DNA of 64,000 nucleotides from Caldithrix sp. (GTDB lineage Bacteria > Calditrichota > Calditrichia > Calditrichales > Calditrichaceae): assembly GCA_014730185.1 (NCBI GenBank), contig WJIP01000305.1:1-64000 (forward strand). Reading direction: 5' to 3'. Both the position numbers and the translations under genes were made by a program. Under the pieces are notes generated by a model. The model worked only from the letters and a program-made list of their open reading frames with translations. It searched no databases and was not told where the DNA came from. Numbering within the stretch: the first letter of the stretch is position 1; every line of letters starts with the position of its first letter. Of the stretch, positions 1-64,000 are shown piece after piece.

Positions 1-2
1 AT

Positions 3-107
3 AATAAGCTTAAGGTTGATGATATACTCAAATCTGCTAAAAAAGCTCTTGTAGCTGCAGAGAAAAAAGGTGTCAATCAAGCTGTTTTTTTTGATGAACT
101 AATTTAA
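3..107 (+). CDS. C-terminal end of a probable GGDEF-domain protein (partial)
   Basis: Only the last 34 codons lie in the window; the gene enters from the left edge and ends at TAA 105-107. The tail reads ILKSAKKALVAAEKKGVN followed by a short hydrophobic end. This resembles the closing helix of GGDEF (diguanylate cyclase) domains, where an A-D-x-A-L-Y-x-A-K-x-x-G-x-N pattern is usual. The gene lies 52 bases upstream of a receiver-DUF4388 regulator on the same strand, so both may belong to one signalling unit. The GGDEF call rests on this short tail alone. Confidence 0.45.
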   Translation, partial: NKLKVDDILKSAKKALVAAEKKGVNQAVFFDELI

Positions 108-159
108 ATTAATAAATTTTGCATTAAGCTTACGATCATTTATTATCCAGGAGCCGCTT

Positions 160-897
160 ATGCAGGCTAAGATATTAATAGTTGATGATAACCCAAATGT
201 GTTGAAGCTTCTCAAAATAAGTCTCTCCAAAGAAGGCTATCAGGTTATCGATGCCGAGAATGGAGAGGTTGCTTATGAAATGGCCAACAAAGAAAAACCC
301 GATTTAATTATTTCCGATGTTATGATGCCCCGAATGGATGGTATTGAATTATGCTGGATGATTCGTGAAAATTCACAGGTACCCATAGTACCCTTCATTT
401 TTTTGACATCATTTGATGATGCCGAGACTGAAATTCGCGGATTCAGAGCAGGGGCGGATGATTATATCAATAAACCGATTAACCGTAAGGATCTGTTAGA
501 CCGGGTTGAACGATTGTTAAGTCGAGTTAAAAATTTGAAGCACATAGAAAATAAGAGCGAAGAAAACGATGGGTTTAAAGGTGATCTAAAAGACCTTAGT
601 ATTGTTGAATTGGTACAAATGCTCAACTTAAACAAAAAAACAGGCGTATTGAAGATTGATGCCCAAAAACAGGGTGAAATTTACATGAAAAACGGTCAGC
701 TCTTTGCTGCACAAACTGCCGATAAATCGGGAGAGCAGGCTATGTATGAGCTGGTAACAATGTCAGACGGCACGTTTAACTTTAAAGTAACGGATAACAT
801 TTCAGCTGACCAAAACATCAATAATACAACCATGAATGTGGTTATGGAAGCTTGTCGCATTATGGATGAAAACATGCAGGGCGACCAGGAAACCTAA
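160..897 (+). CDS. Response regulator: receiver domain plus DUF4388
   Basis: Cytoplasmic two-component regulator of 245 residues. Residues 4-120 form a complete receiver domain: acidic pair D9/D10, phosphoacceptor D53 in ISDVMMP, T83 and K105. Residues about 138-240 match DUF4388 (PatA-like N-terminal domain), with the typical KTGVLKI and GEIYMKNGQLFAA stretches, which in other FCB bacteria and deltaproteobacteria occurs in signalling proteins. There is no DNA-binding domain or output enzyme, so it probably acts through protein contacts. The start is supported by AGGAG at 149-153. A related protein with a degenerate receiver begins at 63369. Confidence 0.9.
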   Translation: MQAKILIVDDNPNVLKLLKISLSKEGYQVIDAENGEVAYEMANKEKPDLIISDVMMPRMDGIELCWMIRENSQVPIVPFIFLTSFDDAETEIRGFRAGADDYINKPINRKDLLDRVERLLSRVKNLKHIENKSEENDGFKGDLKDLSIVELVQMLNLNKKTGVLKIDAQKQGEIYMKNGQLFAAQTADKSGEQAMYELVTMSDGTFNFKVTDNISADQNINNTTMNVVMEACRIMDENMQGDQET

Positions 898-1309
898 AAC
901 TGCACCAATTTGGTTATAAAGTTGTGGGAATTCATTTTTTGACAAAATTTGAAACATAAAAAATGAAGATCCAACAATAGTGCCTCCATTCACATCATTT
1001 ATGCAATGAAACATGATGCCGATTATCCAGGGCCTGAATTGTTTCAGATAATGTGCCGGTTGATTTAAATCATTGGAAGAAGTATTATATTTTGTAATTA
1101 ACACGGTTCCAAAGCTTGAGTTGATTAATTGCAAAGTAAAATCAACTGTTGACCACTCTTTTCGAATCAGAACCATTTTATAGTAAAATTCAGGACAGTA
1201 GAAACGGGTCAAGACAAATTAATATAGATATGGGGAACTAAAAATAGGACACACAGGTTTTTACAGCGGGAGTGTGTGATACTATATTTGATGCCGAAAG
1301 TATTAAAAT
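898..1309. other. Intergenic region, no gene seen
   Basis: 412 bases between the receiver protein and the flavin oxidoreductase. A 136-codon frame on the minus strand overlaps the end of the receiver gene, but it has no ribosome binding site or recognisable family. Apart from the promoter at 1260-1288 I see nothing supportable here. Confidence 0.6.
1260..1288 (+). promoter_or_regulatory. Sigma-70-type promoter of the flavin oxidoreductase gene
   Basis: TTTACA (1260-1265), 17-base spacer, TATATT (1283-1288). A start near 1295 would give a leader of about 15 bases before the ATG at 1310. CACAC/GTGTG half-sites flank the -35 element and could form an operator, but this is weak. Confidence 0.55.
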
Positions 1310-2380
1310 ATGAGTAAGAAAATGACAGAAGTTGTTGCAAAAGAAGTGATCATTGTTGGTGGCGGCCCGGCTGGTTTAAAGGCAGGCGAGATGGCTGAAG
1401 AGTATGGGATGGATTATGTCATTTTAGAGCAAGGCAGCGTAGGACAGGGGTGGAAAGACATGCGCCCGGACCTTAGGTTTCTTTCTCCGTGCCATCCACA
1501 GAGGGACTGGACGAGCCTTTCGGATCGATTTCCCATTTGGAAGTTGGATGTAGATCGCCCTTATTGTACGGCAAAACAATTTACCCGTTATATGGAGCGG
1601 TTTGCAGATTATTTTAAGCTCAACATTCTGGAACAGACTCAGGCCAATGACATAACCCATGACGGTGATGCTTTTATTGTGCAAACTACACAAGGTTTGC
1701 AATACAAAGCGCCTTTCTTGGTGGTCGGAACGGGTATATTCGGAAATCCGTTCTTTCCCCAAATCCCTGGGATTAAAAATAATCCTTATGTCATGCATTC
1801 TCACCAGTATATGGGGTATGAACCGTTTAAGCAAAAAAAGGTTTTAGTGGTGGGTGCGGGAAATAGTGCGGCGGAGGTAGCTATTGATTTATGCGGTTGG
1901 AGTCTGGTTTACCTGATAACACGCAAAGATTTACAATATTTTTCCGATACAAAAAAGCTATATCATATACGCGGCATTTCTGAAAGTTATTTGAAAGAAC
2001 TTATTAGTATGGAAATAATAAGATACCGGGCTCATCAGGATATTCAGAAGATTGATCAAAACATGGTTTATTTTAAAGATTGGAAAATGGAAGCAGACAA
2101 AATCATTTTTGCTACAGGATATCATGCCAATATTGATATTCTGCGCAGTTTTAAACTACGCGTTAATAAAAACAACTATCCGGAAGTATCAATGAGCGGC
2201 GAAAGCATTCAGTATCCCAATTTGTTTTTTATCGGACCTCTATCCTATCAAACTTCGGCAAGTTTGGTCATGCATGGATTTGTCAAATATATTCCGCATA
2301 CCATGCAGCGCATTTCTGAAAAATTGCGGGAGGGACAAAGCTATTTTGAGGAACTTGACAAGCAAAAGCCATCGACGTAA
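1310..2380 (+). CDS. FAD/NAD(P)-dependent oxidoreductase, CzcO/flavin-monooxygenase-like
   Basis: A 356-residue two-dinucleotide-fold flavoprotein. The FAD-binding GGGPAG is at residues 17-22, and a second GAGNSAAEVA motif near residue 182 should bind NAD(P)H. The stretch between them, with GQGWKDMRPDLRF and the HSHQYMGYEPF segment before the second fold, matches the CzcO/flavin-containing monooxygenase group. It also resembles YpdA bacillithiol disulfide reductases, but those carry a Cys in the first glycine motif (GGGPCG) where this protein has Ala. There is no thioredoxin-reductase CxxC. Substrate unknown. It lies 37 bases upstream of pdxS and may be co-transcribed with it. Confidence 0.7.
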   Translation: MSKKMTEVVAKEVIIVGGGPAGLKAGEMAEEYGMDYVILEQGSVGQGWKDMRPDLRFLSPCHPQRDWTSLSDRFPIWKLDVDRPYCTAKQFTRYMERFADYFKLNILEQTQANDITHDGDAFIVQTTQGLQYKAPFLVVGTGIFGNPFFPQIPGIKNNPYVMHSHQYMGYEPFKQKKVLVVGAGNSAAEVAIDLCGWSLVYLITRKDLQYFSDTKKLYHIRGISESYLKELISMEIIRYRAHQDIQKIDQNMVYFKDWKMEADKIIFATGYHANIDILRSFKLRVNKNNYPEVSMSGESIQYPNLFFIGPLSYQTSASLVMHGFVKYIPHTMQRISEKLREGQSYFEELDKQKPST

Positions 2381-2417
2381 ATTTTAAATTTGCTAAAATT
2401 AACAGGAGTTAAGTTAG

Positions 2418-3299
2418 ATGATAGATAAACAATTTAAATTAAAAATTGGCTTGGCAGAAATGCTTAAGGGCGGGGTTATCATGGATGTTACATCCCCGGA
2501 CCAGGCCAAAATTGCTGAAGATGCCGGAGCTGTGGCAGTGATGGCATTGGAGCGAATTCCTGCAGATATCCGGGCCGATGGAGGCGTAGCTCGTATGTCC
2601 AATCCCAAAATGATCAAAGAAATACAGGAGGCTGTATCGATCCCTGTAATGGCCAAATGTCGCATCGGTCATTTTGCTGAAGCTCAGGTTCTTGAATCGC
2701 TTGGGGTGGATTTTATCGATGAAAGCGAAGTTTTGACACCGGCAGATGAAACCAACCATATTTGGAAACATGACTTTAAAGTACCCTTTGTTTGCGGCTG
2801 CCGTGATTTGGGTGAAGCGCTGCGGCGTATTTCGGAAGGTGCGGCAATGATTCGCACCAAAGGTGAAGCTGGTTCGGGTAACATTGTGGAGGCGGTTAGA
2901 CATATGAGGACGGTTCAGAGAGCGATTAACCGTATTAAAAATTTACGGATGGATGAGCTGGTGCATTATGCCAAATCCATAGGTTCCTCCTTAGAGCTGG
3001 TCCGCTTCATTAAGGAAAATGGAAAGCTCCCTGTACCCAATTTTTCAGCCGGTGGAATTGCCACACCGGCGGATGCCGCGTTGATGATGCAGTTGGGCGC
3101 CGAAACCAATTTTGTTGGGTCTGGCATATTCAAATCCAGTGATCCGGCTGAGCGCGCTAAAGCCATTGTTCTGGCGACAACCCACTTTGACGATCCCGAA
3201 ATTGTTGCCCGGGCAAGTGCTGGTTTAAAAGATGCAATGCCCGGACTGGAAATGGCCTCAATACCTGAAGAAGAAATGTTGCATAAGCGGGGATGGTAA
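2418..3299 (+). CDS. pdxS: Pyridoxal 5'-phosphate synthase, synthase subunit PdxS
   Basis: Builds pyridoxal 5'-phosphate from ribose 5-phosphate, glyceraldehyde 3-phosphate and ammonia (DXP-independent route). The 293-residue length is normal for the family. Catalytic residues are visible: D23 in VIMDVTSP, K80 in VMAKCRIGH (first Schiff-base lysine) and K148 in [10 protein letters not shown] (second). The ATG is preceded by AGGAG. pdxT follows with no intergenic bases, as expected for the two subunits of one glutamine amidotransferase complex. Confidence 0.97.
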
Positions 3300-3875
3300 T
3301 TGGCAAAAAGAGTAGGTATACTAGCGCTTCAGGGAGATTTTACTAAACACGTGCAAAGCGTGGCCCGTTTGAACCATCAACCGGTTTTAATCCGTAAACC
3401 CGAAGAACTTAAGCAGTGTGATTATCTTATCCTCCCGGGGGGTGAATCCACTACATTTCTGCATCTGATTGAACAGCTGGATTTAAGGCAGCCCATTATA
3501 GAATTTAGCCGGGAAAAGCCCATTATGGGTACCTGTGCCGGTTTGATCACACTTTCAAAAGATGTGGCCGGTTTACCACATCCTTCACTGGGATTGATTG
3601 ACTTGCATACCGTTCGAAACGCGTATGGAAGACAAATAGATTCATTTGTGGGCGACGTCAGGTTATCCTTTGATGAACGTCGAAACATCTTTGAAGGTAT
3701 ATTCATCCGTGCACCCCGTATAAAAAGAATCGGCCAGGATGTTGAGCAAATCGGCTTTCACAATGATGATGTGGTTTTGGCCCATAATCAAACTATTTTG
3801 GTGGCATCTTTCCACCCTGAATTGACCGATGATACACGAATCCATCGGTATTTTCTGGATACAATGGGCAAATAA
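3300..3875 (+). CDS. pdxT: Pyridoxal 5'-phosphate synthase, glutaminase subunit PdxT
   Basis: Class I glutamine amidotransferase that supplies ammonia to PdxS. All family marks are present in 191 residues: LALQGDF near the N-terminus, LPGGEST at 45-51, nucleophile C79 in GTCAGL, and the H172/E174 pair in FHPEL. The start is TTG at 3300, directly after the pdxS stop; a GGGG-containing stretch at the end of pdxS can serve as ribosome binding site, so translation is probably coupled. Confidence 0.97.
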   Translation: MAKRVGILALQGDFTKHVQSVARLNHQPVLIRKPEELKQCDYLILPGGESTTFLHLIEQLDLRQPIIEFSREKPIMGTCAGLITLSKDVAGLPHPSLGLIDLHTVRNAYGRQIDSFVGDVRLSFDERRNIFEGIFIRAPRIKRIGQDVEQIGFHNDDVVLAHNQTILVASFHPELTDDTRIHRYFLDTMGK

Positions 3876-3994
3876 TTTAATATTGCTTATTTCATAACAA
3901 GTACCGGATGCGATAACGGGTCGCAAGAGAATCGAGAATGAAAAAGCGTGTGTATTACTGCATGAAAACTTTACCTCCGCCTCTTTATTCCTGC

Positions 3995-4024
3995 TTGCAT
4001 TACAAATCTTAAATTCGTAAGATT
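3995..4024 (+). promoter_or_regulatory. Possible promoter with overlapping inverted repeat upstream of cutA
   Basis: TTGCAT (3995-4000), 17-base spacer and TAAGAT (4018-4023). A perfect inverted repeat, AATCTTA-N6-TAAGATT (4005-4024), covers the -10 element, the usual geometry of a repressor operator. It lies 30 bases before the cutA start and would control the whole cutA-to-yqeB operon. The repressor is not identified. Confidence 0.4.
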
Positions 4025-4053
4025 ATCAAAACTTATAACTTAGGAGCTCCTTA

Positions 4054-4377
4054 ATGCCCGAAGAAGCTTTACTGGTTTATTGCACTGTACCCTCACAAAA
4101 AGTTGGCAAAGATATCGCTTCGGAGCTTGTTCGAAAAAAATTGGCCGCATGCTGTAACATAATCCCTGGTTTAATATCGATTTACGAGTGGAACAATAAT
4201 GTAGAGGAAGATGAGGAATTACTTTTATTGATAAAAACCACGGTAGAGGTTTATCCGAAATTGGAAAAAACCATTAGTGCGTTACACCCTTATGATGTAC
4301 CCGAAATTATTAGCACAAAAATACATTCAGGACTAGAATCCTATTTAAAATGGTTGAATGAAACAACAAAGGGTTAA
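4054..4377 (+). CDS. cutA: CutA1-family protein
   Basis: Small cytoplasmic protein of 107 residues in the CutA1 family, which forms very stable ferredoxin-like trimers and has been linked to divalent metal tolerance; its molecular role remains debated. Family marks: VYCTVPSQKVGKDIASELVRKKLAACCN near the N-terminus, the central YEWNN segment, and the HPYDVPEI motif near residue 80. The ATG follows a clear AGGAG. First gene of an operon whose members abut or overlap through 7439. Confidence 0.93.
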   Translation: MPEEALLVYCTVPSQKVGKDIASELVRKKLAACCNIIPGLISIYEWNNNVEEDEELLLLIKTTVEVYPKLEKTISALHPYDVPEIISTKIHSGLESYLKWLNETTKG

Positions 4378-4378
4378 T

Positions 4379-5275
4379 ATGGCAAGCAATAAACTGGATG
4401 AACTACTTAATGATAATCAATCCGGTTCGCACATCATTAATGAAATATCTTTAAAATTATTGTCCGAGCAGCTTGAAGAACTTCAACCTCAAACCGACGA
4501 TTTGGAAACGTTATACAAATCGGTGCAGGCAACTTCCAAGTCTATTCTAAAACAGCATCCCACTATGACATTAATTCGAAAAAGTCACAACTCCTTTTTT
4601 AATTATTTTAAGCGACTTTTGAAAACAGACAAAGAAGATGCGGATGTGTTGCAAAGTTTACAAGAAAAGATTGAACAGATCATTGATGAGCTCGCTCATA
4701 AACGGAAAAAAATTATTACAACAGGCTCACGCATTATTGCCAATTCCAATAAAGTAATGACCATAAGCAATAGCAATTTGGTTAAGGATATCATCAGCAA
4801 AGCTCAGTATCAAAAACGCCGGTTTGAGGTGTATAGCCTGATCAGTCAGCCTCCGGGTGAAGGTATACAACTGGCACGGGAATGCGATCAGAATGGTATC
4901 CGGACGACGGTAATTGCCGATTCACAAATGGGTGTTTTTATGGAAGAAATGAATCTAGTAATTATTGGCGCCGACAGGATATATGAAGATGGATTCATTA
5001 ATAAATCGGGCACTTTACCCCTTTGTCTCGTAGCAAACCACTATAATGTTCCTGTGTACTTGGTATCCGAAACGGACAAAATATTACTTGAAAGCCAGCG
5101 TAGTATAAAACAAAAACAACAAAACACCAGAGAAGTATTTATACCGGATAGCGGTAATATTCATGTGGATAATTTTTATTTTGAACGAATTCCTTTAAGT
5201 TGTATACATAAAGTTATTTGTGAAGATGGTGCTTTTGAAACGTTTGAATTTATTGATTGGTATTTAAAGGAGTAA
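4379..5275 (+). CDS. eIF2B alpha/beta/delta-family protein (initiation factor 2B-like)
   Basis: 298 residues. The C-terminal two-thirds carry the fold shared by eIF2B regulatory subunits, MtnA and ribose-1,5-bisphosphate isomerase: TTGSRIIANSN, then VIADSQMG, then GADRIYEDGFINKSGT and VPVYLVSE. The Asp of GAD is present, but the catalytic Cys that MtnA has in its T-x-C-N-A-G motif is replaced (TTGSR), so it is probably not an MtnA isomerase. The N-terminal ~110 residues are helical. I prefer the ATG at 4379, preceded by AAAGGG and just past the cutA stop; an in-frame ATG at 4358 lies inside cutA without a good site. The bacterial function of this branch is unknown to me. Confidence 0.75.
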   Translation: MASNKLDELLNDNQSGSHIINEISLKLLSEQLEELQPQTDDLETLYKSVQATSKSILKQHPTMTLIRKSHNSFFNYFKRLLKTDKEDADVLQSLQEKIEQIIDELAHKRKKIITTGSRIIANSNKVMTISNSNLVKDIISKAQYQKRRFEVYSLISQPPGEGIQLARECDQNGIRTTVIADSQMGVFMEEMNLVIIGADRIYEDGFINKSGTLPLCLVANHYNVPVYLVSETDKILLESQRSIKQKQQNTREVFIPDSGNIHVDNFYFERIPLSCIHKVICEDGAFETFEFIDWYLKE

Positions 5276-5279
5276 ACGA

Positions 5280-5486
5280 ATGCTTTCCGGAACCTTTGTT
5301 GCCGAAATAAAAGATAATAACACAATTCAATTACCTTCAGAGGTGGTTAAACAACTCCAATTGAGCGATGGCGAAAAAGTAGAAGTGCTGATAAAGCGTA
5401 TCAAATCTCGCCGGTTGGATATTCGCATATCAAAAAATCCTTTATTCAAACTTCTGGAAGTGACGGAGGATGATACTATTAAATGA
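5280..5486 (+). CDS. AbrB/SpoVT-type swapped-hairpin protein, probable antitoxin
   Basis: 68 residues. The first 45 fit the AbrB/MazE-type swapped-hairpin DNA-binding fold (NTIQLPSEVVKQLQLSDGEKVEVLI, compare IPkevReaLgLkpGdkVev). The rest could be the toxin-binding tail. It starts at ATG 5280 with AAAGGAG upstream, five bases after the eIF2B-like gene, and overlaps the PIN-domain gene by four bases (ATGA). This arrangement is typical of VapBC-type pairs. As antitoxin it would bind the PIN protein and possibly its own operator, but no promoter is visible inside the operon. Confidence 0.65.
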   Translation: MLSGTFVAEIKDNNTIQLPSEVVKQLQLSDGEKVEVLIKRIKSRRLDIRISKNPLFKLLEVTEDDTIK

Positions 5487-5914
5487 AAATAATGACCTGT
5501 TTCATCGATCAAACGGCCTGGCTGGCCATTATTGATACCGGGAATCCCAATCATCATAAGGCATATGAATATTTCGAAGAATTGTTATCCAAAAACACCA
5601 AACTGGTTACCAATAATATCGTTATTGATACCACGGTCAATGAACTTAAAAAAACGAAAGGGATGAAACAGGCCAATCAATTTTTAACCATAATCGATGA
5701 AAGTATTATGACCATAAATTTGCGGATGGATTGGGTTTCACGGCGGGTGCGTCGGAATGCTTTAAATCAGTTTTTCAAAAAAAATCATGAACTGGAACTT
5801 GACCATTTTTATATCTATGAATCCGTTAAACGCAAAAAGGTCGATGTGATTTTTTCATTTGATCATAACCTCAAAACGTTTGGTTTACCTCTTATGCCGC
5901 TGGAAACTTCTTGA
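5483..5914 (+). CDS. PIN-domain protein, VapC-like
   Basis: 143 residues resembling PIN-fold ribonucleases. The first acidic residue is in CFIDQTAW, the third near HELELDHF, and the fourth in FSFDHNLKTFGL, the usual end of the fold. The second acidic position, usually the Glu of a V-x-D-E-T stretch, reads VIDTTVNEL: Thr takes the Glu place, though neighbouring Asp and Glu could compensate. VapC toxins cleave tRNA or rRNA; whether this one is active is uncertain. It overlaps the AbrB-like gene by four bases and the next gene by four. Its place inside a housekeeping-like operon is unusual for a toxin. Confidence 0.65.
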   Translation: MKIMTCFIDQTAWLAIIDTGNPNHHKAYEYFEELLSKNTKLVTNNIVIDTTVNELKKTKGMKQANQFLTIIDESIMTINLRMDWVSRRVRRNALNQFFKKNHELELDHFYIYESVKRKKVDVIFSFDHNLKTFGLPLMPLETS

Positions 5915-6603
5915 ATATGCCATCAAAATTTTTCACATATTTCGATCTTAATCAGTTACATTTTCATGCCCACTTTGGAGATGGATCCCGTTTGGATATA
6001 ATGCGGTTTCTTGCCCGGCAGGCAGCAGTAAATCAACTTTCCGCTCTCATGGCTTTTCAGAAAGCACATCCCTACCCACTGGATGGCAATGTAATGATAT
6101 CCTCAGAGCCGGCAATCATTAAACACCGCATCAAAGAAGAAGGTCAAGGACCGTTTTATATAACACCAGCCATTAAAGAGCAAGTATTACAACCCTATTC
6201 ACGTAAGGCCGTTCAAACTTTGCTCGAACAGTTGACATCGAGCGATCATTTTTTCTGGACTTTAGATAACCTTAATGAATCGATCATCCGGTTTATAAAA
6301 AAGATGAAAGGCCAGTTGGTTTACTCGCTGTCATTTAAAAATCTGTCAGATTTATTCAAAAACATGGATTTGAATCATGCAGATTCCAGCACACTCAGCA
6401 CTATAATCAAGAAAAAATTATTTCCGGAATGGCATTTGCTCGAATCCCTTTCTGAAGCGCAAAAAAAATGTGTTATTACCGATGTGGATGTTATTTTTGA
6501 TGAAAATATCATTATACCATTTGCCCGGAGGTGTAAAGAGTTGACAAGCATGACCGTATATTTGGTATCATTTAATCAATCGAAGATCAAAGCGGTTAAA
6601 TAG
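5911..6603 (+). CDS. Uncharacterised protein, possibly a YqeC-like protein with degenerate P-loop
   Basis: 230 residues with no confident family. The N-terminal outline (YFDLNQLHFHAHFGDGSRLDIMRFLARQ) lines up by eye with the start of YqeC, an accessory protein of selenium-dependent molybdenum hydroxylases, where this stretch reads V-G-A-G-G-K-T-T-L and binds nucleotide. Here the Walker A Gly-Lys-Thr has become Ser-Arg-Leu, so nucleotide binding is doubtful. The end (KKCVITDVDVIFDENIIIPFARRCKEL) also resembles the YqeC tail. The next gene is YqeB-like, the usual YqeC partner, which supports the idea. Start is TTG 5911 overlapping the PIN gene, or ATG 5917. Confidence 0.4.
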   Translation: MNMPSKFFTYFDLNQLHFHAHFGDGSRLDIMRFLARQAAVNQLSALMAFQKAHPYPLDGNVMISSEPAIIKHRIKEEGQGPFYITPAIKEQVLQPYSRKAVQTLLEQLTSSDHFFWTLDNLNESIIRFIKKMKGQLVYSLSFKNLSDLFKNMDLNHADSSTLSTIIKKKLFPEWHLLESLSEAQKKCVITDVDVIFDENIIIPFARRCKELTSMTVYLVSFNQSKIKAVK

Positions 6604-6608
6604 GATTT

Positions 6609-7439
6609 ATGTCGCGTAAAATATTAATAGTAGGCAGTAGCGATCTGGAAAGCGTCATTGCCATGCGCTTCTTTAAAGCAGGTATTCTGGCTCTTCTCAT
6701 CGATCGTCATCCTCCGTATGATTTATCTCATCACCGTTCATTCAGTACAGCATTGCATTCCGGTAAACGAACATTACATGGAATGCTGGCCCGTGCTTTA
6801 AGCGATGTGGTTTTCCATGATGAACTTGATGTGCATGCTGAGGATGAGCACATTATCAACTATATACTGCAAAATCGTGAAATTCCTATTTTAACTATAG
6901 AACAGGGTGCAGGTTTAAACAAAGTAGGATTTGATGCTATTATAATCATAAATTTTGATAGCTATCAAAATTTAAAACCACTTTTGAAACGGGAGCTTCC
7001 CATTTTTATTCTTTCATCGGCTAAAGAATATGTTAAAAATTATACATATGCAATTTCTGACCGAAATGAAGATTATGGAGCGGTATTGTATCCCGAATAT
7101 GAGAACGCCGTCCGGATATCATCTCACACATCTCTGAAACACATAAATGAAATCAAAGCATCAAAGAGCGGTGTTATACATGCAACGGTAACTGCAGGTG
7201 CAAAGGTAAGCAAGGGAACGGAGATTTTGTCCATTGATCAATTCCCGGTCTATAGTCCCGTTGATGGTCAGATAAGCGGTATTATGAACAGTGGTATTTA
7301 TGTTGATGAATCGGTCGTCGTCGCGCAAATCCAATCCGGGGTCAAACAGAGTGTACAGTACATTCCTCCGGAAAAAAGAGCCATAGCCGGCGGTTTTCTT
7401 GAAGCTTTTCTGTACCATTTTAATTATATAGATCCGTAA
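6609..7439 (+). CDS. yqeB: YqeB/EF2563-family protein (molybdenum hydroxylase accessory)
   Basis: 276 residues. The N-terminus (ILIVGSSDLESVIAMRFFKAG, then RSFSTALHSGKRTLHGMLA) follows the YqeB/EF2563 pattern of a Rossmann-like G-x-G-D-L-A-T-G start and a V-S-F-x-E-A-V-y-x-G block, although several glycines and the R-R pair are altered. Residues about 185-245 form a biotinyl/lipoyl-like barrel (SGVIHATVTAGAKVSKGTEI, YSPVDGQISG). The end, EKRAIAGGFLEAFL, is the characteristic family tail. Members usually sit beside selenium-dependent molybdenum hydroxylases; no such enzyme is in this window. Last gene of the operon. Confidence 0.7.
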   Translation: MSRKILIVGSSDLESVIAMRFFKAGILALLIDRHPPYDLSHHRSFSTALHSGKRTLHGMLARALSDVVFHDELDVHAEDEHIINYILQNREIPILTIEQGAGLNKVGFDAIIIINFDSYQNLKPLLKRELPIFILSSAKEYVKNYTYAISDRNEDYGAVLYPEYENAVRISSHTSLKHINEIKASKSGVIHATVTAGAKVSKGTEILSIDQFPVYSPVDGQISGIMNSGIYVDESVVVAQIQSGVKQSVQYIPPEKRAIAGGFLEAFLYHFNYIDP

Positions 7440-7440
7440 G

Positions 7441-7454
7441 TTATTACGTAATAA
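7441..7454. promoter_or_regulatory. 14-bp perfect palindrome upstream of the AGCS symporter gene
   Basis: TTATTACGTAATAA immediately follows the yqeB-like stop codon and lies 46 bases before the symporter start. It could be an operator or a simple AT-rich palindrome; no promoter boxes align clearly with it. Confidence 0.3.
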
Positions 7455-7500
7455 AAGAACATTAAAGGAATGATGTCGGGGTAAAAGAAAGGTTTTTTAT

Positions 7501-8970
7501 ATGGAAGCTGTAAAAAATTTTATCCAAACAGTGAGCGGTACGGTATGGGGCTGGCCGGAGTTGATGCCATTGATGGTGGTAATATTACTGGGTACAGGTA
7601 TTTTTATTACGTTAAGATTAAGATTTATTCAGCTTTTTCGTCTAAAACACTCCTGGAATGTGATTCGTGGAAAATATGATAACCCTGAGGATGAGGGTGA
7701 CATAAACCATTTTCAGGCCTTAAGTGCTGCACTGTCGGCTACGGTTGGAATCGGTAATATAGCGGGGGTGGCCACAGCCATTTATTATGGCGGGCCGGGA
7801 GCCTTATTCTGGATGTGGTTAACGGCTATTTTTGGTATGGCCTTAAAATACGCGGAAGCTACACTGGCATTACACTACAGGCAAATACATACTGACGGTT
7901 CTGCCAGCGGAGGACCAATGTATTACATCGAAAAAGGCCTGGGAAAAAGCTGGAAACCTTTAGGAATGGCTTTTGCTACTCTTGCAGTCATTTCTTCTTT
8001 CGGTACCGGTAATTCCATTCAGGCTTTTACCGTTTCCGATCAGGTACTTAGTGAGTTTAACGGACTATTGAGTCCTGAACACTGGTTTGTGCAACAAATC
8101 AATTTCATGGGGATTCCGGTAGAACCAGTACGTATTTTCACCGGCCTGATTACCACGGTTCTTGTAGCCTTGGTAATTCTGGGTGGCATTAAACGAATAG
8201 GCCGGGTTGCCGCAAAGTTAGCTCCCGGAATGGCTATCATTTATGTTTTGGGTGCGTTATCCATTCTGGTTATGCATTGGCAGGAAGTAATTCCTACCTT
8301 TGGAAAAATCATCTCACAGGCTTTTTCGCCCAGAGCCGAATTGGTCGGATTTGCCGGCGGGGGATTTTTATTATTTCTGAATACAATGGTATGGGGTGTT
8401 AAACGGGGACTGTTCTCCAATGAAGCAGGACAGGGAAGTGCACCTATTGCACATGCAGCTGCTAAAACCAAAGAACCGGCTCGTGAAGGTGTTGTAGCAA
8501 TGATGGGACCTTTGGTGGACACACTTATTATCTGTACGTTAACAGGTCTGGCTATTGTATTGACCAACTCTCATGAAGTTATTGTAGAAGGTGATCGTTT
8601 GAATGGATCCCCGTTAACGGCCCTGGCATTTAAAACCGGTTTGATGCCCTTATTCCCTTGGGGCGATAAAATTATTACCATCGCTGTATTCCTGTTTGCT
8701 ATTTCCACGGCAATCAGTTGGTCGTATTACGGTGATCGCAGTGCGGAATATCTGATTGGCAACCGAGCCATTCGACCCTATAAAATTATTTATGTTATCG
8801 TGCATTTTATCGGAGCTATCGTTTCGCTGGAAATTGTATGGGGTTTTGGAGATATCGCATTGGGATTAATGGCCGTTCCCAATTTGATAGCTTTAATTTT
8901 GTTATCTCCTAAAGTTATTGAAATAACGAAAGATTATTTTTCGAGAAAACACGAGTATTACAAGCAGTGA
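7501..8970 (+). CDS. Alanine/glycine:cation symporter (AGCS family)
   Basis: Inner-membrane, sodium-coupled amino-acid carrier of 489 residues with about ten hydrophobic segments, normal for the AGCS/AlsT family. Diagnostic stretches include QALSAALSATVGIGNIAGVATAI, GGPGALFWMWLTAIFGMALKYAE, SGGPMYYIEKGLG, and GVKRGLFSNEAGQGSAPIAHAAA. The expected substrates are D/L-alanine or glycine. AAAGG lies before the ATG. No further amino-acid genes are adjacent. Confidence 0.93.
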   Translation: MEAVKNFIQTVSGTVWGWPELMPLMVVILLGTGIFITLRLRFIQLFRLKHSWNVIRGKYDNPEDEGDINHFQALSAALSATVGIGNIAGVATAIYYGGPGALFWMWLTAIFGMALKYAEATLALHYRQIHTDGSASGGPMYYIEKGLGKSWKPLGMAFATLAVISSFGTGNSIQAFTVSDQVLSEFNGLLSPEHWFVQQINFMGIPVEPVRIFTGLITTVLVALVILGGIKRIGRVAAKLAPGMAIIYVLGALSILVMHWQEVIPTFGKIISQAFSPRAELVGFAGGGFLLFLNTMVWGVKRGLFSNEAGQGSAPIAHAAAKTKEPAREGVVAMMGPLVDTLIICTLTGLAIVLTNSHEVIVEGDRLNGSPLTALAFKTGLMPLFPWGDKIITIAVFLFAISTAISWSYYGDRSAEYLIGNRAIRPYKIIYVIVHFIGAIVSLEIVWGFGDIALGLMAVPNLIALILLSPKVIEITKDYFSRKHEYYKQ

Positions 8971-8987
8971 TGAATGCCAAAGAAAAT

Positions 8988-9016
8988 TTGACAGAAAAAT
9001 ATTGAGCCTTTATATT
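8988..9016 (+). promoter_or_regulatory. Consensus sigma-70 promoter of tRNA-Lys
   Basis: TTGACA (8988-8993), 17-base spacer and TATATT (9011-9016), followed about 20 bases later by the tRNA. The -35 box matches the consensus exactly, as expected for a stable RNA gene. Confidence 0.8.
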
Positions 9017-9036
9017 AAAGGTTTGCATTAATAAGG

Positions 9037-9109
9037 GAGCCAGTAGCTCAGTTGGTAGAGCAGCGGCCTTTTAAGCCGTCGGTCGAGCGTTCGAGTCGCT
9101 CCTGGCTCA
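9037..9109 (+). tRNA. tRNA-Lys (anticodon TTT)
   Basis: The 73 bases fold into a full cloverleaf: acceptor GAGCCAG/CTGGCTC, D stem GCTC/GAGC, anticodon stem GCGGC/GCCGT with loop CTTTTAA, and T stem GAGCG/CGCTC with loop TTCGAGT. The anticodon TTT is at 9070-9072. The discriminator is A9109; the CCA end is not encoded. It is a single gene with its own promoter and terminator. There is no integrase or tRNA-end duplication nearby, so it shows no sign of use as an attachment site. Confidence 0.97.
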
Positions 9110-9116
9110 CACATTT

Positions 9117-9154
9117 AAAGCCTGTTATGTCAACACATAGCGGGCTTTTTTTTT
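9117..9154 (+). terminator. Rho-independent terminator of tRNA-Lys
   Basis: About 14 base pairs (AAAGCCTGTTATGT with ACATAGCGGGCTTT, including G-U pairs) around a four-base loop, followed by a run of nine T. Confidence 0.85.
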
Positions 9155-9193
9155 GTAATAAGACTTATGCATAAATTCGCGAACGGTTACAAT

Positions 9194-9826
9194 TTAATGG
9201 TATCCTGGAATATTTAAACCCAAAATAATATCGCGCTCAGCAATCAATAAATGATCCTCTTGGTTTAACGACACCATTCCCGATCCACCACGATTATCCA
9301 GGGCAGGCAGGGAAAACTCCCGATCTTGATTATCCTGTTTGAAGCGAAAGGCTTCAATGTAGTAATACCGGCCGTCTGGTTCCAGAATGGTTGCATGGAT
9401 GTGTGGAAACTGGTTTCCGTAAGCACCCGGTTCCTGAGTAAAAAATGTGTATTGGCCAGTATGGTCGGTTTTAATCCATCCTCTCAATTTACCATGTCGG
9501 TTTGCCCATCCATGGGCATTCTCGGGAGGTGCGTATTGGCCTTCCTGGTTAGTATGATAAACATATAATACTACATTATCAGCCGGTGTTTTTCCATCCG
9601 ATTGAAAAATAGTTCCGGTAATTTTGAGTTTACGGTTCGCGGTTGAAAATTCAGGTAAGGTATCGATCGCATTCAAAACGTTAAAATTCTCAAACTCAAA
9701 AATAGCCTCACATCCCTCACAGGGACCGCCTATCAGTTCAGCATTTTTGATTTGCGGCGGATTACTTTGTCCCCGGCATGCGACAACCGAAATCAACAAT
9801 ACACAGGCCATGAATATAGATTTCAT
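9194..9826 (-). CDS. Intradiol ring-cleavage dioxygenase-like lipoprotein
   Basis: 210 residues with a lipoprotein signal ending at C17 (SVVAC). The body matches the C-terminal domain of intradiol dioxygenases (catechol or protocatechuate 3,4-dioxygenases). All four non-haem Fe(III) ligands are visible: Y98 (EGQY), Y136 (EPGAY), H142 and H144 (PHIH). Secreted, single-domain members of this family occur in many bacteria without known aromatic pathways; the substrate here is unknown and no other aromatic genes are close. GGAGG precedes the start. Monocistronic, facing the tRNA gene. Confidence 0.85.
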   Translation of the reverse strand: MKSIFMACVLLISVVACRGQSNPPQIKNAELIGGPCEGCEAIFEFENFNVLNAIDTLPEFSTANRKLKITGTIFQSDGKTPADNVVLYVYHTNQEGQYAPPENAHGWANRHGKLRGWIKTDHTGQYTFFTQEPGAYGNQFPHIHATILEPDGRYYYIEAFRFKQDNQDREFSLPALDNRGGSGMVSLNQEDHLLIAERDIILGLNIPGYH

Positions 9827-10106
9827 AATTAACCTCCGGTGATAATACGGTAGTTATAAAATCATATAACAATTTCAAGTAGCTTTAAATTTCAAGCTGA
9901 ATTTTCATAGTTTGGTCAGAGGCTTGAATTAAACGGCAATGGTTTCATTGATCAGAACATCTGATTTCATTGAAAAGTATGTTTTAATTCTATAATTTAA
10001 TAACGATGGATTTGGGTGAATATTCATCTTTTAAATTTCAATGATTTTGTCTGAGGCCTAATGGATCTAGGAATAGAATTTGAAAAATTGTCAGTAAGGA
10101 GATTTT

Positions 10107-11306
10107 ATGAGTAAAATCAATCTGAAAAAAGCGCATTTTGCCACCTTATGTGTTCACGGTGCCGGAGATGTGGATCAAGCAACCGGTGCTTTAAGTATCC
10201 CTATTTACCAGAGTTCCACATTTGCTTTTAAAAGCGCCAAGCATGGTGCCAACATCTTTTCAGGTGAAGAGGAAGGATATGTTTACACACGCATAGGTAA
10301 TCCGACTCAGGAAGCTTTTGAACGAGAAATGGCTTTCTTGGAAGGTGGTGAAGCGGCATTGGCCTTTGGCTCAGGAATGGCAGCCATTTCCAGTGTTATT
10401 TTATCTTACTGTCAGGCCGGTGATAATTTTGTTTCAAATAACACGTTGTACGGAGGTACGCATAGTTTATTTGTGGATACATTACCCCGTTTTAATATTC
10501 ATGCCCGTGAAATAGACAGTACAAACCTTGAAAACATTATTTCAGCAATCGATGATAAAACCCGTTTAATCTACATTGAAACTCCGGCTAATCCAACGTT
10601 AACCATAACCGATTTGAAAGAAGTCGGTGAAATCGCTAAAAAGCATAATATACCGCTGGTTGTGGATAATACTTTTCCCACACCATATTTTCAGCGACCC
10701 CTTGAACTGGGTGCCGATGTCGTTGTGCACTCGGCAACCAAATATATAGGGGGCCACGGTGATACGGTTGCCGGTATTGTGGTTGGAAAAAAAGAATATA
10801 TTGATGATTTACGCGGAAATTTTTTAAGGGATTTGGGTGGAATCATCAGCCCCTTAAATGCATGGCTACTGGTCAGAGGATTGAAAACGCTCGCCATTCG
10901 CATGGAGAGGCATCAGAATAACGCTGTGAAAATCGCCAAATATTTGCAGTTTCATCCTAAGGTAAAGCAGGTCTGGTATCCCGGATTAACCACCCATCCC
11001 CAGCACGACATCGCAAATAAACAAATGTCCGGATATGGCGGCATGATAGCGTTTGAAATAAAAGGAGGGAAAAAAGCTGGTGAAAAATTAATGAATTCGA
11101 TTCAATTGTTCACCCTGGCTGTTAGTCTGGGCGATGTGGATTCACTAATTGAACACCCTGCATCCATGACCCATTCTACTTATTCTCCTGAAGAACTTGC
11201 CGAAGTAGGTATTTCGGAAACTCTCGTAAGGTTGTCCGTTGGTATTGAAGATCCGCACGATCTAATTGATGATTTATCGCTGGCCCTGAGAAAAATTAAT
11301 GTCTGA
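10107..11306 (+). CDS. Methionine gamma-lyase / Cys-Met metabolism PLP enzyme
   Basis: 399-residue fold-type I PLP enzyme of the transsulfuration family. The PLP lysine is K212 in HSATKYIGGHGD; other marks are YTRIGNPT, SGMAAISS and VVDNTFPTPY. The closest match by eye is methionine gamma-lyase, with FSGEEEGYVYTRIGNPT, GGMIAFE(I/L)KGG and AVSLGD-x-(D/E)-SLIEHPASMTHS all typical. The Cys that marks methionine gamma-lyases in LYGCT is Gly here (G117), so cystathionine gamma-lyase or O-acetylhomoserine sulfhydrylase activity cannot be excluded. AAGGAG precedes the ATG. Monocistronic, closed by the terminator at 11346. Confidence 0.85.
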   Translation: MSKINLKKAHFATLCVHGAGDVDQATGALSIPIYQSSTFAFKSAKHGANIFSGEEEGYVYTRIGNPTQEAFEREMAFLEGGEAALAFGSGMAAISSVILSYCQAGDNFVSNNTLYGGTHSLFVDTLPRFNIHAREIDSTNLENIISAIDDKTRLIYIETPANPTLTITDLKEVGEIAKKHNIPLVVDNTFPTPYFQRPLELGADVVVHSATKYIGGHGDTVAGIVVGKKEYIDDLRGNFLRDLGGIISPLNAWLLVRGLKTLAIRMERHQNNAVKIAKYLQFHPKVKQVWYPGLTTHPQHDIANKQMSGYGGMIAFEIKGGKKAGEKLMNSIQLFTLAVSLGDVDSLIEHPASMTHSTYSPEELAEVGISETLVRLSVGIEDPHDLIDDLSLALRKINV

Positions 11307-11345
11307 GGCTTGATGAGGGTCAATTTTATTCAAAACAATAAGGAG

Positions 11346-11372
11346 GTCGGGTCACAGACCCGGCTTTTTATT
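11346..11372 (+). terminator. Rho-independent terminator of the PLP lyase gene
   Basis: GTCGGGTC-ACA-GACCCGGC forms an 8-bp stem (one G-U pair) followed by TTTTTATT, 40 bases after the stop codon. Confidence 0.85.
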
Positions 11373-11461
11373 AATGAAGTTAGCTTTAAGCCTTTAACAA
11401 TTGCGGTCGATATTGAGAATTTGACTACACATACATTTGTTATTTTTTCAGGGAGGTTACC

Positions 11462-12388
11462 ATGCGTACCCTCGTAACAGGCGGCGCCGGTTTCATAGGT
11501 TCTCATCTTAGCGAAAGGTTACTCGCAGAGGGAAATGATGTAATCTGTTTAGATAATTTTTTTACCGGTAGTAAGGAAAATATCAAACATTTGATGGACA
11601 ACCTGAATTTCGAATTGGTTCGTCATGATATCATCGAACCAATATTATTGGAAGTGGACCGTATTTATCATTTTGCCTGTCCCGCTTCACCAATCCACTA
11701 TCAATATAATCCGGTGAAAACCATCAAAACAAGCGTTATGGGAACCATAAATATGCTTGGACTTGCCAAACGGGTAAAGTCTCGCATTATGCAGGCCAGT
11801 ACCTCCGAAATTTATGGTGATCCCAAAGTACATCCTCAAAAAGAAGATTACTGGGGAAATGTTAATCCCATTGGTATAAGAAGTTGTTACGACGAGGGTA
11901 AAAGAGTTGCCGAAACATTAATGATGGACTACCATCGACAAAATAATGTAGATATCAAAATTGTTCGAATTTTTAATACCTATGGTCCTCGCATGGCCTT
12001 CAATGACGGACGTGTGGTAAGTAATTTTATTCTGCAGGCGCTCAAAGGCGAAAATATAACAGTTTATGGCCGCGGTAATCAAACCCGTTCCTTCCAGTAC
12101 GTTAGTGACCTAGTGGATGGCGTTATTAGAATGATGGACGTGGATGATTTCATCGGGCCGGTTAACCTGGGCAATCCCTATGAATTTACGATTTATGAAT
12201 TGGCCAGCAAAATAATCGAACTAACCGGCTCTTCATCGAAAATAATACATAAATCTCTGCCGGAAGATGATCCGACGCAGCGAAAACCGTTTATCGGCCT
12301 GGCTCGTGAGAAGCTGGAGTGGGAACCTGTTGTTAAGCTGGAGGACGGGCTTAGGCAAACCATCGAGTATTTTGATAAACGGTTGTAG
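11462..12388 (+). CDS. UDP-glucuronate decarboxylase-like NAD-dependent epimerase/dehydratase
   Basis: 308-residue extended short-chain dehydrogenase. GGAGFIG near residue 7 binds [33 protein letters not shown], the catalytic YDEGK and [10 protein letters not shown] are the signature of UDP-xylose synthase (UXS), which makes UDP-xylose from UDP-glucuronate for surface polysaccharides. The start has a strong GGGAGG site. No other glycosylation genes are adjacent; the IS256 element inserted 25 bases after its stop codon. Confidence 0.88.
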
Positions 12389-12413
12389 GCAACCCTGTGT
12401 TATGATACCTACC

Positions 12414-12422
12414 TTGGGCATC
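12414..12422. repeat. Left target-site duplication of the IS256-family element
   Basis: TTGGGCATC; an identical copy lies at 13817-13825 directly beyond the right end of the element. Confidence 0.85.
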
Positions 12423-12453
12423 GGTGAAGTCATTAAAATTGTGTAAAAATTGA
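12423..12453 (+). repeat. Left terminal inverted repeat
   Basis: 31 bases beginning GGTGAAGTCATT and ending with AAAAATTGA. It pairs imperfectly with the right end at 13787-13816. Confidence 0.8.
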
Positions 12454-12455
12454 AA

Positions 12456-12514
12456 GGTGTCGCTCCATCAGATAAATTTAATTTGAACTTTAAATTAAAC
12501 TTAGGAGCAACACC
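12456..12514 (+). promoter_or_regulatory. Hairpin hiding the transposase ribosome binding site
   Basis: GGTGTCGCTCC (12456-12466) pairs with GGAGCAACACC (12504-12514), 10 of 11 positions. The 3' arm contains the GGAG ribosome binding site and ends directly before the ATG at 12515. Inside lies a second perfect stem, TTTAATTT/AAATTAAA. In an mRNA started upstream of the element the whole structure would form and should block transposase translation, a known way for IS elements to resist activation by read-through. Confidence 0.65.
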
Positions 12515-13786
12515 ATGATGGAGAGAAAATTAAGACCTTCAGACCTCTTACACAAACAAATTGAGGATTTAATATCCGGTGAAGGGGAACATTCATTAAA
12601 GGATTTACTAAAACTTGCTACCGGAAAAATTCTTCAGGAAGCCCTTGAAAGCGAAGTAACGGATTACTTAGGCCGCGACTGGTATGAGCGTAACACTGCA
12701 AGAGAGGGCAATAATGGTTATCGCAATGGCTATTATAACCGAAAAGTGCGGTCCGGTGAAGGATCATTCAATATCAACGTTCCAAGGCTTCGTGAAGATA
12801 CGGATTCGTTTGAAAGTCAAATACTAAAACGTTTAAAGGAGTTAGAAAACAATCTTCAGCACTTAGCCACCGAATTGTATGTAAGAGGTTTATCGACGCG
12901 TGATATCGAATCGATCTTTGTTGATGAAACAGGCAAAACCTATTTATCAAGAACCAGCGTCAGTCATTTAACCGAGCGGCTCAATGATGAATACGAGCAG
13001 TTCAGAAAACGGGATTTATCGATTTATGATGTGGTTTATTTATATGCCGACGGGGTTTATGAATCCGTCAGAGCTTATACCGCAAACCAGACGATCCTTT
13101 GTGGGTGGGGCGTTTGTAGCGATGGCCGCAAGGTTTTACTGCATCTGCAGGTTTCCTGCAGTGAAAATGAACAGAGTTGGAGTGATTTTTTTGAAGATAT
13201 GCTCTCACGCGGTTTACGACATCCCTTATTGGTTATTAGCGATGGACACAGAGGTTTGAAAAAAGCCATAACGCGGGTTTTCCCAAAAGCCAGAAGGCAA
13301 CGCTGTGTGGCCCATAAGCTAAGGAATTTAATGAACAAGGTTCCCTTACAGGATCAAAAAGAGGTTAAAGAACAGGCCCATATGGTTTATTATGCAGCGG
13401 ATAAATCCAGTGCTGAAGTATTAGCATCGCGGTTTATTGAAAAATATGTAAATAAATATCCTGCTATGGTCAATAGTTTTCAGGAGGATATGGATGCTTG
13501 TTTAACCCAGTTGGATTTTCCGGTGGGGCACCGAAAAGTAATACGTACAACCAATCTCATCGAAAGGGCATTCGTAGAGGAAAAGAGGCGCACGAAAATA
13601 ATACCAGCTCATTACAATGAGAAAGGAGCTATAAAACTGGTGTACGGTGTTTTGATCCGTGCTTCCAATAAATGGCAGAGAGTGGCGATGAGTGAGTTGG
13701 ATCTGACCATATTAAAGAACATAAGAAAAACGATATTGGGTAAAGAAAATGATGATAAGTACCTGTCTTATGATGTGGCGGCCTGA
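12515..13786 (+). CDS. IS256-family (mutator-type) transposase
   Basis: 423 residues, full length. DDE residues are intact: D179 in LYADGVY, D243 in ISDGHRG, and E355 in RAFVEEKRRTKII. The N-terminal half includes the GNNGYRNGYYNRKV and NVPRLRED segments and the LYVRGLSTRDIE motif typical of the family. The C-x2-H motif in QRCVAHKLRN is also present. It starts at ATG 12515 with GGAG seven bases upstream; a second ATG lies one codon later. Confidence 0.95.
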   Translation: MMERKLRPSDLLHKQIEDLISGEGEHSLKDLLKLATGKILQEALESEVTDYLGRDWYERNTAREGNNGYRNGYYNRKVRSGEGSFNINVPRLREDTDSFESQILKRLKELENNLQHLATELYVRGLSTRDIESIFVDETGKTYLSRTSVSHLTERLNDEYEQFRKRDLSIYDVVYLYADGVYESVRAYTANQTILCGWGVCSDGRKVLLHLQVSCSENEQSWSDFFEDMLSRGLRHPLLVISDGHRGLKKAITRVFPKARRQRCVAHKLRNLMNKVPLQDQKEVKEQAHMVYYAADKSSAEVLASRFIEKYVNKYPAMVNSFQEDMDACLTQLDFPVGHRKVIRTTNLIERAFVEEKRRTKIIPAHYNEKGAIKLVYGVLIRASNKWQRVAMSELDLTILKNIRKTILGKENDDKYLSYDVAA

Positions 13787-13816
13787 TCAATTTTACACAC
13801 AAATTATGACTTGACT
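13787..13816 (+). repeat. Right terminal inverted repeat, ending in an outward -35-like hexamer
   Basis: 30 bases; the reverse complement begins AGTCAAGTCAT. Its last six bases, TTGACT (13811-13816), face outwards like a -35 box. TAATAC follows at 13832-13837 after a short 15-base spacer, so a hybrid promoter reading into yebC is possible but not ideal. Confidence 0.7.
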
Positions 13817-13825
13817 TTGGGCATC
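13817..13825. repeat. Right target-site duplication
   Basis: TTGGGCATC, identical to 12414-12422. Confidence 0.85.
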
Positions 13826-13994
13826 TTAATGTAATACGTTTTTTCTCAATCAGTATTGCAAAATTTACAGATTTGATTAACATACTGCGGTTACTTCCTA
13901 ACGATTTGGATTAAGCGACCAGGCGGCCTAAATTGGTTTGAAATATGCAGTTAAATTTGTTAAATTCCACTTCTTTTATTATGGGAGGAAAAAA

Positions 13995-14747
13995 ATGTCC
14001 GGACATTCGAAGTGGCATTCTATAAAACATAAAAAAGCGAAAGTTGACGCCCAACGCGGACGGATTTTTACCAAAATTATTAAAGAGTTAACCGTTTCAG
14101 CTCGAATCGGAGGCGGTGATCCCGAAACGAACCCACGATTGCGTGTTGCCATATCCTCGGCTAAAGCAGCCAATATGCCACAAAAAAATATTGACAACGC
14201 CATTCTTAAAGGAACGGGAGAGCTGCCTGGCGTAGTCTATGAAGATGTTAGCTATGAAGGCTATGGACCGGGAGGCGTAGCTATGTTTATAGAAGCTGTC
14301 ACCGATAACAAAAACCGGACCGTCGCGGAAATTCGTCATCTGTTGAGCAAATATGGTGGTAATCTGGGCGAATCCGGAAGTGTAGCATGGATGTTCGATA
14401 AAAAAGGTTATATCCTCATCCCTAAGGAGCAATATGCAGAGGATGAATTACTTGAGATTGCTTTGGAATGTGGTGCGGAGGATATGACGCAAATTGATGA
14501 TTATTATGAAATTTATACGGCCTTTGAAGATTTTCACCAGGTACGTACAGCCCTGGATGAAAAAGATTTTAATATTGAAAAAGCCGAGCTAACCATGATA
14601 CCGCAAAATTATATCGGAGTAGAGGGTAAAGAAGCGGAGCAAATGCTAAAACTGATGGGCGTACTGGATGAACACGATGATGTCCAAAATGTATATGCCA
14701 ATTTCGAGATTGATGATGAAGAAATGGCAAAAATTATGGCGGAATAA
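13995..14747 (+). CDS. yebC: YebC/PmpR/TACO1-family protein
   Basis: 250 residues. The start [22 protein letters not shown] is diagnostic; I place it at ATG 13995, preceded by GGGAGG, rather than at an upstream in-frame ATG (13938). Family members were described as DNA-binding regulators, while more recent work points to a role in translation of difficult peptides on the ribosome. It stands ahead of ruvC with a one-base overlap (TAATG), an arrangement common in bacteria, and opens the long housekeeping run that reaches cysS. Confidence 0.96.
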
Positions 14748-15235
14748 TGCATTCTATTCTGGGGATAGATCCTGGGTTAAATATCACAGGATATGGTCTG
14801 ATCAACATCAGTGATTCGGACAATCCGCAACTGAGTGGGCATGGTTATATTCGGACCAATTCACGGCAATCCCTTGCTGATCGGCTTAAAAAAATTTATT
14901 CAGAGCTATTTACACTGATTCAGTACAATAAACCGGATATCGTAGCCATTGAAAATATTTTCTATGCCGAAAATGTAAAAACCGCTATCGTTATGGGGCA
15001 CGCCCGGGGAGCGGCTATTGTGGCTGCTGTAAACAATGAAATCGATGTGAAGGAATATTCACCCCGGGAAATCAAAATGTCTGTGGTGGGTAATGGGGCG
15101 GCCGGAAAAATGCAGGTACGTTATATGGTTGCCAATTTACTGGGTATTCGGGAAGAAATTGAACCGGACGATGCTTCCGATGCGCTGGCCGTGGCCCTTT
15201 GTCACTGGCACAGAAGTAACAAGGTTTTGGTATAA
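14747..15235 (+). CDS. ruvC: Holliday junction resolvase RuvC
   Basis: 162-residue endonuclease that cuts Holliday junctions together with RuvAB. The acidic active site is complete: D8 in ILGIDPGLN, Glu in VAIENIFYAEN, and the paired Asp in EPDDASDALAVALCH. Starts at ATG 14747, overlapping the yebC stop. Confidence 0.96.
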   Translation: MHSILGIDPGLNITGYGLINISDSDNPQLSGHGYIRTNSRQSLADRLKKIYSELFTLIQYNKPDIVAIENIFYAENVKTAIVMGHARGAAIVAAVNNEIDVKEYSPREIKMSVVGNGAAGKMQVRYMVANLLGIREEIEPDDASDALAVALCHWHRSNKVLV

Positions 15236-15239
15236 AACG

Positions 15240-15842
15240 ATGTTTGAATATATAAAAGGGCTATTAGTTAATAAAACACCGACTAAAGCAATAATTGATG
15301 TACACGGTGTTGGGTATGCTCTGCACACCAGCGTTTACACATCCGAACAATTACCAGCAAACGGAACAAATGTTATATTGAAAACCTACTTGCATGTACG
15401 TGAAGATCAACTACAAATTTTTGGATTTATAGACGAGGATGAACGCGAAATTTTTCTGGCCCTTTTATCCATTTCGGGTATCGGACCCAGACTGGCCCAA
15501 ACCATTTTATCCGGTATGACACCGCAAAAAATTTTGACAGCCATTCAGCACAATGACGAAAAAGCATTAAGCAGTATTTCGGGTGTAGGCAAAAAAACCG
15601 CTCAAAGATTGATAGTCGAACTGAAAGATAAATCCGAAAAAATTGCTCAATGGCCAATTGAAGCTGCTGAAAAACAACTTTCTCAGGGCATTGACGATAG
15701 CCGTAACGCCGAAGCGCTTTTGGCTTTGTTGTCTCTGGGATATTCTAAAATGAGAGCGGAGAAAGCTATAGAAAGAGTAATGAGCCACAATCAGGAGCTG
15801 ACCACTGAAGAAATCATAAAAAAAGCTCTACAGGCGGTTTAA
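15240..15842 (+). CDS. ruvA: Holliday junction branch migration protein RuvA
   Basis: 200 residues. MFEYIKGLLVNKTPTKAIIDVHGVGY begins the OB-fold; two helix-hairpin-helix motifs follow (ISGIGPRLAQTIL and ISGVGKKTAQRLI), then the C-terminal RuvB-binding domain with EALLALLSLGYS. The true start is ATG 15240; a longer in-frame opening from 15093 only overlaps ruvC. It tetramerises on four-way junctions and loads RuvB. Confidence 0.96.
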   Translation: MFEYIKGLLVNKTPTKAIIDVHGVGYALHTSVYTSEQLPANGTNVILKTYLHVREDQLQIFGFIDEDEREIFLALLSISGIGPRLAQTILSGMTPQKILTAIQHNDEKALSSISGVGKKTAQRLIVELKDKSEKIAQWPIEAAEKQLSQGIDDSRNAEALLALLSLGYSKMRAEKAIERVMSHNQELTTEEIIKKALQAV

Positions 15843-15849
15843 TTAGCAT

Positions 15850-16869
15850 ATGAGTGAAATTAACAGACCTAGTAAATTAGACGAAGATCTGGAATTTGAG
15901 CTTTCTTTAAGACCTCAAAAATTATCGGAATTCATCGGTCAGCAGAAGATCAAAGAAAACCTGGCGGTGTTTCTGGAAGCCGCTAAACAGCGGCAGGAAG
16001 CGCTGGATCATGTTTTATTATACGGACCGCCCGGCTTGGGTAAAACGACCTTGGCTACTATCCTGAGCAAGGAATTAAGCGTGGCCATTAAGGCAACATC
16101 CGGGCCGGTTTTGGAAAGACCTGGTGATCTAGCCGGATTACTAACCAATTTAAAAAAGAGTGATGTATTATTCATCGATGAAATCCACCGGGTTAATAAT
16201 GTGGTTGAAGAATATCTGTATTCAGCGATGGAAGATTTCTCGATTTCCATTATTATCGATAAAGGTCCCAATGCGCGTACCGTACAATTAAACCTGTCAC
16301 CTTTTACACTTGTTGGGGCTACAACCCGGGCAGGTTTGCTTACTTCACCGATGCGAGCCCGTTTTGGTGTAGTGTTACGCCTTAATTATTATGATGCTCA
16401 GGATATCTATCAAATTATCAAACGCAGTGCCAAAATCCTGAATATCGAAATCGATGATCAGGGGGCCAGTGAGCTGGCCCGCCGTTCCAGAGGAACACCG
16501 CGGATTGCCAATCGTTTGCTAAGAAGGACACGTGATTTTGCCCAGGTAATGGCCGATAACAGAATAACCAAGGAAGTAGCTGATATGGCTCTTAATCGGC
16601 TGGATGTGGATGAAAAAGGGCTGGATGAAATGGATAAAAAAATATTGTTAACCATCATTGAAAAATACGATGGGGGTCCGGTGGGACTGAATACAATTGC
16701 CGTGGCCGTCAGTGAGGAAAATGATACGATTGAAGAAGTTTACGAACCTTATCTTATCCAGCAGGGATTTTTAAAGCGAACACCGAGAGGTCGTCAGGTA
16801 ACCCCTCTGGCCTACGAACATTTGAATGTGAATCAGAATACAAGAGGTCAACAAACCTCGTTATTATGA
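15850..16869 (+). CDS. ruvB: Holliday junction branch migration ATPase RuvB
   Basis: 339-residue AAA+ motor. Walker [12 protein letters not shown], Walker B LFIDEIHR, sensor [18 protein letters not shown] and a C-terminal winged helix ([32 protein letters not shown]) are all present. It drives branch migration with RuvA and follows ruvA by seven bases. Confidence 0.97.
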
Positions 16870-16899
16870 AATTAAAATATATAGAGTAAGGAGTGACCG

Positions 16900-17931
16900 A
16901 TGAAGTTATCAGAGTTTAAGTACGAGGTCCCCCAGGAATTGATAGCACAGTATCCAGTAAAAAAGCGCGATGAATCCAGGCTTATGGTACTGCACAAGGA
17001 TAGCGGTAATCGCGAGCATAAAATTTTCAAAGATGCCGTTGATTATCTTGGAGAAGGCGACGCTCTAATTTTAAATGAAACCAAAGTATTTCCTGCGCGT
17101 CTGTTCGGCGTAAAAGAGAAAACCGATGCCCGCGTGGAATTGTTACTACTGCGACAGCTGGAAGGTCCCATGTGGGAGGTTATGGTTAAACCGGCCCGAA
17201 AAGTTAGAGTGGGCAATCGTATTCAGATTACCAATGACTTTGGTTGTGATGTTATCGATAATACGACTTCCGGTGGGCGAGTGGTAAGTTTTGATTATAA
17301 TGGTCAGGATTTTTTCAAGCTTATTGATCAGGTGGGCAAATCGCCGTTGCCTCCATACATCGATCGCGAAGCCGAAGAACTGGATAAAGAAAAGTATCAA
17401 ACGGTTTATGCCAATAAGGTAGGTGCGGTTGCCGCCCCAACAGCTGGTTTGCATTTTACGGAAAGTTTATTGGAAAAAATTAAAGCTAAAGGCGTCAAAA
17501 TTGTACCGGTCGTACTGCATGTGGGTTTGGGCACTTTCCGACCGATCAAGGTAGAAGATTTGTCTAGGCACCAAATGGATTCTGAGTATTACAGCATCTC
17601 GCAGGAAGCCGCGGATACTATTAATGAAGTTAAGAATTCCGGCGGTAAAATTGTCTCTGTTGGTACGACGACCGTAAGAGCACTGGAAACCGCAGCCAAC
17701 GCCGATAACAATGTCAAAGCGGAATCGGGATGGACCGACAAGTTTATCTATCCACCCTATCAATTTAAAATTATCGATGCCTTGTTCACGAATTTCCATT
17801 TATCGGAATCGACACTGTTTTTACTAACCTGTGCATTAGCCGGAAAAGATCAGATGATAGAGGCCTATCAGGAGGCTATTGAAAAGGAATACCGGTTTTA
17901 CAGCTACGGTGATGCAATGTTAATCCTCTAA
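16900..17931 (+). CDS. queA: tRNA preQ1(34) S-adenosylmethionine ribosyltransferase-isomerase QueA
   Basis: 343 residues. It transfers and rearranges the ribosyl part of S-adenosylmethionine onto preQ1 in tRNA, the step before queuosine. Family marks: YELPxELIAQ-like start (YEVPQELIAQYP), LNETKVFPARL, DREAEELDKEKYQTVYA, GAVAAPTAGLHFTESLL and the FHLSESTLFLL end. AAGGAG precedes the ATG. ruvB-queA adjacency is widespread in bacteria. Confidence 0.96.
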   Translation: MKLSEFKYEVPQELIAQYPVKKRDESRLMVLHKDSGNREHKIFKDAVDYLGEGDALILNETKVFPARLFGVKEKTDARVELLLLRQLEGPMWEVMVKPARKVRVGNRIQITNDFGCDVIDNTTSGGRVVSFDYNGQDFFKLIDQVGKSPLPPYIDREAEELDKEKYQTVYANKVGAVAAPTAGLHFTESLLEKIKAKGVKIVPVVLHVGLGTFRPIKVEDLSRHQMDSEYYSISQEAADTINEVKNSGGKIVSVGTTTVRALETAANADNNVKAESGWTDKFIYPPYQFKIIDALFTNFHLSESTLFLLTCALAGKDQMIEAYQEAIEKEYRFYSYGDAMLIL

Positions 17932-17952
17932 CCATTATAAGGAAATACTATT

Positions 17953-18408
17953 ATGCGCATAGGGTTCGGCTATGCGGCTGAGGTAGTAAAAGAAGGGAAC
18001 GCCGTCCATTTGGGCGGTGTTCCCTTTTATTATTTGGATAATCAAAACGTAATACAGGGAACGGATATCGTATTACACGCCGTAGCTGATGCTCTTTACG
18101 GAGCATCGGCATTAGATGAATTAAAAAACAACCCTCATCAAGGCTTTATGCAACTGAGTGATTTAAAAACCATGGAACGGGCTCTTCATTATGCCGGATA
18201 TAAAGTTCAAAACATGGACATTACGCTTGTCAGTAATTATGGAGATGTCCAAAAACCAATTAATAAAATCCATAATAATTTGATACAAACCTTATTCATA
18301 AAACAGGAACAGCTTTGTTTAAAAACAGCCCAGGAACCACAACGGGGGCATACAAACGGCAATATGATACTCAAGTGCTTTACTACAGTGTTAATTGAAA
18401 ACCGGTAA
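17953..18408 (+). CDS. IspF-like protein lacking metal ligands (degenerate MECDP synthase)
   Basis: 151 residues aligning along their length with 2-C-methyl-D-erythritol 2,4-cyclodiphosphate synthase: MRIGFGY start, LGGVPFYY, TDIVLHAVADALYGASALDEL, a YKVQNMDITLVSN strand and a hydrophobic end. However, the zinc ligands Asp8 and His10 (normally G-F-D-V-H) are Ala8 and Glu10; the third His (in VLHA) remains. The following GDIGxxFPDTD loop and the C-terminal TTTEKLGFTGRGEG motif are also replaced. It is therefore unlikely to catalyse the MEP-pathway step. AAGGA precedes the ATG and the frame is intact, so it looks maintained rather than decaying. Confidence 0.75.
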   Translation: MRIGFGYAAEVVKEGNAVHLGGVPFYYLDNQNVIQGTDIVLHAVADALYGASALDELKNNPHQGFMQLSDLKTMERALHYAGYKVQNMDITLVSNYGDVQKPINKIHNNLIQTLFIKQEQLCLKTAQEPQRGHTNGNMILKCFTTVLIENR

Positions 18409-18425
18409 GTAGGGACCGATTAAGA

Positions 18426-19055
18426 ATGTTTGATTATTTGAATGGTGTGTTTGAATCCGTAAATCCGCAGACGGCTTACGCTATTTTGTTCATTAGTGCG
18501 CTCATAGAGAATACTTTTCCGCCCATTCCCGGGGATACTGTAACGGTGGTGGGTGCTTATTTGATTTCGGTCGGTTATCTGGGCTTTTGGGGAGTTTATT
18601 TATCCACTACCCTGGGCAGCGTGGTTGGTTTTTTTATAATGTATCTGATTGGTAGAAAATTTGGCCGAACCTTTATAAAATCCGACTTTAGAAAGAAAAT
18701 GTTCAACGAAAGGCGTATTAAAAAAGCTGAGATCTGGTTTGCCAGGTATGGATATGGAGTTATCGCTGCTAACCGCTTTTTGAGTGGAACGCGCAGTGTG
18801 ATATCTTTATTTGCCGGTTCATTTCATTTAAAACCTTTACCCGTTTTATTATATGCGACGTTAAGCGCTCTGGTATGGAACGGATTACTTATTTACGGTG
18901 GGTATCTGCTTGGTGTTAACTGGGAAATGATTTCGGCAATTGTAAAAAATTATAACCGCGTCATCATTGTTTTAATGGTTATACTTGTTGTGATTCTTAT
19001 CGTGAGAAGACGCCATAAGAAGAATAAAAGATTATCAATGCAAAAGGATGGTTAA
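18426..19055 (+). CDS. DedA-family inner membrane protein
   Basis: 209 residues with four to five hydrophobic segments. ENTFPPIPGDTVTVVGAYL (with Glu and Pro-x-Pro-G), the GRKFGR segment and the motif ANRFLSGTRSVISLFAG are the marks of the DedA/VTT superfamily, whose members include flippases for undecaprenyl phosphate and phosphatidylethanolamine. Placed between the IspF-like gene and gltX with short gaps, so probably co-transcribed. Confidence 0.92.
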   Translation: MFDYLNGVFESVNPQTAYAILFISALIENTFPPIPGDTVTVVGAYLISVGYLGFWGVYLSTTLGSVVGFFIMYLIGRKFGRTFIKSDFRKKMFNERRIKKAEIWFARYGYGVIAANRFLSGTRSVISLFAGSFHLKPLPVLLYATLSALVWNGLLIYGGYLLGVNWEMISAIVKNYNRVIIVLMVILVVILIVRRRHKKNKRLSMQKDG

Positions 19056-19060
19056 ACAAT

Positions 19061-20491
19061 ATGGCAATACGTGTACGTTTTGCACCCAGCCCGACCGGCT
19101 TTGTTCACTTGGGCAGTTTACGCACGGCATTATATAATTACCTTTTTGCCCGCCATAACCAGGGTAAAATTGTATTGCGCATAGAGGATACGGATCAATC
19201 ACGGTATGTGGAAGGTGCCGTTGAGAATTTAATAAATATCCTGAATTGGGCTGGTATTGATTTTGACGAAGGACCGCACATTGGTGGTAATTATGGACCT
19301 TATCATCAATCTGAACGATTTGATCTTTATAAAAAACACAGTGATTCTCTGCTAGGTGAGAACTATGCTTATCCCTGCTTCTGCAGTGCCGAACGACTGG
19401 ATCAGCTTCGTGAGCAACAAAAACAAAACGAACAACCTGTAATGTATGACGGACACTGTCGAAATATTACATCTGAAGAAGCGGCGGAACGTATGCAAAC
19501 AGAAAATTACGTGGTGCGGCTTAAAACCCCACGAGAAGGGTTTACCATAGTGGATGATTTAATCCGTGGTTCGGTTAAATTCGAAAATACCTTAATCGAT
19601 GACCAGGTGCTTCTTAAAAGTGATGGCTTTCCAACGTACCATTTGGCCAACGTTGTGGATGATCATCTGATGCAGATCAATCATGTCATACGTGGTGAAG
19701 AGTGGATACCCAGTACACCGAAACATGTTATTCTTTATAAAGCCTTTGGCTGGCAATTGCCAGAATTTGCCCACCTTCCGCTTTTGCTCAATCCTGATCG
19801 CAGTAAACTCAGTAAGCGGCAAAATGATGTCGCCGTTGAAGACTACCAGCAAAAAGGTGTTTTGCCCGAGGCCCTTATCAATTTTGTGGCACTTTTGGGC
19901 TGGAACAAAGGTGATGATCAGGAACTGTTCAGTAAAGATGAAATGATCAAGGCCTTCACGCTGGAGCGCGTCAATAAATCGGGGGCTGTATTTGATTTGA
20001 ATAAGTTGTTCTGGATGAATGGGCACTATATCCGTAATATGAATGAATCAGAATATGTCGCTGCAGCGATTCGGCTTCTCTCAAAAATTGGCCGCGATAA
20101 AGGAGATAAAAAAACCAACCGAACTATTGTTCTGGCTGTACGCAATCATATTCAGGTTTTTGATGATCTAAAACAAGCTACGGATTTATTCTTCAACGAA
20201 AGATTGGATTATTCCGAAGATGCCATAAAATGGATTCAGCTGGATTCGAGTAAAATGATATTCAAAAACATGCTTGACCATATCGAGGAATATTCCGAAC
20301 TTGATATAAATGATTTTAAAAAGATGATGAAAACCGTACAACATGCAACAGGTATTAAGGGCAAAGAACTCTGGATGCCGGTTAGGGCGGCTATGACGGG
20401 TTTAACCGAAGGTCCTGAGCTACCGGCTGTGATCTCGGTATTTGGTAAGCATCGTGTTAAACAGTTATTGAAACAAGCTCTAGAACTGTAG
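19061..20491 (+). CDS. gltX: Glutamyl-tRNA synthetase
   Basis: 476-residue class I synthetase that charges tRNA-Glu (and possibly tRNA-Gln). The HIGH-type motif PSPTGFVHLGSLRTALYNYLFAR is at the N-terminus and KLSKRQNDVAV is the KMSKS-type loop. RIEDTDQSRYVEGAVE and the C-terminal anticodon-binding region with KGKELWMPVRAAMTGLTEGPEL are typical of bacterial GltX. Confidence 0.97.
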   Translation: MAIRVRFAPSPTGFVHLGSLRTALYNYLFARHNQGKIVLRIEDTDQSRYVEGAVENLINILNWAGIDFDEGPHIGGNYGPYHQSERFDLYKKHSDSLLGENYAYPCFCSAERLDQLREQQKQNEQPVMYDGHCRNITSEEAAERMQTENYVVRLKTPREGFTIVDDLIRGSVKFENTLIDDQVLLKSDGFPTYHLANVVDDHLMQINHVIRGEEWIPSTPKHVILYKAFGWQLPEFAHLPLLLNPDRSKLSKRQNDVAVEDYQQKGVLPEALINFVALLGWNKGDDQELFSKDEMIKAFTLERVNKSGAVFDLNKLFWMNGHYIRNMNESEYVAAAIRLLSKIGRDKGDKKTNRTIVLAVRNHIQVFDDLKQATDLFFNERLDYSEDAIKWIQLDSSKMIFKNMLDHIEEYSELDINDFKKMMKTVQHATGIKGKELWMPVRAAMTGLTEGPELPAVISVFGKHRVKQLLKQALEL

Positions 20492-20500
20492 GATATAAGT

Positions 20501-21517
20501 ATGCGAATTGTTGTTTTAATGGGCGGAGATTCAACCGAAAGAGAAGTGTCTTTGGTTACCGGTGATGGAGTGGCCAGGGCTCTTACCGAGAACGGTCATC
20601 GGGTTATTAAAATTGACCCCACAGCCACCCGTGATGAACAAACATCTTTAAATAAATCCGATGAACATTGGATTGGAATCGAATATCCGGAATGGGACAC
20701 ATTACCATTGCATAGGGGAAGTCTGTATCTGAAAAATATAATGCTGATAAAACGGCTGAAACCGGATATCGTATTTAATGCCCTTCATGGCGGTAAAGGA
20801 GAAAACGGTGTGGTGCAGGCCATGCTGGATGCTGCTGAACTTCCCTATACAGGTGCTGGAAGGGTAGCCAGTACAATTGCTATGAACAAGGACATGAGTA
20901 AAATTTATTTAAGAAAAGCCAAACTACCTACCGCTAAATCGCACGTGTTGCACAGACCGGATGCATCCCGAAAAAAACTAAAAAAAATTGAGTTTCCGCA
21001 GGTGGTTAAACCTAACGATCAGGGATCTACCATTGGCGTCGCAGTAGTAAATAATCATCATGAGATGGAAAAAGCAATAATGGATGCTTTTAAACACAGC
21101 TCTAAAGTGATCATTGAAGAATTCATTGCCGGGCGGGAGATGACGGTTGGTATCATTCAGCAGCGCACTCTGCCGCCGGTGGAAATTAAGCCCAACCATG
21201 GTGTTTTTGATTATGAATGTAAGTATAAAAAAGGAATGACCGAATATAAGGTGCCTGCTGAAATTAAGGATACATTGGCCCAAACATTGCAAAGTATTGC
21301 TATTAAAACCCATTTAGCACTGGAGTGTACAAATTATTCGAGGGTCGATTTCAGGGTAACAGAGGATGATGAGCCTTTTATTTTGGAGCTGAACACATTA
21401 CCGGGATTTACAGGTACAAGTTTGGTGCCGATGGCGGCGAAAGCTGCCGGGATTAATTTTAATGCATTGCTGGAAATGATTATTGAAGATGCTTTGGATA
21501 CATTAAAAAAAGAGTAG
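20501..21517 (+). CDS. ddl: D-alanine--D-alanine ligase
   Basis: 338-residue ATP-grasp enzyme of peptidoglycan precursor synthesis. VLMGGDSTEREVSL at the start, FNALHGGKGENGVVQAML, the YTGAG segment, VKPNDQGSTIGV, and the ELNTLPGFTGTSLVPMAAKAAG end are all diagnostic. Lies between gltX and cysS with gaps of about ten bases. Confidence 0.96.
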   Translation: MRIVVLMGGDSTEREVSLVTGDGVARALTENGHRVIKIDPTATRDEQTSLNKSDEHWIGIEYPEWDTLPLHRGSLYLKNIMLIKRLKPDIVFNALHGGKGENGVVQAMLDAAELPYTGAGRVASTIAMNKDMSKIYLRKAKLPTAKSHVLHRPDASRKKLKKIEFPQVVKPNDQGSTIGVAVVNNHHEMEKAIMDAFKHSSKVIIEEFIAGREMTVGIIQQRTLPPVEIKPNHGVFDYECKYKKGMTEYKVPAEIKDTLAQTLQSIAIKTHLALECTNYSRVDFRVTEDDEPFILELNTLPGFTGTSLVPMAAKAAGINFNALLEMIIEDALDTLKKE

Positions 21518-21526
21518 GTGTAAACA

Positions 21527-22984
21527 ATGTCGGAATTAAAAATCTATAATTCATTGCATCGTAAGAAAGAAAAATTTGAGCCGCTAAAACCTGGATTTGT
21601 AGGATTGTATGTATGTGGGCCAACGGTCTACGGACATGCCCATCTGGGACATGCTAAAAGCTATGTGAGTTTTGATATAATTGTACGTTATTTGAGATAT
21701 TTAGGCTATAAAGTTAGGTATGTTCAAAATATAACGGATGTGGGCCATCTGGTTACCGATGCTGATGAGGGTGAAGATAAAGTGGCTAAACAGGCTCGCA
21801 TTGAACAGCTGGAACCGATGGAAATTGCCGAGCTTTATACCCGTAGTTATTTCGAAGACATGGATAATCTTAACGTATTACGGCCGGATATTTCACCAAG
21901 AGCAAGCGGACACATTCCCGAACAAATTGAATTAGTGGAAAAATTACTCGAAAGCGGCTTTGCATACGAAGTGCAGGGTACCGTTTATTTTGATGTAAAG
22001 AAATATAAAGAGTACGGTAAACTCTCCGGACGTAAATTGGAAGATCTTATAGAAGGGGTTCGCATTGAAATTAATCAAGAAAAACGAAACAGTGCGGATT
22101 TCGCATTATGGAAGCGAGCGGAGCCCGGCCATATTATGCAATGGAACAGTCCATGGGGTAAGGGATATCCCGGATGGCATGCCGAATGTTCAGTGATGTC
22201 AACTAAATACCTCGGCCAGCCTTTTGATATTCATGGCGGCGGTTTGGAAAACGTGTTCCCGCATCATGAATGCGAAATTGCCCAGAGCGAAGCCGCAGAG
22301 GACAAACCATTTGCACGCTACTGGTTACACAATAATATGGTTACTGTTGAAGGTACAAAGATGGGGAAATCGCTGAATAATTTTGTGACAGTCAAGGATG
22401 CATTCCGGAATTTTCCGCCTCTGGCCGTCCGTTTTTTCGTTTTGAACAGCCATTATCGATCTCCCCTGGATTTCAGCGATGATGCATTAAAAGCTGCACA
22501 TAAGGGATTGGACCGGATTCATCAAACACTAACAAAAATTTTGCAAACTAAAGGCCATGAAGGTGCACCTGATGATGATTTGACTATTAAAATAAAGAAC
22601 TATTTGCAAAGATTTACGGCGGAGATGAATGATGACTTTAATACGCCGCGGGCTATCGCTGCTTTATTTGATTTTATTAAAGAAATCAATGGATTTCTCC
22701 AAAGGGACACAATAAGTAAAGCCACGCTGGAAAATATCCGGGATACCCTTGAGAAAACAGCAGGCGACGTATTGGGTATTTTGCCGACAGATTGGTCTTC
22801 ACTTATGGACGGGGCTTCCACTGATGATTTAGACGTCCTTCTGCAATTACTCATTGATATTCGCAAAGAATTACGAGAAAATAAGCAATTTGCTTTAGCG
22901 GATGAAATACGTGACCGCTTGAAAACGATTAATATAACGATTAAAGACACGCCGCAAGGGACAACATGGGAAATGGGTCGTTAA
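21527..22984 (+). CDS. cysS: Cysteinyl-tRNA synthetase
   Basis: 485 residues. C30 in YVCGPTVYGHAHLGH is the first zinc ligand beside the HIGH motif; WHAECSVMS and HHECEIAQSE hold the other zinc ligands; GTKMGKSLNNFVT is the KMSKS loop. A C-terminal DALR-type anticodon domain follows (FNTPRAIAALFDFIKEIN). Last gene of the run that begins at yebC. Confidence 0.97.
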   Translation: MSELKIYNSLHRKKEKFEPLKPGFVGLYVCGPTVYGHAHLGHAKSYVSFDIIVRYLRYLGYKVRYVQNITDVGHLVTDADEGEDKVAKQARIEQLEPMEIAELYTRSYFEDMDNLNVLRPDISPRASGHIPEQIELVEKLLESGFAYEVQGTVYFDVKKYKEYGKLSGRKLEDLIEGVRIEINQEKRNSADFALWKRAEPGHIMQWNSPWGKGYPGWHAECSVMSTKYLGQPFDIHGGGLENVFPHHECEIAQSEAAEDKPFARYWLHNNMVTVEGTKMGKSLNNFVTVKDAFRNFPPLAVRFFVLNSHYRSPLDFSDDALKAAHKGLDRIHQTLTKILQTKGHEGAPDDDLTIKIKNYLQRFTAEMNDDFNTPRAIAALFDFIKEINGFLQRDTISKATLENIRDTLEKTAGDVLGILPTDWSSLMDGASTDDLDVLLQLLIDIRKELRENKQFALADEIRDRLKTINITIKDTPQGTTWEMGR

Positions 22985-23000
22985 AATAAATCATCGAATC

Positions 23001-23030
23001 ACAAAATATTTTAACATTTTGTTATTTATT
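23001..23030 (+). terminator. Weak terminator-like stem after cysS
   Basis: ACAAAAT-N8-ATTTTGT followed by TATTTATT. The stem is only A-T rich, so termination would be inefficient. Confidence 0.3.
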
Positions 23031-23361
23031 CTATTTTTCCAATTCCTTTCTCAAATCCATATATACCATGAATCGCTAATCTAAAATGGTATGAGACATA
23101 CGAAAGTGCCTAGAAAAAGACACCAAAGTGAAGACAGCGCTTGATGTTCCATACTCATCGCTATTGTATGCGCTTTTCGTAAATTGCGGAACTGATAGTA
23201 TCGTTGCTTAAATAACAACTAAATTCAATCTTCAGCCGATAATTTTATGGTTTTAAATTTATCCTTAAAATTGTGCCTTGAGTTTCTTTAAGAATTTACA
23301 TAATACAAAAGATTCATCATTTGGTAATTAGGTGAACAATATTTAAAAACTTAAGTGAACA

Positions 23362-23389
23362 TTGAAATGTCCGATGGTAAGTCTAAATA
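23362..23389 (+). promoter_or_regulatory. Possible promoter of the sugar epimerase gene
   Basis: TTGAAA (23362-23367), 16-base spacer, TAAATA (23384-23389), 20 bases before the ATG at 23410. Confidence 0.4.
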
Positions 23390-23409
23390 AATAGAAGTGA
23401 GTAGGTGGC

Positions 23410-24324
23410 ATGCAAATTTGCGTAACAGGGGGCGCTGGATTTATTGGGAGTCATTTAGTCGACCGGTTGCTCAATGAGGGACACCGGCTGGTTGTAATAG
23501 ATAATTTATTGAGAGGGAAGAAAACCAACATCCAGGAACATATACAAAATAGAAGAATGACATTCCTTGAAAATGATATTCGGGATTATAAGTTTATTTC
23601 ACAGGCCATGGAAGGCTGTGAAGTCGTTTTCCATCTGGCTGCTCAGTCCAATGTTATGGGAGCGGTGGAAAATATAGACTACTCATTTGAAACCAATGTA
23701 GTGGGAACATTCAACACCCTTAAAGCCGCCCGTCTCAATAATGTTCGACGATTTATTTTTACTTCTTCAAGAGAAGTGTATGGTGAAGCGGACTATCTTC
23801 CGGTTGATGAGTATCATCCTTTGTCTTCCAAAAATACTTATGGCGCCAGCAAAGTTGCCGGTGAAAAATATTGTCAGGTCTTTCAGAATATGGGTAGCTT
23901 CGAAATGGTTGTTTTACGGTTGGCAAATGTGTACGGCGAGAGAGATTTTGATCGCGTCATTCCTATCTTTTTAGACAGGGCGTTCAATGGTAAAAATATC
24001 TGTATTTATGGCGGAAAACAGGTAATCGATTTTATTTCTGTTGAAATAATTGTGGATGCACTGCTCATGGCTTTATACAACAATGAGTTTTTATCTGGAC
24101 CAACCAACATTGGTTCCGGTCAGGGAACAACTTTGTTCTCTCTGGTGAATCGTGTTAAAGCGCTTACACAAACAAAAAGTGAAGTGATCATTGAACCACC
24201 ACGTTCAGTTGAGGTGGTAAAGTTTGTTGCTGATAATAAGAGGTTTTCAAAAGTTTATCAAAAAATGGTACCCGATGATCCTCTATATTATCTTCCGAAA
24301 ATGATTGAGAAACTTCCAGAGTAA
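23410..24324 (+). CDS. NAD-dependent sugar epimerase/dehydratase, UDP-glucose 4-epimerase-like
   Basis: 304-residue extended short-chain dehydrogenase. [10 protein letters not shown] near residue 7 binds NAD; FHLAAQSNV, FTSSREVYG, the catalytic YGASK and RLANVYGERD follow. The general outline is that of GalE-like nucleotide-sugar 4-epimerases, but the exact sugar cannot be read from sequence. It differs from the UXS-like gene at 11462 in the catalytic motif (YGASK against YDEGK). It stands alone, with AGGTGG before the ATG. Confidence 0.85.
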   Translation: MQICVTGGAGFIGSHLVDRLLNEGHRLVVIDNLLRGKKTNIQEHIQNRRMTFLENDIRDYKFISQAMEGCEVVFHLAAQSNVMGAVENIDYSFETNVVGTFNTLKAARLNNVRRFIFTSSREVYGEADYLPVDEYHPLSSKNTYGASKVAGEKYCQVFQNMGSFEMVVLRLANVYGERDFDRVIPIFLDRAFNGKNICIYGGKQVIDFISVEIIVDALLMALYNNEFLSGPTNIGSGQGTTLFSLVNRVKALTQTKSEVIIEPPRSVEVVKFVADNKRFSKVYQKMVPDDPLYYLPKMIEKLPE

Positions 24325-24551
24325 TAAATATGGATTAGTTCAAATACATAATTTGCTTTTATAACAAATGCAATTCAATTCATTGTTTTTAAATTACATA
24401 TTTTAACGGCTTTAATGGAGAGAATTTAATGGCCGAATTATTTAATTGAATATAAAATTATTGGTAAACTTTTTTATTGGTCATAATTTGGTTATATTAT
24501 AAACAATGATTTTACATTATGATACCAATGTTCGTATAAAAGGAAAAGAAA

Positions 24552-24890
24552 ATGAGCCAATATGCTTTTGATGAGCAAGGTAATATATTTATTATTAAAA
24601 TTATGGAAAAAAGGGCCACCATTGATTTTTCCGGACAACTCAAAAATGATATTTTGAAAATAATCGATGAAGGTCATACTAAAGTTATTATAGATTTAAG
24701 CGAAACAGAATACGTTGATAGTTCCTTTCTGGGTGTATTAGTGGCCGGTTTAAAAAAAGCAAGTATGAAAAACGGTGATCTAAAAATAGTCGGATTACAA
24801 TCTCCGGTGAGGGCTATGTTTGAACTTACCCGCTTATATCGCATATTTGATATTTTTGATAACGAAGAAGACGCCGTAAAGAGTTTTTGA
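24552..24890 (+). CDS. STAS-domain anti-sigma factor antagonist
   Basis: 112 residues, single STAS domain of the SpoIIAA/RsbV type. IIDLSETEYVDSSFLGVLV carries the phosphorylatable serine (S58 in DSS). In partner-switching systems such proteins bind an RsbW-type kinase when unphosphorylated and so free a sigma factor or another target. No RsbW-like kinase or PP2C phosphatase is adjacent. AAAGGA precedes the ATG. Confidence 0.92.
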   Translation: MSQYAFDEQGNIFIIKIMEKRATIDFSGQLKNDILKIIDEGHTKVIIDLSETEYVDSSFLGVLVAGLKKASMKNGDLKIVGLQSPVRAMFELTRLYRIFDIFDNEEDAVKSF

Positions 24891-25444
24891 TAGATGATAT
24901 CGACTTAATGGTCATGGAATGAGTTTCATTGTGAAATTTTAGTTTGATCAGGTTTAGAAGCATTACCTCATTTAATCAAAGTTATCATGGGTGAAATGAA
25001 CTTGCTTAAAATACAAGTATTTTTATTCATTGATAAACAGCAATCTCTGCAAGCTTGAACACTAAAAAGCGACAAACGATCTGATGTTGCAGTTTATTCA
25101 GAACCTTCTCGATGGAGACTTGAGATAATAAGGAATGAATCAGATTGTTGATAAAGCCTTTCTGAAGGTAAGGGCAATGGAATGGTCATTAGCGCTCAAT
25201 TACCTTTTTTCTGTTCCGCAAAATGATGACCTTAAATTGGCGTATGAACGGTGCATTGGTAAGTTTTACCGTCTGCGTTAAAAACCGGGTGGAAATAAAA
25301 GAGCCTGGTAGCCGGCTCATTTGAATAGAAAATGATTGGAAACTTAATTTATTGAGTTATGTCACGCTTTTATATTGTATTAGTATGGAACTTTGAAACT
25401 TGCATTGGGTCAGAGCATTACGTGCTACAGGAGACTATTAAAAT
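24891..25444. other. Intergenic region with one possible small gene
   Basis: 554 bases. The only candidate is the 48-codon frame at 25135-25281. A TATATT at about 25372, some 70 bases before the debranching enzyme, could be a -10 box, but no strong -35 accompanies it. Confidence 0.5.
25135..25281 (+). CDS. Possible small protein, unknown
   Basis: 48 codons from ATG to TAA with AAGGA directly upstream, although spacing to the ATG is very short. The predicted product is balanced and mostly helical, with AMEWSLALNYLFSVPQNDDLK in the middle and KFYRLR at the end. I recognise no family. It could be a real small gene, a remnant of a longer one, or chance. Confidence 0.25.
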   Translation: MNQIVDKAFLKVRAMEWSLALNYLFSVPQNDDLKLAYERCIGKFYRLR

Positions 25445-27400
25445 ATGAATTATACCTACTCTAGAGATGTTCTGAAAGATTTGAAAAAAGCAGCCCGCTA
25501 CGAATGGCTGGAAAAAAATCAGAAAGGCTCCTATGCCTGTTCTACTATAATTGGTTTAAACACCAGACGCTCTCATGGATTGCTAGTCGTTGCGGATCCC
25601 TACACGAACCGCAAAATTGTTGTTTTGTCCAAACTGGAAGAGTCGGTTTTCATTGAAAATCGAGTTTATGAGATCTCAACAAATCAATATGAAAATAATA
25701 TATTTCCCCATGGCTATCAGTACATAGAACGCTTTGAGAGCTTTCCCTTCCTTCAGTTTCATTATCGGATCGAAGATCGCTTAATCAGAAAAACAGTATT
25801 GCTACTCTCGGATCACGATCTGCTTTTAGTTCGTTATGAACTCAGGAACCAGGGTAATCCTATTAAATTAATCCTAAAACCATTTTTAGTGGATCGTTAC
25901 TTCGATATCCTGTCCAGTGAATACCAGGGTTTTAATACCGATAGTTATTTAGGTAATCAATTTGTGCGTTGGGCCCCGGTAGCCAATATGCCGGAATTGC
26001 AGGTGCACTATAATCGGGGCGAATTTATTTCGGCCACGCTTTGGTATCATAATTTTTATTACTCCAGAGATGAGGGCAAATATGATGGCAAAAGTTTGGA
26101 GGACATCTTCAATCCCGGTTTTATTCAGGCAAACCTGGAACCATATCAAACCCTTGATCTATTTATTTCAACGGAAGATATATCGGATATCAAGAAGGAT
26201 TTTGAGGGACTATATAGAAAAGAACACGATTTACGAAAGCAAACCTTATATACGAATAAATTCGTTAATAGTCGATTAAATTATTTGCACGGACAAATTC
26301 CAAAGGCTATCTGTAAAAAAGAAAATAATGTTATCGTTGAATCGTCTTCGATTGAACCCTGCAAAGATTTATTCCACGTATTAATGGCATGCCCGGGTGT
26401 CTTTTTCATTAATCAGGATTATGACAACTTTAGAATCTTTTTCCGTGATTTGGTAGCCCATCTGGATAATGGTTTACTGCCAGATAATTATCCGTTTGGA
26501 GATGCCGACAGGTACAGCCGGGCTGACTTGAGTTTGTGGTTAATCAATTTAGCTTTTATCTACCTCCAGGAATCCAATGATCGGGAATTTTTTATTAATG
26601 AAATATATGATGCCCTGCGTTCTATTTATGATGCCTATAATAAGGGGACATCATGTAATATTTATTGCACAAAGAATAATCTTGTGTTCAGCGGAAGTAA
26701 AGATCAGCAGACCGGTTGGATGCCATTAGTAGATCAAAACCAGGAGGTTCTGAGGTATGGCCATCTTGTTGAAATCAACGCCCTGTGGTACAATGCTATC
26801 CGCATACTGGAGACATTGAGCAAGAGACTTGGAAAAAAATGGCATCATAGCCGTCTTAAGAAATATGGTGATCGGATTCAGGAATCATTTGTGGATACAT
26901 TTGTGGATGAACATAATCAAGTACTCTATGATGTGGTAACACACGATGATAAGGATGCCACCTTTAGCATCAATCAGCTTATCGCCATTTCATTGCCATT
27001 CAGTCCTGTACCTCAAAAAGTTACTGCTCAGATTTTGCAGAGGGTGGATAGAGAATTATTGACGCCATTCGGGCTTAAATTTAAAGAGAGTGAACAGGAA
27101 GATCCTGGACACACCAGTATACATCGATGGGATAAATATAATGAAGGTATCTATCCGGGAGCCAGTTTATTTTATGTCCAGGCTGCAATCCGGCATAAAG
27201 AAGATCAACAGAGGCTTAAAAAGGATCTACCCAATTTTTTTAGTCCTTTATTACATCTAATGGATACCGGCATATTAGGCACTTTACCGGAAATTGTGTT
27301 TTCAAACCATCATTTTAAACAGGCCGGATGCGAAGAATATATTACAGGCGCGGCCTGTGTTCTGTGGGCATTTCATCTGCTGGATTCCGTTAAGCATTAA
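25445..27400 (+). CDS. Glycogen debranching enzyme (amylo-alpha-1,6-glucosidase, GH133-like)
   Basis: 651 residues. The N-terminal domain matches GDE_N (YEWLEKNQKGSYACSTIIGLNTRRSHGLLV). The C-terminal (alpha/alpha)6 barrel carries the family stretches FGDADRYSRADLSLWLI (usual form Y-N-T-V-D-A-S-L-W-F), TGWMP, and VEINALWYNAIRILE. The enzyme removes alpha-1,6 branches of glycogen. The Asp and Glu regions expected to be catalytic are retained although the surrounding motifs diverge. There is no signal peptide, so it acts in the cytoplasm. No other glycogen genes are adjacent. Confidence 0.88.
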   Translation: MNYTYSRDVLKDLKKAARYEWLEKNQKGSYACSTIIGLNTRRSHGLLVVADPYTNRKIVVLSKLEESVFIENRVYEISTNQYENNIFPHGYQYIERFESFPFLQFHYRIEDRLIRKTVLLLSDHDLLLVRYELRNQGNPIKLILKPFLVDRYFDILSSEYQGFNTDSYLGNQFVRWAPVANMPELQVHYNRGEFISATLWYHNFYYSRDEGKYDGKSLEDIFNPGFIQANLEPYQTLDLFISTEDISDIKKDFEGLYRKEHDLRKQTLYTNKFVNSRLNYLHGQIPKAICKKENNVIVESSSIEPCKDLFHVLMACPGVFFINQDYDNFRIFFRDLVAHLDNGLLPDNYPFGDADRYSRADLSLWLINLAFIYLQESNDREFFINEIYDALRSIYDAYNKGTSCNIYCTKNNLVFSGSKDQQTGWMPLVDQNQEVLRYGHLVEINALWYNAIRILETLSKRLGKKWHHSRLKKYGDRIQESFVDTFVDEHNQVLYDVVTHDDKDATFSINQLIAISLPFSPVPQKVTAQILQRVDRELLTPFGLKFKESEQEDPGHTSIHRWDKYNEGIYPGASLFYVQAAIRHKEDQQRLKKDLPNFFSPLLHLMDTGILGTLPEIVFSNHHFKQAGCEEYITGAACVLWAFHLLDSVKH

Positions 27401-27458
27401 AAATACAGCCCTCAAAATTCTGATGATTTTTCGATGTTTTGCTTAAAATAGAGCTGCA

Positions 27459-27480
27459 AGTAAAATAGTTGTATTTTACT
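27459..27480. repeat. Inverted repeat between convergent genes
   Basis: AGTAAAAT-N6-ATTTTACT, a perfect 8-bp stem between two convergent genes. It has no long T run on either strand, so a terminator role is only possible. Confidence 0.35.
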
Positions 27481-27512
27481 GCTGATATCCTACCTGAATA
27501 TCAAAGCCAGAG

Positions 27513-27887
27513 TTATTTGACGGAATGGTGTATACTTTTATACGCATTTTGTAAGGAATCCACATAAGATTGGGCATCCGGTGGAAGGCTTGAAATACGT
27601 TCTTTGGCCTTATCATAAACTTCGATCCAAAAAGCTGGATGCTCCTGATATCGCTGGCGCGTCTTTTGAAATAATTCCGGTTCTACATCATGGTTTTCAA
27701 ATACTTTTTGCATTAATGCTATTTTGGCGTTTTTGGGTATATTTAATTTTTCGATAATAATGAGTTCAGCCAAAATATCACTAAATTCTTCTTTTTTCAT
27801 CAACTTTTGTTTTGAATCTGAACAAGAAGAGATTAAAATCGTAAAAAAAAACGTTAGAAGTAACAAAAAAATGGAACAATGACGCAT
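27513..27887 (-). CDS. DUF4296-like lipoprotein
   Basis: 124 residues. A hydrophobic signal ends in LISSCS, a lipobox. The mature part is a small helical domain resembling DUF4296 (KKEEFSDILAELIIIEKLNI, then YDKAKERISSLPP), known mostly from Bacteroidetes and relatives; function unknown. I prefer ATG 27887, eight bases after AAGG, over the TTG at 27893. It is divergent from the large barrel protein at 28047. Confidence 0.7.
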   Translation of the reverse strand: MRHCSIFLLLLTFFFTILISSCSDSKQKLMKKEEFSDILAELIIIEKLNIPKNAKIALMQKVFENHDVEPELFQKTRQRYQEHPAFWIEVYDKAKERISSLPPDAQSYVDSLQNAYKSIHHSVK

Positions 27888-28046
27888 TAACAAACCTTAA
27901 TTGTAAATGAAAACTTTAAATTAAAACAACTTACTTGAAAAACAAAATGAATTACTATGAGTTAAATAAGAAATACGTGAGTAAGCTTGATTGTCGTTGG
28001 CACCATGTTTACTTTCTTTTGAATAATTATTAATGGGGTTTAGTCC

Positions 28047-31000
28047 ATGAAAAACAAATTAGTATTGTTATTTATAATATTTAGCATCCTAATGGGGCAA
28101 GAGACGCTATTCAGCCAAACATTTGGAAAAAATAAAGTCCAGTATGATGACTTCGATTGGCATTATATACAATCGGAGCATTTTGATGTATATTTTTATC
28201 CCGGTGGTTTTGAATTAGCTGTTTTTACTTCCAATGTTGCGGAATCTTCATATGTGGCATTAAAAAAAGATTTTCAATATGAACTTGCCGATCGCGTATC
28301 CATTATAGTCTACAAATCGCATAACGATTTCCAGCAAACCAATGTTGTGGATCCCTATCTACCGGAGGGAGTCGGCGGGGTGACAGAATTATTTAAGAAC
28401 AGGGTAGTCATTCCTTTTGAAGGCAATTATGCCCAGTTTCGCCATGTAATTCATCATGAACTTGTTCATGCAGTAATGAATGATATGTTATATGGCGGCT
28501 CCGTTCAGTCACTGATTTCGGGGCAGGTTGTACCGGTGCCAACCTGGTTCGCCGAAGGCATGTCCGAATATCTATCAATAGGTTGGGATACCCGAACGGA
28601 CATGATCGTACGTGATGCAACCATAAGCGGTTATCTGCCACCAATTCAATATTTAAGTTATTATCTGGCTTACCAAGGCGGAGCCAGTGTTTTCCGCTAC
28701 ATTGCTGAAACTTATGGCCATCAGAAAATAAGTGAATTGTTGCATAAAATAAAAGGTAGCTTCAGACTGGAAAAAGAGTTTGAATCGGCCTTGGGTATCA
28801 AGCTCAAAGATTTATCAGAAAACTGGCAGAAAGCGATGCGAAAAGAATATTGGCCTGCCATAGAAAGCCGTAAAGAAACCAGCGAAATTGCCAGGGCCAT
28901 TACCGATCATAAAGAGGAACAGAATTATCTTAATATTAGCCCGGCTCTTTCACCCAATGGTGATAAAATGGTTTATCTTTCGGACCGTGAGGGTAAACAA
29001 TCCATCTACCTTGTTGATGTTTTGGAAAATAAAATTATCAAAAAGCTTATAGAAGGCGAAAGTTCGGTCAACTTTGAGGATCTCAACTGGCTCAGTCCCG
29101 GAATGGATTGGTCACCGGACGGAGAAAATGTGGTTTTTTCGGCAAAAGCCGGTGATCAGGATGCCCTTTATGTCTATAATTTGCAAAACGAAGAATACGA
29201 GCAATTTAAATTTGATTTAGATGGCGTGTATTCAGCAGCATGGTCTCCCAAAGGTAATGAAATTGCTTTTGTGGGCGATCTTAATGGCGCCAGCGATATT
29301 TATATTTATAACTTGAAAACTGAGAAATTGACGAATCTGACCAATGATATTTTTTCCGATAGCTATCCCGCATGGTCTAATGATGGTGCACACATTGCAT
29401 TCGTTTCGGATAGAGGTCCATTCCTTGACAAAGATCTTATTCCGGATGATTTCGCCATGTCAAAACATGATTATGAAAACACTGATATTTATATTTTGAA
29501 TAAAAACAGCAATATCATAGAACGGGTTACCGATACCCCTTACCGTGAATCCGATCCGACTTTTTCTCCGGATAATCAGAAGATGATGTTTGTCAGTGAT
29601 CGAAGTGGGGTCTATAACATCTATCATTATGATCGCAATGCGGATACGACCTATTCGGTTACCAATCTATTAACCGGCGCCTTTCAGTTGAACGTGGATA
29701 AGAATGCCAATACAATGGCCTTTGCCAGCTTTTTTGAGGGGGGCTGGGATATCTTTACGCTGAAAAAACCTTTTGATATGGAACCGGTTGATGTTGAAAA
29801 AACTGAATTTATGCAGGAAAGGTATAAGGCCAAAGATATGGAGCAAGAGGTTGAACCGATTGCTGAAGCAGACAGCATAGAGAATGATTTATCGGTTCCC
29901 GGTGCTGGTGATTACAGCCGGTACGTGTTTGCGAATTTAGATCGGCGCACGCGGGAGAAAGAAGCGGACGTTGAACTGGAAGAAGAGGATTATAAACTGG
30001 ATGATGGAAACTATAAAGTCCGAAATTATAAGGTTAAATTTACTCCGGATTTAGTCAACGGCGCTGCACAATACAATACGCTCTGGGGTTTCCAGGGATA
30101 TACTCAGTTGGCCTTTAGTGATGTGCTCGGTAATCATAAGGTATTTATTGGTAGTAATCTCGTCTTCGACCTACGCAACAGTTATCTGAATGCGGTCTAC
30201 TGGTATTTACCAAAGCGCATTGATTATGGCATAAGCGCCTTTCACTATGCCAATACGTACATCACATCCCTATACGGCTTGATGCGGTATCGAAATTATG
30301 GCATTTCAGCTATCGCTTCCCGTCCATTTAATAAATTTTCACGTATTGATTTTTCTTTATACTGGCTGAATGTACAATTGGAGTACTTACAGGTAAATGT
30401 GGATACCCGGGCAATACGTAGCATTTTACCCGGTTTACAATATGTCCATGATACATCTGTGTGGGGAATGACCGGTCCGGTAGATGGTTTTCGGGGTGCG
30501 GTTACCGCAACAGTCAGTCCCAAATATTCCAGTGAGAGTCCGGAATTTGCCACATTTAAGACGGATTTACGAAAGTATGTGAAAATAAGTAATAATTATT
30601 CGTTTGCCTTTCGGTTAACCACCGGAACCAGTGTGGGTAAAGACCCGCAACGGTTTTTCCTTGGCGGTGTTTCCAACTGGATTAATCGTGATTTCAACGG
30701 TGATATACGCATTAATTCCATAGAGGACATCTATTTTTCGGAATTCATTACACCTTTGCGCGGTGCCCGGTATTATGAGAGTGAAGGTAACACATTTGGC
30801 ATGACGAATATCGAATTTCGGTTTCCGTTGATACCATACATCCAGCTTGGTCTGCCACCGATTCGTCTGGGTAATATTCAAGGGGTGCTCTTCTCGGACA
30901 TCGGTGCCGCCTGGATGTTGGAAGACCATGAAAAGTTCAGGGGAGTTAAAGACGGCCGGTTTAAGGACTTTGTATCTGGCATAGGATACGGGGCTCGCAT

Positions 31001-31103
31001 TTATCTTTTTGGTCTGCTTCTGAAATACGATATTGCTTGGCGTTATGATCTCAAGTCGACAAGCGTACCCAAACATTACTTATCACTAGGAATTGATTTT
31101 TAA
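28047..31103 (+). CDS. Outer-membrane protein: zinc metalloprotease-like domain, beta-propeller and C-terminal barrel
   Basis: 1018 residues with a signal peptide (about 1-24). Residues 30-275 resemble the peptidase-MA family: H137-E-L-V-H141 with E170 in WFAEGMSEY as third ligand. Residues about 285-600 hold repeated WSPDG/WSNDG/FSPDN blades of a TolB-like PD40 propeller. After an acidic linker, residues about 660-1018 look like a surface-antigen (Omp85-type) barrel ending in a strand with terminal Phe. The architecture suggests a barrel-anchored sensor or protease. A paralogue lies at 52609-55386. Substrate unknown. Confidence 0.8.
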   Translation: MKNKLVLLFIIFSILMGQETLFSQTFGKNKVQYDDFDWHYIQSEHFDVYFYPGGFELAVFTSNVAESSYVALKKDFQYELADRVSIIVYKSHNDFQQTNVVDPYLPEGVGGVTELFKNRVVIPFEGNYAQFRHVIHHELVHAVMNDMLYGGSVQSLISGQVVPVPTWFAEGMSEYLSIGWDTRTDMIVRDATISGYLPPIQYLSYYLAYQGGASVFRYIAETYGHQKISELLHKIKGSFRLEKEFESALGIKLKDLSENWQKAMRKEYWPAIESRKETSEIARAITDHKEEQNYLNISPALSPNGDKMVYLSDREGKQSIYLVDVLENKIIKKLIEGESSVNFEDLNWLSPGMDWSPDGENVVFSAKAGDQDALYVYNLQNEEYEQFKFDLDGVYSAAWSPKGNEIAFVGDLNGASDIYIYNLKTEKLTNLTNDIFSDSYPAWSNDGAHIAFVSDRGPFLDKDLIPDDFAMSKHDYENTDIYILNKNSNIIERVTDTPYRESDPTFSPDNQKMMFVSDRSGVYNIYHYDRNADTTYSVTNLLTGAFQLNVDKNANTMAFASFFEGGWDIFTLKKPFDMEPVDVEKTEFMQERYKAKDMEQEVEPIAEADSIENDLSVPGAGDYSRYVFANLDRRTREKEADVELEEEDYKLDDGNYKVRNYKVKFTPDLVNGAAQYNTLWGFQGYTQLAFSDVLGNHKVFIGSNLVFDLRNSYLNAVYWYLPKRIDYGISAFHYANTYITSLYGLMRYRNYGISAIASRPFNKFSRIDFSLYWLNVQLEYLQVNVDTRAIRSILPGLQYVHDTSVWGMTGPVDGFRGAVTATVSPKYSSESPEFATFKTDLRKYVKISNNYSFAFRLTTGTSVGKDPQRFFLGGVSNWINRDFNGDIRINSIEDIYFSEFITPLRGARYYESEGNTFGMTNIEFRFPLIPYIQLGLPPIRLGNIQGVLFSDIGAAWMLEDHEKFRGVKDGRFKDFVSGIGYGARIYLFGLLLKYDIAWRYDLKSTSVPKHYLSLGIDF

Positions 31104-31160
31104 TAATAATTTCCTACTTTCCTTAAAATTTATTATTATTGCTGTAAATAATAAATGAGA

Positions 31161-31208
31161 AAAAACGGTGCGGAAACATTTCAAATTGTTTGGAGATGCA
31201 CCGTTTTT
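31161..31208 (+). terminator. Rho-independent terminator after the propeller-barrel gene
   Basis: AAAAACGGTGC (31161-31171) pairs perfectly with GCACCGTTTTT (31198-31208), with a smaller inner AAACA/TGTTT stem. The T run continues after two C. An in-frame GTG at 31168 lies inside this hairpin and is therefore unlikely to be the mlaE start. Confidence 0.75.
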
Positions 31209-31242
31209 CCTTTTTACCAAAAAATATTTTATATCAATCTGG

Positions 31243-32013
31243 ATGATTAAACCCATTACGTTTATTGGACAGCGAACCATCCTGTTTTTTGAAAATACAG
31301 GTGCTGTTTTTATTATGCTCGGACGCACGCTTCGGTATCTTGCGCATCTATGGAGCAATCGTCAATTAGTAGCGGATCAAATGATGGAACTGGGAGTTCG
31401 TTCTATTCCCCTTGTATTATTTGTGGGCGTATTTGCCGGTGCTGTAGCTTCGGTACAAACTGCATATCAATTGGAAGGTTATATTTCCTATAACTATTTG
31501 GGTGCGGCTACCAGTGTTGCCATTTTTATTGAACTTGGACCTGTTTTAACGGCGCTGGTAGCCGCCGGCAGAGTGGGGGCATCCATGGCTGCTGAAATAG
31601 GAACCATGAAAGTTACCGAACAAATCGATGCCCTGGAATCACTGGCTATTGACCCGATTCGTTATTTAGCCATGCCACGAATATTGAGTGGATTCGTAAT
31701 GATCCCCGTTCTAACCATATTTGCCGATCTTATTGGCGTTTTAGGCGCATATGCCGTGGCTTACATTAACCTGAATTTACCTCCTGAAATCTTTTTCGGA
31801 AGTGTCAAAGAATTTTTCTCATTACTCAATGTGTTTTCCGGATTAATCAAGGCATTCTTTTTTGGTGGTATAACAGCCATCATCGGATGTTATGTGGGCT
31901 TTTCCACAACCGGAGGGGCAGAGGGTGTAGGACAGGCTACAATTAAGGCATTTGTACTGTCCTCGGCGCTCATTCTTTTAAATGATTACTTATTATCAAT
32001 GATTCTGTTTTAG
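31243..32013 (+). CDS. mlaE: MlaE-family ABC transporter permease
   Basis: 256 residues with about five membrane segments. Matches MlaE permeases of phospholipid/toluene-tolerance transporters: RSIPLVLFVGVFAGAV, ELGPVLTALVAAGRVGASMAAEIGTMKVTEQIDALE and the CYVGFSTTGGAEGVGQAT end. I chose ATG 31243, giving the family length; the longer frame begins in the upstream terminator hairpin. mlaF follows five bases later. In the usual system an MCE (MlaD) protein completes the complex; none is present here. Confidence 0.9.
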   Translation: MIKPITFIGQRTILFFENTGAVFIMLGRTLRYLAHLWSNRQLVADQMMELGVRSIPLVLFVGVFAGAVASVQTAYQLEGYISYNYLGAATSVAIFIELGPVLTALVAAGRVGASMAAEIGTMKVTEQIDALESLAIDPIRYLAMPRILSGFVMIPVLTIFADLIGVLGAYAVAYINLNLPPEIFFGSVKEFFSLLNVFSGLIKAFFFGGITAIIGCYVGFSTTGGAEGVGQATIKAFVLSSALILLNDYLLSMILF

Positions 32014-32018
32014 TTAGA

Positions 32019-32777
32019 ATGATCAGTATTAAAAATTTACACAAAAATTTCGATTCCAAAGTTGTCCTCCGGGGCGTTGATCTTGATATTTATGATGGAG
32101 AGCGCCTGGTAGTAGTTGGAAGAAGTGGTTGCGGCAAGAGCGTGTTATTAAAACACATACTGAACTTAATGCAACCTGACGAAGGTTATATATTAGTTGA
32201 TAATATTGCTATTAAAAAAGTACAACAAAAAGATTTGTTTTTTCTCAGAAAACAGTTCGGATTTTTGTTCCAGGGAGCTGCTTTATTCGATTCGATGACC
32301 GTCGAGGAAAATATTGCTTTGCCCTTATACGAACACACCGATATGCAATCCGAGCAAATAAATGCCAAAGTGGCGGAAAAACTGGACATGGTCGGTTTGC
32401 CGGGTATTCAGAAATTAAAACCGGCTGAACTATCAGGAGGAATGAAGAAGCGTGTGGGATTGGCACGTGCAATAATCATGGATCCCAAATACATTTTGTA
32501 TGATGAGCCAACCACCGGTCTTGATCCGATAATGGCGGCTAATATTGACAAATTGATTATTGAACTCAGCAACAAGTTAAATGTTACTTCCATTGTCGTT
32601 ACTCATGATTTGCAAAGTGTAAGCAAAATTGCCGACCGTGTTGTAATGTTGCACAGAGGTCAGATAATATTCAGTGGAAATGTAGAAGATCTAAAAAAAT
32701 CAAAAAATGAAGTTGTTTATCAATTTGTGCATGCCGAGGCCGAAGGTCCAATCCAGCCGAAACCCCGAAAATATTGA
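32019..32777 (+). CDS. mlaF: MlaF-family ABC transporter ATPase
   Basis: 252 residues. Walker A GRSGCGKSVLLKH, Q-loop LFQGAALFDSMTVEENIALPL, signature LSGGMKKRVGLARAI, Walker B YILYDEPTTGLDP and switch His in VVTHD are all present. The SGGMKKRV signature and AALFDSMTV are typical of MlaF. It powers MlaE-dependent lipid transport between inner and outer membranes. Confidence 0.93.
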   Translation: MISIKNLHKNFDSKVVLRGVDLDIYDGERLVVVGRSGCGKSVLLKHILNLMQPDEGYILVDNIAIKKVQQKDLFFLRKQFGFLFQGAALFDSMTVEENIALPLYEHTDMQSEQINAKVAEKLDMVGLPGIQKLKPAELSGGMKKRVGLARAIIMDPKYILYDEPTTGLDPIMAANIDKLIIELSNKLNVTSIVVTHDLQSVSKIADRVVMLHRGQIIFSGNVEDLKKSKNEVVYQFVHAEAEGPIQPKPRKY

Positions 32778-32834
32778 TTATCACTTATCCAAGGAGTTAA
32801 AAGGTGAAACTCCACTTATTTACAAGGTCATTTA

Positions 32835-33707
32835 TTACTCTTGTTTTGTTAACCTCTGCTCTATCCAGAATACCATGATAATACCGCAAAGAATTAAGCC
32901 TGCACCAAAATAGAACTGAAGATGCGGATATTCGTCTAACAATAAAGCCGCAAAAACCGTTGCCAGAATCGACTCGCCTAACAGTGCCATGTTTACCTTA
33001 TAAACCGGAATACGTTGCGCACTCCAATTTAATAATGAATGACCGATCAAATTCGGACCTATGGCTAACAAAAACAGAAAAAACCATTGCGAGGCGGAAA
33101 TCGATATGAAATTTATATTTTGAATTAGTATTACAATAAAAATTATAGCCGATGCTGTAAAATAAACATATATGAGATAAGGAATTAATGGAAAACGCGT
33201 GCGTAAAGTTCGGGCGAATAAAAGGTAAGCCGCAATGGCAATAGCAGCCAAAATAGCGAGAAAATCACCAAGTAGAGCTTCAGCATCGACACCCAAGTCG
33301 ATGGATACAGTGAGATACATACCCAGTAAACTGAGTAAAAAGGCTGGTATTATTTTTACCGATATTTTCTCTTTCAAAAAAATGAACGAAAGAATAAGGG
33401 CAAAAACAGGATGTGTGCTTTCCAGAAAAATTGAATTGCCCACCGTTGTCAATTGCAGGGACGTAATCCAGGTGTAAAAATGAACGGCTAAAAAAAGACC
33501 GGCGAACACAATATACCAGACATACTGTTTGGCCAAAATCAGGGTGGGGATCAGGCGTTTATTTGTGTAAATTAGTAATAACAATGCGCTTAAAAATAGC
33601 CGATAGAATGCAATTATTAATGGATGCAAATCACCGATCCAGCGCACGAGAATGGAGCTCCAGCTGGCAATAAATACTGCGAGGAATAGTCGAAAAACAA
33701 TTTGCAT
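32835..33707 (-). CDS. EamA/DMT-superfamily transporter
   Basis: 290 residues with ten hydrophobic segments in two repeated halves, the fold of EamA drug/metabolite transporters. Typical stretches: SSILVRWIGDLHPLIIAFYRLFLSALLLL, LQLTTVGNSIFLESTHPVFALILSFIFLKEKI, and the second-half ESILATVFAALLLDEYP. Substrate cannot be told. It faces mlaF convergently. Confidence 0.9.
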   Translation of the reverse strand: MQIVFRLFLAVFIASWSSILVRWIGDLHPLIIAFYRLFLSALLLLIYTNKRLIPTLILAKQYVWYIVFAGLFLAVHFYTWITSLQLTTVGNSIFLESTHPVFALILSFIFLKEKISVKIIPAFLLSLLGMYLTVSIDLGVDAEALLGDFLAILAAIAIAAYLLFARTLRTRFPLIPYLIYVYFTASAIIFIVILIQNINFISISASQWFFLFLLAIGPNLIGHSLLNWSAQRIPVYKVNMALLGESILATVFAALLLDEYPHLQFYFGAGLILCGIIMVFWIEQRLTKQE

Positions 33708-34082
33708 ATTGTCTTTGAATTAACTCCCTTTAAATCCAATATCAATTTATAAAATCACAACATGTGCATCAAATGATTGTTTGGCAACCGTTTTTCTATC
33801 AAACACAGATCATCATAACAAAAATAGAATTGCCAAAACGATAAATCGATCCATTTTAATTAACAGTTTTGGCCATAATTCTGAATAAACTAAAAAGCGA
33901 ATTTCATTTGCTCTGACGGGTAATTTAATTATAGATTGTTTTAATTGAAGGTTTATACGTTTCAAATATGATTGGTGAAGCACTGTTTCAATCAATTTAT
34001 TATTGAGTGAGTACGACCGTTACAATTCAGTGAACTATGGAATGGGAAACATTCTAATGTTCAATAACAGACTGGAAAATCA
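33708..34082. other. Intergenic region, no gene seen
   Basis: 375 AT-rich bases between two divergently transcribed genes. A weak promoter-like pair (TTGAAG 33945-33950, 16 bases, TATGAT 33967-33972) points to the restriction gene. Nothing else is supportable. Confidence 0.5.
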
Positions 34083-34766
34083 ATGGAAGGGTATCCATAT
34101 TTTTTTAACATATCGGTAAATGACAACATGCGCAATCTGGCTTATAAACATGCAAAGTTAAGATGCCAGAGAATAAAACGCCAATTCATTCCGCGTCATG
34201 CACCGCTTTCCCATGAAGAAAGTAATTTTGTCGGTGTGCTTGGCGAGTTGGCTGTGCAGTGGTTAATCTTTGGCAAAATCAACCTTGAAAGTCAATATGG
34301 AGCCCTGCAAACGGATGATGGCGATATAGCCATTGCCGACAAATCGTACGATATCAAAACCGAAGCAGTGCCGTCTAGGTTTTATGAAAAATTGGTTACG
34401 GGAAAAATAAAACCTTATGAACCTTATGGATGTCGGGTTTGGACAGCCCGTCATCGTCATCATCTTGATAAGTATACCGGTGGCATTATCTTCACTGCTT
34501 TGCCCATCCCCAACGATTCGCGCATGGATAAGCAGTTTAAAACAATCAGACCACGCATTGTAAATTGTGCCACCGAAGTTATTGTCATGGGATTTGCCAG
34601 TCCCGGCGCCGTAGCTGAAAAAGAACCCACCGAGTATTCTCCCCCGCATCCGGTTACCGGGAAACAACGCAGATATAATTCACCCAATTATATCTTCCAT
34701 CACAGCGAATTGGACTCATTAAAAGAATTGATAATCTTTAAACACCATTCTGCAAAAGAGCACTAA
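34083..34766 (+). CDS. Probable type II restriction endonuclease
   Basis: 227 residues. A PD-(D/E)xK-like core is visible: E55 in GVLGELAVQW on the leading helix, D81 in DDGDIAIA, and D90-I-K92 in SYDIKTEAV. The 3' neighbour, transcribed towards it, is an amino-methyltransferase, so the two form a restriction-modification pair. I cannot name the family or target site. The start ATG 34083 has AATGGAAGG context but no classic ribosome binding site. The small size and isolated position suggest horizontal acquisition. Confidence 0.65.
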   Translation: MEGYPYFFNISVNDNMRNLAYKHAKLRCQRIKRQFIPRHAPLSHEESNFVGVLGELAVQWLIFGKINLESQYGALQTDDGDIAIADKSYDIKTEAVPSRFYEKLVTGKIKPYEPYGCRVWTARHRHHLDKYTGGIIFTALPIPNDSRMDKQFKTIRPRIVNCATEVIVMGFASPGAVAEKEPTEYSPPHPVTGKQRRYNSPNYIFHHSELDSLKELIIFKHHSAKEH

Positions 34767-34798
34767 AGCTCAAAAATTGAATTTCTTTAATATTCGGT

Positions 34799-35770
34799 TT
34801 AACCGGTTTTGTGAGACTTGGATGTTTTTTTCCTGTTCAGAAGTCGTTTTAAAATTTCATCGGTAGTATGTCCGCGCCGCAAGCCATCGATTATTTTAGG
34901 TTCATCAAAAACCTCATCTTTCATGACTCTTCGCAGCATTTCGAGCTTTTGATAATCGGGAGCGGGCAGGTTATCGTTATTTAATAATATGGCGTTTTTA
35001 TTAATTGACTCAAGGCGTTTACGAGCAAAAGCGATATAACCGGGATTTATTTCGTATCCAACAAATTGTCTGTCTGTATACAAAGCAGCTACGGCAGTAG
35101 TACCAGAACCCATGAATGGATCAGCAATTACATCGTTTTGAAAAGAGTACATTTTAATCAATCGTTTGGGTAATTCAACAGGAAAGGGGGCAGGGTGAAA
35201 ACGATTGCGTTCCGGGGCCATTCGCCAGATAGTGGCGATATATCGACGCCATTCTTCTTTACTTAAGCGGGATTTTTCTTTTTTGTCTTTTGATATTTTT
35301 TCCGGTCTGCCATCTTTAACGAAGATATTAATATATTCGGTTGTATTGAGAACATAAAAATTGGGAGGATAGGGATAAGAACCCATCATGAGTTGATCCG
35401 TGCTTCCCTTATCCCAAATCAAGGTGCCAAATCGAAAAAAATCGGTTTCATTCAGGATGGTTGATTCAATGTCATTATTTATGTTAAGGATGTCTCTGTT
35501 ATAATGTGTGGAATATATTTTTTTTTCCATAGGCATGATTGGAGCATTTATACATAGTTTGCCATTGGGTTTTAAAATCCTGAAACACTCTATCCAAACC
35601 GGTACCATGCTGTTCAGGTACTCCTTGTAGGAATGTTCTTTGCGTCCGATCTGGTTTTCCACTCCATAGTCTTTAACATTAAAATAGGGTGGTGAGGTAA
35701 TGATTAAACGGATGGATTGATCATCTATTTCATCCATTTGTTGTGCTGATTTTTGAAAAATATGGTTCAT
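34799..35770 (-). CDS. DNA amino-methyltransferase (N4-cytosine or N6-adenine), type II
   Basis: 323 residues. The catalytic T25-S-P-P-Y29 motif is near the N-terminus and the S-adenosylmethionine motif ADPFMGSGTTAVAAL near residue 220, so motif IV precedes motif I as in beta-class N6/N4 methyltransferases (PF01555 group). TSPPY favours N4-cytosine but does not exclude adenine. FHPAPFPVELPKRLI is also typical. It should protect the target of the endonuclease encoded convergently 32 bases away. A 14-bp palindrome lies upstream of its start. Confidence 0.9.
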   Translation of the reverse strand: MNHIFQKSAQQMDEIDDQSIRLIITSPPYFNVKDYGVENQIGRKEHSYKEYLNSMVPVWIECFRILKPNGKLCINAPIMPMEKKIYSTHYNRDILNINNDIESTILNETDFFRFGTLIWDKGSTDQLMMGSYPYPPNFYVLNTTEYINIFVKDGRPEKISKDKKEKSRLSKEEWRRYIATIWRMAPERNRFHPAPFPVELPKRLIKMYSFQNDVIADPFMGSGTTAVAALYTDRQFVGYEINPGYIAFARKRLESINKNAILLNNDNLPAPDYQKLEMLRRVMKDEVFDEPKIIDGLRRGHTTDEILKRLLNRKKTSKSHKTG

Positions 35771-36122
35771 TTTGAAGGATAGTCACTTGTCTTTTAATAT
35801 TGTCACTGCACTATAAGACCAAATAATAAATTTATATAAAACAGTTTGTACGTACAAAATAAAATTGATACAAAGGTAATGAAGTCTGAATAGCCTATAA
35901 CGTTGAACATCATGTCTGTGACTCTGATTATTGCATTTTATGTATTAGACTGTTAAAATTAAACTTATCTGCGGTATGGAACATTTGCGAATGCGGATAG
36001 TAACGGAGATTTAGAAAATGTAATACAGGATTGGAGTTGATGCCCGGATTACATTTCTTTGATAACCCTGGTAGCATAATGAAATCTTTTCTTAAAACAA
36101 TGCTAAGCCTGGAGTATACTAA
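35771..36122. other. Intergenic region between methyltransferase and M48 protease genes
   Basis: 352 bases between divergent genes. It holds the palindrome at 35845-35858. No coding frame or RNA is seen. Confidence 0.5.
35845..35858. promoter_or_regulatory. Perfect 14-bp palindrome upstream of the methyltransferase
   Basis: TTTGTACGTACAAA lies 75 bases before the methyltransferase start. It could be an operator for self-control of the modification gene; there is no separate controller gene. Confidence 0.35.
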
Positions 36123-37265
36123 ATGGAGCAGCAAAAAAGAGCGAAACAGTACGAAACGATTAAAATAATAATAAAGGTTAGCGAAACGGTATTAAGTTTT
36201 ATCATACTTTTTGGTTTTGTTATGAGTGCCGGTTCAGCCCAATTGCGGGATTGGGTGCAAGGAGTCTTCATCAATCCCTATATGCAATTGTTATTATTTA
36301 GCGCAATAATTGGCGGGTTCTTCTTTTTAATCACGTTTCCTCTGAGTTTTGTAAGCGGCTATTTGCTTGAACATCGATATCAGCTATCCAATCAAAAATT
36401 AGTTGGTTGGTTATGGGAAAAGGTAAAATCGATGGTGGTAGGGTTGATATTATTTGTTCCGATACTGCTTATTTTTTATTATTTACTACGCACATTCCCT
36501 GATCTCTGGTGGCTTTTACTGGGGGGCATTCTCTTTGTTTTCTCGCTTGCCATTGGTCGCATAGCGCCACAAGTCATTTTTCCGCTGTTCTACAAATTTG
36601 ATTCTTTGGAAGATGATACAATTCAGGATAAAATGCATCGGTTAGCCCGCAAGGGTAATTTTGCCCTTGAAGGTGTTTACCGTTTTAATATGAGCAAAAC
36701 GACGAAAAAAGCCAATGCTGCATTTACTGGGCTTGGTAAGTCGAAGCGTATCATCATTGGTGATACCTTACTGGATTCATTCTCCCCCGATGAAATAGAA
36801 ACCGTCCTTGCCCATGAAGTGGGTCATTTTGTGCACAAACATATTTGGATATCTTTAATCGTATCCACCATCATCACCTTTTTGTCTCTATTTGCAGCTC
36901 ATGTGGTTTATCAAGAATTGATTGGTCAATTTAATTTTAATGGGACTGCCGATTTAGCTGCACTTCCTCTATTGTCAATTATTATGAGTATTCTCGCACT
37001 GATAACGACCCCACTCACCAATCTGTTATCCAGAAAGCATGAATGGCAGGCCGACCGGTATGCATTAGAACACAGTACGGCACCTCAGGCTTTTCCCCAG
37101 GCATTAAAAAAACTGAGCGACATAAATTTAGCCGATCAAAAGCCACACCCGTTAGTAGAATTTTTATTTCACAGCCATCCCGCTATTCAAAAACGAATTG
37201 ATGTTGCTGAGCAAAATTTAAAGAATAAAGGTATAGTGGTCGATTCCAATGAGACCGTGACATGA
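36123..37265 (+). CDS. M48-family membrane metallopeptidase (Ste24/CAAX protease-like)
   Basis: 380 residues. The N-terminal half has several membrane segments and the M48 N-terminal pattern (LSFVSGYLLEHRYQLSNQ). The zinc motif is H231-E-V-G-H235; the third ligand region is SRKHEWQADRYALEH, with Glu two residues after His. FNMSKTTKKANAAFTGLGKSKRIIIGDTLL is typical of Ste24-like members. In bacteria these proteases act in membrane protein quality control. GGAG precedes the ATG by eight bases. Confidence 0.93.
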   Translation: MEQQKRAKQYETIKIIIKVSETVLSFIILFGFVMSAGSAQLRDWVQGVFINPYMQLLLFSAIIGGFFFLITFPLSFVSGYLLEHRYQLSNQKLVGWLWEKVKSMVVGLILFVPILLIFYYLLRTFPDLWWLLLGGILFVFSLAIGRIAPQVIFPLFYKFDSLEDDTIQDKMHRLARKGNFALEGVYRFNMSKTTKKANAAFTGLGKSKRIIIGDTLLDSFSPDEIETVLAHEVGHFVHKHIWISLIVSTIITFLSLFAAHVVYQELIGQFNFNGTADLAALPLLSIIMSILALITTPLTNLLSRKHEWQADRYALEHSTAPQAFPQALKKLSDINLADQKPHPLVEFLFHSHPAIQKRIDVAEQNLKNKGIVVDSNETVT

Positions 37266-37400
37266 CTCCGAATGTGAAGGTGAAAGAGATGAGAAATTCG
37301 CTGTTGAGTTTATTTGTGCTTAAATGGGCTTGAGAGCGCAGTGTATTTGTAATAATTTTCTGGTAGCTTTTAAATAATACAGTAAAAGAAGAGCAATCCG

Positions 37401-40400
37401 TTGAAACAATCACCAAATCAAAAATCAAAACTACGGTATATTAGAAAATTCCTAAAATACTTTTTTTTGGCCTTTTTTATTATTGTGTCTGTTTTTGTCC
37501 TTTTGTATTGGCAGACCAATGTGGTGGAAAATATTGCTGAAAATTACATTAACCGCATGTTAAAGGATAAGGGTCAAGTTACCTATGAAGCATTATCCGG
37601 CAGTCTGATTAACTCTATCGAACTGACAAATGTCCGTTTAAATGTGGAAGATGCTATTCAGGTTTCGGGTAGTTACATTGAAGTGCGATACCGCCTGTTA
37701 CCTTTAATATTCAAGCGTATTGAAGTTTCCAAAATTTTTATTGACCAGCTATCCATTGCTGTTGAAGAAGGTCAGGATCCGGAACCGGATCCCGCTTCGA
37801 CTTTTGATATTGATGCTACTTTGCGCAAAATTCAACAATCGAACTTTGCCGATTCTCTGCTGCAAGCCCTGCCCAATATACAATTAAAAGATGTGGAAAT
37901 TTATACCAATGAAATAATCTTTCGAGGATCGCCCATAACCTTAGCAGATATTCAATTAAAGGCTAACGGAAAAGCCGGTAATCAGAATTACAAAATTCAA
38001 ATTGAAAAGCTTAAGGGAAGATGGAAAGAAAAGAATTGGCAATTGAAATCTTTGAGCTTTCTTTTGCAAGGTAATCGCCATCACTTTACACTAAATCAGT
38101 TTACCATGCAAACGGAACATTCACATTTGAAGTTGAGTGGGTATTATCAGCTTAAAGATTCGATATTCTTGAATCTTAATCTCACAGATGCATATATCGA
38201 TTTTAAAGATGTCTATAAAATAACCAATGATAGTATGTTACAAGATGGTTATGTGGAGGGAACTTGGACACTGAGCGGACAACCCATCCATTTAGCAAAT
38301 TCTTTGAACTTGAAAGGACGCTGGCAGGATCATCGTTTACATCGTTTTCAACTGGATGCCGGTTATAATCGGGGCGCCGTAACTCTGGACCGATTATTAA
38401 TCGATAGCAATGACGGTCGTTTACGATTATCCGGACAGGGGCGAACAGACAAGGGGGCTGCTGCCAGTGCCAATATGCACTTTTCTGATTTGAATTTGGG
38501 AGCCTTCAGTGCGCAGTTACCGTCAACTATTTTAAACGGTTCTCTATTTTTTAATTATGACAATCTTGATATTGCCAATACAACCGGGAACGGGCAGCTA
38601 ATGATGTATCATTCTTCCATCGATTCAATTCCGATTGATTCAATACAGTTTGCGCTCAGTGCGAATCGAGGTGATTGGAAAATTGCTGAACGCTCGTTTA
38701 TTAAAATCGCTGACAGCTGCCAGTTTCAAATTGAAGGTGAAATGAATAAAAAGAATCAATTCCATTTTTCTGTATCAACCTTTAAGAATAATTTGGCGGT
38801 GCTGGGGCGCGTTCTGGATATTAACGAGCTGAGCGGTATAGCAGACAGCCAGCTACGTTTGTCAGGTACTATGGATGCATTGGATGTTTCAGGTACCATC
38901 CAAATGCCATGGGCAAAGTTTGATCAGGTGCAGGCTGAATCCATATCGCTTAAATTTTTTGCCCAAAACATACTTAATCAGGATGAGCGCTATGGAGCTG
39001 CAGAGTTTGTAATCGACAGCGGATATGTAGGTAAATTTCCTATTACAGATGTAAGTTTTAATGCTAAGGTTAACGGTAATCGGATTTTCCTTCGTGAATT
39101 GCAGTTAAAGAGTCAAAACAACTATGTGACGACCACAGCAGAGTTCCATTATTACGAGGACAGATACACATTAAACATCCCTGAGTTTAAGGCGGTTTAT
39201 GAGAGTTACTGGCTCGAAAATGAGGGAACCTTATCGGTTGTATCAGATAGCAATCACATTCAAATTGAATCCTTCAGACTGCTGGGCCCGGGGAATGCCG
39301 AGTTGGAAATTGCCGGAAACTGGTTATGGCAAAATAATGATCTTGCAAGCTATATCTATTTCCGCAATATTAAAATTCAGACATTCGAACAATTTTGGTC
39401 GGAAAAATTGGATTTGAAGGGTATTATCAACGGATATGCAGAAATCTATCAACCCCTTACCAATCCTCAGTTTGAAGTGAATGTAAATGTAGACAGTGTT
39501 ACATACAATAAAACATATTTGGGACAACTTTCAAACTCGTATTATTACGATAATGGTAAACTGACCATCGAGAAATTTAATTTAAAACAGAACGAAATTG
39601 ATTTTAATATTACTGGGTATATCGCGGGACTGGTCGAAGAAGAGGACATGTTCACCTTAGAATGGATTAAGAACGCAACACTCAATGTGGATATGGATCT
39701 TAAGAAGCTTACTCTGGAGCAACTCAGCCCGCTTATTTCCAAACAATTTCCGATTAAGGGGATTGTCAGGTCAAATATGCATATAGACGGGTCAATCGGC
39801 AGACCGTTTGTGCATCAGGATGTATTTCTAAGAAATATCCAATATAATCAATATAAGCTGGATTCTCTAAATTTAAATACGCAGTACAATAGCCATTACC
39901 TCGTACTCAATCGGTTAGAGGCCTTTGTCGAGGGTGCGCCCATATCTGCAAAAGGCTGGTTTCGTTATCCATTTAACATCGATGATCCCGATACTAATAT
40001 TGCAGATAATGAATTTAAACTGTATTTGCAAAGTTCCGGGGATACCTTAGATTTTCTGAGTTCTCTCAATGTGGAAGTGGAATACATACATGGACCATAC
40101 ACAACCGAGCTATATATTGGCGGAACTCTGGAAAAACCGACCATTTCCAAAGGTAACATACAATTCGAGAATGCTGATATGTTGCTTTCTTTGGTTAAAG
40201 ACCCTATTGAAAATGTTCAATTCGATGCTCAAATTCGTGATTCAGTACTACATATTAATACATTTCGCGGTCGTTCCCGGAAGAAAAAAGATTTTCTGGA
40301 GAAGAGCATCGCTTTCTTACGTAGTTTAATCCCCTGGTCATCCCGAGACAAAAATAACGGGATTTTGGAAGCTTCGGGTACCATCAATCTAAGCGATCTC

Positions 40401-41456
40401 AACAGGCCAAAACTGAATTTGAAGGCAAAAAGTAATGATGTTTACATCGATTATTTTCTTGAAAATACCCAATTGGTCATTAGCAGTGATGCTATTGAAA
40501 TTTACGGCCGGGACACGGTTAATGTGTTTGCCGAAGCTGAGATCAAAGAAGGGAATCTGGTTGTTGACCTGGCTCAGATGGAACGCAATTTGTATCTATC
40601 AGAAACGTCCGTTGAAACGAAAAAAACATATACAACAATGGATATAAATGTAAATATCCCCGGTAATTTTACTATAACAAGTTCTCCTCTGGATTTAACC
40701 AATAATTTTAAGATCAACATAATGGGGAATATACAGGTTTTGATGGAAGCCGGTAAGGATGATCCACAGATTACCGGTCACCTGGAGGTGGTATCCGGCA
40801 AATTTTCTGCGTTTAACCAGAATTTTACGGTAAAATCCGGAACAATAGATTTAAAAAATCCACAGAAGATTAATCCCGATATTAATCTGGTTGCAGTTAA
40901 ATTACTGGACCAAAGGGAATTCGAGTTGATTATCACCGGCAATCTGGAAGATTTGGATCAGGATATTCGTGTTATTAAAAATGGCCAGGAAGAAAACATG
41001 TCCTATCTCGATAAAATATCGTTACTTACCCTGGGAGCCGATCTGGGTGATGTGACAGGTAAGACCGATTCCACCTTGCTTAGTGTGGGTGAGGATGTGG
41101 CTACCACTTCTTTACTGACCGCCGTAGAGAGGGGAACAGAGGAATATACCGGTTTGGATAAGGTAGAAATTGAGGCAAACAAATCTTTATTAAATCTGAA
41201 AAAAATGCGCTTAAACAGCGGATTGAGCGATGTTTCCATCTCATTTGGAAAATATTTAACTAATGATTTATATGTGGAATACCGTACGCAGTTCGGGCAA
41301 AATATACCTGCACCGCGACTGGGTTGGGATGCCGGTAATCGTATCCGGTTGGAATATCGGCTGGACCAGAACTGGAAATTTGACAGTTTTTATGAGAAAA
41401 CCGTTTTAGGCAATAATAAAGTCAAAGTGGGCATCAACTGGGAATATACATTTTGA
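37401..41456 (+). CDS. tamB: Translocation and assembly module protein TamB
   Basis: 1351 residues. One membrane anchor (about residues 14-35) is followed by a very long periplasmic beta-rich body of the AsmA/TamB taco fold and a C-terminal DUF490 domain (from around residue 1080, with GHLEVVSGKFSAFNQNFTVKSGTIDLKNP and YLTNDLYVEYRTQFGQ). It should bridge the periplasm and work with the TamA-like barrel encoded directly downstream, in outer-membrane biogenesis or lipid transfer. Start is TTG 37401; GAAGAG upstream is a modest ribosome binding site. Confidence 0.88.
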   Translation: MKQSPNQKSKLRYIRKFLKYFFLAFFIIVSVFVLLYWQTNVVENIAENYINRMLKDKGQVTYEALSGSLINSIELTNVRLNVEDAIQVSGSYIEVRYRLLPLIFKRIEVSKIFIDQLSIAVEEGQDPEPDPASTFDIDATLRKIQQSNFADSLLQALPNIQLKDVEIYTNEIIFRGSPITLADIQLKANGKAGNQNYKIQIEKLKGRWKEKNWQLKSLSFLLQGNRHHFTLNQFTMQTEHSHLKLSGYYQLKDSIFLNLNLTDAYIDFKDVYKITNDSMLQDGYVEGTWTLSGQPIHLANSLNLKGRWQDHRLHRFQLDAGYNRGAVTLDRLLIDSNDGRLRLSGQGRTDKGAAASANMHFSDLNLGAFSAQLPSTILNGSLFFNYDNLDIANTTGNGQLMMYHSSIDSIPIDSIQFALSANRGDWKIAERSFIKIADSCQFQIEGEMNKKNQFHFSVSTFKNNLAVLGRVLDINELSGIADSQLRLSGTMDALDVSGTIQMPWAKFDQVQAESISLKFFAQNILNQDERYGAAEFVIDSGYVGKFPITDVSFNAKVNGNRIFLRELQLKSQNNYVTTTAEFHYYEDRYTLNIPEFKAVYESYWLENEGTLSVVSDSNHIQIESFRLLGPGNAELEIAGNWLWQNNDLASYIYFRNIKIQTFEQFWSEKLDLKGIINGYAEIYQPLTNPQFEVNVNVDSVTYNKTYLGQLSNSYYYDNGKLTIEKFNLKQNEIDFNITGYIAGLVEEEDMFTLEWIKNATLNVDMDLKKLTLEQLSPLISKQFPIKGIVRSNMHIDGSIGRPFVHQDVFLRNIQYNQYKLDSLNLNTQYNSHYLVLNRLEAFVEGAPISAKGWFRYPFNIDDPDTNIADNEFKLYLQSSGDTLDFLSSLNVEVEYIHGPYTTELYIGGTLEKPTISKGNIQFENADMLLSLVKDPIENVQFDAQIRDSVLHINTFRGRSRKKKDFLEKSIAFLRSLIPWSSRDKNNGILEASGTINLSDLNRPKLNLKAKSNDVYIDYFLENTQLVISSDAIEIYGRDTVNVFAEAEIKEGNLVVDLAQMERNLYLSETSVETKKTYTTMDINVNIPGNFTITSSPLDLTNNFKINIMGNIQVLMEAGKDDPQITGHLEVVSGKFSAFNQNFTVKSGTIDLKNPQKINPDINLVAVKLLDQREFELIITGNLEDLDQDIRVIKNGQEENMSYLDKISLLTLGADLGDVTGKTDSTLLSVGEDVATTSLLTAVERGTEEYTGLDKVEIEANKSLLNLKKMRLNSGLSDVSISFGKYLTNDLYVEYRTQFGQNIPAPRLGWDAGNRIRLEYRLDQNWKFDSFYEKTVLGNNKVKVGINWEYTF

Positions 41457-43345
41457 ATTTAAGATTTATCACGCTTGCATCGGTAACATTGGTTGTCTTA
41501 TTAACGGCCACGTCGCATACTTATGCGGTGGATACCAAAGTCGAAAGAATTAATTTTAAAAATAATACCCACTACAGGGGTTCAAAACTCAGAGAAATTA
41601 TACACTCCCAGGGCGGTAAGATTTATGAACCGCGATTTGCCAAGTTAGACCGTTTACTTTTGCGTAATTTCTATAAGGGTCAGGGATATTTAGATGCATC
41701 AGTGCAAAATAAAGAGGTTTACAATAAAGATCGCTCCCGTGTTCGGCTGACTTATAGCATTACTGAAGGGCGACGGTATTATTACGGTGGGTTACGTTTA
41801 AGCGGTGTGCAATCCATACAGCCTAATAAAATTAACAATCAGTTTGATCTGGAGAAAAATGCACCCTTTAACGAACGTTTGATCACCGGTAGTCTAAAGC
41901 AGGTCGAAAATTTATATTACAATTCCGGTAAGCCATTCGCGGAAATTAAAATTAATTATTTGTATGAATCGGACTCCTTAATATACGTCTTATTAGATGT
42001 TACTGAGAACGAAACTGTGTTTATAGAAGATATTGAATATAAAGGGCTACAATTGGTCCAAAAATTTCTAGTTCGGCGGGAGTTGGAAATCAAGAAGGGG
42101 GATCTGTATAACCGGCAAGCTATTGAAACTTCCCAGAGAAACATCTATGGGCTGGGTTTGTTCCGATATGTGAGATTTGAAATCGAACCAATACCCGATA
42201 AGCCGGCAAAAGTCGTACTGAAAATAAATGTGCAGGAAAAGGATCCACGATGGCTGGGATTACGACTCGGCCTGGCCCACGAGCAGGAGGTGTATTATGG
42301 TAACAAAATCGAATTTACCGCAGAAGGGGGGCATCGTAATATTTATGGCACCGGTCGAAGTATTAGTTTGCATATCACACCTGCAATAAGTTATGACTTT
42401 GGTGAGAATCAATTCCACAATCCGGATAACCGTATCTCGTTGCGTTTTATAGAGCCATGGATTTTTTATACAAGAATGCCCGGCATTTTTGAATTAGCCT
42501 ACCAGCAGTTCAGGCCCCTTAATAGTGGTGATTTTGATGTACTCAGCGCATCGTTCGATGTAACACGTGAGATCAGCCCTATTATGGAAGTAAGTGCTTC
42601 CATTGGTACAAAACGTGTGAATCGCGTTTCAGACGATGCCATTGAGGAACGATACGTTCGTGAGTTTGGAATTAATGAAAGTCAGGTGTATTCTGTTGTT
42701 TTATATGGCAAACGGGACAATCGTAAAAATGTTTTTAACCCGGTCAACAGCTCCTACCATGATCTGTCCTTGTCCTTTTCCTATAGTGAAGGCCGGGACG
42801 AGGAAGAAAACATTAAAACCAACCAATATATTACCTTGATCAGTTCATGGCAGCGGTATCAACCATGGCGTCCGAAACTTTTTAACTTCAGACGCTGGGG
42901 TTTTACTTTAGCTACCCGTATTAAAGCCGGGGCAATAATTGAAACCGGAAAAAATAAAGAAATACCTATAAACGATCGGTTCTATGCCGGTGGTGCCAAT
43001 ACGGTTCGTGGTTATTCCGAGCAGTTATTGGGTCCGGCAAGCGCCTATAACCAACAGGGTATAAAAACCCAGGCATCCGGGGGGAAATTGCTCTACTTAG
43101 CCAATGCCGAGGTTCGTATACCCCTTTTTTGGATTTTTGTACTGGAATATTTTGTCGATAGTGGATTTGTATGGCCTGAGCTCAGCGTATTTGATGCCAG
43201 GGATGTAAAATTTACTACCGGGATGGGACTGGCAGTATTAACGCCGTTAGGGCCGGCGCGTATAGATTATGGCCGGAAACTTATGCCTCAGCCGGATGAT
43301 CCATCCAAAGATGCAATCCATTTTGGTTTATATTTTGCATTTTAA
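41453..43345 (+). CDS. tamA: Omp85-family outer membrane protein, TamA-like
   Basis: 630 residues with a signal peptide (about 1-25). Three POTRA-like repeats (VERINFKNNTHYRGSKLREI, YYYGGLRLSGVQSIQ, VFIEDIEYKGLQLVQKFLVRRELEIKKGD) precede a 16-strand barrel domain with RFYAGGANTVRGYSEQLLGP, the conserved barrel loop, and a final Phe. TTG start overlaps the tamB stop by four bases, so the two are translationally linked, and the order tamB-tamA supports the TAM assignment over BamA. Confidence 0.88.
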   Translation: MNLRFITLASVTLVVLLTATSHTYAVDTKVERINFKNNTHYRGSKLREIIHSQGGKIYEPRFAKLDRLLLRNFYKGQGYLDASVQNKEVYNKDRSRVRLTYSITEGRRYYYGGLRLSGVQSIQPNKINNQFDLEKNAPFNERLITGSLKQVENLYYNSGKPFAEIKINYLYESDSLIYVLLDVTENETVFIEDIEYKGLQLVQKFLVRRELEIKKGDLYNRQAIETSQRNIYGLGLFRYVRFEIEPIPDKPAKVVLKINVQEKDPRWLGLRLGLAHEQEVYYGNKIEFTAEGGHRNIYGTGRSISLHITPAISYDFGENQFHNPDNRISLRFIEPWIFYTRMPGIFELAYQQFRPLNSGDFDVLSASFDVTREISPIMEVSASIGTKRVNRVSDDAIEERYVREFGINESQVYSVVLYGKRDNRKNVFNPVNSSYHDLSLSFSYSEGRDEEENIKTNQYITLISSWQRYQPWRPKLFNFRRWGFTLATRIKAGAIIETGKNKEIPINDRFYAGGANTVRGYSEQLLGPASAYNQQGIKTQASGGKLLYLANAEVRIPLFWIFVLEYFVDSGFVWPELSVFDARDVKFTTGMGLAVLTPLGPARIDYGRKLMPQPDDPSKDAIHFGLYFAF

Positions 43346-43409
43346 CTTACAATGGATAGGATGTCTCAGAAGCTTTAATGAAAAGTTCAGCTGTCATTTG
43401 AGGGATGGG

Positions 43410-43958
43410 CTAATCAAATAAATATGCCTCTCTAAGCCGTGGGTGATTTTGGTCTTTATCAGACAACTTGATGTCAGACTGGGGCCATTTGATTCCAATA
43501 TCCGGGTCGTTCCAAATTATACCGCAATCATACTCCGGAGCGTATTCCGTACTTGTTTTGTACATCACTTCTGCTTCCGCACTAAGCGTAAGAAAACCAT
43601 GGGCGAAACCGGGCGGTATATACAACATCTCTTTGTTATCAGCGGATAAAATACAACCAAACCATCCCTTAAATGTATTGGAGGATTGTCGTATATCGAC
43701 CGCTACATCAAAAATTTCACCCTGAGTGCAACGCACCAATTTGCCCTGGGCAAAGGGCTCTTTTTGATAATGCAAACCTCGTAATACCCCATTCACCGAT
43801 TTGGAATGATTATCCTGTAAAAAATTAACCTCAATACCGTTTTGCAAAAATTCTGAATGCTTATAATACTCCAGAAAAAAACCACGGTTATCACCAAATA
43901 CTTTGGGAATAATACGAATCAAATCTTTTAATGCAGTTCGTTGAAAAGTGAAGGGCAT
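43410..43958 (-). CDS. rfbC: dTDP-4-dehydrorhamnose 3,5-epimerase
   Basis: 182 residues, normal for RfbC/RmlC. H63 in VLRGLHYQ is the catalytic base; GEIFDVAVDIRQSSNTF, YIPPGFAHGFLTLS and YKTSTEYAPEYDCGIIWNDPDIGIKWP complete the cupin signature. It makes dTDP-4-keto-L-rhamnose, a step to dTDP-rhamnose. rfbA, rfbB and rfbD are not in the window. AAGGAA precedes the start. It may be co-transcribed with the exporter gene upstream of it on the same strand. Confidence 0.95.
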   Translation of the reverse strand: MPFTFQRTALKDLIRIIPKVFGDNRGFFLEYYKHSEFLQNGIEVNFLQDNHSKSVNGVLRGLHYQKEPFAQGKLVRCTQGEIFDVAVDIRQSSNTFKGWFGCILSADNKEMLYIPPGFAHGFLTLSAEAEVMYKTSTEYAPEYDCGIIWNDPDIGIKWPQSDIKLSDKDQNHPRLREAYLFD

Positions 43959-44065
43959 GATTGTTCCTTAAATAGAGGAGGATGAGTAATGCTCAATCCT
44001 TTGATCCGATAATGCATGATTATCAGTTTTCCCTCATACAATTTGTTCAGATGCTATACCGGTTT

Positions 44066-46345
44066 TTAATTATCCAGTCTGTCTACTATGAGAATCGTTG
44101 TGGCAACGCTGCTTAGTATGGCGGCCGCATCACGGATGGCTCCCGACCAGTCAATGCCTTCTCTTTCCTGTAATACCGGTACCACTATTGTACTGCCTGC
44201 GGTGATATCTTCCGGAAGATAGTCCCAGAACAGAAACTGGTTTTTTTGAAATGACCGGCCGTTGGCCAACCGAATAGTGACATTGTCTATGTCAGCAAGC
44301 TCCAGATAGCCTCCTGCAGATTGAATATAATGATTCAGACCTTTGCCTTTTTCGAATAGCACACTGCTGGGAAAGTAAACACCCCCTGTAACTTTAATGG
44401 TTGATTGCCGTTCCGGAATATTTATCCGATCGCCATTTTGAAGGTAAATATTTTCCTCGGAATCCGGATTTTTGAATATCTGTTGAAAATCAATACCAAT
44501 TTGTCCAACGTTGTTTTGAGAGCGGACTAAAGTAGCCCCCTGGAGATATGCTGTATTTTTTAATCCTCCGGCTCGTTTAATCATATCCGTTATCCGTTCG
44601 GTTTTGTTACGTAAAGTGTAAATTCCAGGACGGTTCACTTCTCCTCGCACGGAGATATTTCTTTGCAACTGCCAGTCACTGTTAGTTCTAATAAAAACAT
44701 TATCGAATGGTTGGAGAAAAAATAATTCGCTGTCATCTTTTATTAGATCTTTGGTATAGGTTGAATCAATATCAACATAGATAATTGTTGCCAATTGCTG
44801 TGGATTATTGTTTTTGGGATTGACGCGTGATATTTCAGCCTCCTGAATGACGGCATCTTTTCTAAAACCATTAGCGGTAAAAATTAGATCTTTTAGGGTC
44901 ATATCTTGTTTAAGTAAATATTTACCGGGTTTGTTAATCGCCCCGTATATGTTTACTGAATCCTGAGGAAATAAGGTTTTTTTGGATTGAATGGCAATAT
45001 TATCTTCGGGGGCCAACAGGAAATCCTGCTGAGCATTATTTAAAAATTGATTAAGATTGATTGAAAAAATTTGTTTTTTATCGTCAGGTAGTTTTCGTGT
45101 GATCTGAACCCGTTCCAGATAAGCGTCACCGCCCACGCTATCCACTCTGGCGAACAGCTCTTTAATGGTCATACCGGGAAAATACTCAAAGCGTTTGGGC
45201 CCATAAACAGGGCCTGTAAGGCTAATATAATTTCGCAACTCCCGGTCAATAACTGGTACGTTGATGCGGTCTCCGTGATGTAAGAAAATTTTCTGTTCAT
45301 TTTTTATAGATTTTCGATAATTTACATCGATCAATTTTCGATCACTGTGATTTACGATCCGCTCAATCTGTATATGATCGATATATGCATCTTCTTCAAA
45401 TCCACCGGCTAATTGAATTAGATCTCGTAGGGTCTCATTTTCTTTCAACTCATAAATTGCCGGCTTGGCGATCTGACCTGTAAGCGTTATGGTTTTATCT
45501 GAATCATGTACCACTAAGACATCGTTATGTTGTAGACGAACATCGGAAAATTTTTTCCCCGCCGTAATAAACTGATAGAAATCCAATCTTTTAAATACCT
45601 TGTCATTGCGTACAAGGGTAATGTCTCTTAACGATCCGTTGTTACTTACCCCGCCGGCATAAAACATCATATGAAATGGCGAAGTAAATGCCGGGACCGT
45701 AAAGATACCCGGATTATTAACAGCTCCTACAACAAAGATCCGCACCGTACGCAATTTTCCGAGAGCGATATCCAGGTAAGCCTTGTCTTTCAATATAGAT
45801 GAATAGGATTGCCCCATGACATTACGCAACTTCTCTTTGAGCTGATTCACCGTTAATCCCATGGCTTCAACAATACCGACTTCCGGAATAAATATTTGTC
45901 CTTGACGATTAATCGCTAAATCATGGCGCAATTCTACTTCACCCCAAACCGTAATAATGATTTCATCTCCGGGCCCCAAGGGATAATCGCGATCCACTGG
46001 GCCATAGACCTCGGGTTTAAAATCGATTTTTGCCTTCTGAAAAACATCAAATCCAAACCTTTCAATTTGGGGTTTCTTAGGCACGGACTCAGGTGTTTCG
46101 CTTTTAGGTTCTTCTTCCTTCTCCGACGCAACTGGTTCTTGTACCGGTACCTCAGATAAGGAATCTTCAAATACTTTGAGTGATCGGGCTTTATCGATTT
46201 TTGACTCCTGAGATTCCGGTAATTCGCCTAGGGATTCCAGTTGCTTTTTAACATCTTCCAATTTCCTCAGATCATCCAGGGATTGAGACCAAAGGTGCTG
46301 GCTGCAAAGAATTAATAGTGTGAAGTAAAATGCTAATATACGCAT
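44066..46345 (-). CDS. Polysaccharide export protein with multiple SLBB domains (Wza-like)
   Basis: 759 residues with a signal peptide (about 1-20) and no lipobox Cys. After a coiled, charged region (20-95) comes the Poly_export domain (DYPLGPGDEIIITVWGEVELRHDLAINRQGQIFIPEVG), then about six SLBB repeats, each with the NPGIF/KPAIY/RPGIY-type turn. A hydrophobic segment closes the protein (GAIRDAAAILSSVATTILIV). It forms the outer-membrane channel for exopolysaccharide or capsule. No polymerase or tyrosine kinase lies next to it; rfbC downstream may feed the same pathway. Confidence 0.92.
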   Translation of the reverse strand: MRILAFYFTLLILCSQHLWSQSLDDLRKLEDVKKQLESLGELPESQESKIDKARSLKVFEDSLSEVPVQEPVASEKEEEPKSETPESVPKKPQIERFGFDVFQKAKIDFKPEVYGPVDRDYPLGPGDEIIITVWGEVELRHDLAINRQGQIFIPEVGIVEAMGLTVNQLKEKLRNVMGQSYSSILKDKAYLDIALGKLRTVRIFVVGAVNNPGIFTVPAFTSPFHMMFYAGGVSNNGSLRDITLVRNDKVFKRLDFYQFITAGKKFSDVRLQHNDVLVVHDSDKTITLTGQIAKPAIYELKENETLRDLIQLAGGFEEDAYIDHIQIERIVNHSDRKLIDVNYRKSIKNEQKIFLHHGDRINVPVIDRELRNYISLTGPVYGPKRFEYFPGMTIKELFARVDSVGGDAYLERVQITRKLPDDKKQIFSINLNQFLNNAQQDFLLAPEDNIAIQSKKTLFPQDSVNIYGAINKPGKYLLKQDMTLKDLIFTANGFRKDAVIQEAEISRVNPKNNNPQQLATIIYVDIDSTYTKDLIKDDSELFFLQPFDNVFIRTNSDWQLQRNISVRGEVNRPGIYTLRNKTERITDMIKRAGGLKNTAYLQGATLVRSQNNVGQIGIDFQQIFKNPDSEENIYLQNGDRINIPERQSTIKVTGGVYFPSSVLFEKGKGLNHYIQSAGGYLELADIDNVTIRLANGRSFQKNQFLFWDYLPEDITAGSTIVVPVLQEREGIDWSGAIRDAAAILSSVATTILIVDRLDN

Positions 46346-46727
46346 GAATATATTCCCGTCTGATTATGAAATTTTCATTCTAAGTTTTTCCTTAGAATTT
46401 AAAACTTAGCATTCATAATGTTTAACAGATGTGAATTAAATCATATAATTGCTAAACACCAAAAATACGGTTTCGGAATTCCTTTTTCAATATTTTAATA
46501 ACGGAAATCGTAAATCTTTTAGTCGGTGCCTAAATGTATGAGATTCTTTCCGTATATCCGACAGCAGCATCTATTAATTAGAAAAAATAGTTGTGATAGG
46601 GTACTGAATTTTAGTAATATTAATAGAGAATGGAATGATTTACTTAGCCACTGGTCTCTTCAAAATATTGGAATTATGAATAGAAAAGTTACGTTAAGAA
46701 ATGGCGATTTTATATTAGAAAAAGATT
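46346..46727. other. Divergent intergenic region between exporter and efflux operon
   Basis: 382 bases. Contains the inverted repeat at 46377-46398 and most of a doubtful small frame (46526-46735). No clear promoter boxes for the efflux operon were found. Confidence 0.5.
46377..46398. promoter_or_regulatory. Inverted repeat upstream of the SLBB exporter gene
   Basis: ATTCTAAG-N6-CTTAGAAT, perfect 8-bp arms, centred about 42 bases upstream of the exporter start. The geometry fits a dimeric regulator site or a leader hairpin. Confidence 0.35.
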
Positions 46728-46735
46728 ATGCATAA
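46526..46735 (+). CDS. Possible small protein ahead of the efflux operon, unknown
   Basis: 69 codons from GTG, overlapping the start of the outer-membrane factor gene by eight bases. That overlap could couple translation. There is no clear ribosome binding site, and the product (rich in Arg, Asn and Leu, no membrane segment) matches nothing I know. It may be chance. Confidence 0.2.
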   Translation: MPKCMRFFPYIRQQHLLIRKNSCDRVLNFSNINREWNDLLSHWSLQNIGIMNRKVTLRNGDFILEKDYA

Positions 46736-48146
46736 AATTACGTCTAAAAATTTCAATTCTGCACTACATTTCGGTAAAATGCCTTTCGTATTCACGATCT
46801 TAAGTATGGTCATAATTAATGCTTGTGCTACTAGGACAAGGAACATTGCATTGGAATTTACTCCTCCGGAGCAGTTTTCCATAACCGGTGAACAAAAAAT
46901 GACTGACCAATGGTGGACCGCCTTTCAGGATTCATCACTTAATGCCCTGGTAGATCAGACCGTTCAGTCCAACTTCACAGTGAAATCAGCCTGGCAGCGT
47001 TTGTTAGCGGCCCGGGCAAGTGCAAACCGGGATAAGGCCAACCTCTTTCCGGACCTCGATATTTCGGCAAACGGGCAGGCACAACGCACTTCCGAAGGTG
47101 AAACGGAGCAAATCAGTTTAGGATTATCGTCCTCATATGAGTTGGATGTATGGGGTAAAATACCTGCGGGAGTAAAAGCTGAACGTTTACGCGCCGAGGC
47201 AACCCTTGCTGATTATAGAACTATGGCGATAACGCTCTCAGCCGAGGTCGTACGAACCTATTTTAGATTGATCGAAGCTAACAGTCAGAAAAAACTTCTT
47301 ATCAGACAGATTGATACAAATCAGAAACTCTTGAATCTTATTAAGAATCGATTTGGAAGTGGCCAGATTCGCAGCGTGGATATTCTGCGACAAAGACAAC
47401 TATTGGAATCGACATACGAACAAAAAATTACCGAAGAATCCCGTATTCAGGTATTAAAAAATCGTTTAGAAGTACTAATGGCAAAGCCTCCGCGGCAGAA
47501 GATCAATATTACCCGCGATCGATTGCCGCCATTACCTCAAACACCCGAGTCAGGTGTTCCAGCGGAGCTGGTTGGCAGGCGTCCGGATGTAAAAGCCGCA
47601 TATAAACGTCTGCTGGCGGCAGATCGAGATTTGGCTGTTGCCATAACAAATCAATTGCCCCGATTGGACCTGTCGGCTTCACTTTCAACAACAGCTGAAA
47701 ATGCAGGAAATCTGTTTGATTATTGGGTGAGTTCCATTGCCGGTGATCTGTTGGCGCCTGTTTTTTATGGTGGGCGATTGCGCGCTGAAGTGGACCGGCG
47801 ACAAGCTTTGAAAAAACAAAGACTTTATGAATATGAACAATCCATACTCAATGCCTTTCAGGAAGTGGAAGATGCCCTCATTCGAGAAAAAAAGCAGTTA
47901 CAACGGATACAAAGTCTTGAAGAACAGGTACGTCTGGCCAGGTTAACCAGTGAACAACTGCGTGTTGAATATTTAAACGGTTTGAGTGATTACCTTGATG
48001 TTCTGACTGCGTTTAATGATGAACAGCGCCTCCGGCGCAACCTATTGGCCGCGAAACTGGTTTTATTGGAGTATCGTGTTCAATTATACCGGGCATTGGC
48101 CGGAAGAATTGCCGATAAGAGAGATCGTATACCTAAAGGGAAATAA
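46728..48146 (+). CDS. RND efflux outer-membrane lipoprotein (NodT/TolC type)
   Basis: 472 residues. A long n-region and hydrophobic core end in MVIINACATRT, a lipobox. The mature part has two OEP repeats: QWWTAFQDSSLNALVDQTVQSN, LDVWGKIPAGVKAE, VPAELVGRRPDVKAAYKRLLAAD, and the helical coiled-coil ends RQLLEST and LSDYLDVLTAFNDEQRL. These are typical of NodT-family factors. It provides the exit duct for the pump encoded downstream. Confidence 0.93.
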   Translation: MHKITSKNFNSALHFGKMPFVFTILSMVIINACATRTRNIALEFTPPEQFSITGEQKMTDQWWTAFQDSSLNALVDQTVQSNFTVKSAWQRLLAARASANRDKANLFPDLDISANGQAQRTSEGETEQISLGLSSSYELDVWGKIPAGVKAERLRAEATLADYRTMAITLSAEVVRTYFRLIEANSQKKLLIRQIDTNQKLLNLIKNRFGSGQIRSVDILRQRQLLESTYEQKITEESRIQVLKNRLEVLMAKPPRQKINITRDRLPPLPQTPESGVPAELVGRRPDVKAAYKRLLAADRDLAVAITNQLPRLDLSASLSTTAENAGNLFDYWVSSIAGDLLAPVFYGGRLRAEVDRRQALKKQRLYEYEQSILNAFQEVEDALIREKKQLQRIQSLEEQVRLARLTSEQLRVEYLNGLSDYLDVLTAFNDEQRLRRNLLAAKLVLLEYRVQLYRALAGRIADKRDRIPKGK

Positions 48147-48196
48147 GTCAATAATTTTCAAGTTTTGCTTAATGTACATTAACCGGAATTAATAAA

Positions 48197-49444
48197 ATGC
48201 ATTGGAAAAAAACATTACTGATTTCAGCTACCATCTTGTTTATAAGTGTTATCATTACAACGTTAATTTTTTCAACAGAACCGGAAGCTACCAGTGAAGG
48301 CGCCACCAAAAAAACAGCTATGCTGGTTGATGTTATCGAAGTTCAAAAAGGTGAGTTTCAACCATTGATCGTAGCAATGGGCACCGTTGAACCTGCTCAG
48401 GATATTATATTGAGTCCGAGAGTTGGCGGCGAAATTATAAAACGATCAACTTCTTTCATTCCCGGAGGCATTGTTCGTAAAGGTGAAATAATGTTGCAGA
48501 TTGATCCAGCCGATTTCCAGAATACTTTAAAGCGACATCAAAGTGATCTTAGACAGGCTACAGCCGATTTAAATATAGAAATGGGTAGACAGAATGTAGC
48601 CAGGAAAGATTATCAGTTGCTTGATGAGGTATTATCCGCTGAGAATGAGGCACTTGTTTTGCGCAAGCCTCAGCTCAATGCAGCGCGGGCAGAGGTAGAA
48701 GCGGCCCGGGCGGTGGTTAAACAGGCCAAGCTGGAGCTGGAACGAACAAATATTCGGGCCCCCTTCGATGCACATGTACTAAGTCGAAATGTAAATGTCG
48801 GCTCGCAGGTGGCTCCCGGGGACAATCTTGGCCATATCGTAGGACTTGATACATATTGGGTTGTGGTAACCATACCTCAATCAAAACTACGCTGGATTTC
48901 GTTTTCGTATTCAGCAGGACAAAAAGGTGCCGAAGTCCGGATCCAAAACCGAACGGCTTGGCCGGCCGGAGATTTTAGGACAGGCTATGTATACAAATGG
49001 ATTGGCGCCCTTCAGGATGGTACGCGGATGGCTAGAATATTGGTGACGGTTGATGATCCCTTAGCCCATAAAAGTGCATCAACTCAGTTGCCGCGTTTGA
49101 TGATTGATGCTTTTGTAGAGGCACGCATTAAGGGTAAGAAATTAAACGATGTCATTCGGGTTAATCGGGACTACATTCGGAAAAACAACACGGTTTGGGT
49201 GATGAAAAACCATAAGCTTCGTATTAAAGATTTAAGCATTATCGTGCGCGATCAAGAATACGCATATATACAAGAAGGTCTTGTGGATGGCGACAGTATC
49301 GTTACCACCAATTTGACAACAGTTGTTGATGGAGCTCGATTACGGTTGAGCGGGCGTCAGCCCAGGCCTGACCAGGAAGATTCTTCTGCATATGGACGAC
49401 CATTGCCCGGAGATACTGTGAACACGGGAGCTAAGTCCAGATGA
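48197..49444 (+). CDS. RND efflux periplasmic adaptor (membrane fusion protein)
   Basis: 415 residues. One N-terminal membrane anchor or uncleaved signal (about 7-27), then the HlyD-type lipoyl halves ([34 protein letters not shown] and [30 protein letters not shown]) around a helical hairpin, followed by the beta-barrel and membrane-proximal domains. No lipobox is present. It overlaps the pump gene by four bases (ATGA). Confidence 0.93.
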
Positions 49445-52400
49445 CTTCAGTCACGCGTAATAACACAGCCAAATCAATGGATCAAAAAGGGCCCATAGCA
49501 TGGATGGCCCGTAATTCTATTGCTGCAAATTTATTGATGATTATATTGCTGGGTGGGGGAGTCTGGACAGCTTATAATATCCAGAAAGAAGTATTCCCCC
49601 AGTTTCAATTGGATATCGTTGAAGTTAGTGTCGTTTACCCCGGGGCAGCGCCGGCTGAGGTGGAGCAGGGTATTTTACTCCCAGTAGAGGAAGCAATCAG
49701 AGGAGTACAGGGCATTAAGGAAGTAACCTCCACCGCCAGAGAAGGTTCGGGAAGAATTCAAATAGAATTGGTAGTCGGCACCAATCGGATGAAGGCATTT
49801 CAGGATATTGATCAGGCTGTTAACCGTATCCGTACATTTCCTGATGACATAGAAGAGCCTGAGGTGCGGTTGCAAGCCCGTCAGCGAGATGTTATGGAAA
49901 TTGGTTTATATGGACAAGTTGATATATGGACGTTAAGAAAAATAGCCGAGCGGTTAAGAGATCGTTTATTGAGCGATCCAGCTATTACGCAGGTTGAGTT
50001 GGGTAATGTTCCGGACTATGTTACCCATGTTGAAATCCCGCGGCACCGATTGCGCGAATACGGGATTAAATTGGGTGAGGTTGCGGATATCATTGTTCAA
50101 TCCAGTGAGGATGTTCCTGCCGGAGCCGTTGAAACCAGCAGCGGAGAAATTCTGTTAAGGATGAAAGAGCGCAAACAGTGGGCTAAAGAGTTTGCAAACA
50201 TAGATATCATTTCCTCTGCAGAAGGGGGAAGCGTTACCTTAGCCGATTTGGCTGAAATTACCGATGGCTTCGAAGAAACGGGGTTCCACTCTCAGTTTAA
50301 TCGTCAACCATCGGTCGAAATTGAAATTTTCCGCATAGGCGGCCAGTCGCCTCTGGAAATCGCCGAGACGGTTAAAACCATACTCGAAGATTTCTCCAAA
50401 TCATTACCCGAGGGTGTACAATACCGCATTGATAGTAACCGCGCTGATGATTATGAGCAACGATTATCGTTACTGATTGAGAATGGAATTATTGCCATTC
50501 TGATTGTATTTCTTATACTGGCCTTATTTCTGGAATATCGATTGGCTTTTTGGGTAATGATGGGTATGACCATCTCTTTTGTGGGTGGAGTTGCAATACT
50601 ACCCATTATAGATGTAAGTATCAACATGATATCGATGTTCGCCTTTTTGGTTGTACTGGGTATTGTTGTGGACGACGCGATTGTCGTAGGTGAGAATGTC
50701 TTTGAGTATCGGGAACAGGGCATGAGCGCTTTGGCTGCAGCCATCCAGGGAGCCAGAGATATCTCAAGACCGGTTATTTTTAGTATATTAACCAATATCA
50801 TTGCATTTATTCCTCTGCTCTTAATCCCCGGAACTACCGGTAAATTCTGGTGGCCTTTGCCAGCAGTGGTTATTACAGTGCTCGCCGTTTCACTTTTAGA
50901 GGCACTATTTATATTACCGGCACATCTCGGACACGTTTCCAAAAAAACGGGGCATATTTTAGGTCCCCTAATGACACGATGGCAAAAAGGATTTGCCTGG
51001 CGGGCCAATCGGTTTGTCGACCGTTATTACCGGGGGTTCCTGGATTTGTGTTTACGACACCGCTATATAACGCTTAGTTCAGCCATCGCGCTGCTGATTG
51101 TTGTCGGTGGTTTTGCCTACAGCGATCATATGGGCATGATCATGATGCCCGAAGTCTCAGCAGATGAAATTGAAGCTGGCGTTTCACTTCCTGTGGGTAC
51201 AACTCCCGATCAGGCGGCTAAAGTTGCGGTTGAAGTAACAGAATCTACCCATCGTATGTTTGAGAGGCATGACCTGCATTTGGTCGCCGAAGGGATAAAA
51301 ACCAATGTGCGCGGACAAAGTTTTATTGATGTTGAAATTGTGATGAAACCACCGGATGAGCGTGATATGACTGCTAGTGACGTTATAGAACTCTGGCGCG
51401 ATGAAATTGGTGATATCGAAGGGGTGGACCAGATAACATTTGAAGCGGAAAGAGGACCGGGTGGTTGGCAACAGGATATAAGCGTCGACCTGAGTCACTC
51501 GAATATCGAAGTTCTGGAAAAAGCCAGTCAGACGTTTTTGGAACGTGTCAGTCAATTTGAAGAGACCCGGGATGTCAACGATAACTATAACAAGGGTAAA
51601 GAACAATTTGATTTTATTTTGCGGCCTGAAGGCCGTAATCTGGGCCTTACGCCAACGGAAGTGGGACAACAGATTCGGGACGCATTTTATGGCGCGCTTG
51701 CCATGCGTCAGTTAAGGGGTACCAATGAAATTGAAGTTCGGGTAAAGTTGCCGCGTGAAGAACGCAAAGATTTGCATCACCTGGAAGATCTGGTTATTCG
51801 CACAGATTCTGGTATGGAGGTACCCTTAATGGATGTTGTGGAAATCAAGAGAGGAGAAGCGTTCACATCCATTAACCGCCGCGATGGCCGACGTGTGGTT
51901 TCTGTAGGAATGGATGTAGAACCCAAGCGGGCAATCACACGGGTTATAAAAGCAATACAGGGTGAAATTCTTCCTCAATTACGTGGCGATTTTCCGGGGA
52001 TTACTTGGAGTTTTCAGGGCAGTCAGGCGGAGATGCGCGAATCTACACAGGCATTGTGGGGCGGATTTGCGTTGGCAATGGCGGTCGTCTTTGCATTGTT
52101 GGCCATTGCCTTCGGCAGTTATATACAGCCATTAATTGTTATGTCGGCTATACCCTTTGGCATTGTGGGCGCTGTTATTGGTCATATTTTGCTGGGGTAT
52201 GACTTATCTTTGATAAGTCTCATGGGGGTTGTGGCTCTTTCCGGTGTGGTTGTGAACGATTCCTTAATCATGATTGATTATGCCAACCGGCAGCGAGCAG
52301 AACATTCGGTTTTTGAAGCGATTCACATGGCAGGAATGCGAAGATTCAGACCAATCATGTTGACGACAATAACTACCTTCGGCGGTCTAACGCCTATTAT

Positions 52401-52557
52401 CCTGGAAACCTCACGGCAGGCCTATTATCTGATCCCTATGGCTATCTCACTGGGTTTCGGTATTGTTTTTGCAACAGCCATTATCCTTGTCATTGTACCC
52501 AGCCTATATCTTATTTTGGAAGATATCATATCCTTTTTCAAAGTTAATACCACATAA
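49441..52557 (+). CDS. RND efflux pump permease (AcrB/HAE family)
   Basis: 1038 residues with the twelve membrane segments and two large periplasmic loops of RND exporters. The Asp pair of the proton relay is present in [13 protein letters not shown]. In the second relay helix the Lys of AcrB (position 940, in A-K-N) reads Asn ([14 protein letters not shown]), a form seen in some RND branches. Expected to expel drugs, bile-like compounds or lipids through the outer-membrane factor of the same operon; the substrate range is not readable. Confidence 0.93.
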
Positions 52558-52608
52558 TTATTGCGGAGGTTAATGTATAGCCACATTGATATCAAACCTG
52601 AAATTAAG

Positions 52609-55386
52609 TTAGAAATGCGAAGAGAACCGGATATAGTAACGGTCATGATAATCATCCGTACTTCCCTTTGCTTTGGCGAATCCCAGTGCTAATCTGGCCA
52701 GAGCCGGTCCAAAACTCAATTCGGGTCCATAACTAAATACATCGGATTGACGGTCGTTTTCAATCCGCGCAAAATCAAAAAAAGCCGTTAGAAGAATATC
52801 TGATACGGGATAAGTTAAGATATCCAAACCACTGTATTTGTCCACCAAATAGGAAATTTCGTTTTTTGACCAGTATAGCCGTTTCCCCGTAATATCTTCA
52901 TCCAGACCGCGAACAACGCGTGTAAATTTATAATCCCGGGAAATGTTCAAACGATAAAATCGGTCGATACCTATGGTTTTAAGAGGAGGAAATGAGCCTT
53001 CAGAGCCGATAAAACTAAATTCGGACGACAGTCCCAGTTCTTCTCGTATGAATGTGCCGGCAATCTTCGTATCCCATTGCCAAACACTAAAATCGAACTG
53101 ACTTGCCAATGATTGAAAGTATCGGGTTGAAAAGCTAAATTCCCGTTTGGGTAAAATGGGATAGTAGTTGGTTGGCAGATGGTAGTTGAAATTAATGCCA
53201 ACGGACGGACCATTGTAATTAAAGGTACCGGAATACTGTTCATAGTTTTCTATAAATTTATGATGATTCAAGGAATACGAGAAGTGCGGTATTAGGACTG
53301 AACGGGGATTTCCCTTAATAAAAAATGGTTTTTGCAAGTGAACATGTCCGATAGTTTGGTAAAGTTTAATATATTTTTTTTGATCAAAAGAAAACAGCAC
53401 CGGCCCGTGATAAACGGAGGATATAACCTGACTGTCAAATACCTGTAAAATATGGGAGAGAACTCCCACCGACTGGTCCGGCTCATCCGGAAAAATAACA
53501 AAGGCTCCTATTAATGCCTGCCTTTGAAGTGCTTCTATCCAAGCCGTCATCCCATAGAGTCCAAATCCCAGTTTCTTATCCGCCGTTGGCCAGGCGAATG
53601 AAATCAGATGCTCCATGGGCCAGGCTGTAAAATGTTTTTGTTGGGGTTGACTAAAAGTTATGGATGTGTCCGGTAGCTGTATAACATCAACAGGTTGTGA
53701 TTTTTTGGTGATCCAGGACGCATAATGAGGCTTAAAGGTTACATTAAATGGCTTCACATGCATTGTTTGCAATGAGTCAACCGGAAAAGTGACAAAATGA
53801 TTTTGGATACTGTTTTCGTTATGTTGTAAGATCAGGCGATCGCGGGATTGATCTATGGCATGAATCCAGTATTCATCCAAATGATTGATGTTGGTTCGAA
53901 CCTTTTTATTGTGAAGACCAACGGTAGCTATAGCAGGGTGTTTATCAATATATCGATTAAACACAATGGTATTCTCATTCACAAAATAGGGATCCCGATC
54001 ATCTGTATTATCGTTAGTGATTGCGTGCAAGGTTTCCTGTTCTAATAGAAATAGATCACGGGTGCCGTCCGATCTTTGTCCGCTAAAGACCATTTGTTCG
54101 TTGCTATTGAAATCCATACTACCAATTGTCATTGGTGTTCGCCATACTATTTGAGTCGTGTCCCGGGCAAGATTGTATTGGTGTAAAACGGAAGCGGAAG
54201 GTGTGATCTCGGCCAACACTAAAGTATTATTACCGGTAAATGTGGCCTGCGTGCTGCGGATTTTGTCAAAAATGGTTGAGATGCTTGCCGTATGACGGTC
54301 ATATATAAACCAACGATAAGTAATTCCAAGTTGATTTTCTCGTATGCCGTAATTCAATCTACCGAAAGCGTAATAACGGCCGTTTGGACTAGAGAATAAA
54401 TCGGTATGCAGATGATTAGTTATGAATTCCGGTGCATTGTTTTGATTTTCATTAATGGATTTTATATATGCGGTTCTATAACGATGGATTTCGTCCATTT
54501 GCACAACCATGGCAAAAGTGGAATCATCCTGGGGAACGGGTAGCATTTGTAATATCCGATGTCGGGATTCAGGGATATTTTGGCCTATAGGTTTATAGGG
54601 ATAGTCTGCCCAGCGATCTCCGTAATATAAAACCATGTGACGGACAAACCGTTTAAAAATTATCCGTGGAGGGTCGTCATACACGGCTTCGAATGCGTTT
54701 TCAAAATCATAATAAAGGCCATCTGCATTATGAGACATTACTTGCACGAGGGATGAATCTCCATACTGATCGGCCAGAAAGCGTACGAATGCATGGGCGG
54801 ATGAATACAAGAGGCGACCGTTACCCAGATTTTCCAAAGACCGGTAATTGAGACGGCCTGTTAACAAAGCGTTTTTTAAATATAAATCACCCCGGTAGGC
54901 GTTCCAATTTTCTGAATAATACTGTGCTGTACCTTCATAAAACCAGCGCGGGGTGGTAAGGTTCATAATTTGGCCGACAAAATGCAGTTTGCGTTTTAAT
55001 TTTCGGAAGGTTACATAGTGTGCCAGTTCATGCTTAAGCACCATGCTGTACCAGGGTACTGTGCCTGTGGTATTGTTCATATACATTGAGGAAAGAGCAT
55101 AAATAACAACAGATTCTCCGATTGCAAAACCATTGGAGAGATCCGGTGCATCGGTTAATATGATGCGTACTTTATCCTTTCGGAAGGAATCCAGGGGTAA
55201 ATCAAAAATACGGGCCATTCGGGGCAAAGTTTGTTCGGCGATAGTTAATAATGAATCTGCCAGGTTTTTATTACGCGGCATATATTCCAGCCTGGCATAT
55301 TGACCTTCAATTTCATACCAGCTTTGAGAATATAAACATTGACCGAACAAAATAAGTAACATGGTGAGTGTTAATTTATATCGCAT
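52609..55386 (-). CDS. Outer-membrane protein: zinc metalloprotease-like domain, propeller region and C-terminal barrel
   Basis: 925 residues with a signal peptide (about 1-21). I chose the ATG at 55386, six bases after GAAGGA, over in-frame ATGs further upstream. The N-terminal domain has H119-E-L-A-H123 and a Glu in WFYEGTAQY, a gluzincin-like zinc site resembling peptidase-MA. The centre has degenerate propeller repeats (MDFNSNEQMVFSGQRSDGTRDLFLL), and the last ~350 residues look like beta-barrel strands ending in HF. Same order of parts as the protein at 28047, but weakly similar in sequence. Convergent with the RND operon. Confidence 0.72.
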   Translation of the reverse strand: MRYKLTLTMLLILFGQCLYSQSWYEIEGQYARLEYMPRNKNLADSLLTIAEQTLPRMARIFDLPLDSFRKDKVRIILTDAPDLSNGFAIGESVVIYALSSMYMNNTTGTVPWYSMVLKHELAHYVTFRKLKRKLHFVGQIMNLTTPRWFYEGTAQYYSENWNAYRGDLYLKNALLTGRLNYRSLENLGNGRLLYSSAHAFVRFLADQYGDSSLVQVMSHNADGLYYDFENAFEAVYDDPPRIIFKRFVRHMVLYYGDRWADYPYKPIGQNIPESRHRILQMLPVPQDDSTFAMVVQMDEIHRYRTAYIKSINENQNNAPEFITNHLHTDLFSSPNGRYYAFGRLNYGIRENQLGITYRWFIYDRHTASISTIFDKIRSTQATFTGNNTLVLAEITPSASVLHQYNLARDTTQIVWRTPMTIGSMDFNSNEQMVFSGQRSDGTRDLFLLEQETLHAITNDNTDDRDPYFVNENTIVFNRYIDKHPAIATVGLHNKKVRTNINHLDEYWIHAIDQSRDRLILQHNENSIQNHFVTFPVDSLQTMHVKPFNVTFKPHYASWITKKSQPVDVIQLPDTSITFSQPQQKHFTAWPMEHLISFAWPTADKKLGFGLYGMTAWIEALQRQALIGAFVIFPDEPDQSVGVLSHILQVFDSQVISSVYHGPVLFSFDQKKYIKLYQTIGHVHLQKPFFIKGNPRSVLIPHFSYSLNHHKFIENYEQYSGTFNYNGPSVGINFNYHLPTNYYPILPKREFSFSTRYFQSLASQFDFSVWQWDTKIAGTFIREELGLSSEFSFIGSEGSFPPLKTIGIDRFYRLNISRDYKFTRVVRGLDEDITGKRLYWSKNEISYLVDKYSGLDILTYPVSDILLTAFFDFARIENDRQSDVFSYGPELSFGPALARLALGFAKAKGSTDDYHDRYYIRFSSHF

Positions 55387-55478
55387 GGACATTCCTTCTT
55401 TGGTCATAGTTTGTAACATGAGATGACATTGGCATTACAAATAAATAACTTTTTTTATGCAAGAAACCTCTCTTTTAA

Positions 55479-55507
55479 TTGCGTCCAGAGTTTAACCAAT
55501 TTATATT
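55479..55507 (+). promoter_or_regulatory. Sigma-70-type promoter of the lone receiver gene
   Basis: TTGCGT (55479-55484), 17-base spacer, TATATT (55502-55507), 38 bases before the ATG at 55545. Confidence 0.55.
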
Positions 55508-55544
55508 AAAACCTTGTAAAAAAAAATGAAAACAATCAGTCGTT

Positions 55545-55919
55545 ATGGATAAAGAAGCAACTATTCTTTACATTGATGATGATGAGCAATCCTGCCGTTT
55601 AACCACGATTTATTTATCCAATGCCGGATTTGATGTATACATTGCAAACGATACGACCACTGCCAGACAGTGCTTAAAAAAACAAAACATTGATTGTATT
55701 ATAAGCGATGTGGGACTCCCGGTTGAAGATGGTTTGAAATTTTACCAATGGCTGCAACAACAGCCGGCATACAAAATTATACCTTTCCTGTTTGTATCGG
55801 CTCATGCAGTCGGATTTGACCATATTCTTACGGAACACCGTGATATATTTTATGAAAAACCAATTTTTTTCCCCGCTTTAATTGATCATGTGAAACGATT
55901 ATTGGTGAAGAAATTATAG
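55545..55919 (+). CDS. Single-domain response regulator
   Basis: 124 residues, only a receiver domain. D11-D13 form the acidic pocket, D55 in IISDVGLP is the phosphoacceptor, a Ser stands in the usual Thr position (FVSAH), and the Lys is in FYEKPIFF. With no output domain it must act by binding another protein. No histidine kinase is adjacent. Confidence 0.92.
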   Translation: MDKEATILYIDDDEQSCRLTTIYLSNAGFDVYIANDTTTARQCLKKQNIDCIISDVGLPVEDGLKFYQWLQQQPAYKIIPFLFVSAHAVGFDHILTEHRDIFYEKPIFFPALIDHVKRLLVKKL

Positions 55920-56012
55920 CTTAAAAACCGACAGACTTAATAATCCTAACGCCGGGTTTACGAGGGTGCTAGTTGACTAAATACACAGCTCGTTATCCTC
56001 ATCCAAAATGTT

Positions 56013-56639
56013 CTAATCACCTACCATTTGAACTATTCGAGTGATAATCGACCAATTGAACCCTTTTCTTTGCAGAAACATGCCCAGTTGTTGTTTTTCT
56101 TTTAAAGGTTGTGTTATCTCGGTCCTCTTCAGCTTTTTATTCAACCAGTAATCAGCATTCTGTTCTTCTTCTTCCTCAGTATAAAGGTCTTTTAATAATA
56201 CATCGACCATCTCAGATTGAGCTCCTTTGGTAATTAATTTTTTACGTATAAGGAGCGGTCCGTTGCGATATATCTGCTTCTGATCGGCTATAAACCGGGT
56301 GATGAAATCGGCGTCATCAATGTATCCCTGTTCTTTTAATTTAATCAGTGTTTGCTCGATTACAGATTGATCAAATTTTTTTTGTATTAATTTTGTTTTG
56401 AGTTCTTTCTTTAAATGGGGACGCCTGCTTAAATAACGATAAGCCTGGGTTAAGCAAAGTGCCAGACGATCATATTGTAAAATTTCCTTAAGGGTATCAT
56501 CGGAAAATCGACGACCCTTGTGGATGGCAAACTGCACAAGGGTATCATCACTGATATCGAATAAAAACAAATCGTCTGCATAGAGATTAAAACGTTTTTT
56601 ATTTTTCTTTTGTATATCAATGCGGGTAATTGTGTACAT
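56013..56639 (-). CDS. recX: RecX-family regulatory protein
   Basis: 208 residues made of helical RecX repeats: ALCLTQAYRYLSRRPHLKKELKTKLIQKKF, VIEQTLIKLKEQGYIDDADFITRFIADQKQIYRNGPLLIRKKLITKGA. RecX binds RecA filaments and restrains them. Here it is not next to recA. The N-terminal 50 residues form a small beta domain (ITRIDIQKKNKKRFNLYADD, then FDISDDTLVQFAIHKGR) often seen in RecX of this type. No ribosome binding site is obvious. Confidence 0.9.
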   Translation of the reverse strand: MYTITRIDIQKKNKKRFNLYADDLFLFDISDDTLVQFAIHKGRRFSDDTLKEILQYDRLALCLTQAYRYLSRRPHLKKELKTKLIQKKFDQSVIEQTLIKLKEQGYIDDADFITRFIADQKQIYRNGPLLIRKKLITKGAQSEMVDVLLKDLYTEEEEEQNADYWLNKKLKRTEITQPLKEKQQLGMFLQRKGFNWSIITRIVQMVGD

Positions 56640-56953
56640 ATTTTTTTAGCTAAAAGCCATTGGCTTAGGGTCTGATATGATTGATTTTTTTATCTGTGCT
56701 TTCTGTGACAGCAACAGAATTTGTTAAATTCAGGCGACAGAAACATTTTAAAAATTATACATTGTCAAAACAAAAAAAACGGACTCCATTTTGAACTTGA
56801 CTTCCGGTAGAAGTATCAAATTAACATTAAAATGGGATCGAGCATTTCCCACTAAAAGGTTTTGAAACCAATCGATTAATTTGGATTACTCCATATTTAT
56901 ACTTTATTTTTAATAACGATATGTTTATATTGCCCTCTTTTTTGGAGGATATT

Positions 56954-57961
56954 GTGCAGAACGGTCAACCCTATCAAGCATTTGCTGAACAAATCAATCA
57001 ATTCATCGAACCACGGGATAATTTTCTTCTATCCGCTCACATCAATGCCGACGGTGATGCCATAGCTTCTGTCGTGGCAATGAAAATTTATCTTGAAAAA
57101 CTAGGTAAACATGCCGTAATCATATTACATGATGAGACGGTGGATACCCGTTTCGAATATTTAAAACATTATGATGAAATACAATGCTTCAGTAAGCATC
57201 CGGATTTGAAAAAATATTTGCCTTCCGGTAACATCGAGAACGCCATTTTTCTGGATGTGCCGGGTCTGAAACGATTGGGTGATATTTCGCAAATCGTGCC
57301 ACCTTTACAGAATGCCATTAAAATCGATCACCATCCATCAGAGGATCGTTTGGGCCAAATCGAGTGGGTCGATGAAGTCGCGTCATCCACAACGGCGATG
57401 GTCTATGAGATAATCCAAAATAGAAATATTGAATTTGATGCAGCATTAGCAAGCGCTATTTATACCGGCATTGTTTATGATACGGGTCGGTTTTCGTTTT
57501 CCAATACAACCTCCAGAGATTTGTTTATTTGTGCCAAAATGGCTGAGCAGGGTGCCGATCCTGTAGAATTAACCAATCGCATTTTTTTTCAGAATAGTTT
57601 TCAGGCACTGAAAACCATCGGAAGGGGATTGAGCTCCTTGGAGAATTATCTCGATGGTAAAGTGAATGTTATTTATTTGAGCTACGAGGATATGACTCAA
57701 AAAAATCACGGTGAAATCGAAGAATTGGCTAATTACAGTGTCGCTATACGAGGCGGCGAGATAGGTTTGTTTATCCGCGAAGTTAAGCCCAATTATCATA
57801 AAGTCAGTTTCCGGTCTAATTCCACTGTGGATGTAAATAAAATTGCCAAAGTGTTCAACGGTGGTGGACATTCCCGTGCCGCCGGCTGCCGCATTGAGGG
57901 TAAAAAACAAACGATCATCCCCAAAATAATCAATGAAATAGCCTCTCAAATATCCTCTTAA
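56954..57961 (+). CDS. nrnA: DHH-family phosphoesterase, NrnA-like oligoribonuclease/pAp phosphatase
   Basis: 335 residues. The DHH domain shows HINADGDAIAS, the Asp in FLDVPG, IDHHPS and an Asp in YTGIVYDTGRFSFSNT, the metal ligands of NrnA. The DHHA1 domain ends with FNGGGHSRAAGCRI, which binds the RNA end. NrnA degrades very short RNAs and pAp. I prefer GTG 56954, five bases after GGAGG, over the in-frame ATG 56921 that lacks a ribosome binding site. Confidence 0.92.
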   Translation: MQNGQPYQAFAEQINQFIEPRDNFLLSAHINADGDAIASVVAMKIYLEKLGKHAVIILHDETVDTRFEYLKHYDEIQCFSKHPDLKKYLPSGNIENAIFLDVPGLKRLGDISQIVPPLQNAIKIDHHPSEDRLGQIEWVDEVASSTTAMVYEIIQNRNIEFDAALASAIYTGIVYDTGRFSFSNTTSRDLFICAKMAEQGADPVELTNRIFFQNSFQALKTIGRGLSSLENYLDGKVNVIYLSYEDMTQKNHGEIEELANYSVAIRGGEIGLFIREVKPNYHKVSFRSNSTVDVNKIAKVFNGGGHSRAAGCRIEGKKQTIIPKIINEIASQISS

Positions 57962-58066
57962 GCTGTCAGGATAACAAACTTAATTTTGTCTGAGGATATT
58001 GATCGTTCAATGCTTAATCAGATTTTCTTTAATATATAACCGAATTTTAAAATTTCATTGACTCGC

Positions 58067-58095
58067 TTGACACTTTGTAAGCCTGATCGTATATT
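58067..58095 (+). promoter_or_regulatory. Consensus sigma-70 promoter with a long leader
   Basis: TTGACA (58067-58072), 17-base spacer and TATATT (58090-58095), as strong as the tRNA-Lys promoter. Transcription would start near 58102, about 178 bases before the ATG at 58280. Confidence 0.7.
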
Positions 58096-58110
58096 TGGTT
58101 TTTAATTATT

Positions 58111-58131
58111 CTATTCTTACATAAAGAATAG
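58111..58131 (+). promoter_or_regulatory. Leader hairpin
   Basis: CTATTCTT-ACATA-AAGAATAG, a perfect 8-bp stem right after the expected transcription start. It could stabilise the 5' end or bind a regulator. Confidence 0.4.
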
Positions 58132-58183
58132 TACGAGCCTTCTAAGTCATTCATTAATATGGCACAATAACTATTTCAGTAGT

Positions 58184-58202
58184 GTTCAAAATCATTTTGA
58201 AC
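58184..58202 (+). promoter_or_regulatory. Palindrome in the leader
   Basis: GTTCAAAAT-C-ATTTTGAAC, perfect 9-bp arms around one base. The tight centre favours a protein-binding operator over an RNA hairpin; the HTH of the downstream product is one possible binder. Confidence 0.45.
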
Positions 58203-58207
58203 GATTG

Positions 58208-58224
58208 AAAGCCAGAAGCTTTTT
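58208..58224 (+). terminator. Weak attenuator-like stem with T run
   Basis: AAAGC-CAGAA-GCTTT followed by two more T. A five-pair stem is weak, but its place between a strong promoter and the gene would suit partial termination. Confidence 0.25.
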
Positions 58225-58279
58225 ATCAGACATTGCTTTGTAATGAAGGAATGCAGTCAGGAAAAATGGGAGTATTGCG

Positions 58280-59434
58280 ATGCAACAACCCTTAAATGTT
58301 TATTTATTATCTATTTATTTAAAGAAATGGTCCTATACAGATAATCGAATAGCTTTAAATTATTCTTTTTGTTTTAACGATATGTACGTTAGAAATCGCA
58401 TAGAAATGCGTATAGGTGTACCCACAAATCTGATGAATGAAATTATCAACCATTTGATCTTTCGTGTGAAAGAAGAATTAGCCAAAAATAACGACGAGGA
58501 AGAACCGGATATCAATAATAATAACATCAATTTGGTAAACGATGCCGAAGTAAAACGTAAGTTAACGGCATTTCTGTCGAAAATTTTGAAGGAGTTTAAT
58601 TATAATAAACGCTCCAGAGGCAAGTCCCGCATGATATCGACCCGCAGTCTTGATTTTTTCTATAATGATTTTGAATATGAACAGATAACGGATGATATCA
58701 AATTCTTTGTTCATCTAAACCGAGGTGTTAATAAAATGAATGGCGAATTGTGGGAAAATGCGGTAGACGACCTCACTTTGGCTTTGGAATTTCAACCTAA
58801 TAATATTTATGCCAACAAACAAATGGCCAAATCATTGATTAATCTGGAAAAATATAAAGAAGCCATTCCTCATTTGGAAATCTATGTGCAGCAGGAACAA
58901 ACTCCGGAAAGTTTAAAAGAACTGGCAAACGCTTACATCCGAATTGGCGAGTACAAAAAGGCCGAAGATCTTTATAAGAATCTTGAAAATAATTATGATG
59001 AGCAGCTGAGTGTAGCATTTGGCAGGGCACAATTGGCCTATCGAATGGGCAAAGGATATCGGCAATTACTGGATCGGCTTTATAAAACCGATCCGGACTG
59101 GTTTCAGGAAAAGCTTAAAAATGAATGGGATTTCAAATTACCGTCGTATGCTGAACATGAAGAATGTATGTGGAATGCGGCGACAGCGGCACGCTATTTA
59201 GGTTTTGACAGACCGTTTGATTTAACCAAACGGGCATTTAACGATGAAATTCCGTCCTATTTCGATTCGGAGAAAGGTACAATCCGTTTCGTGAAAACAG
59301 AACTGGACGCCTGGGTCGATATAATGAATCGATATCATGTTGATGGCGTTGTATATAAAATATATAAAGATGCGGTAAGCAAAGAGGAATTGAACCGGGC
59401 CAAACTGCCCAAAAAACGTAGAACAAAAAACTAG
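58280..59434 (+). CDS. TPR protein with C-terminal excisionase-type helix-turn-helix
   Basis: 384 residues. The first ~150 are charged and match nothing I know. Residues about 150-290 are tetratricopeptide repeats (WENAVDDLTLALEFQPNNIYANKQMAKSL, YKEAIPHLEIYVQQEQTPESLKELANAYIRIGEYKKAEDLYKN). Residues about 296-352 match the HTH_17/excisionase fold: WNAATAARYLGF, then EIPSYFDSEKGTIRFVKTELDAWV (usual form I-P-x-y-r-x-g-r-x-i-r-f-x-k-x-d-L-d-x-W). This suggests a DNA-binding adaptor. GGGAG precedes the ATG by seven bases. The gene has a strong promoter and a structured leader. Confidence 0.6.
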   Translation: MQQPLNVYLLSIYLKKWSYTDNRIALNYSFCFNDMYVRNRIEMRIGVPTNLMNEIINHLIFRVKEELAKNNDEEEPDINNNNINLVNDAEVKRKLTAFLSKILKEFNYNKRSRGKSRMISTRSLDFFYNDFEYEQITDDIKFFVHLNRGVNKMNGELWENAVDDLTLALEFQPNNIYANKQMAKSLINLEKYKEAIPHLEIYVQQEQTPESLKELANAYIRIGEYKKAEDLYKNLENNYDEQLSVAFGRAQLAYRMGKGYRQLLDRLYKTDPDWFQEKLKNEWDFKLPSYAEHEECMWNAATAARYLGFDRPFDLTKRAFNDEIPSYFDSEKGTIRFVKTELDAWVDIMNRYHVDGVVYKIYKDAVSKEELNRAKLPKKRRTKN

Positions 59435-59536
59435 TTTGACAAAACCATTTACCGGCATCTCACATTGATCGATGACTATAATGCCTTGAATTTTGCGAAT
59501 CGTACGGGTTATATCCGTAACCATTTAAAGAATTGA
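59435..59536 (+). pseudogene. 33-codon in-frame extension after the stop, possibly a transposase remnant
   Basis: Directly after the TAG of the TPR gene the same frame stays open for 33 codons up to TGA 59534-59536. It reads with HLTLIDDYNALNFANR, which resembles the end of IS481-type transposases (H-L-x-x-F-x-x-A-Y-N-F-A-x-R-L-K). It could be a decayed transposase tail or a chance open stretch; stop-codon read-through is possible but has no support. Confidence 0.25.
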
Positions 59537-59802
59537 CCTGACACACATGAGGAATGGTAAGGAATTGAAGGCAAAAGTAGGTTGTAATCTATATCCGAAG
59601 GTCCAGAAAGTTTAATAAATCAAAATAATAAATATTATTCAGTAAATTTATTTTAATTTGGTCAATTGCAATTTAAACCCACCTTTTATAACTTTTTATT
59701 TTTTAAATGATTATAATATTCGGATAAATTGTTTTGAATATGTTAAATTATCAGCTTTTTCCAAACAAAAAAGATTTCTAAACAAACTTTCATGATACAT
59801 CA
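59537..59802. other. AT-rich intergenic region, no gene seen
   Basis: 266 bases; with the open stretch before it the gap from the TPR gene to the radical SAM gene is 368 bases. It contains only AT-rich short palindromes such as AATAAT-AAAT-ATTATT. No clear promoter boxes. Confidence 0.5.
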
Positions 59803-61221
59803 ATGCCGAAAATCTTATTAATTAATCCCTGGGTTTACGATTTTACTTCTTTCGATTTGTGGAGTAAACCTTTAGGATTACTCTATATTGGATCATTTTT
59901 GAGGCAATTTGATTTCGAAATCAGGTATATCGATTGTGTAGATAAACATGCTGCGGATCCCTATATTTCCAAACATCCCAAAGTAAAGAAATACGGGACG
60001 GGTCACTTTGTACGTACTATTGTGGATAAACCGGCGGTATTAAAACAAATACCGCGACATTATGCGCGTTATGGGATTAGTGAACAGTACTTCATAGATC
60101 AGTTAAAAAATGAACAGGATGTACAGGCCGTTCTGGTAACTTCCATCATGACCTATTGGTATCCCGGTGTAGAACATGTGGTTCGTCTCGTCAGGAAATA
60201 TTTACCGGGAATACCTGTGATTTTAGGTGGTATTTATGCGACACTTATGCCGGAACACGCCCGTCGCATTATCCAACCGGATTATCTGGTATCAGGTCCC
60301 GGAGAGTGGAACGTTCTGCGTGTTTTAGCTGATATATTGGGATTATCACTCCCTTCAAATAATCATCCGCAATTACTTGATGATTACCCCTATCCGGCCT
60401 TCGATTTGATCAATAATCCGGATTATTTGATTATTATGACTGCGAGGGGCTGTCCGTATGATTGTTCATTTTGTGCTCAAAAACGAATTTCTATGCCTTT
60501 TACGAAGAGAAAGCCACAGGAAGTGGTTAATGAAGTAACGTACCATAATAAAAAATATAAAGTAAGGGACTTTGCTTTTTATGATGATGCTTTATTTGTC
60601 GACAGAGAACGTCACATCAAACCAATTTTGCGGAAATTGATCGATACCCAACTCCCTGTACGCCTGCATTCTCCAAACGGATTATTCGCCAAAATGATTG
60701 ATGAGGAACTGGCCCGCCTTATGTTTAAAGCAGGGTTTAAAACCATCCGATTAAGTTTTGAAACGTCCAATGAACAGCGCCGAAAAGATATGTATTCTAA
60801 AGTAACCAATGAAGCAATGATTGATGCAGTAAAAAGATTACAGCTGGCGGGGTATAAAAAACACCAACTTGAATCTTATGTGCTGATGGGTTTGCCCGGT
60901 CAGACCATGGAAGAAATCGTCGCAAGTATTATTTTCGTACATAATTTAGGTGTTCAGGTACGTTTGGCTTCCTTTTCTCCAATACCCGGCACAGTCGAAT
61001 TTGAAAGAGCAGTGGATACGGGTAAGATACGATCGGATATGGATCCATTGCTGACAAACAAATCGATATTTCCGTTGAAAGACAAAAAAATTACTTATGA
61101 ACAGTTCAAAAAAGTTCGATTGTTTAGCCAAACACTAAATCAAGCCGCTCAGCGAGGCCTATCCATTTTTGGCCAAGAACCCGTGGGGACAGCCGTGCGA
61201 AGCGTAATCAGGGAAATGTGA
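59803..61221 (+). CDS. B12-binding-domain radical SAM protein
   Basis: 472 residues. The N-terminal ~190 resemble the cobalamin-binding Rossmann domain of B12 radical SAM enzymes (ILLINPWVYDFTSFDLWSKPLGLLYIGSFL, then PGIPVILGGIYATLMPEHARR). The radical SAM cluster is C217-x3-C221-x2-C224 in TARGCPYDCSFCAQ; DDALFVDRERH and IRLSFETSNEQRRKDM follow as in the Elp3/MiaB-type barrel. The reaction is unknown; members methylate or modify unactivated carbons. It overlaps the next gene by one base, so it is linked to two RNA methyltransferase genes. Confidence 0.88.
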   Translation: MPKILLINPWVYDFTSFDLWSKPLGLLYIGSFLRQFDFEIRYIDCVDKHAADPYISKHPKVKKYGTGHFVRTIVDKPAVLKQIPRHYARYGISEQYFIDQLKNEQDVQAVLVTSIMTYWYPGVEHVVRLVRKYLPGIPVILGGIYATLMPEHARRIIQPDYLVSGPGEWNVLRVLADILGLSLPSNNHPQLLDDYPYPAFDLINNPDYLIIMTARGCPYDCSFCAQKRISMPFTKRKPQEVVNEVTYHNKKYKVRDFAFYDDALFVDRERHIKPILRKLIDTQLPVRLHSPNGLFAKMIDEELARLMFKAGFKTIRLSFETSNEQRRKDMYSKVTNEAMIDAVKRLQLAGYKKHQLESYVLMGLPGQTMEEIVASIIFVHNLGVQVRLASFSPIPGTVEFERAVDTGKIRSDMDPLLTNKSIFPLKDKKITYEQFKKVRLFSQTLNQAAQRGLSIFGQEPVGTAVRSVIREM

Positions 61222-62642
61222 TGGAACAAAAAAAATACCCGGTCAAAAAAGGCGATATCTATCAATTTGAAATTGAAAAACTGGCTTTCGGAGGTGCTGG
61301 TGTAGCCCGGTTGGATAATTATGTTGTTTTTATTAAGGGGGCATTGCCGGGTGAATGCGTTAAAGCAAAAGTATATAAGCGCAAAAGATCCTACGCCGAA
61401 GCCAGGTTACAAGAAATAGTGCACCGTTCAACCGAACGCATCGAGGCCCCTTGCCCTTTTTTTGAATGGTGCGGCGGTTGTACATGGCAAAATTTGTCAT
61501 ATGAACATCAATTGAAATACAAGGAAGCGATTGTAGGCGAGTCCCTGCACCACATAGGCGGACTCGAAAAAATCGGCGTGAACGAGGTAATTCCTTCGTC
61601 CAATCCTTTTGCCTACCGTAATAAAATGGAGTTTTCATTTTCTGATCGACGTTGGTTGCTACCCCATGAACTGGGGGATGATGCTATCTCAAGGGATTTT
61701 GCCCTTGGTCTTCATGTGCCCGGAGCCTATGATAAAATTTTGCATATCGATCATTGCCTCTTACAATCAGAAACCGCCAATGAAATATTACGTTTTATTC
61801 AGGAATACGCCAGGACTCACCATTTAGCTGCCTATGGGATAAAATCACATCAGGGATTTCTGCGCTTTTTAGTTATCCGTCAAAGTTCTTATACTCAAAA
61901 ATTAATGATCAATATCGTTACGGCTTACAAAGATGTCGATAGTTTAAGACCACTGGCCGACCAATTAATAAAGAAGTGGTCCCAGGTGGAGAGCGTGGTG
62001 AACAATATCAATACCCGACCGGCGCAGATTGCTGTCGGGGAAGAGGAAATATTGCTGGCCGGAAAAGCCGAAATTAAAGAAAAACTGGGTCCCTTTGAAT
62101 TTAGTATTTCCGCCAACTCATTTTTCCAAACCAATACCATGCAGGCTCAGCGTCTTTATGATATTGTGATACAATTTGCCGGATTACAATCAGATGATGT
62201 TGTGTGGGATTTGTATGCCGGAACCGGCACCATCAGCCTCTTTCTGGCTCAAAAAGCCAATTATGTTATAGGATTCGAATCGGCGGAAAGCGCAGTGGCT
62301 GACGCCAGACGTAACGCTGCTGAACATGGACTGCCGAATACATCGTTCATCGCGGGCGATCTTTTGAAAACACTCAATAATGCCCAATCGAACCCGGATG
62401 TTATCGTAACGGATCCACCAAGGGCGGGTATGCATAAAAAAGTCATTGAAGCAATATTACAAAGTGAAGCACGAACCGTCGTATATGTTTCCTGCAATCC
62501 CACGACAATGGCCCGGGATTTAAACTTATTGAGTGCAGCTTATCGGATTATCGAAGTTCAGCCTTTGGATATGTTTCCCCAAACATATCATATTGAAACG
62601 GTTGCGCAACTTAAACGCAAAAGTAAAAAACCGGAAAAATAA
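61221..62642 (+). CDS. rlmD: 23S rRNA (uracil-C5)-methyltransferase, RlmD/RumA type
   Basis: 473 residues. A TRAM domain (KGDIYQFEIEKLAFGGAGVAR, LPGECVKAKVYKRKRSYAEA) is followed by the [4Fe-4S] motif C-x5-C-x2-C in CPFFEWCGGC, the FFQTNTMQAQRLYD segment, the AdoMet motif DLYAGTGTISLFLA and the catalytic Cys in VYVSCNPTTMARDL. Start is ATG 61221 (AGGG upstream), overlapping the radical SAM stop; a GTG one codon earlier is also in frame. The target may be U1939 or a related position. Confidence 0.93.
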   Translation: MEQKKYPVKKGDIYQFEIEKLAFGGAGVARLDNYVVFIKGALPGECVKAKVYKRKRSYAEARLQEIVHRSTERIEAPCPFFEWCGGCTWQNLSYEHQLKYKEAIVGESLHHIGGLEKIGVNEVIPSSNPFAYRNKMEFSFSDRRWLLPHELGDDAISRDFALGLHVPGAYDKILHIDHCLLQSETANEILRFIQEYARTHHLAAYGIKSHQGFLRFLVIRQSSYTQKLMINIVTAYKDVDSLRPLADQLIKKWSQVESVVNNINTRPAQIAVGEEEILLAGKAEIKEKLGPFEFSISANSFFQTNTMQAQRLYDIVIQFAGLQSDDVVWDLYAGTGTISLFLAQKANYVIGFESAESAVADARRNAAEHGLPNTSFIAGDLLKTLNNAQSNPDVIVTDPPRAGMHKKVIEAILQSEARTVVYVSCNPTTMARDLNLLSAAYRIIEVQPLDMFPQTYHIETVAQLKRKSKKPEK

Positions 62643-63205
62643 TGGCGATACGCAAATTAACATTTGATGAAATTTTTAGCAGGCAGCCCGGCTTGGAAGA
62701 ATTGAAGACATTGCGTCGTGTACCGCTTTATGCCTTGATCCAGAATATAAGGAGCATGCACAATGTGGGCAGTATTTTCCGAACCAGTGATGGTGTAAGG
62801 CTCAAACATCTTTTTCTAACCGGATTTACTCCGACTCCCCCCCGTAAAGAAATCGATAAGACCGCATTAGGAGCTACCGACAGTGTGCCTTGGAGCTACG
62901 AAAAGGATGGAACTAAAATTTTACGTCAATTAAAGAAAAAAGAAATCAACCTGGTTGTAGTCGAGCATACCAATAAAAGCATCCCCTATACCGATGTGAA
63001 CTATGAATTTCCCATGTGCCTCATTATGGGAAACGAAGTTGAAGGTATTTCACAAGAAATTATAAAACAGGCGGATGTTGCTGTTGATATACCAATGCTC
63101 GGTATGAAACAATCCTTGAATGTATCGGTGGCCTACGGGATTATTATTTATCATATCCTCAGCCGGTATTTAGAGAATAATACGAATGTGTTGCAGTCGA
63201 AATAG
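62642..63205 (+). CDS. TrmH/SpoU-family RNA 2'-O-methyltransferase
   Basis: 187 residues, SPOUT fold without an extra RNA-binding domain. Motif 1 NIRSMHNVGSIFRTSDG, motif 2 LIMGNEVEGIS and motif 3 IPMLGMKQSLNVSVAYGIIIYHIL are intact, with knotted AdoMet-binding site. Target could be tRNA (TrmH/TrmL-like) or rRNA. It begins at ATG 62642, overlapping the RlmD stop by one base. Confidence 0.93.
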   Translation: MAIRKLTFDEIFSRQPGLEELKTLRRVPLYALIQNIRSMHNVGSIFRTSDGVRLKHLFLTGFTPTPPRKEIDKTALGATDSVPWSYEKDGTKILRQLKKKEINLVVVEHTNKSIPYTDVNYEFPMCLIMGNEVEGISQEIIKQADVAVDIPMLGMKQSLNVSVAYGIIIYHILSRYLENNTNVLQSK

Positions 63206-63300
63206 TATAGAAAATATTATGCACATTGGAAGAATGAAAAAGAACCGACAACGTCCGATTAAACGGAATAATGAATTGCTATAGGAACGGATTGCTGTGC

Positions 63301-63329
63301 TTGACTTAATCCGGACAGGCCGGTATATT
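63301..63329 (+). promoter_or_regulatory. Sigma-70 promoter of the terminal receiver-DUF4388 gene
   Basis: TTGACT (63301-63306), 17-base spacer, TATATT (63324-63329), giving a leader of about 33 bases before the ATG at 63369. Confidence 0.7.
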
Positions 63330-63368
63330 AAGTAAAATTAAATAAATGCGTTTCTGTGGGAGATGTAC

Positions 63369-64000
63369 ATGACTGAAAACAAAGTGCTTCTGATAAATAA
63401 TCAAACGCATGATACTGACCTCTATAAACACTCTCTTATATCTGATGGTTACTATCCCGTACATTGTGAATCACTGGAAACCGCCAATCAAATCATTCAG
63501 GATCAGGATATTCAAATTACATTGCTTGATTATAACATTATAACCAATGAAAAAAGGCCGACAGTTGTTAATTTTTTTAAGTTTGTTTCCGAGGGAATGG
63601 TTATCCTGTACAATGTACCGGAAAATGGTAATCAGCGGATTGCCTTTTATGAACTCGGTGCTTCCAGAGTATTTGACACATCCTGGCTTGCCGAAGAAGT
63701 ATATTACAGTATTCGATACCTTTTACATTCACTGGCTCCTGACCAAACCAATAAACCTTATGTTTCACGAGGACGTTTGGAGGAGATGAATCTACCGAAT
63801 CTGATCCGCACCTTAGGTCGAGAACGCAGCAACGGCGTTCTGAAAATTACCAGTCAACATAACAGCGGTAAAATTTATTTTCACGATGGTGATATTGATG
63901 AAGCACAGGTAGGCTTTTTAAAAGGTGAAGAAGCTGTTGTACAAATGCTGTATTGGAAAAAAGGAACCTTTACTTTTTCCAATATTGATCGCGAGCGAAC
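63369..64000 (+). CDS. Degenerate receiver plus DUF4388 protein (partial, runs off the window)
   Basis: 210 complete codons with no stop up to the window edge. Residues about 4-115 follow the receiver fold (VLLINNQTHDTDLYKHSLISDGYYPVHCES, then ITLLDYNII), but the acidic pair is Asn-Asn (INNQ) and the Lys/Thr pattern is unclear, so phosphorylation is doubtful even though an Asp stands in LLDYN. Residues about 135 onwards are DUF4388 (EEMNLPNLIRTLGRERSNGVLKIT, GKIYFHDGDIDEAQ, YWKKGTFTF). GGGAG lies six bases before the ATG. Same architecture as the gene at 160. Confidence 0.8.
   Translation, partial: MTENKVLLINNQTHDTDLYKHSLISDGYYPVHCESLETANQIIQDQDIQITLLDYNIITNEKRPTVVNFFKFVSEGMVILYNVPENGNQRIAFYELGASRVFDTSWLAEEVYYSIRYLLHSLAPDQTNKPYVSRGRLEEMNLPNLIRTLGRERSNGVLKITSQHNSGKIYFHDGDIDEAQVGFLKGEEAVVQMLYWKKGTFTFSNIDRER

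Follow-up and report, generated by a model that had tools for sequence, protein, structure and literature searches.

Six co-directional ORFs are packed into positions 4054-7439 of the window (the whole 64,000-nucleotide stretch analysed), and they raise the question of whether genes of such different families serve one function. All on the forward strand, they encode a CutA1-family protein of 107 amino acids (cutA, 4054-4377), a protein of the eIF2B alpha/ribose-1,5-bisphosphate isomerase family (IF2B-like, 4379-5275), an AbrB/MazE-like protein of 68 amino acids in the antitoxin position (5280-5486), a VapC20-like PIN-domain protein of 143 amino acids (5483-5914), and two proteins designated gene 5 (5917-6603) and gene 6 (6609-7439). 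Homologue comparison favours ATG 4379 as the start of the IF2B-like gene and ATG 5917 as that of gene 5; an upstream ATG at 4358 (ORF 4358-5275) and a TTG at 5911 (ORF 5911-6603), respectively, are possible. With the later starts, the junctions from cutA through gene 6 measure +1, +4, -4, +2 and +5 bases, a near match to the first-pass annotation, in which the six genes abutted or overlapped by 1-4 bases. Close spacing is also seen in relatives. A gene for an AgcS sodium:alanine symporter (7501-8970, forward strand; Pfam E 2.9e-133) follows gene 6 at 17 of 31 gene 6 loci; this frequent neighbour does not clearly belong to the cluster.

The family names first given to these genes held to differing degrees. 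CutA is a full Pfam match and belongs to CutA1 (PF03091, E 2.4e-36; 123.9 bits against a gathering cut-off of 22.4), the IF2B-like protein exceeds its cut-off (IF-2B, E 1.2e-48) and PIN barely does so (PF01850, 24.1 bits against 23.6). AbrB remains below threshold (MazE, 17.5 bits against 24.7), and the names YqeC-like and YqeB stand as distant homology only.

A single promoter carrying an inverted repeat over its -10 box had been proposed upstream of cutA. The perfect repeat AATCTTA-N6-TAAGATT is present at 4005-4024 (arms of 7 and 7, spacer of 6), but 188 of 1000 sequences simulated with equal composition contain one as good, and its best counterpart upstream of cutA at 28 other loci has at least 3 mismatches in the 14 arm positions. 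No sigma70-like site with at least 9 of 12 matches was found upstream of cutA, and a scan of 3200-9200 gave 19 such sites against a shuffle mean of 19.5, that is, no excess. The repeat being neither rare by chance nor conserved, it is probably a chance occurrence and we dropped the promoter-operator reading. A search of 3000-9300 for riboswitches and other RNAs returned a tRNA as the sole match.

We compared the locus across 40 genomes of the Calditrichota-like phylum, the window's genome (G000) among them. The loci were mostly fetched for holding gene 6, IF2B or PIN, so that neighbour counts are biased towards those three; the cutA of G003 (47 amino acids) fell below the ORF filter and is absent from the counts. 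The cluster is real and conserved among these genomes, and it consists of two modules, cutA-IF2B and AbrB-PIN-YqeC-like-YqeB-like. The first is what sets this cutA apart from CutA1 genes as such, as it adjoins IF2B at 29 of 37 IF2B loci. In 22 genomes, from families f1, f2 and f4, AbrB-PIN comes immediately after IF2B. Gene 6 occurs in 31 of the 40 genomes, 28 of which also have PIN. Scattering of the genes in relatives, which would tell against a single cluster, is not seen for most of it: the whole block is found in unchanged order in three families, and the AbrB-PIN-(YqeC)-YqeB part in further ones. It is seen in part for cutA-IF2B, which lies away from AbrB-PIN in f3, f5 and f6, so the joining of the modules is not obligatory. 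Genes 5 and 6 have mean identities within f1 of 27.8% and 35.9%, respectively, whereas their neighbours reach 44.7-55.6%. Among ten gene pairs, distances that still contain shared ancestry correlated best for gene 5 with gene 6 (r 0.83) and least for PIN with gene 6 (r 0.42). A 122-amino-acid ORF was noted upstream of IF2B in G025. Separately, a contig scan with a single IF2B protein returned one relative, on a contig equal to G007:C9.

The IF2B-like profile matches PDB entry 1vb5 (E 8.9e-32), as well as 3a11 and 5yfs, and residues were mapped by eye onto the isomerase PH0208 from the profile alignment. The isomerase requires Cys135 and Asp204. The catalytic Cys is Ser in all 37 IF2B-like proteins, which are therefore predicted to be non-catalytic; the D204 position holds Asp in 34, Glu in 2 and Asn in 1. 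The sugar/5-phosphate pocket shared with the isomerase family is largely retained, S137, D204, N214, K215 and K240 being kept in 33, 34, 33, 33 and 32 of the 37 proteins. In contrast, R65, which contacts the 1-phosphate, is retained in none of the 35 readable proteins (those of G032 and G037, at contig starts, lack the position), and of the AMP-site residues Arg190 is never kept and Lys194 in only 2 of 37. According to passages in PMC5789824, a C135S change in PH0208 abolishes catalysis while the substrate is still held, and eIF2B alpha has the sugar/5-phosphate residues, lacks those for the 1-phosphate and has Ala or Gly in place of the Cys; a passage in PMC8187479 adds that this ancestral site of eIF2B alpha binds sugar phosphates. 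The IF2B-like proteins resemble eIF2B alpha in this pattern of kept pocket, lost Arg65 and replaced Cys, except in the four genomes of genus g5 (G004, G012, G013 and G014). There the pocket is mostly altered (S to D, N to H, K to R, K to T/V/S; D204 to E in G004 and G012), a state that would fit a dead pocket equally well as a sensor. This pattern does not by itself single out eIF2B alpha. Between the two functions first suggested for this protein, the residues favour sugar-phosphate binding over isomerase activity.

A mobile toxin-antitoxin module would not be expected to stay at one place across families. The AbrB-PIN pair has the gene order and short spacing of VapBC, with AbrB the next gene upstream of PIN at 31 of 31 loci that have both, and passages in PMC2701414 describe AbrB-PIN as a common toxin-antitoxin pairing. 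VapC20 (5wzf, E 2.5e-6) was the sole PDB match of the PIN profile. PIN domains have four conserved acidic residues, as stated in PMC6118392. This D-E-D-D set is complete in none of the 30 readable proteins out of 32 (those of G014, with an in-frame stop, and G030, at a contig end, were not readable at all four sites), and the window's protein has D9, T50, H108 and D127. The pair departs from VapBC also in its genomic position, which is fixed in f1, f2 and f4, and PIN is single-copy in the window's genome (E 1e-8). On its active-site residues, the possible RNase of the first-pass annotation is doubtful; 9 of the 30 proteins have a D-E-H-D site that may retain catalysis. In f1, f2 and f4 most proteins have His at the third position, and this His might hold a metal.

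Profile comparison identifies gene 5 as a distant YqeC and gene 6 as a distant YqeB. The gene 5 profile aligned with E. coli YqeC at E 2.3e-6 over 212 columns (hhalign; control 0.28), and PF19842 matches 6 of 18 gene 5 homologues. The window's own gene 5 protein matches neither TIGR03172 nor PF19842, and the best relative reaches 47 bits against 73.05. Its AF2 model (pLDDT 92) has an SRP-GTPase-like fold (Z 12.0). Judged against the E. coli YqeC alignment row, the P-loop is lost in the window's gene 5 and recognisable in one of 20 proteins, that of G022. Gene 6 scores 61.2 bits with TIGR03309, against a curated cut-off of 220, and 26 of 26 homologues match; alignment with E. coli YqeB (hhalign E 8.3e-31) covers the C-terminal half of YqeB. 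Its AF2 model (pLDDT 91) predicts a Rossmann-like N-terminus and a clear biotinyl/lipoyl carrier-like domain at about residues 178-242, which resembles biotin carboxyl carrier domains (Z 11.5, rmsd 0.9 over 65 residues). Fold searches with gene 6 otherwise gave partial matches only, the top Foldseek hit being the cyanophycin dipeptide hydrolase CphZ (E 1.4e-4, TM 0.28). A TIGR03172 match elsewhere in G000 turned out to be guanylate kinase, and a search for defence systems gave one weak match, gene 5 to Csn2 (E 0.0014), which we judged to be nucleotide-fold resemblance. To our knowledge, no biochemical role has been assigned to YqeB or YqeC.

Residues needed by the known enzymes are lost, and the six genes may therefore act jointly as a sensor and regulator. 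As a tentative reading of the sequences, possible but short of probable, we propose that the cluster is a conserved operon-like, metabolite-responsive (sugar-phosphate-sensing) regulator rather than an enzyme set, assembled from a former isomerase, a pair descended from VapBC and the YqeC/YqeB pair. Starting from the families, linkage and residue losses observed here, a ligand, a complex and an output may be suggested. To judge from its residues, the IF2B-like protein would, like eIF2B alpha, use the old isomerase pocket to bind a ligand that it does not convert, either a sugar 5- or 6-phosphate or a nucleotide through its ribose phosphate. AbrB and PIN, by family, would form a VapBC-type complex on DNA or RNA with nuclease activity that is weaker, different or absent, and the YqeC-like and YqeB-like proteins might be a partner or carrier unit, the fastest-evolving part, fitted to lineage-specific targets. 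Cross-talk among the three pairs is suggested solely by the persistence of their linkage. A bolder version, which we consider improbable, has an eIF2B alpha-like sensor, in a natural substrate-trapping Cys-to-Ser state, signal to a retired VapBC and a pseudo-NTPase YqeC/YqeB pair, as an independent bacterial counterpart of eIF2B sugar-phosphate sensing. The metal or nucleotide stress and the fixed stoichiometry suggested earlier found no support here. No description of such a cluster was found in the open-licence PMC literature.

Two serious rivals have to be weighed against the regulator, each of them rather unlikely in our estimate. One is a diverged selenium/molybdenum cofactor maturation locus, in which the YqeC-like and YqeB-like proteins mature molybdenum hydroxylases while AbrB-PIN and IF2B regulate or stabilise the operon. 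As with the yqeB/yqeC accessory genes (TIGR03309, TIGR03172), members of both families are neighbours here in a selD-bearing genome: SelD exceeds its cut-off in 38 of 40 genomes and MoCoBD_1 occurs in 33, and G000 has both, with three MoCoBD_1 matches, the combination expected of a selenium-dependent system. Gene 5 accompanies MoCoBD_1 in 20 of its 33 genomes and is present in a single one of the 7 genomes lacking it (Fisher p 0.04, uncorrected for phylogeny), a MocA-like gene adjoins SelD in G021 and G023, and gene 6 resembles the XdhC-like 3on5 (Z 10.1 over 132 residues). Against this, YqeB, YqeC and MocA/YgfJ exceed their curated cut-offs in none of the 40 genomes, though the E. coli YqeB and YqeC controls pass, and the YqeC-like P-loop is lost. 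Gene 6 also shows no tie to molybdenum hydroxylases (both present in 25 genomes, gene 6 only in 6, MoCoBD_1 only in 8, neither in 1; p 1.0), being kept in genus g12 (G015, G017, G018 and G020), where MoCoBD_1 is not matched. The genes here also differ from yqeB/yqeC in following IF2B-AbrB-PIN. Passages in PMC2276186 describe a sharp drop towards YqeB homologues of lower score, largely in species without selD.

The other is that there is no joint function, genes of separate roles keeping their order through slow rearrangement or a well-placed shared promoter. The fetching bias would agree with this, as would the drift of gene content at the 3' end: gene 6 lacks an adjoining gene 5 throughout f2 (six genomes) and in G005, G009, G028 and G038, ten genomes altogether, apart from two in which the contig ends at gene 6; G009 lacks AbrB and PIN as well; G022 and G032 have gene 5 (a fragment in G032) without gene 6; and G026 and G027 keep AbrB-PIN without either. 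In f3, f5 and f6, cutA-IF2B has other neighbours, including CdsA-like and phytoene-synthase-like genes. However, genes not used for fetching recur as well (cutA in 29 genomes, AbrB in 31, gene 5 in 20), against 13-14 loci for the flanking pdxS/pdxT and at most 11 for other families, leaving aside a wide, heterogeneous group of 49 proteins. Distinctly improbable, in our view, is an active VapBC-type module that cuts rRNA or tRNA like VapC20, fixed in a house-keeping operon with its neighbours as passengers or triggers; the order, spacing, PIN fold, candidate metal-holding His and D-E-H-D sites would suit it, whereas the incomplete acidic sets, the single copy in the window's genome and the constant place across families would not.

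If the metabolite-responsive regulator is the correct reading, the cluster would show how a phylum-wide regulator was made out of metabolic enzymes and a toxin-antitoxin pair, and would offer a simple bacterial system for addressing the long-standing question of why a sugar-phosphate enzyme gave rise to eIF2B. The presence of YqeB/YqeC relatives in genomes without molybdenum hydroxylases suggests that the pair has a broader role.

Six plus-strand ORFs run from 4054 to 7439 in the window, part of contig C255 in a genome of 4.10 Mb (398 contigs, 96.5% complete). The first-pass annotation had these genes abutting or overlapping by 1-4 bases. As listed, the junctions measure -20 to +5 bases, whereas they narrow to -4 to +5 with 4379 taken as the start of the IF2B-like gene and 5917 as that of gene 5, positions that we prefer because homologues suggest them; the tight packing holds in this amended form. 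The shared promoter proposed there, with its inverted repeat, did not fare as well: the repeat upstream of cutA exists, but it is weak evidence, since an equally good one arose in 188 of 1000 simulations and it is not conserved at the 28 other loci compared, and no consensus promoter stood out in a promoter scan. Between gene 6 and the AgcS gene lies a perfect 14-base palindrome, TTATTACGTAATAA (7441-7454). Downstream of AgcS are a tRNA-Lys (TTT) gene (9037-9110) and, after it, a strong terminator-like hairpin (9117-9148).

The six-gene cluster is real, conserved and unusual. CutA and IF-2B have clear Pfam assignments, PIN narrowly passes its Pfam cut-off and AbrB scores under threshold. Across 40 genomes of the Calditrichota-like phylum, gene 6 was found in 31, PIN in 32 (E at most 1e-8) and IF2B matches at 1e-10 in 39, a count that takes in shorter matches in separate ~350-aa ORFs, taken by length alone to be MtnA-like. 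Among the 37 IF2B-like proteins gathered from the loci read, cutA adjoins IF2B at 29 loci. The gene order of the first-pass annotation was recovered in part: AbrB-PIN lies directly 3' of IF2B in 22 genomes (14/15 of family f1, 6/6 of f2 and 2/3 of f4, G022 and G026), whereas f3, f5 and f6 have separate loci for cutA-IF2B and for AbrB-PIN. In these last families (L072, L073, L074, L076, L081), a CTP_transf_1 (CdsA-like) gene often comes directly after cutA-IF2B or a short way on, and f6 has two members of an SQS_PSY-related group there; these labels rest on scans of two CdsA-like members and one SQS_PSY-group member. The PIN gene of G014 (L045) has an in-frame TAA and cutA of G003 (L034) is shortened to 47 aa, through either assembly errors or decay.

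The TIGR03309 (YqeB) model matched all 26 gene 6 homologues and reached its cut-off in 0/40 genomes. Gene 6 aligned with the C-terminal half of E. coli YqeB (E 8.3e-31), and its predicted model (pLDDT 91) contains a domain like the biotin carboxyl carrier (65 residues at rmsd 0.9, Z 11.5), in which no biotinyl lysine motif was obvious by eye in the homologue alignment. The gene 5 protein of the window alone matched nothing in Pfam or NCBIfam. Its homologues matched PF19842 in 6/18 cases (best 2.8e-7) and TIGR03172 in 5/18 (best 1.1e-5), and an 18-row profile aligned with E. coli YqeC over 212 columns (E 2.3e-6, probability 89); the guanylate kinase control gave E 0.28. The G022 copy, left out of that profile, has an intact P-loop and a TIGR03172 score of 47 bits; a P-loop was recognisable in 1/20 proteins. 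The gene 5 protein of the window was modelled with confidence (pLDDT 92), and the model is similar to SRP-family GTPases (Z 12.0 over 170 residues, rmsd 3.5). Gene 5 occurs in 21/40 genomes, one copy being a fragment at a contig start (G032, L091:2-3196); there, a 906-aa ORF, DNA methyltransferase-like by eye alone, stands where gene 6 would be.

As read from the alignments, three protein families of the cluster have lost residues on which catalysis or nucleotide binding depends in their relatives. In the IF2B-like proteins, the pocket residues for sugar and 5-phosphate are retained in 32-34/37, the 1-phosphate Arg65 in 0/35 readable proteins and the AMP-site Arg190 in none. All 37 carry the Cys-to-Ser change that in the isomerase PH0208 is reported to abolish catalysis and not substrate binding (PMC5789824). 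Together this is good evidence for a predicted sugar-phosphate pocket. Most of the pocket is lost in genus g5 (G004, G012, G013, G014), where the change is concerted (S to D, N to H, K to R, K to T/V/S); G004 and G012 also have E in place of D. PIN keeps Asp9 in all readable proteins and the complete four-acid set in 0/30; D-E-H-D is present in 9/30, and in f3, f5 and f6 the third position is acidic (Asp; Glu in G031) and the fourth acid is lost.

A diverged cofactor maturation locus is a close rival to a regulatory role. SelD was above cut-off in 38/40 genomes and MoCoBD_1, the molybdenum hydroxylase marker, was matched in 33/40. Gene 5 is weakly associated with this marker (both 20, gene 5 alone 1, marker alone 13, neither 6; p 0.04, kinship ignored). 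Gene 6 showed no such association in the 40 genomes (25, 6, 8 and 1 in the same order; p 1.0), and genus g12 keeps it without any MoCoBD_1 match (4 genomes, 85-96% complete). YqeB, YqeC and MocA/YgfJ reached cut-off in 0/40 genomes, one MocA-like protein falling barely under (186.2 vs 186.45). These counts make a role in hydroxylase maturation less probable. The genome of the window has two SelD genes above cut-off (C248, C224). One belongs to an open frame of 738 aa; the other contains a TGA in frame that may encode selenocysteine, and relatives have genes of both types. A MocA-like gene adjoins selD in G021 (C105) and G023 (C43), which hints that f3 may have selenium-linked molybdenum enzymes.

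Plain persistence of gene order is the other close rival. PIN was found in 28/31 genomes having gene 6; in two of the others (G033, G039) the contig starts at gene 6, and G009 has gene 6 without AbrB, PIN and gene 5. The association of gene 6 with PIN over 40 genomes (both 28, gene 6 alone 3, PIN alone 4, neither 5; p 0.008) rests partly on incomplete genomes, because it vanishes among the 23 most complete (19, 1, 3, 0; p 1.0). Within f1, identity averages 47.5% for cutA, 44.7% for IF2B, 55.6% for AbrB, 52.7% for PIN, 27.8% for gene 5, 35.9% for gene 6 and 55.2% for AgcS. Among ten gene pairs in 12 genomes, pairwise distances, shared ancestry included, correlated best for genes 5 and 6 (0.83) and least for PIN and gene 6 (0.42). 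The window AgcS (7501-8970) is 78-85% identical to the copies of G002, G006 and G011 and 46-50% to 13 others; beside it, gene 6 is only 27-29% identical to those three, which may reflect gene replacement or an extreme rate contrast.

Gene linkage is the one basis for proposing cross-talk between the products. The most economical positive reading is that the cluster would be a sensor-regulator made of retired enzymes, in which the IF2B-like protein may serve as the sugar-phosphate binder.
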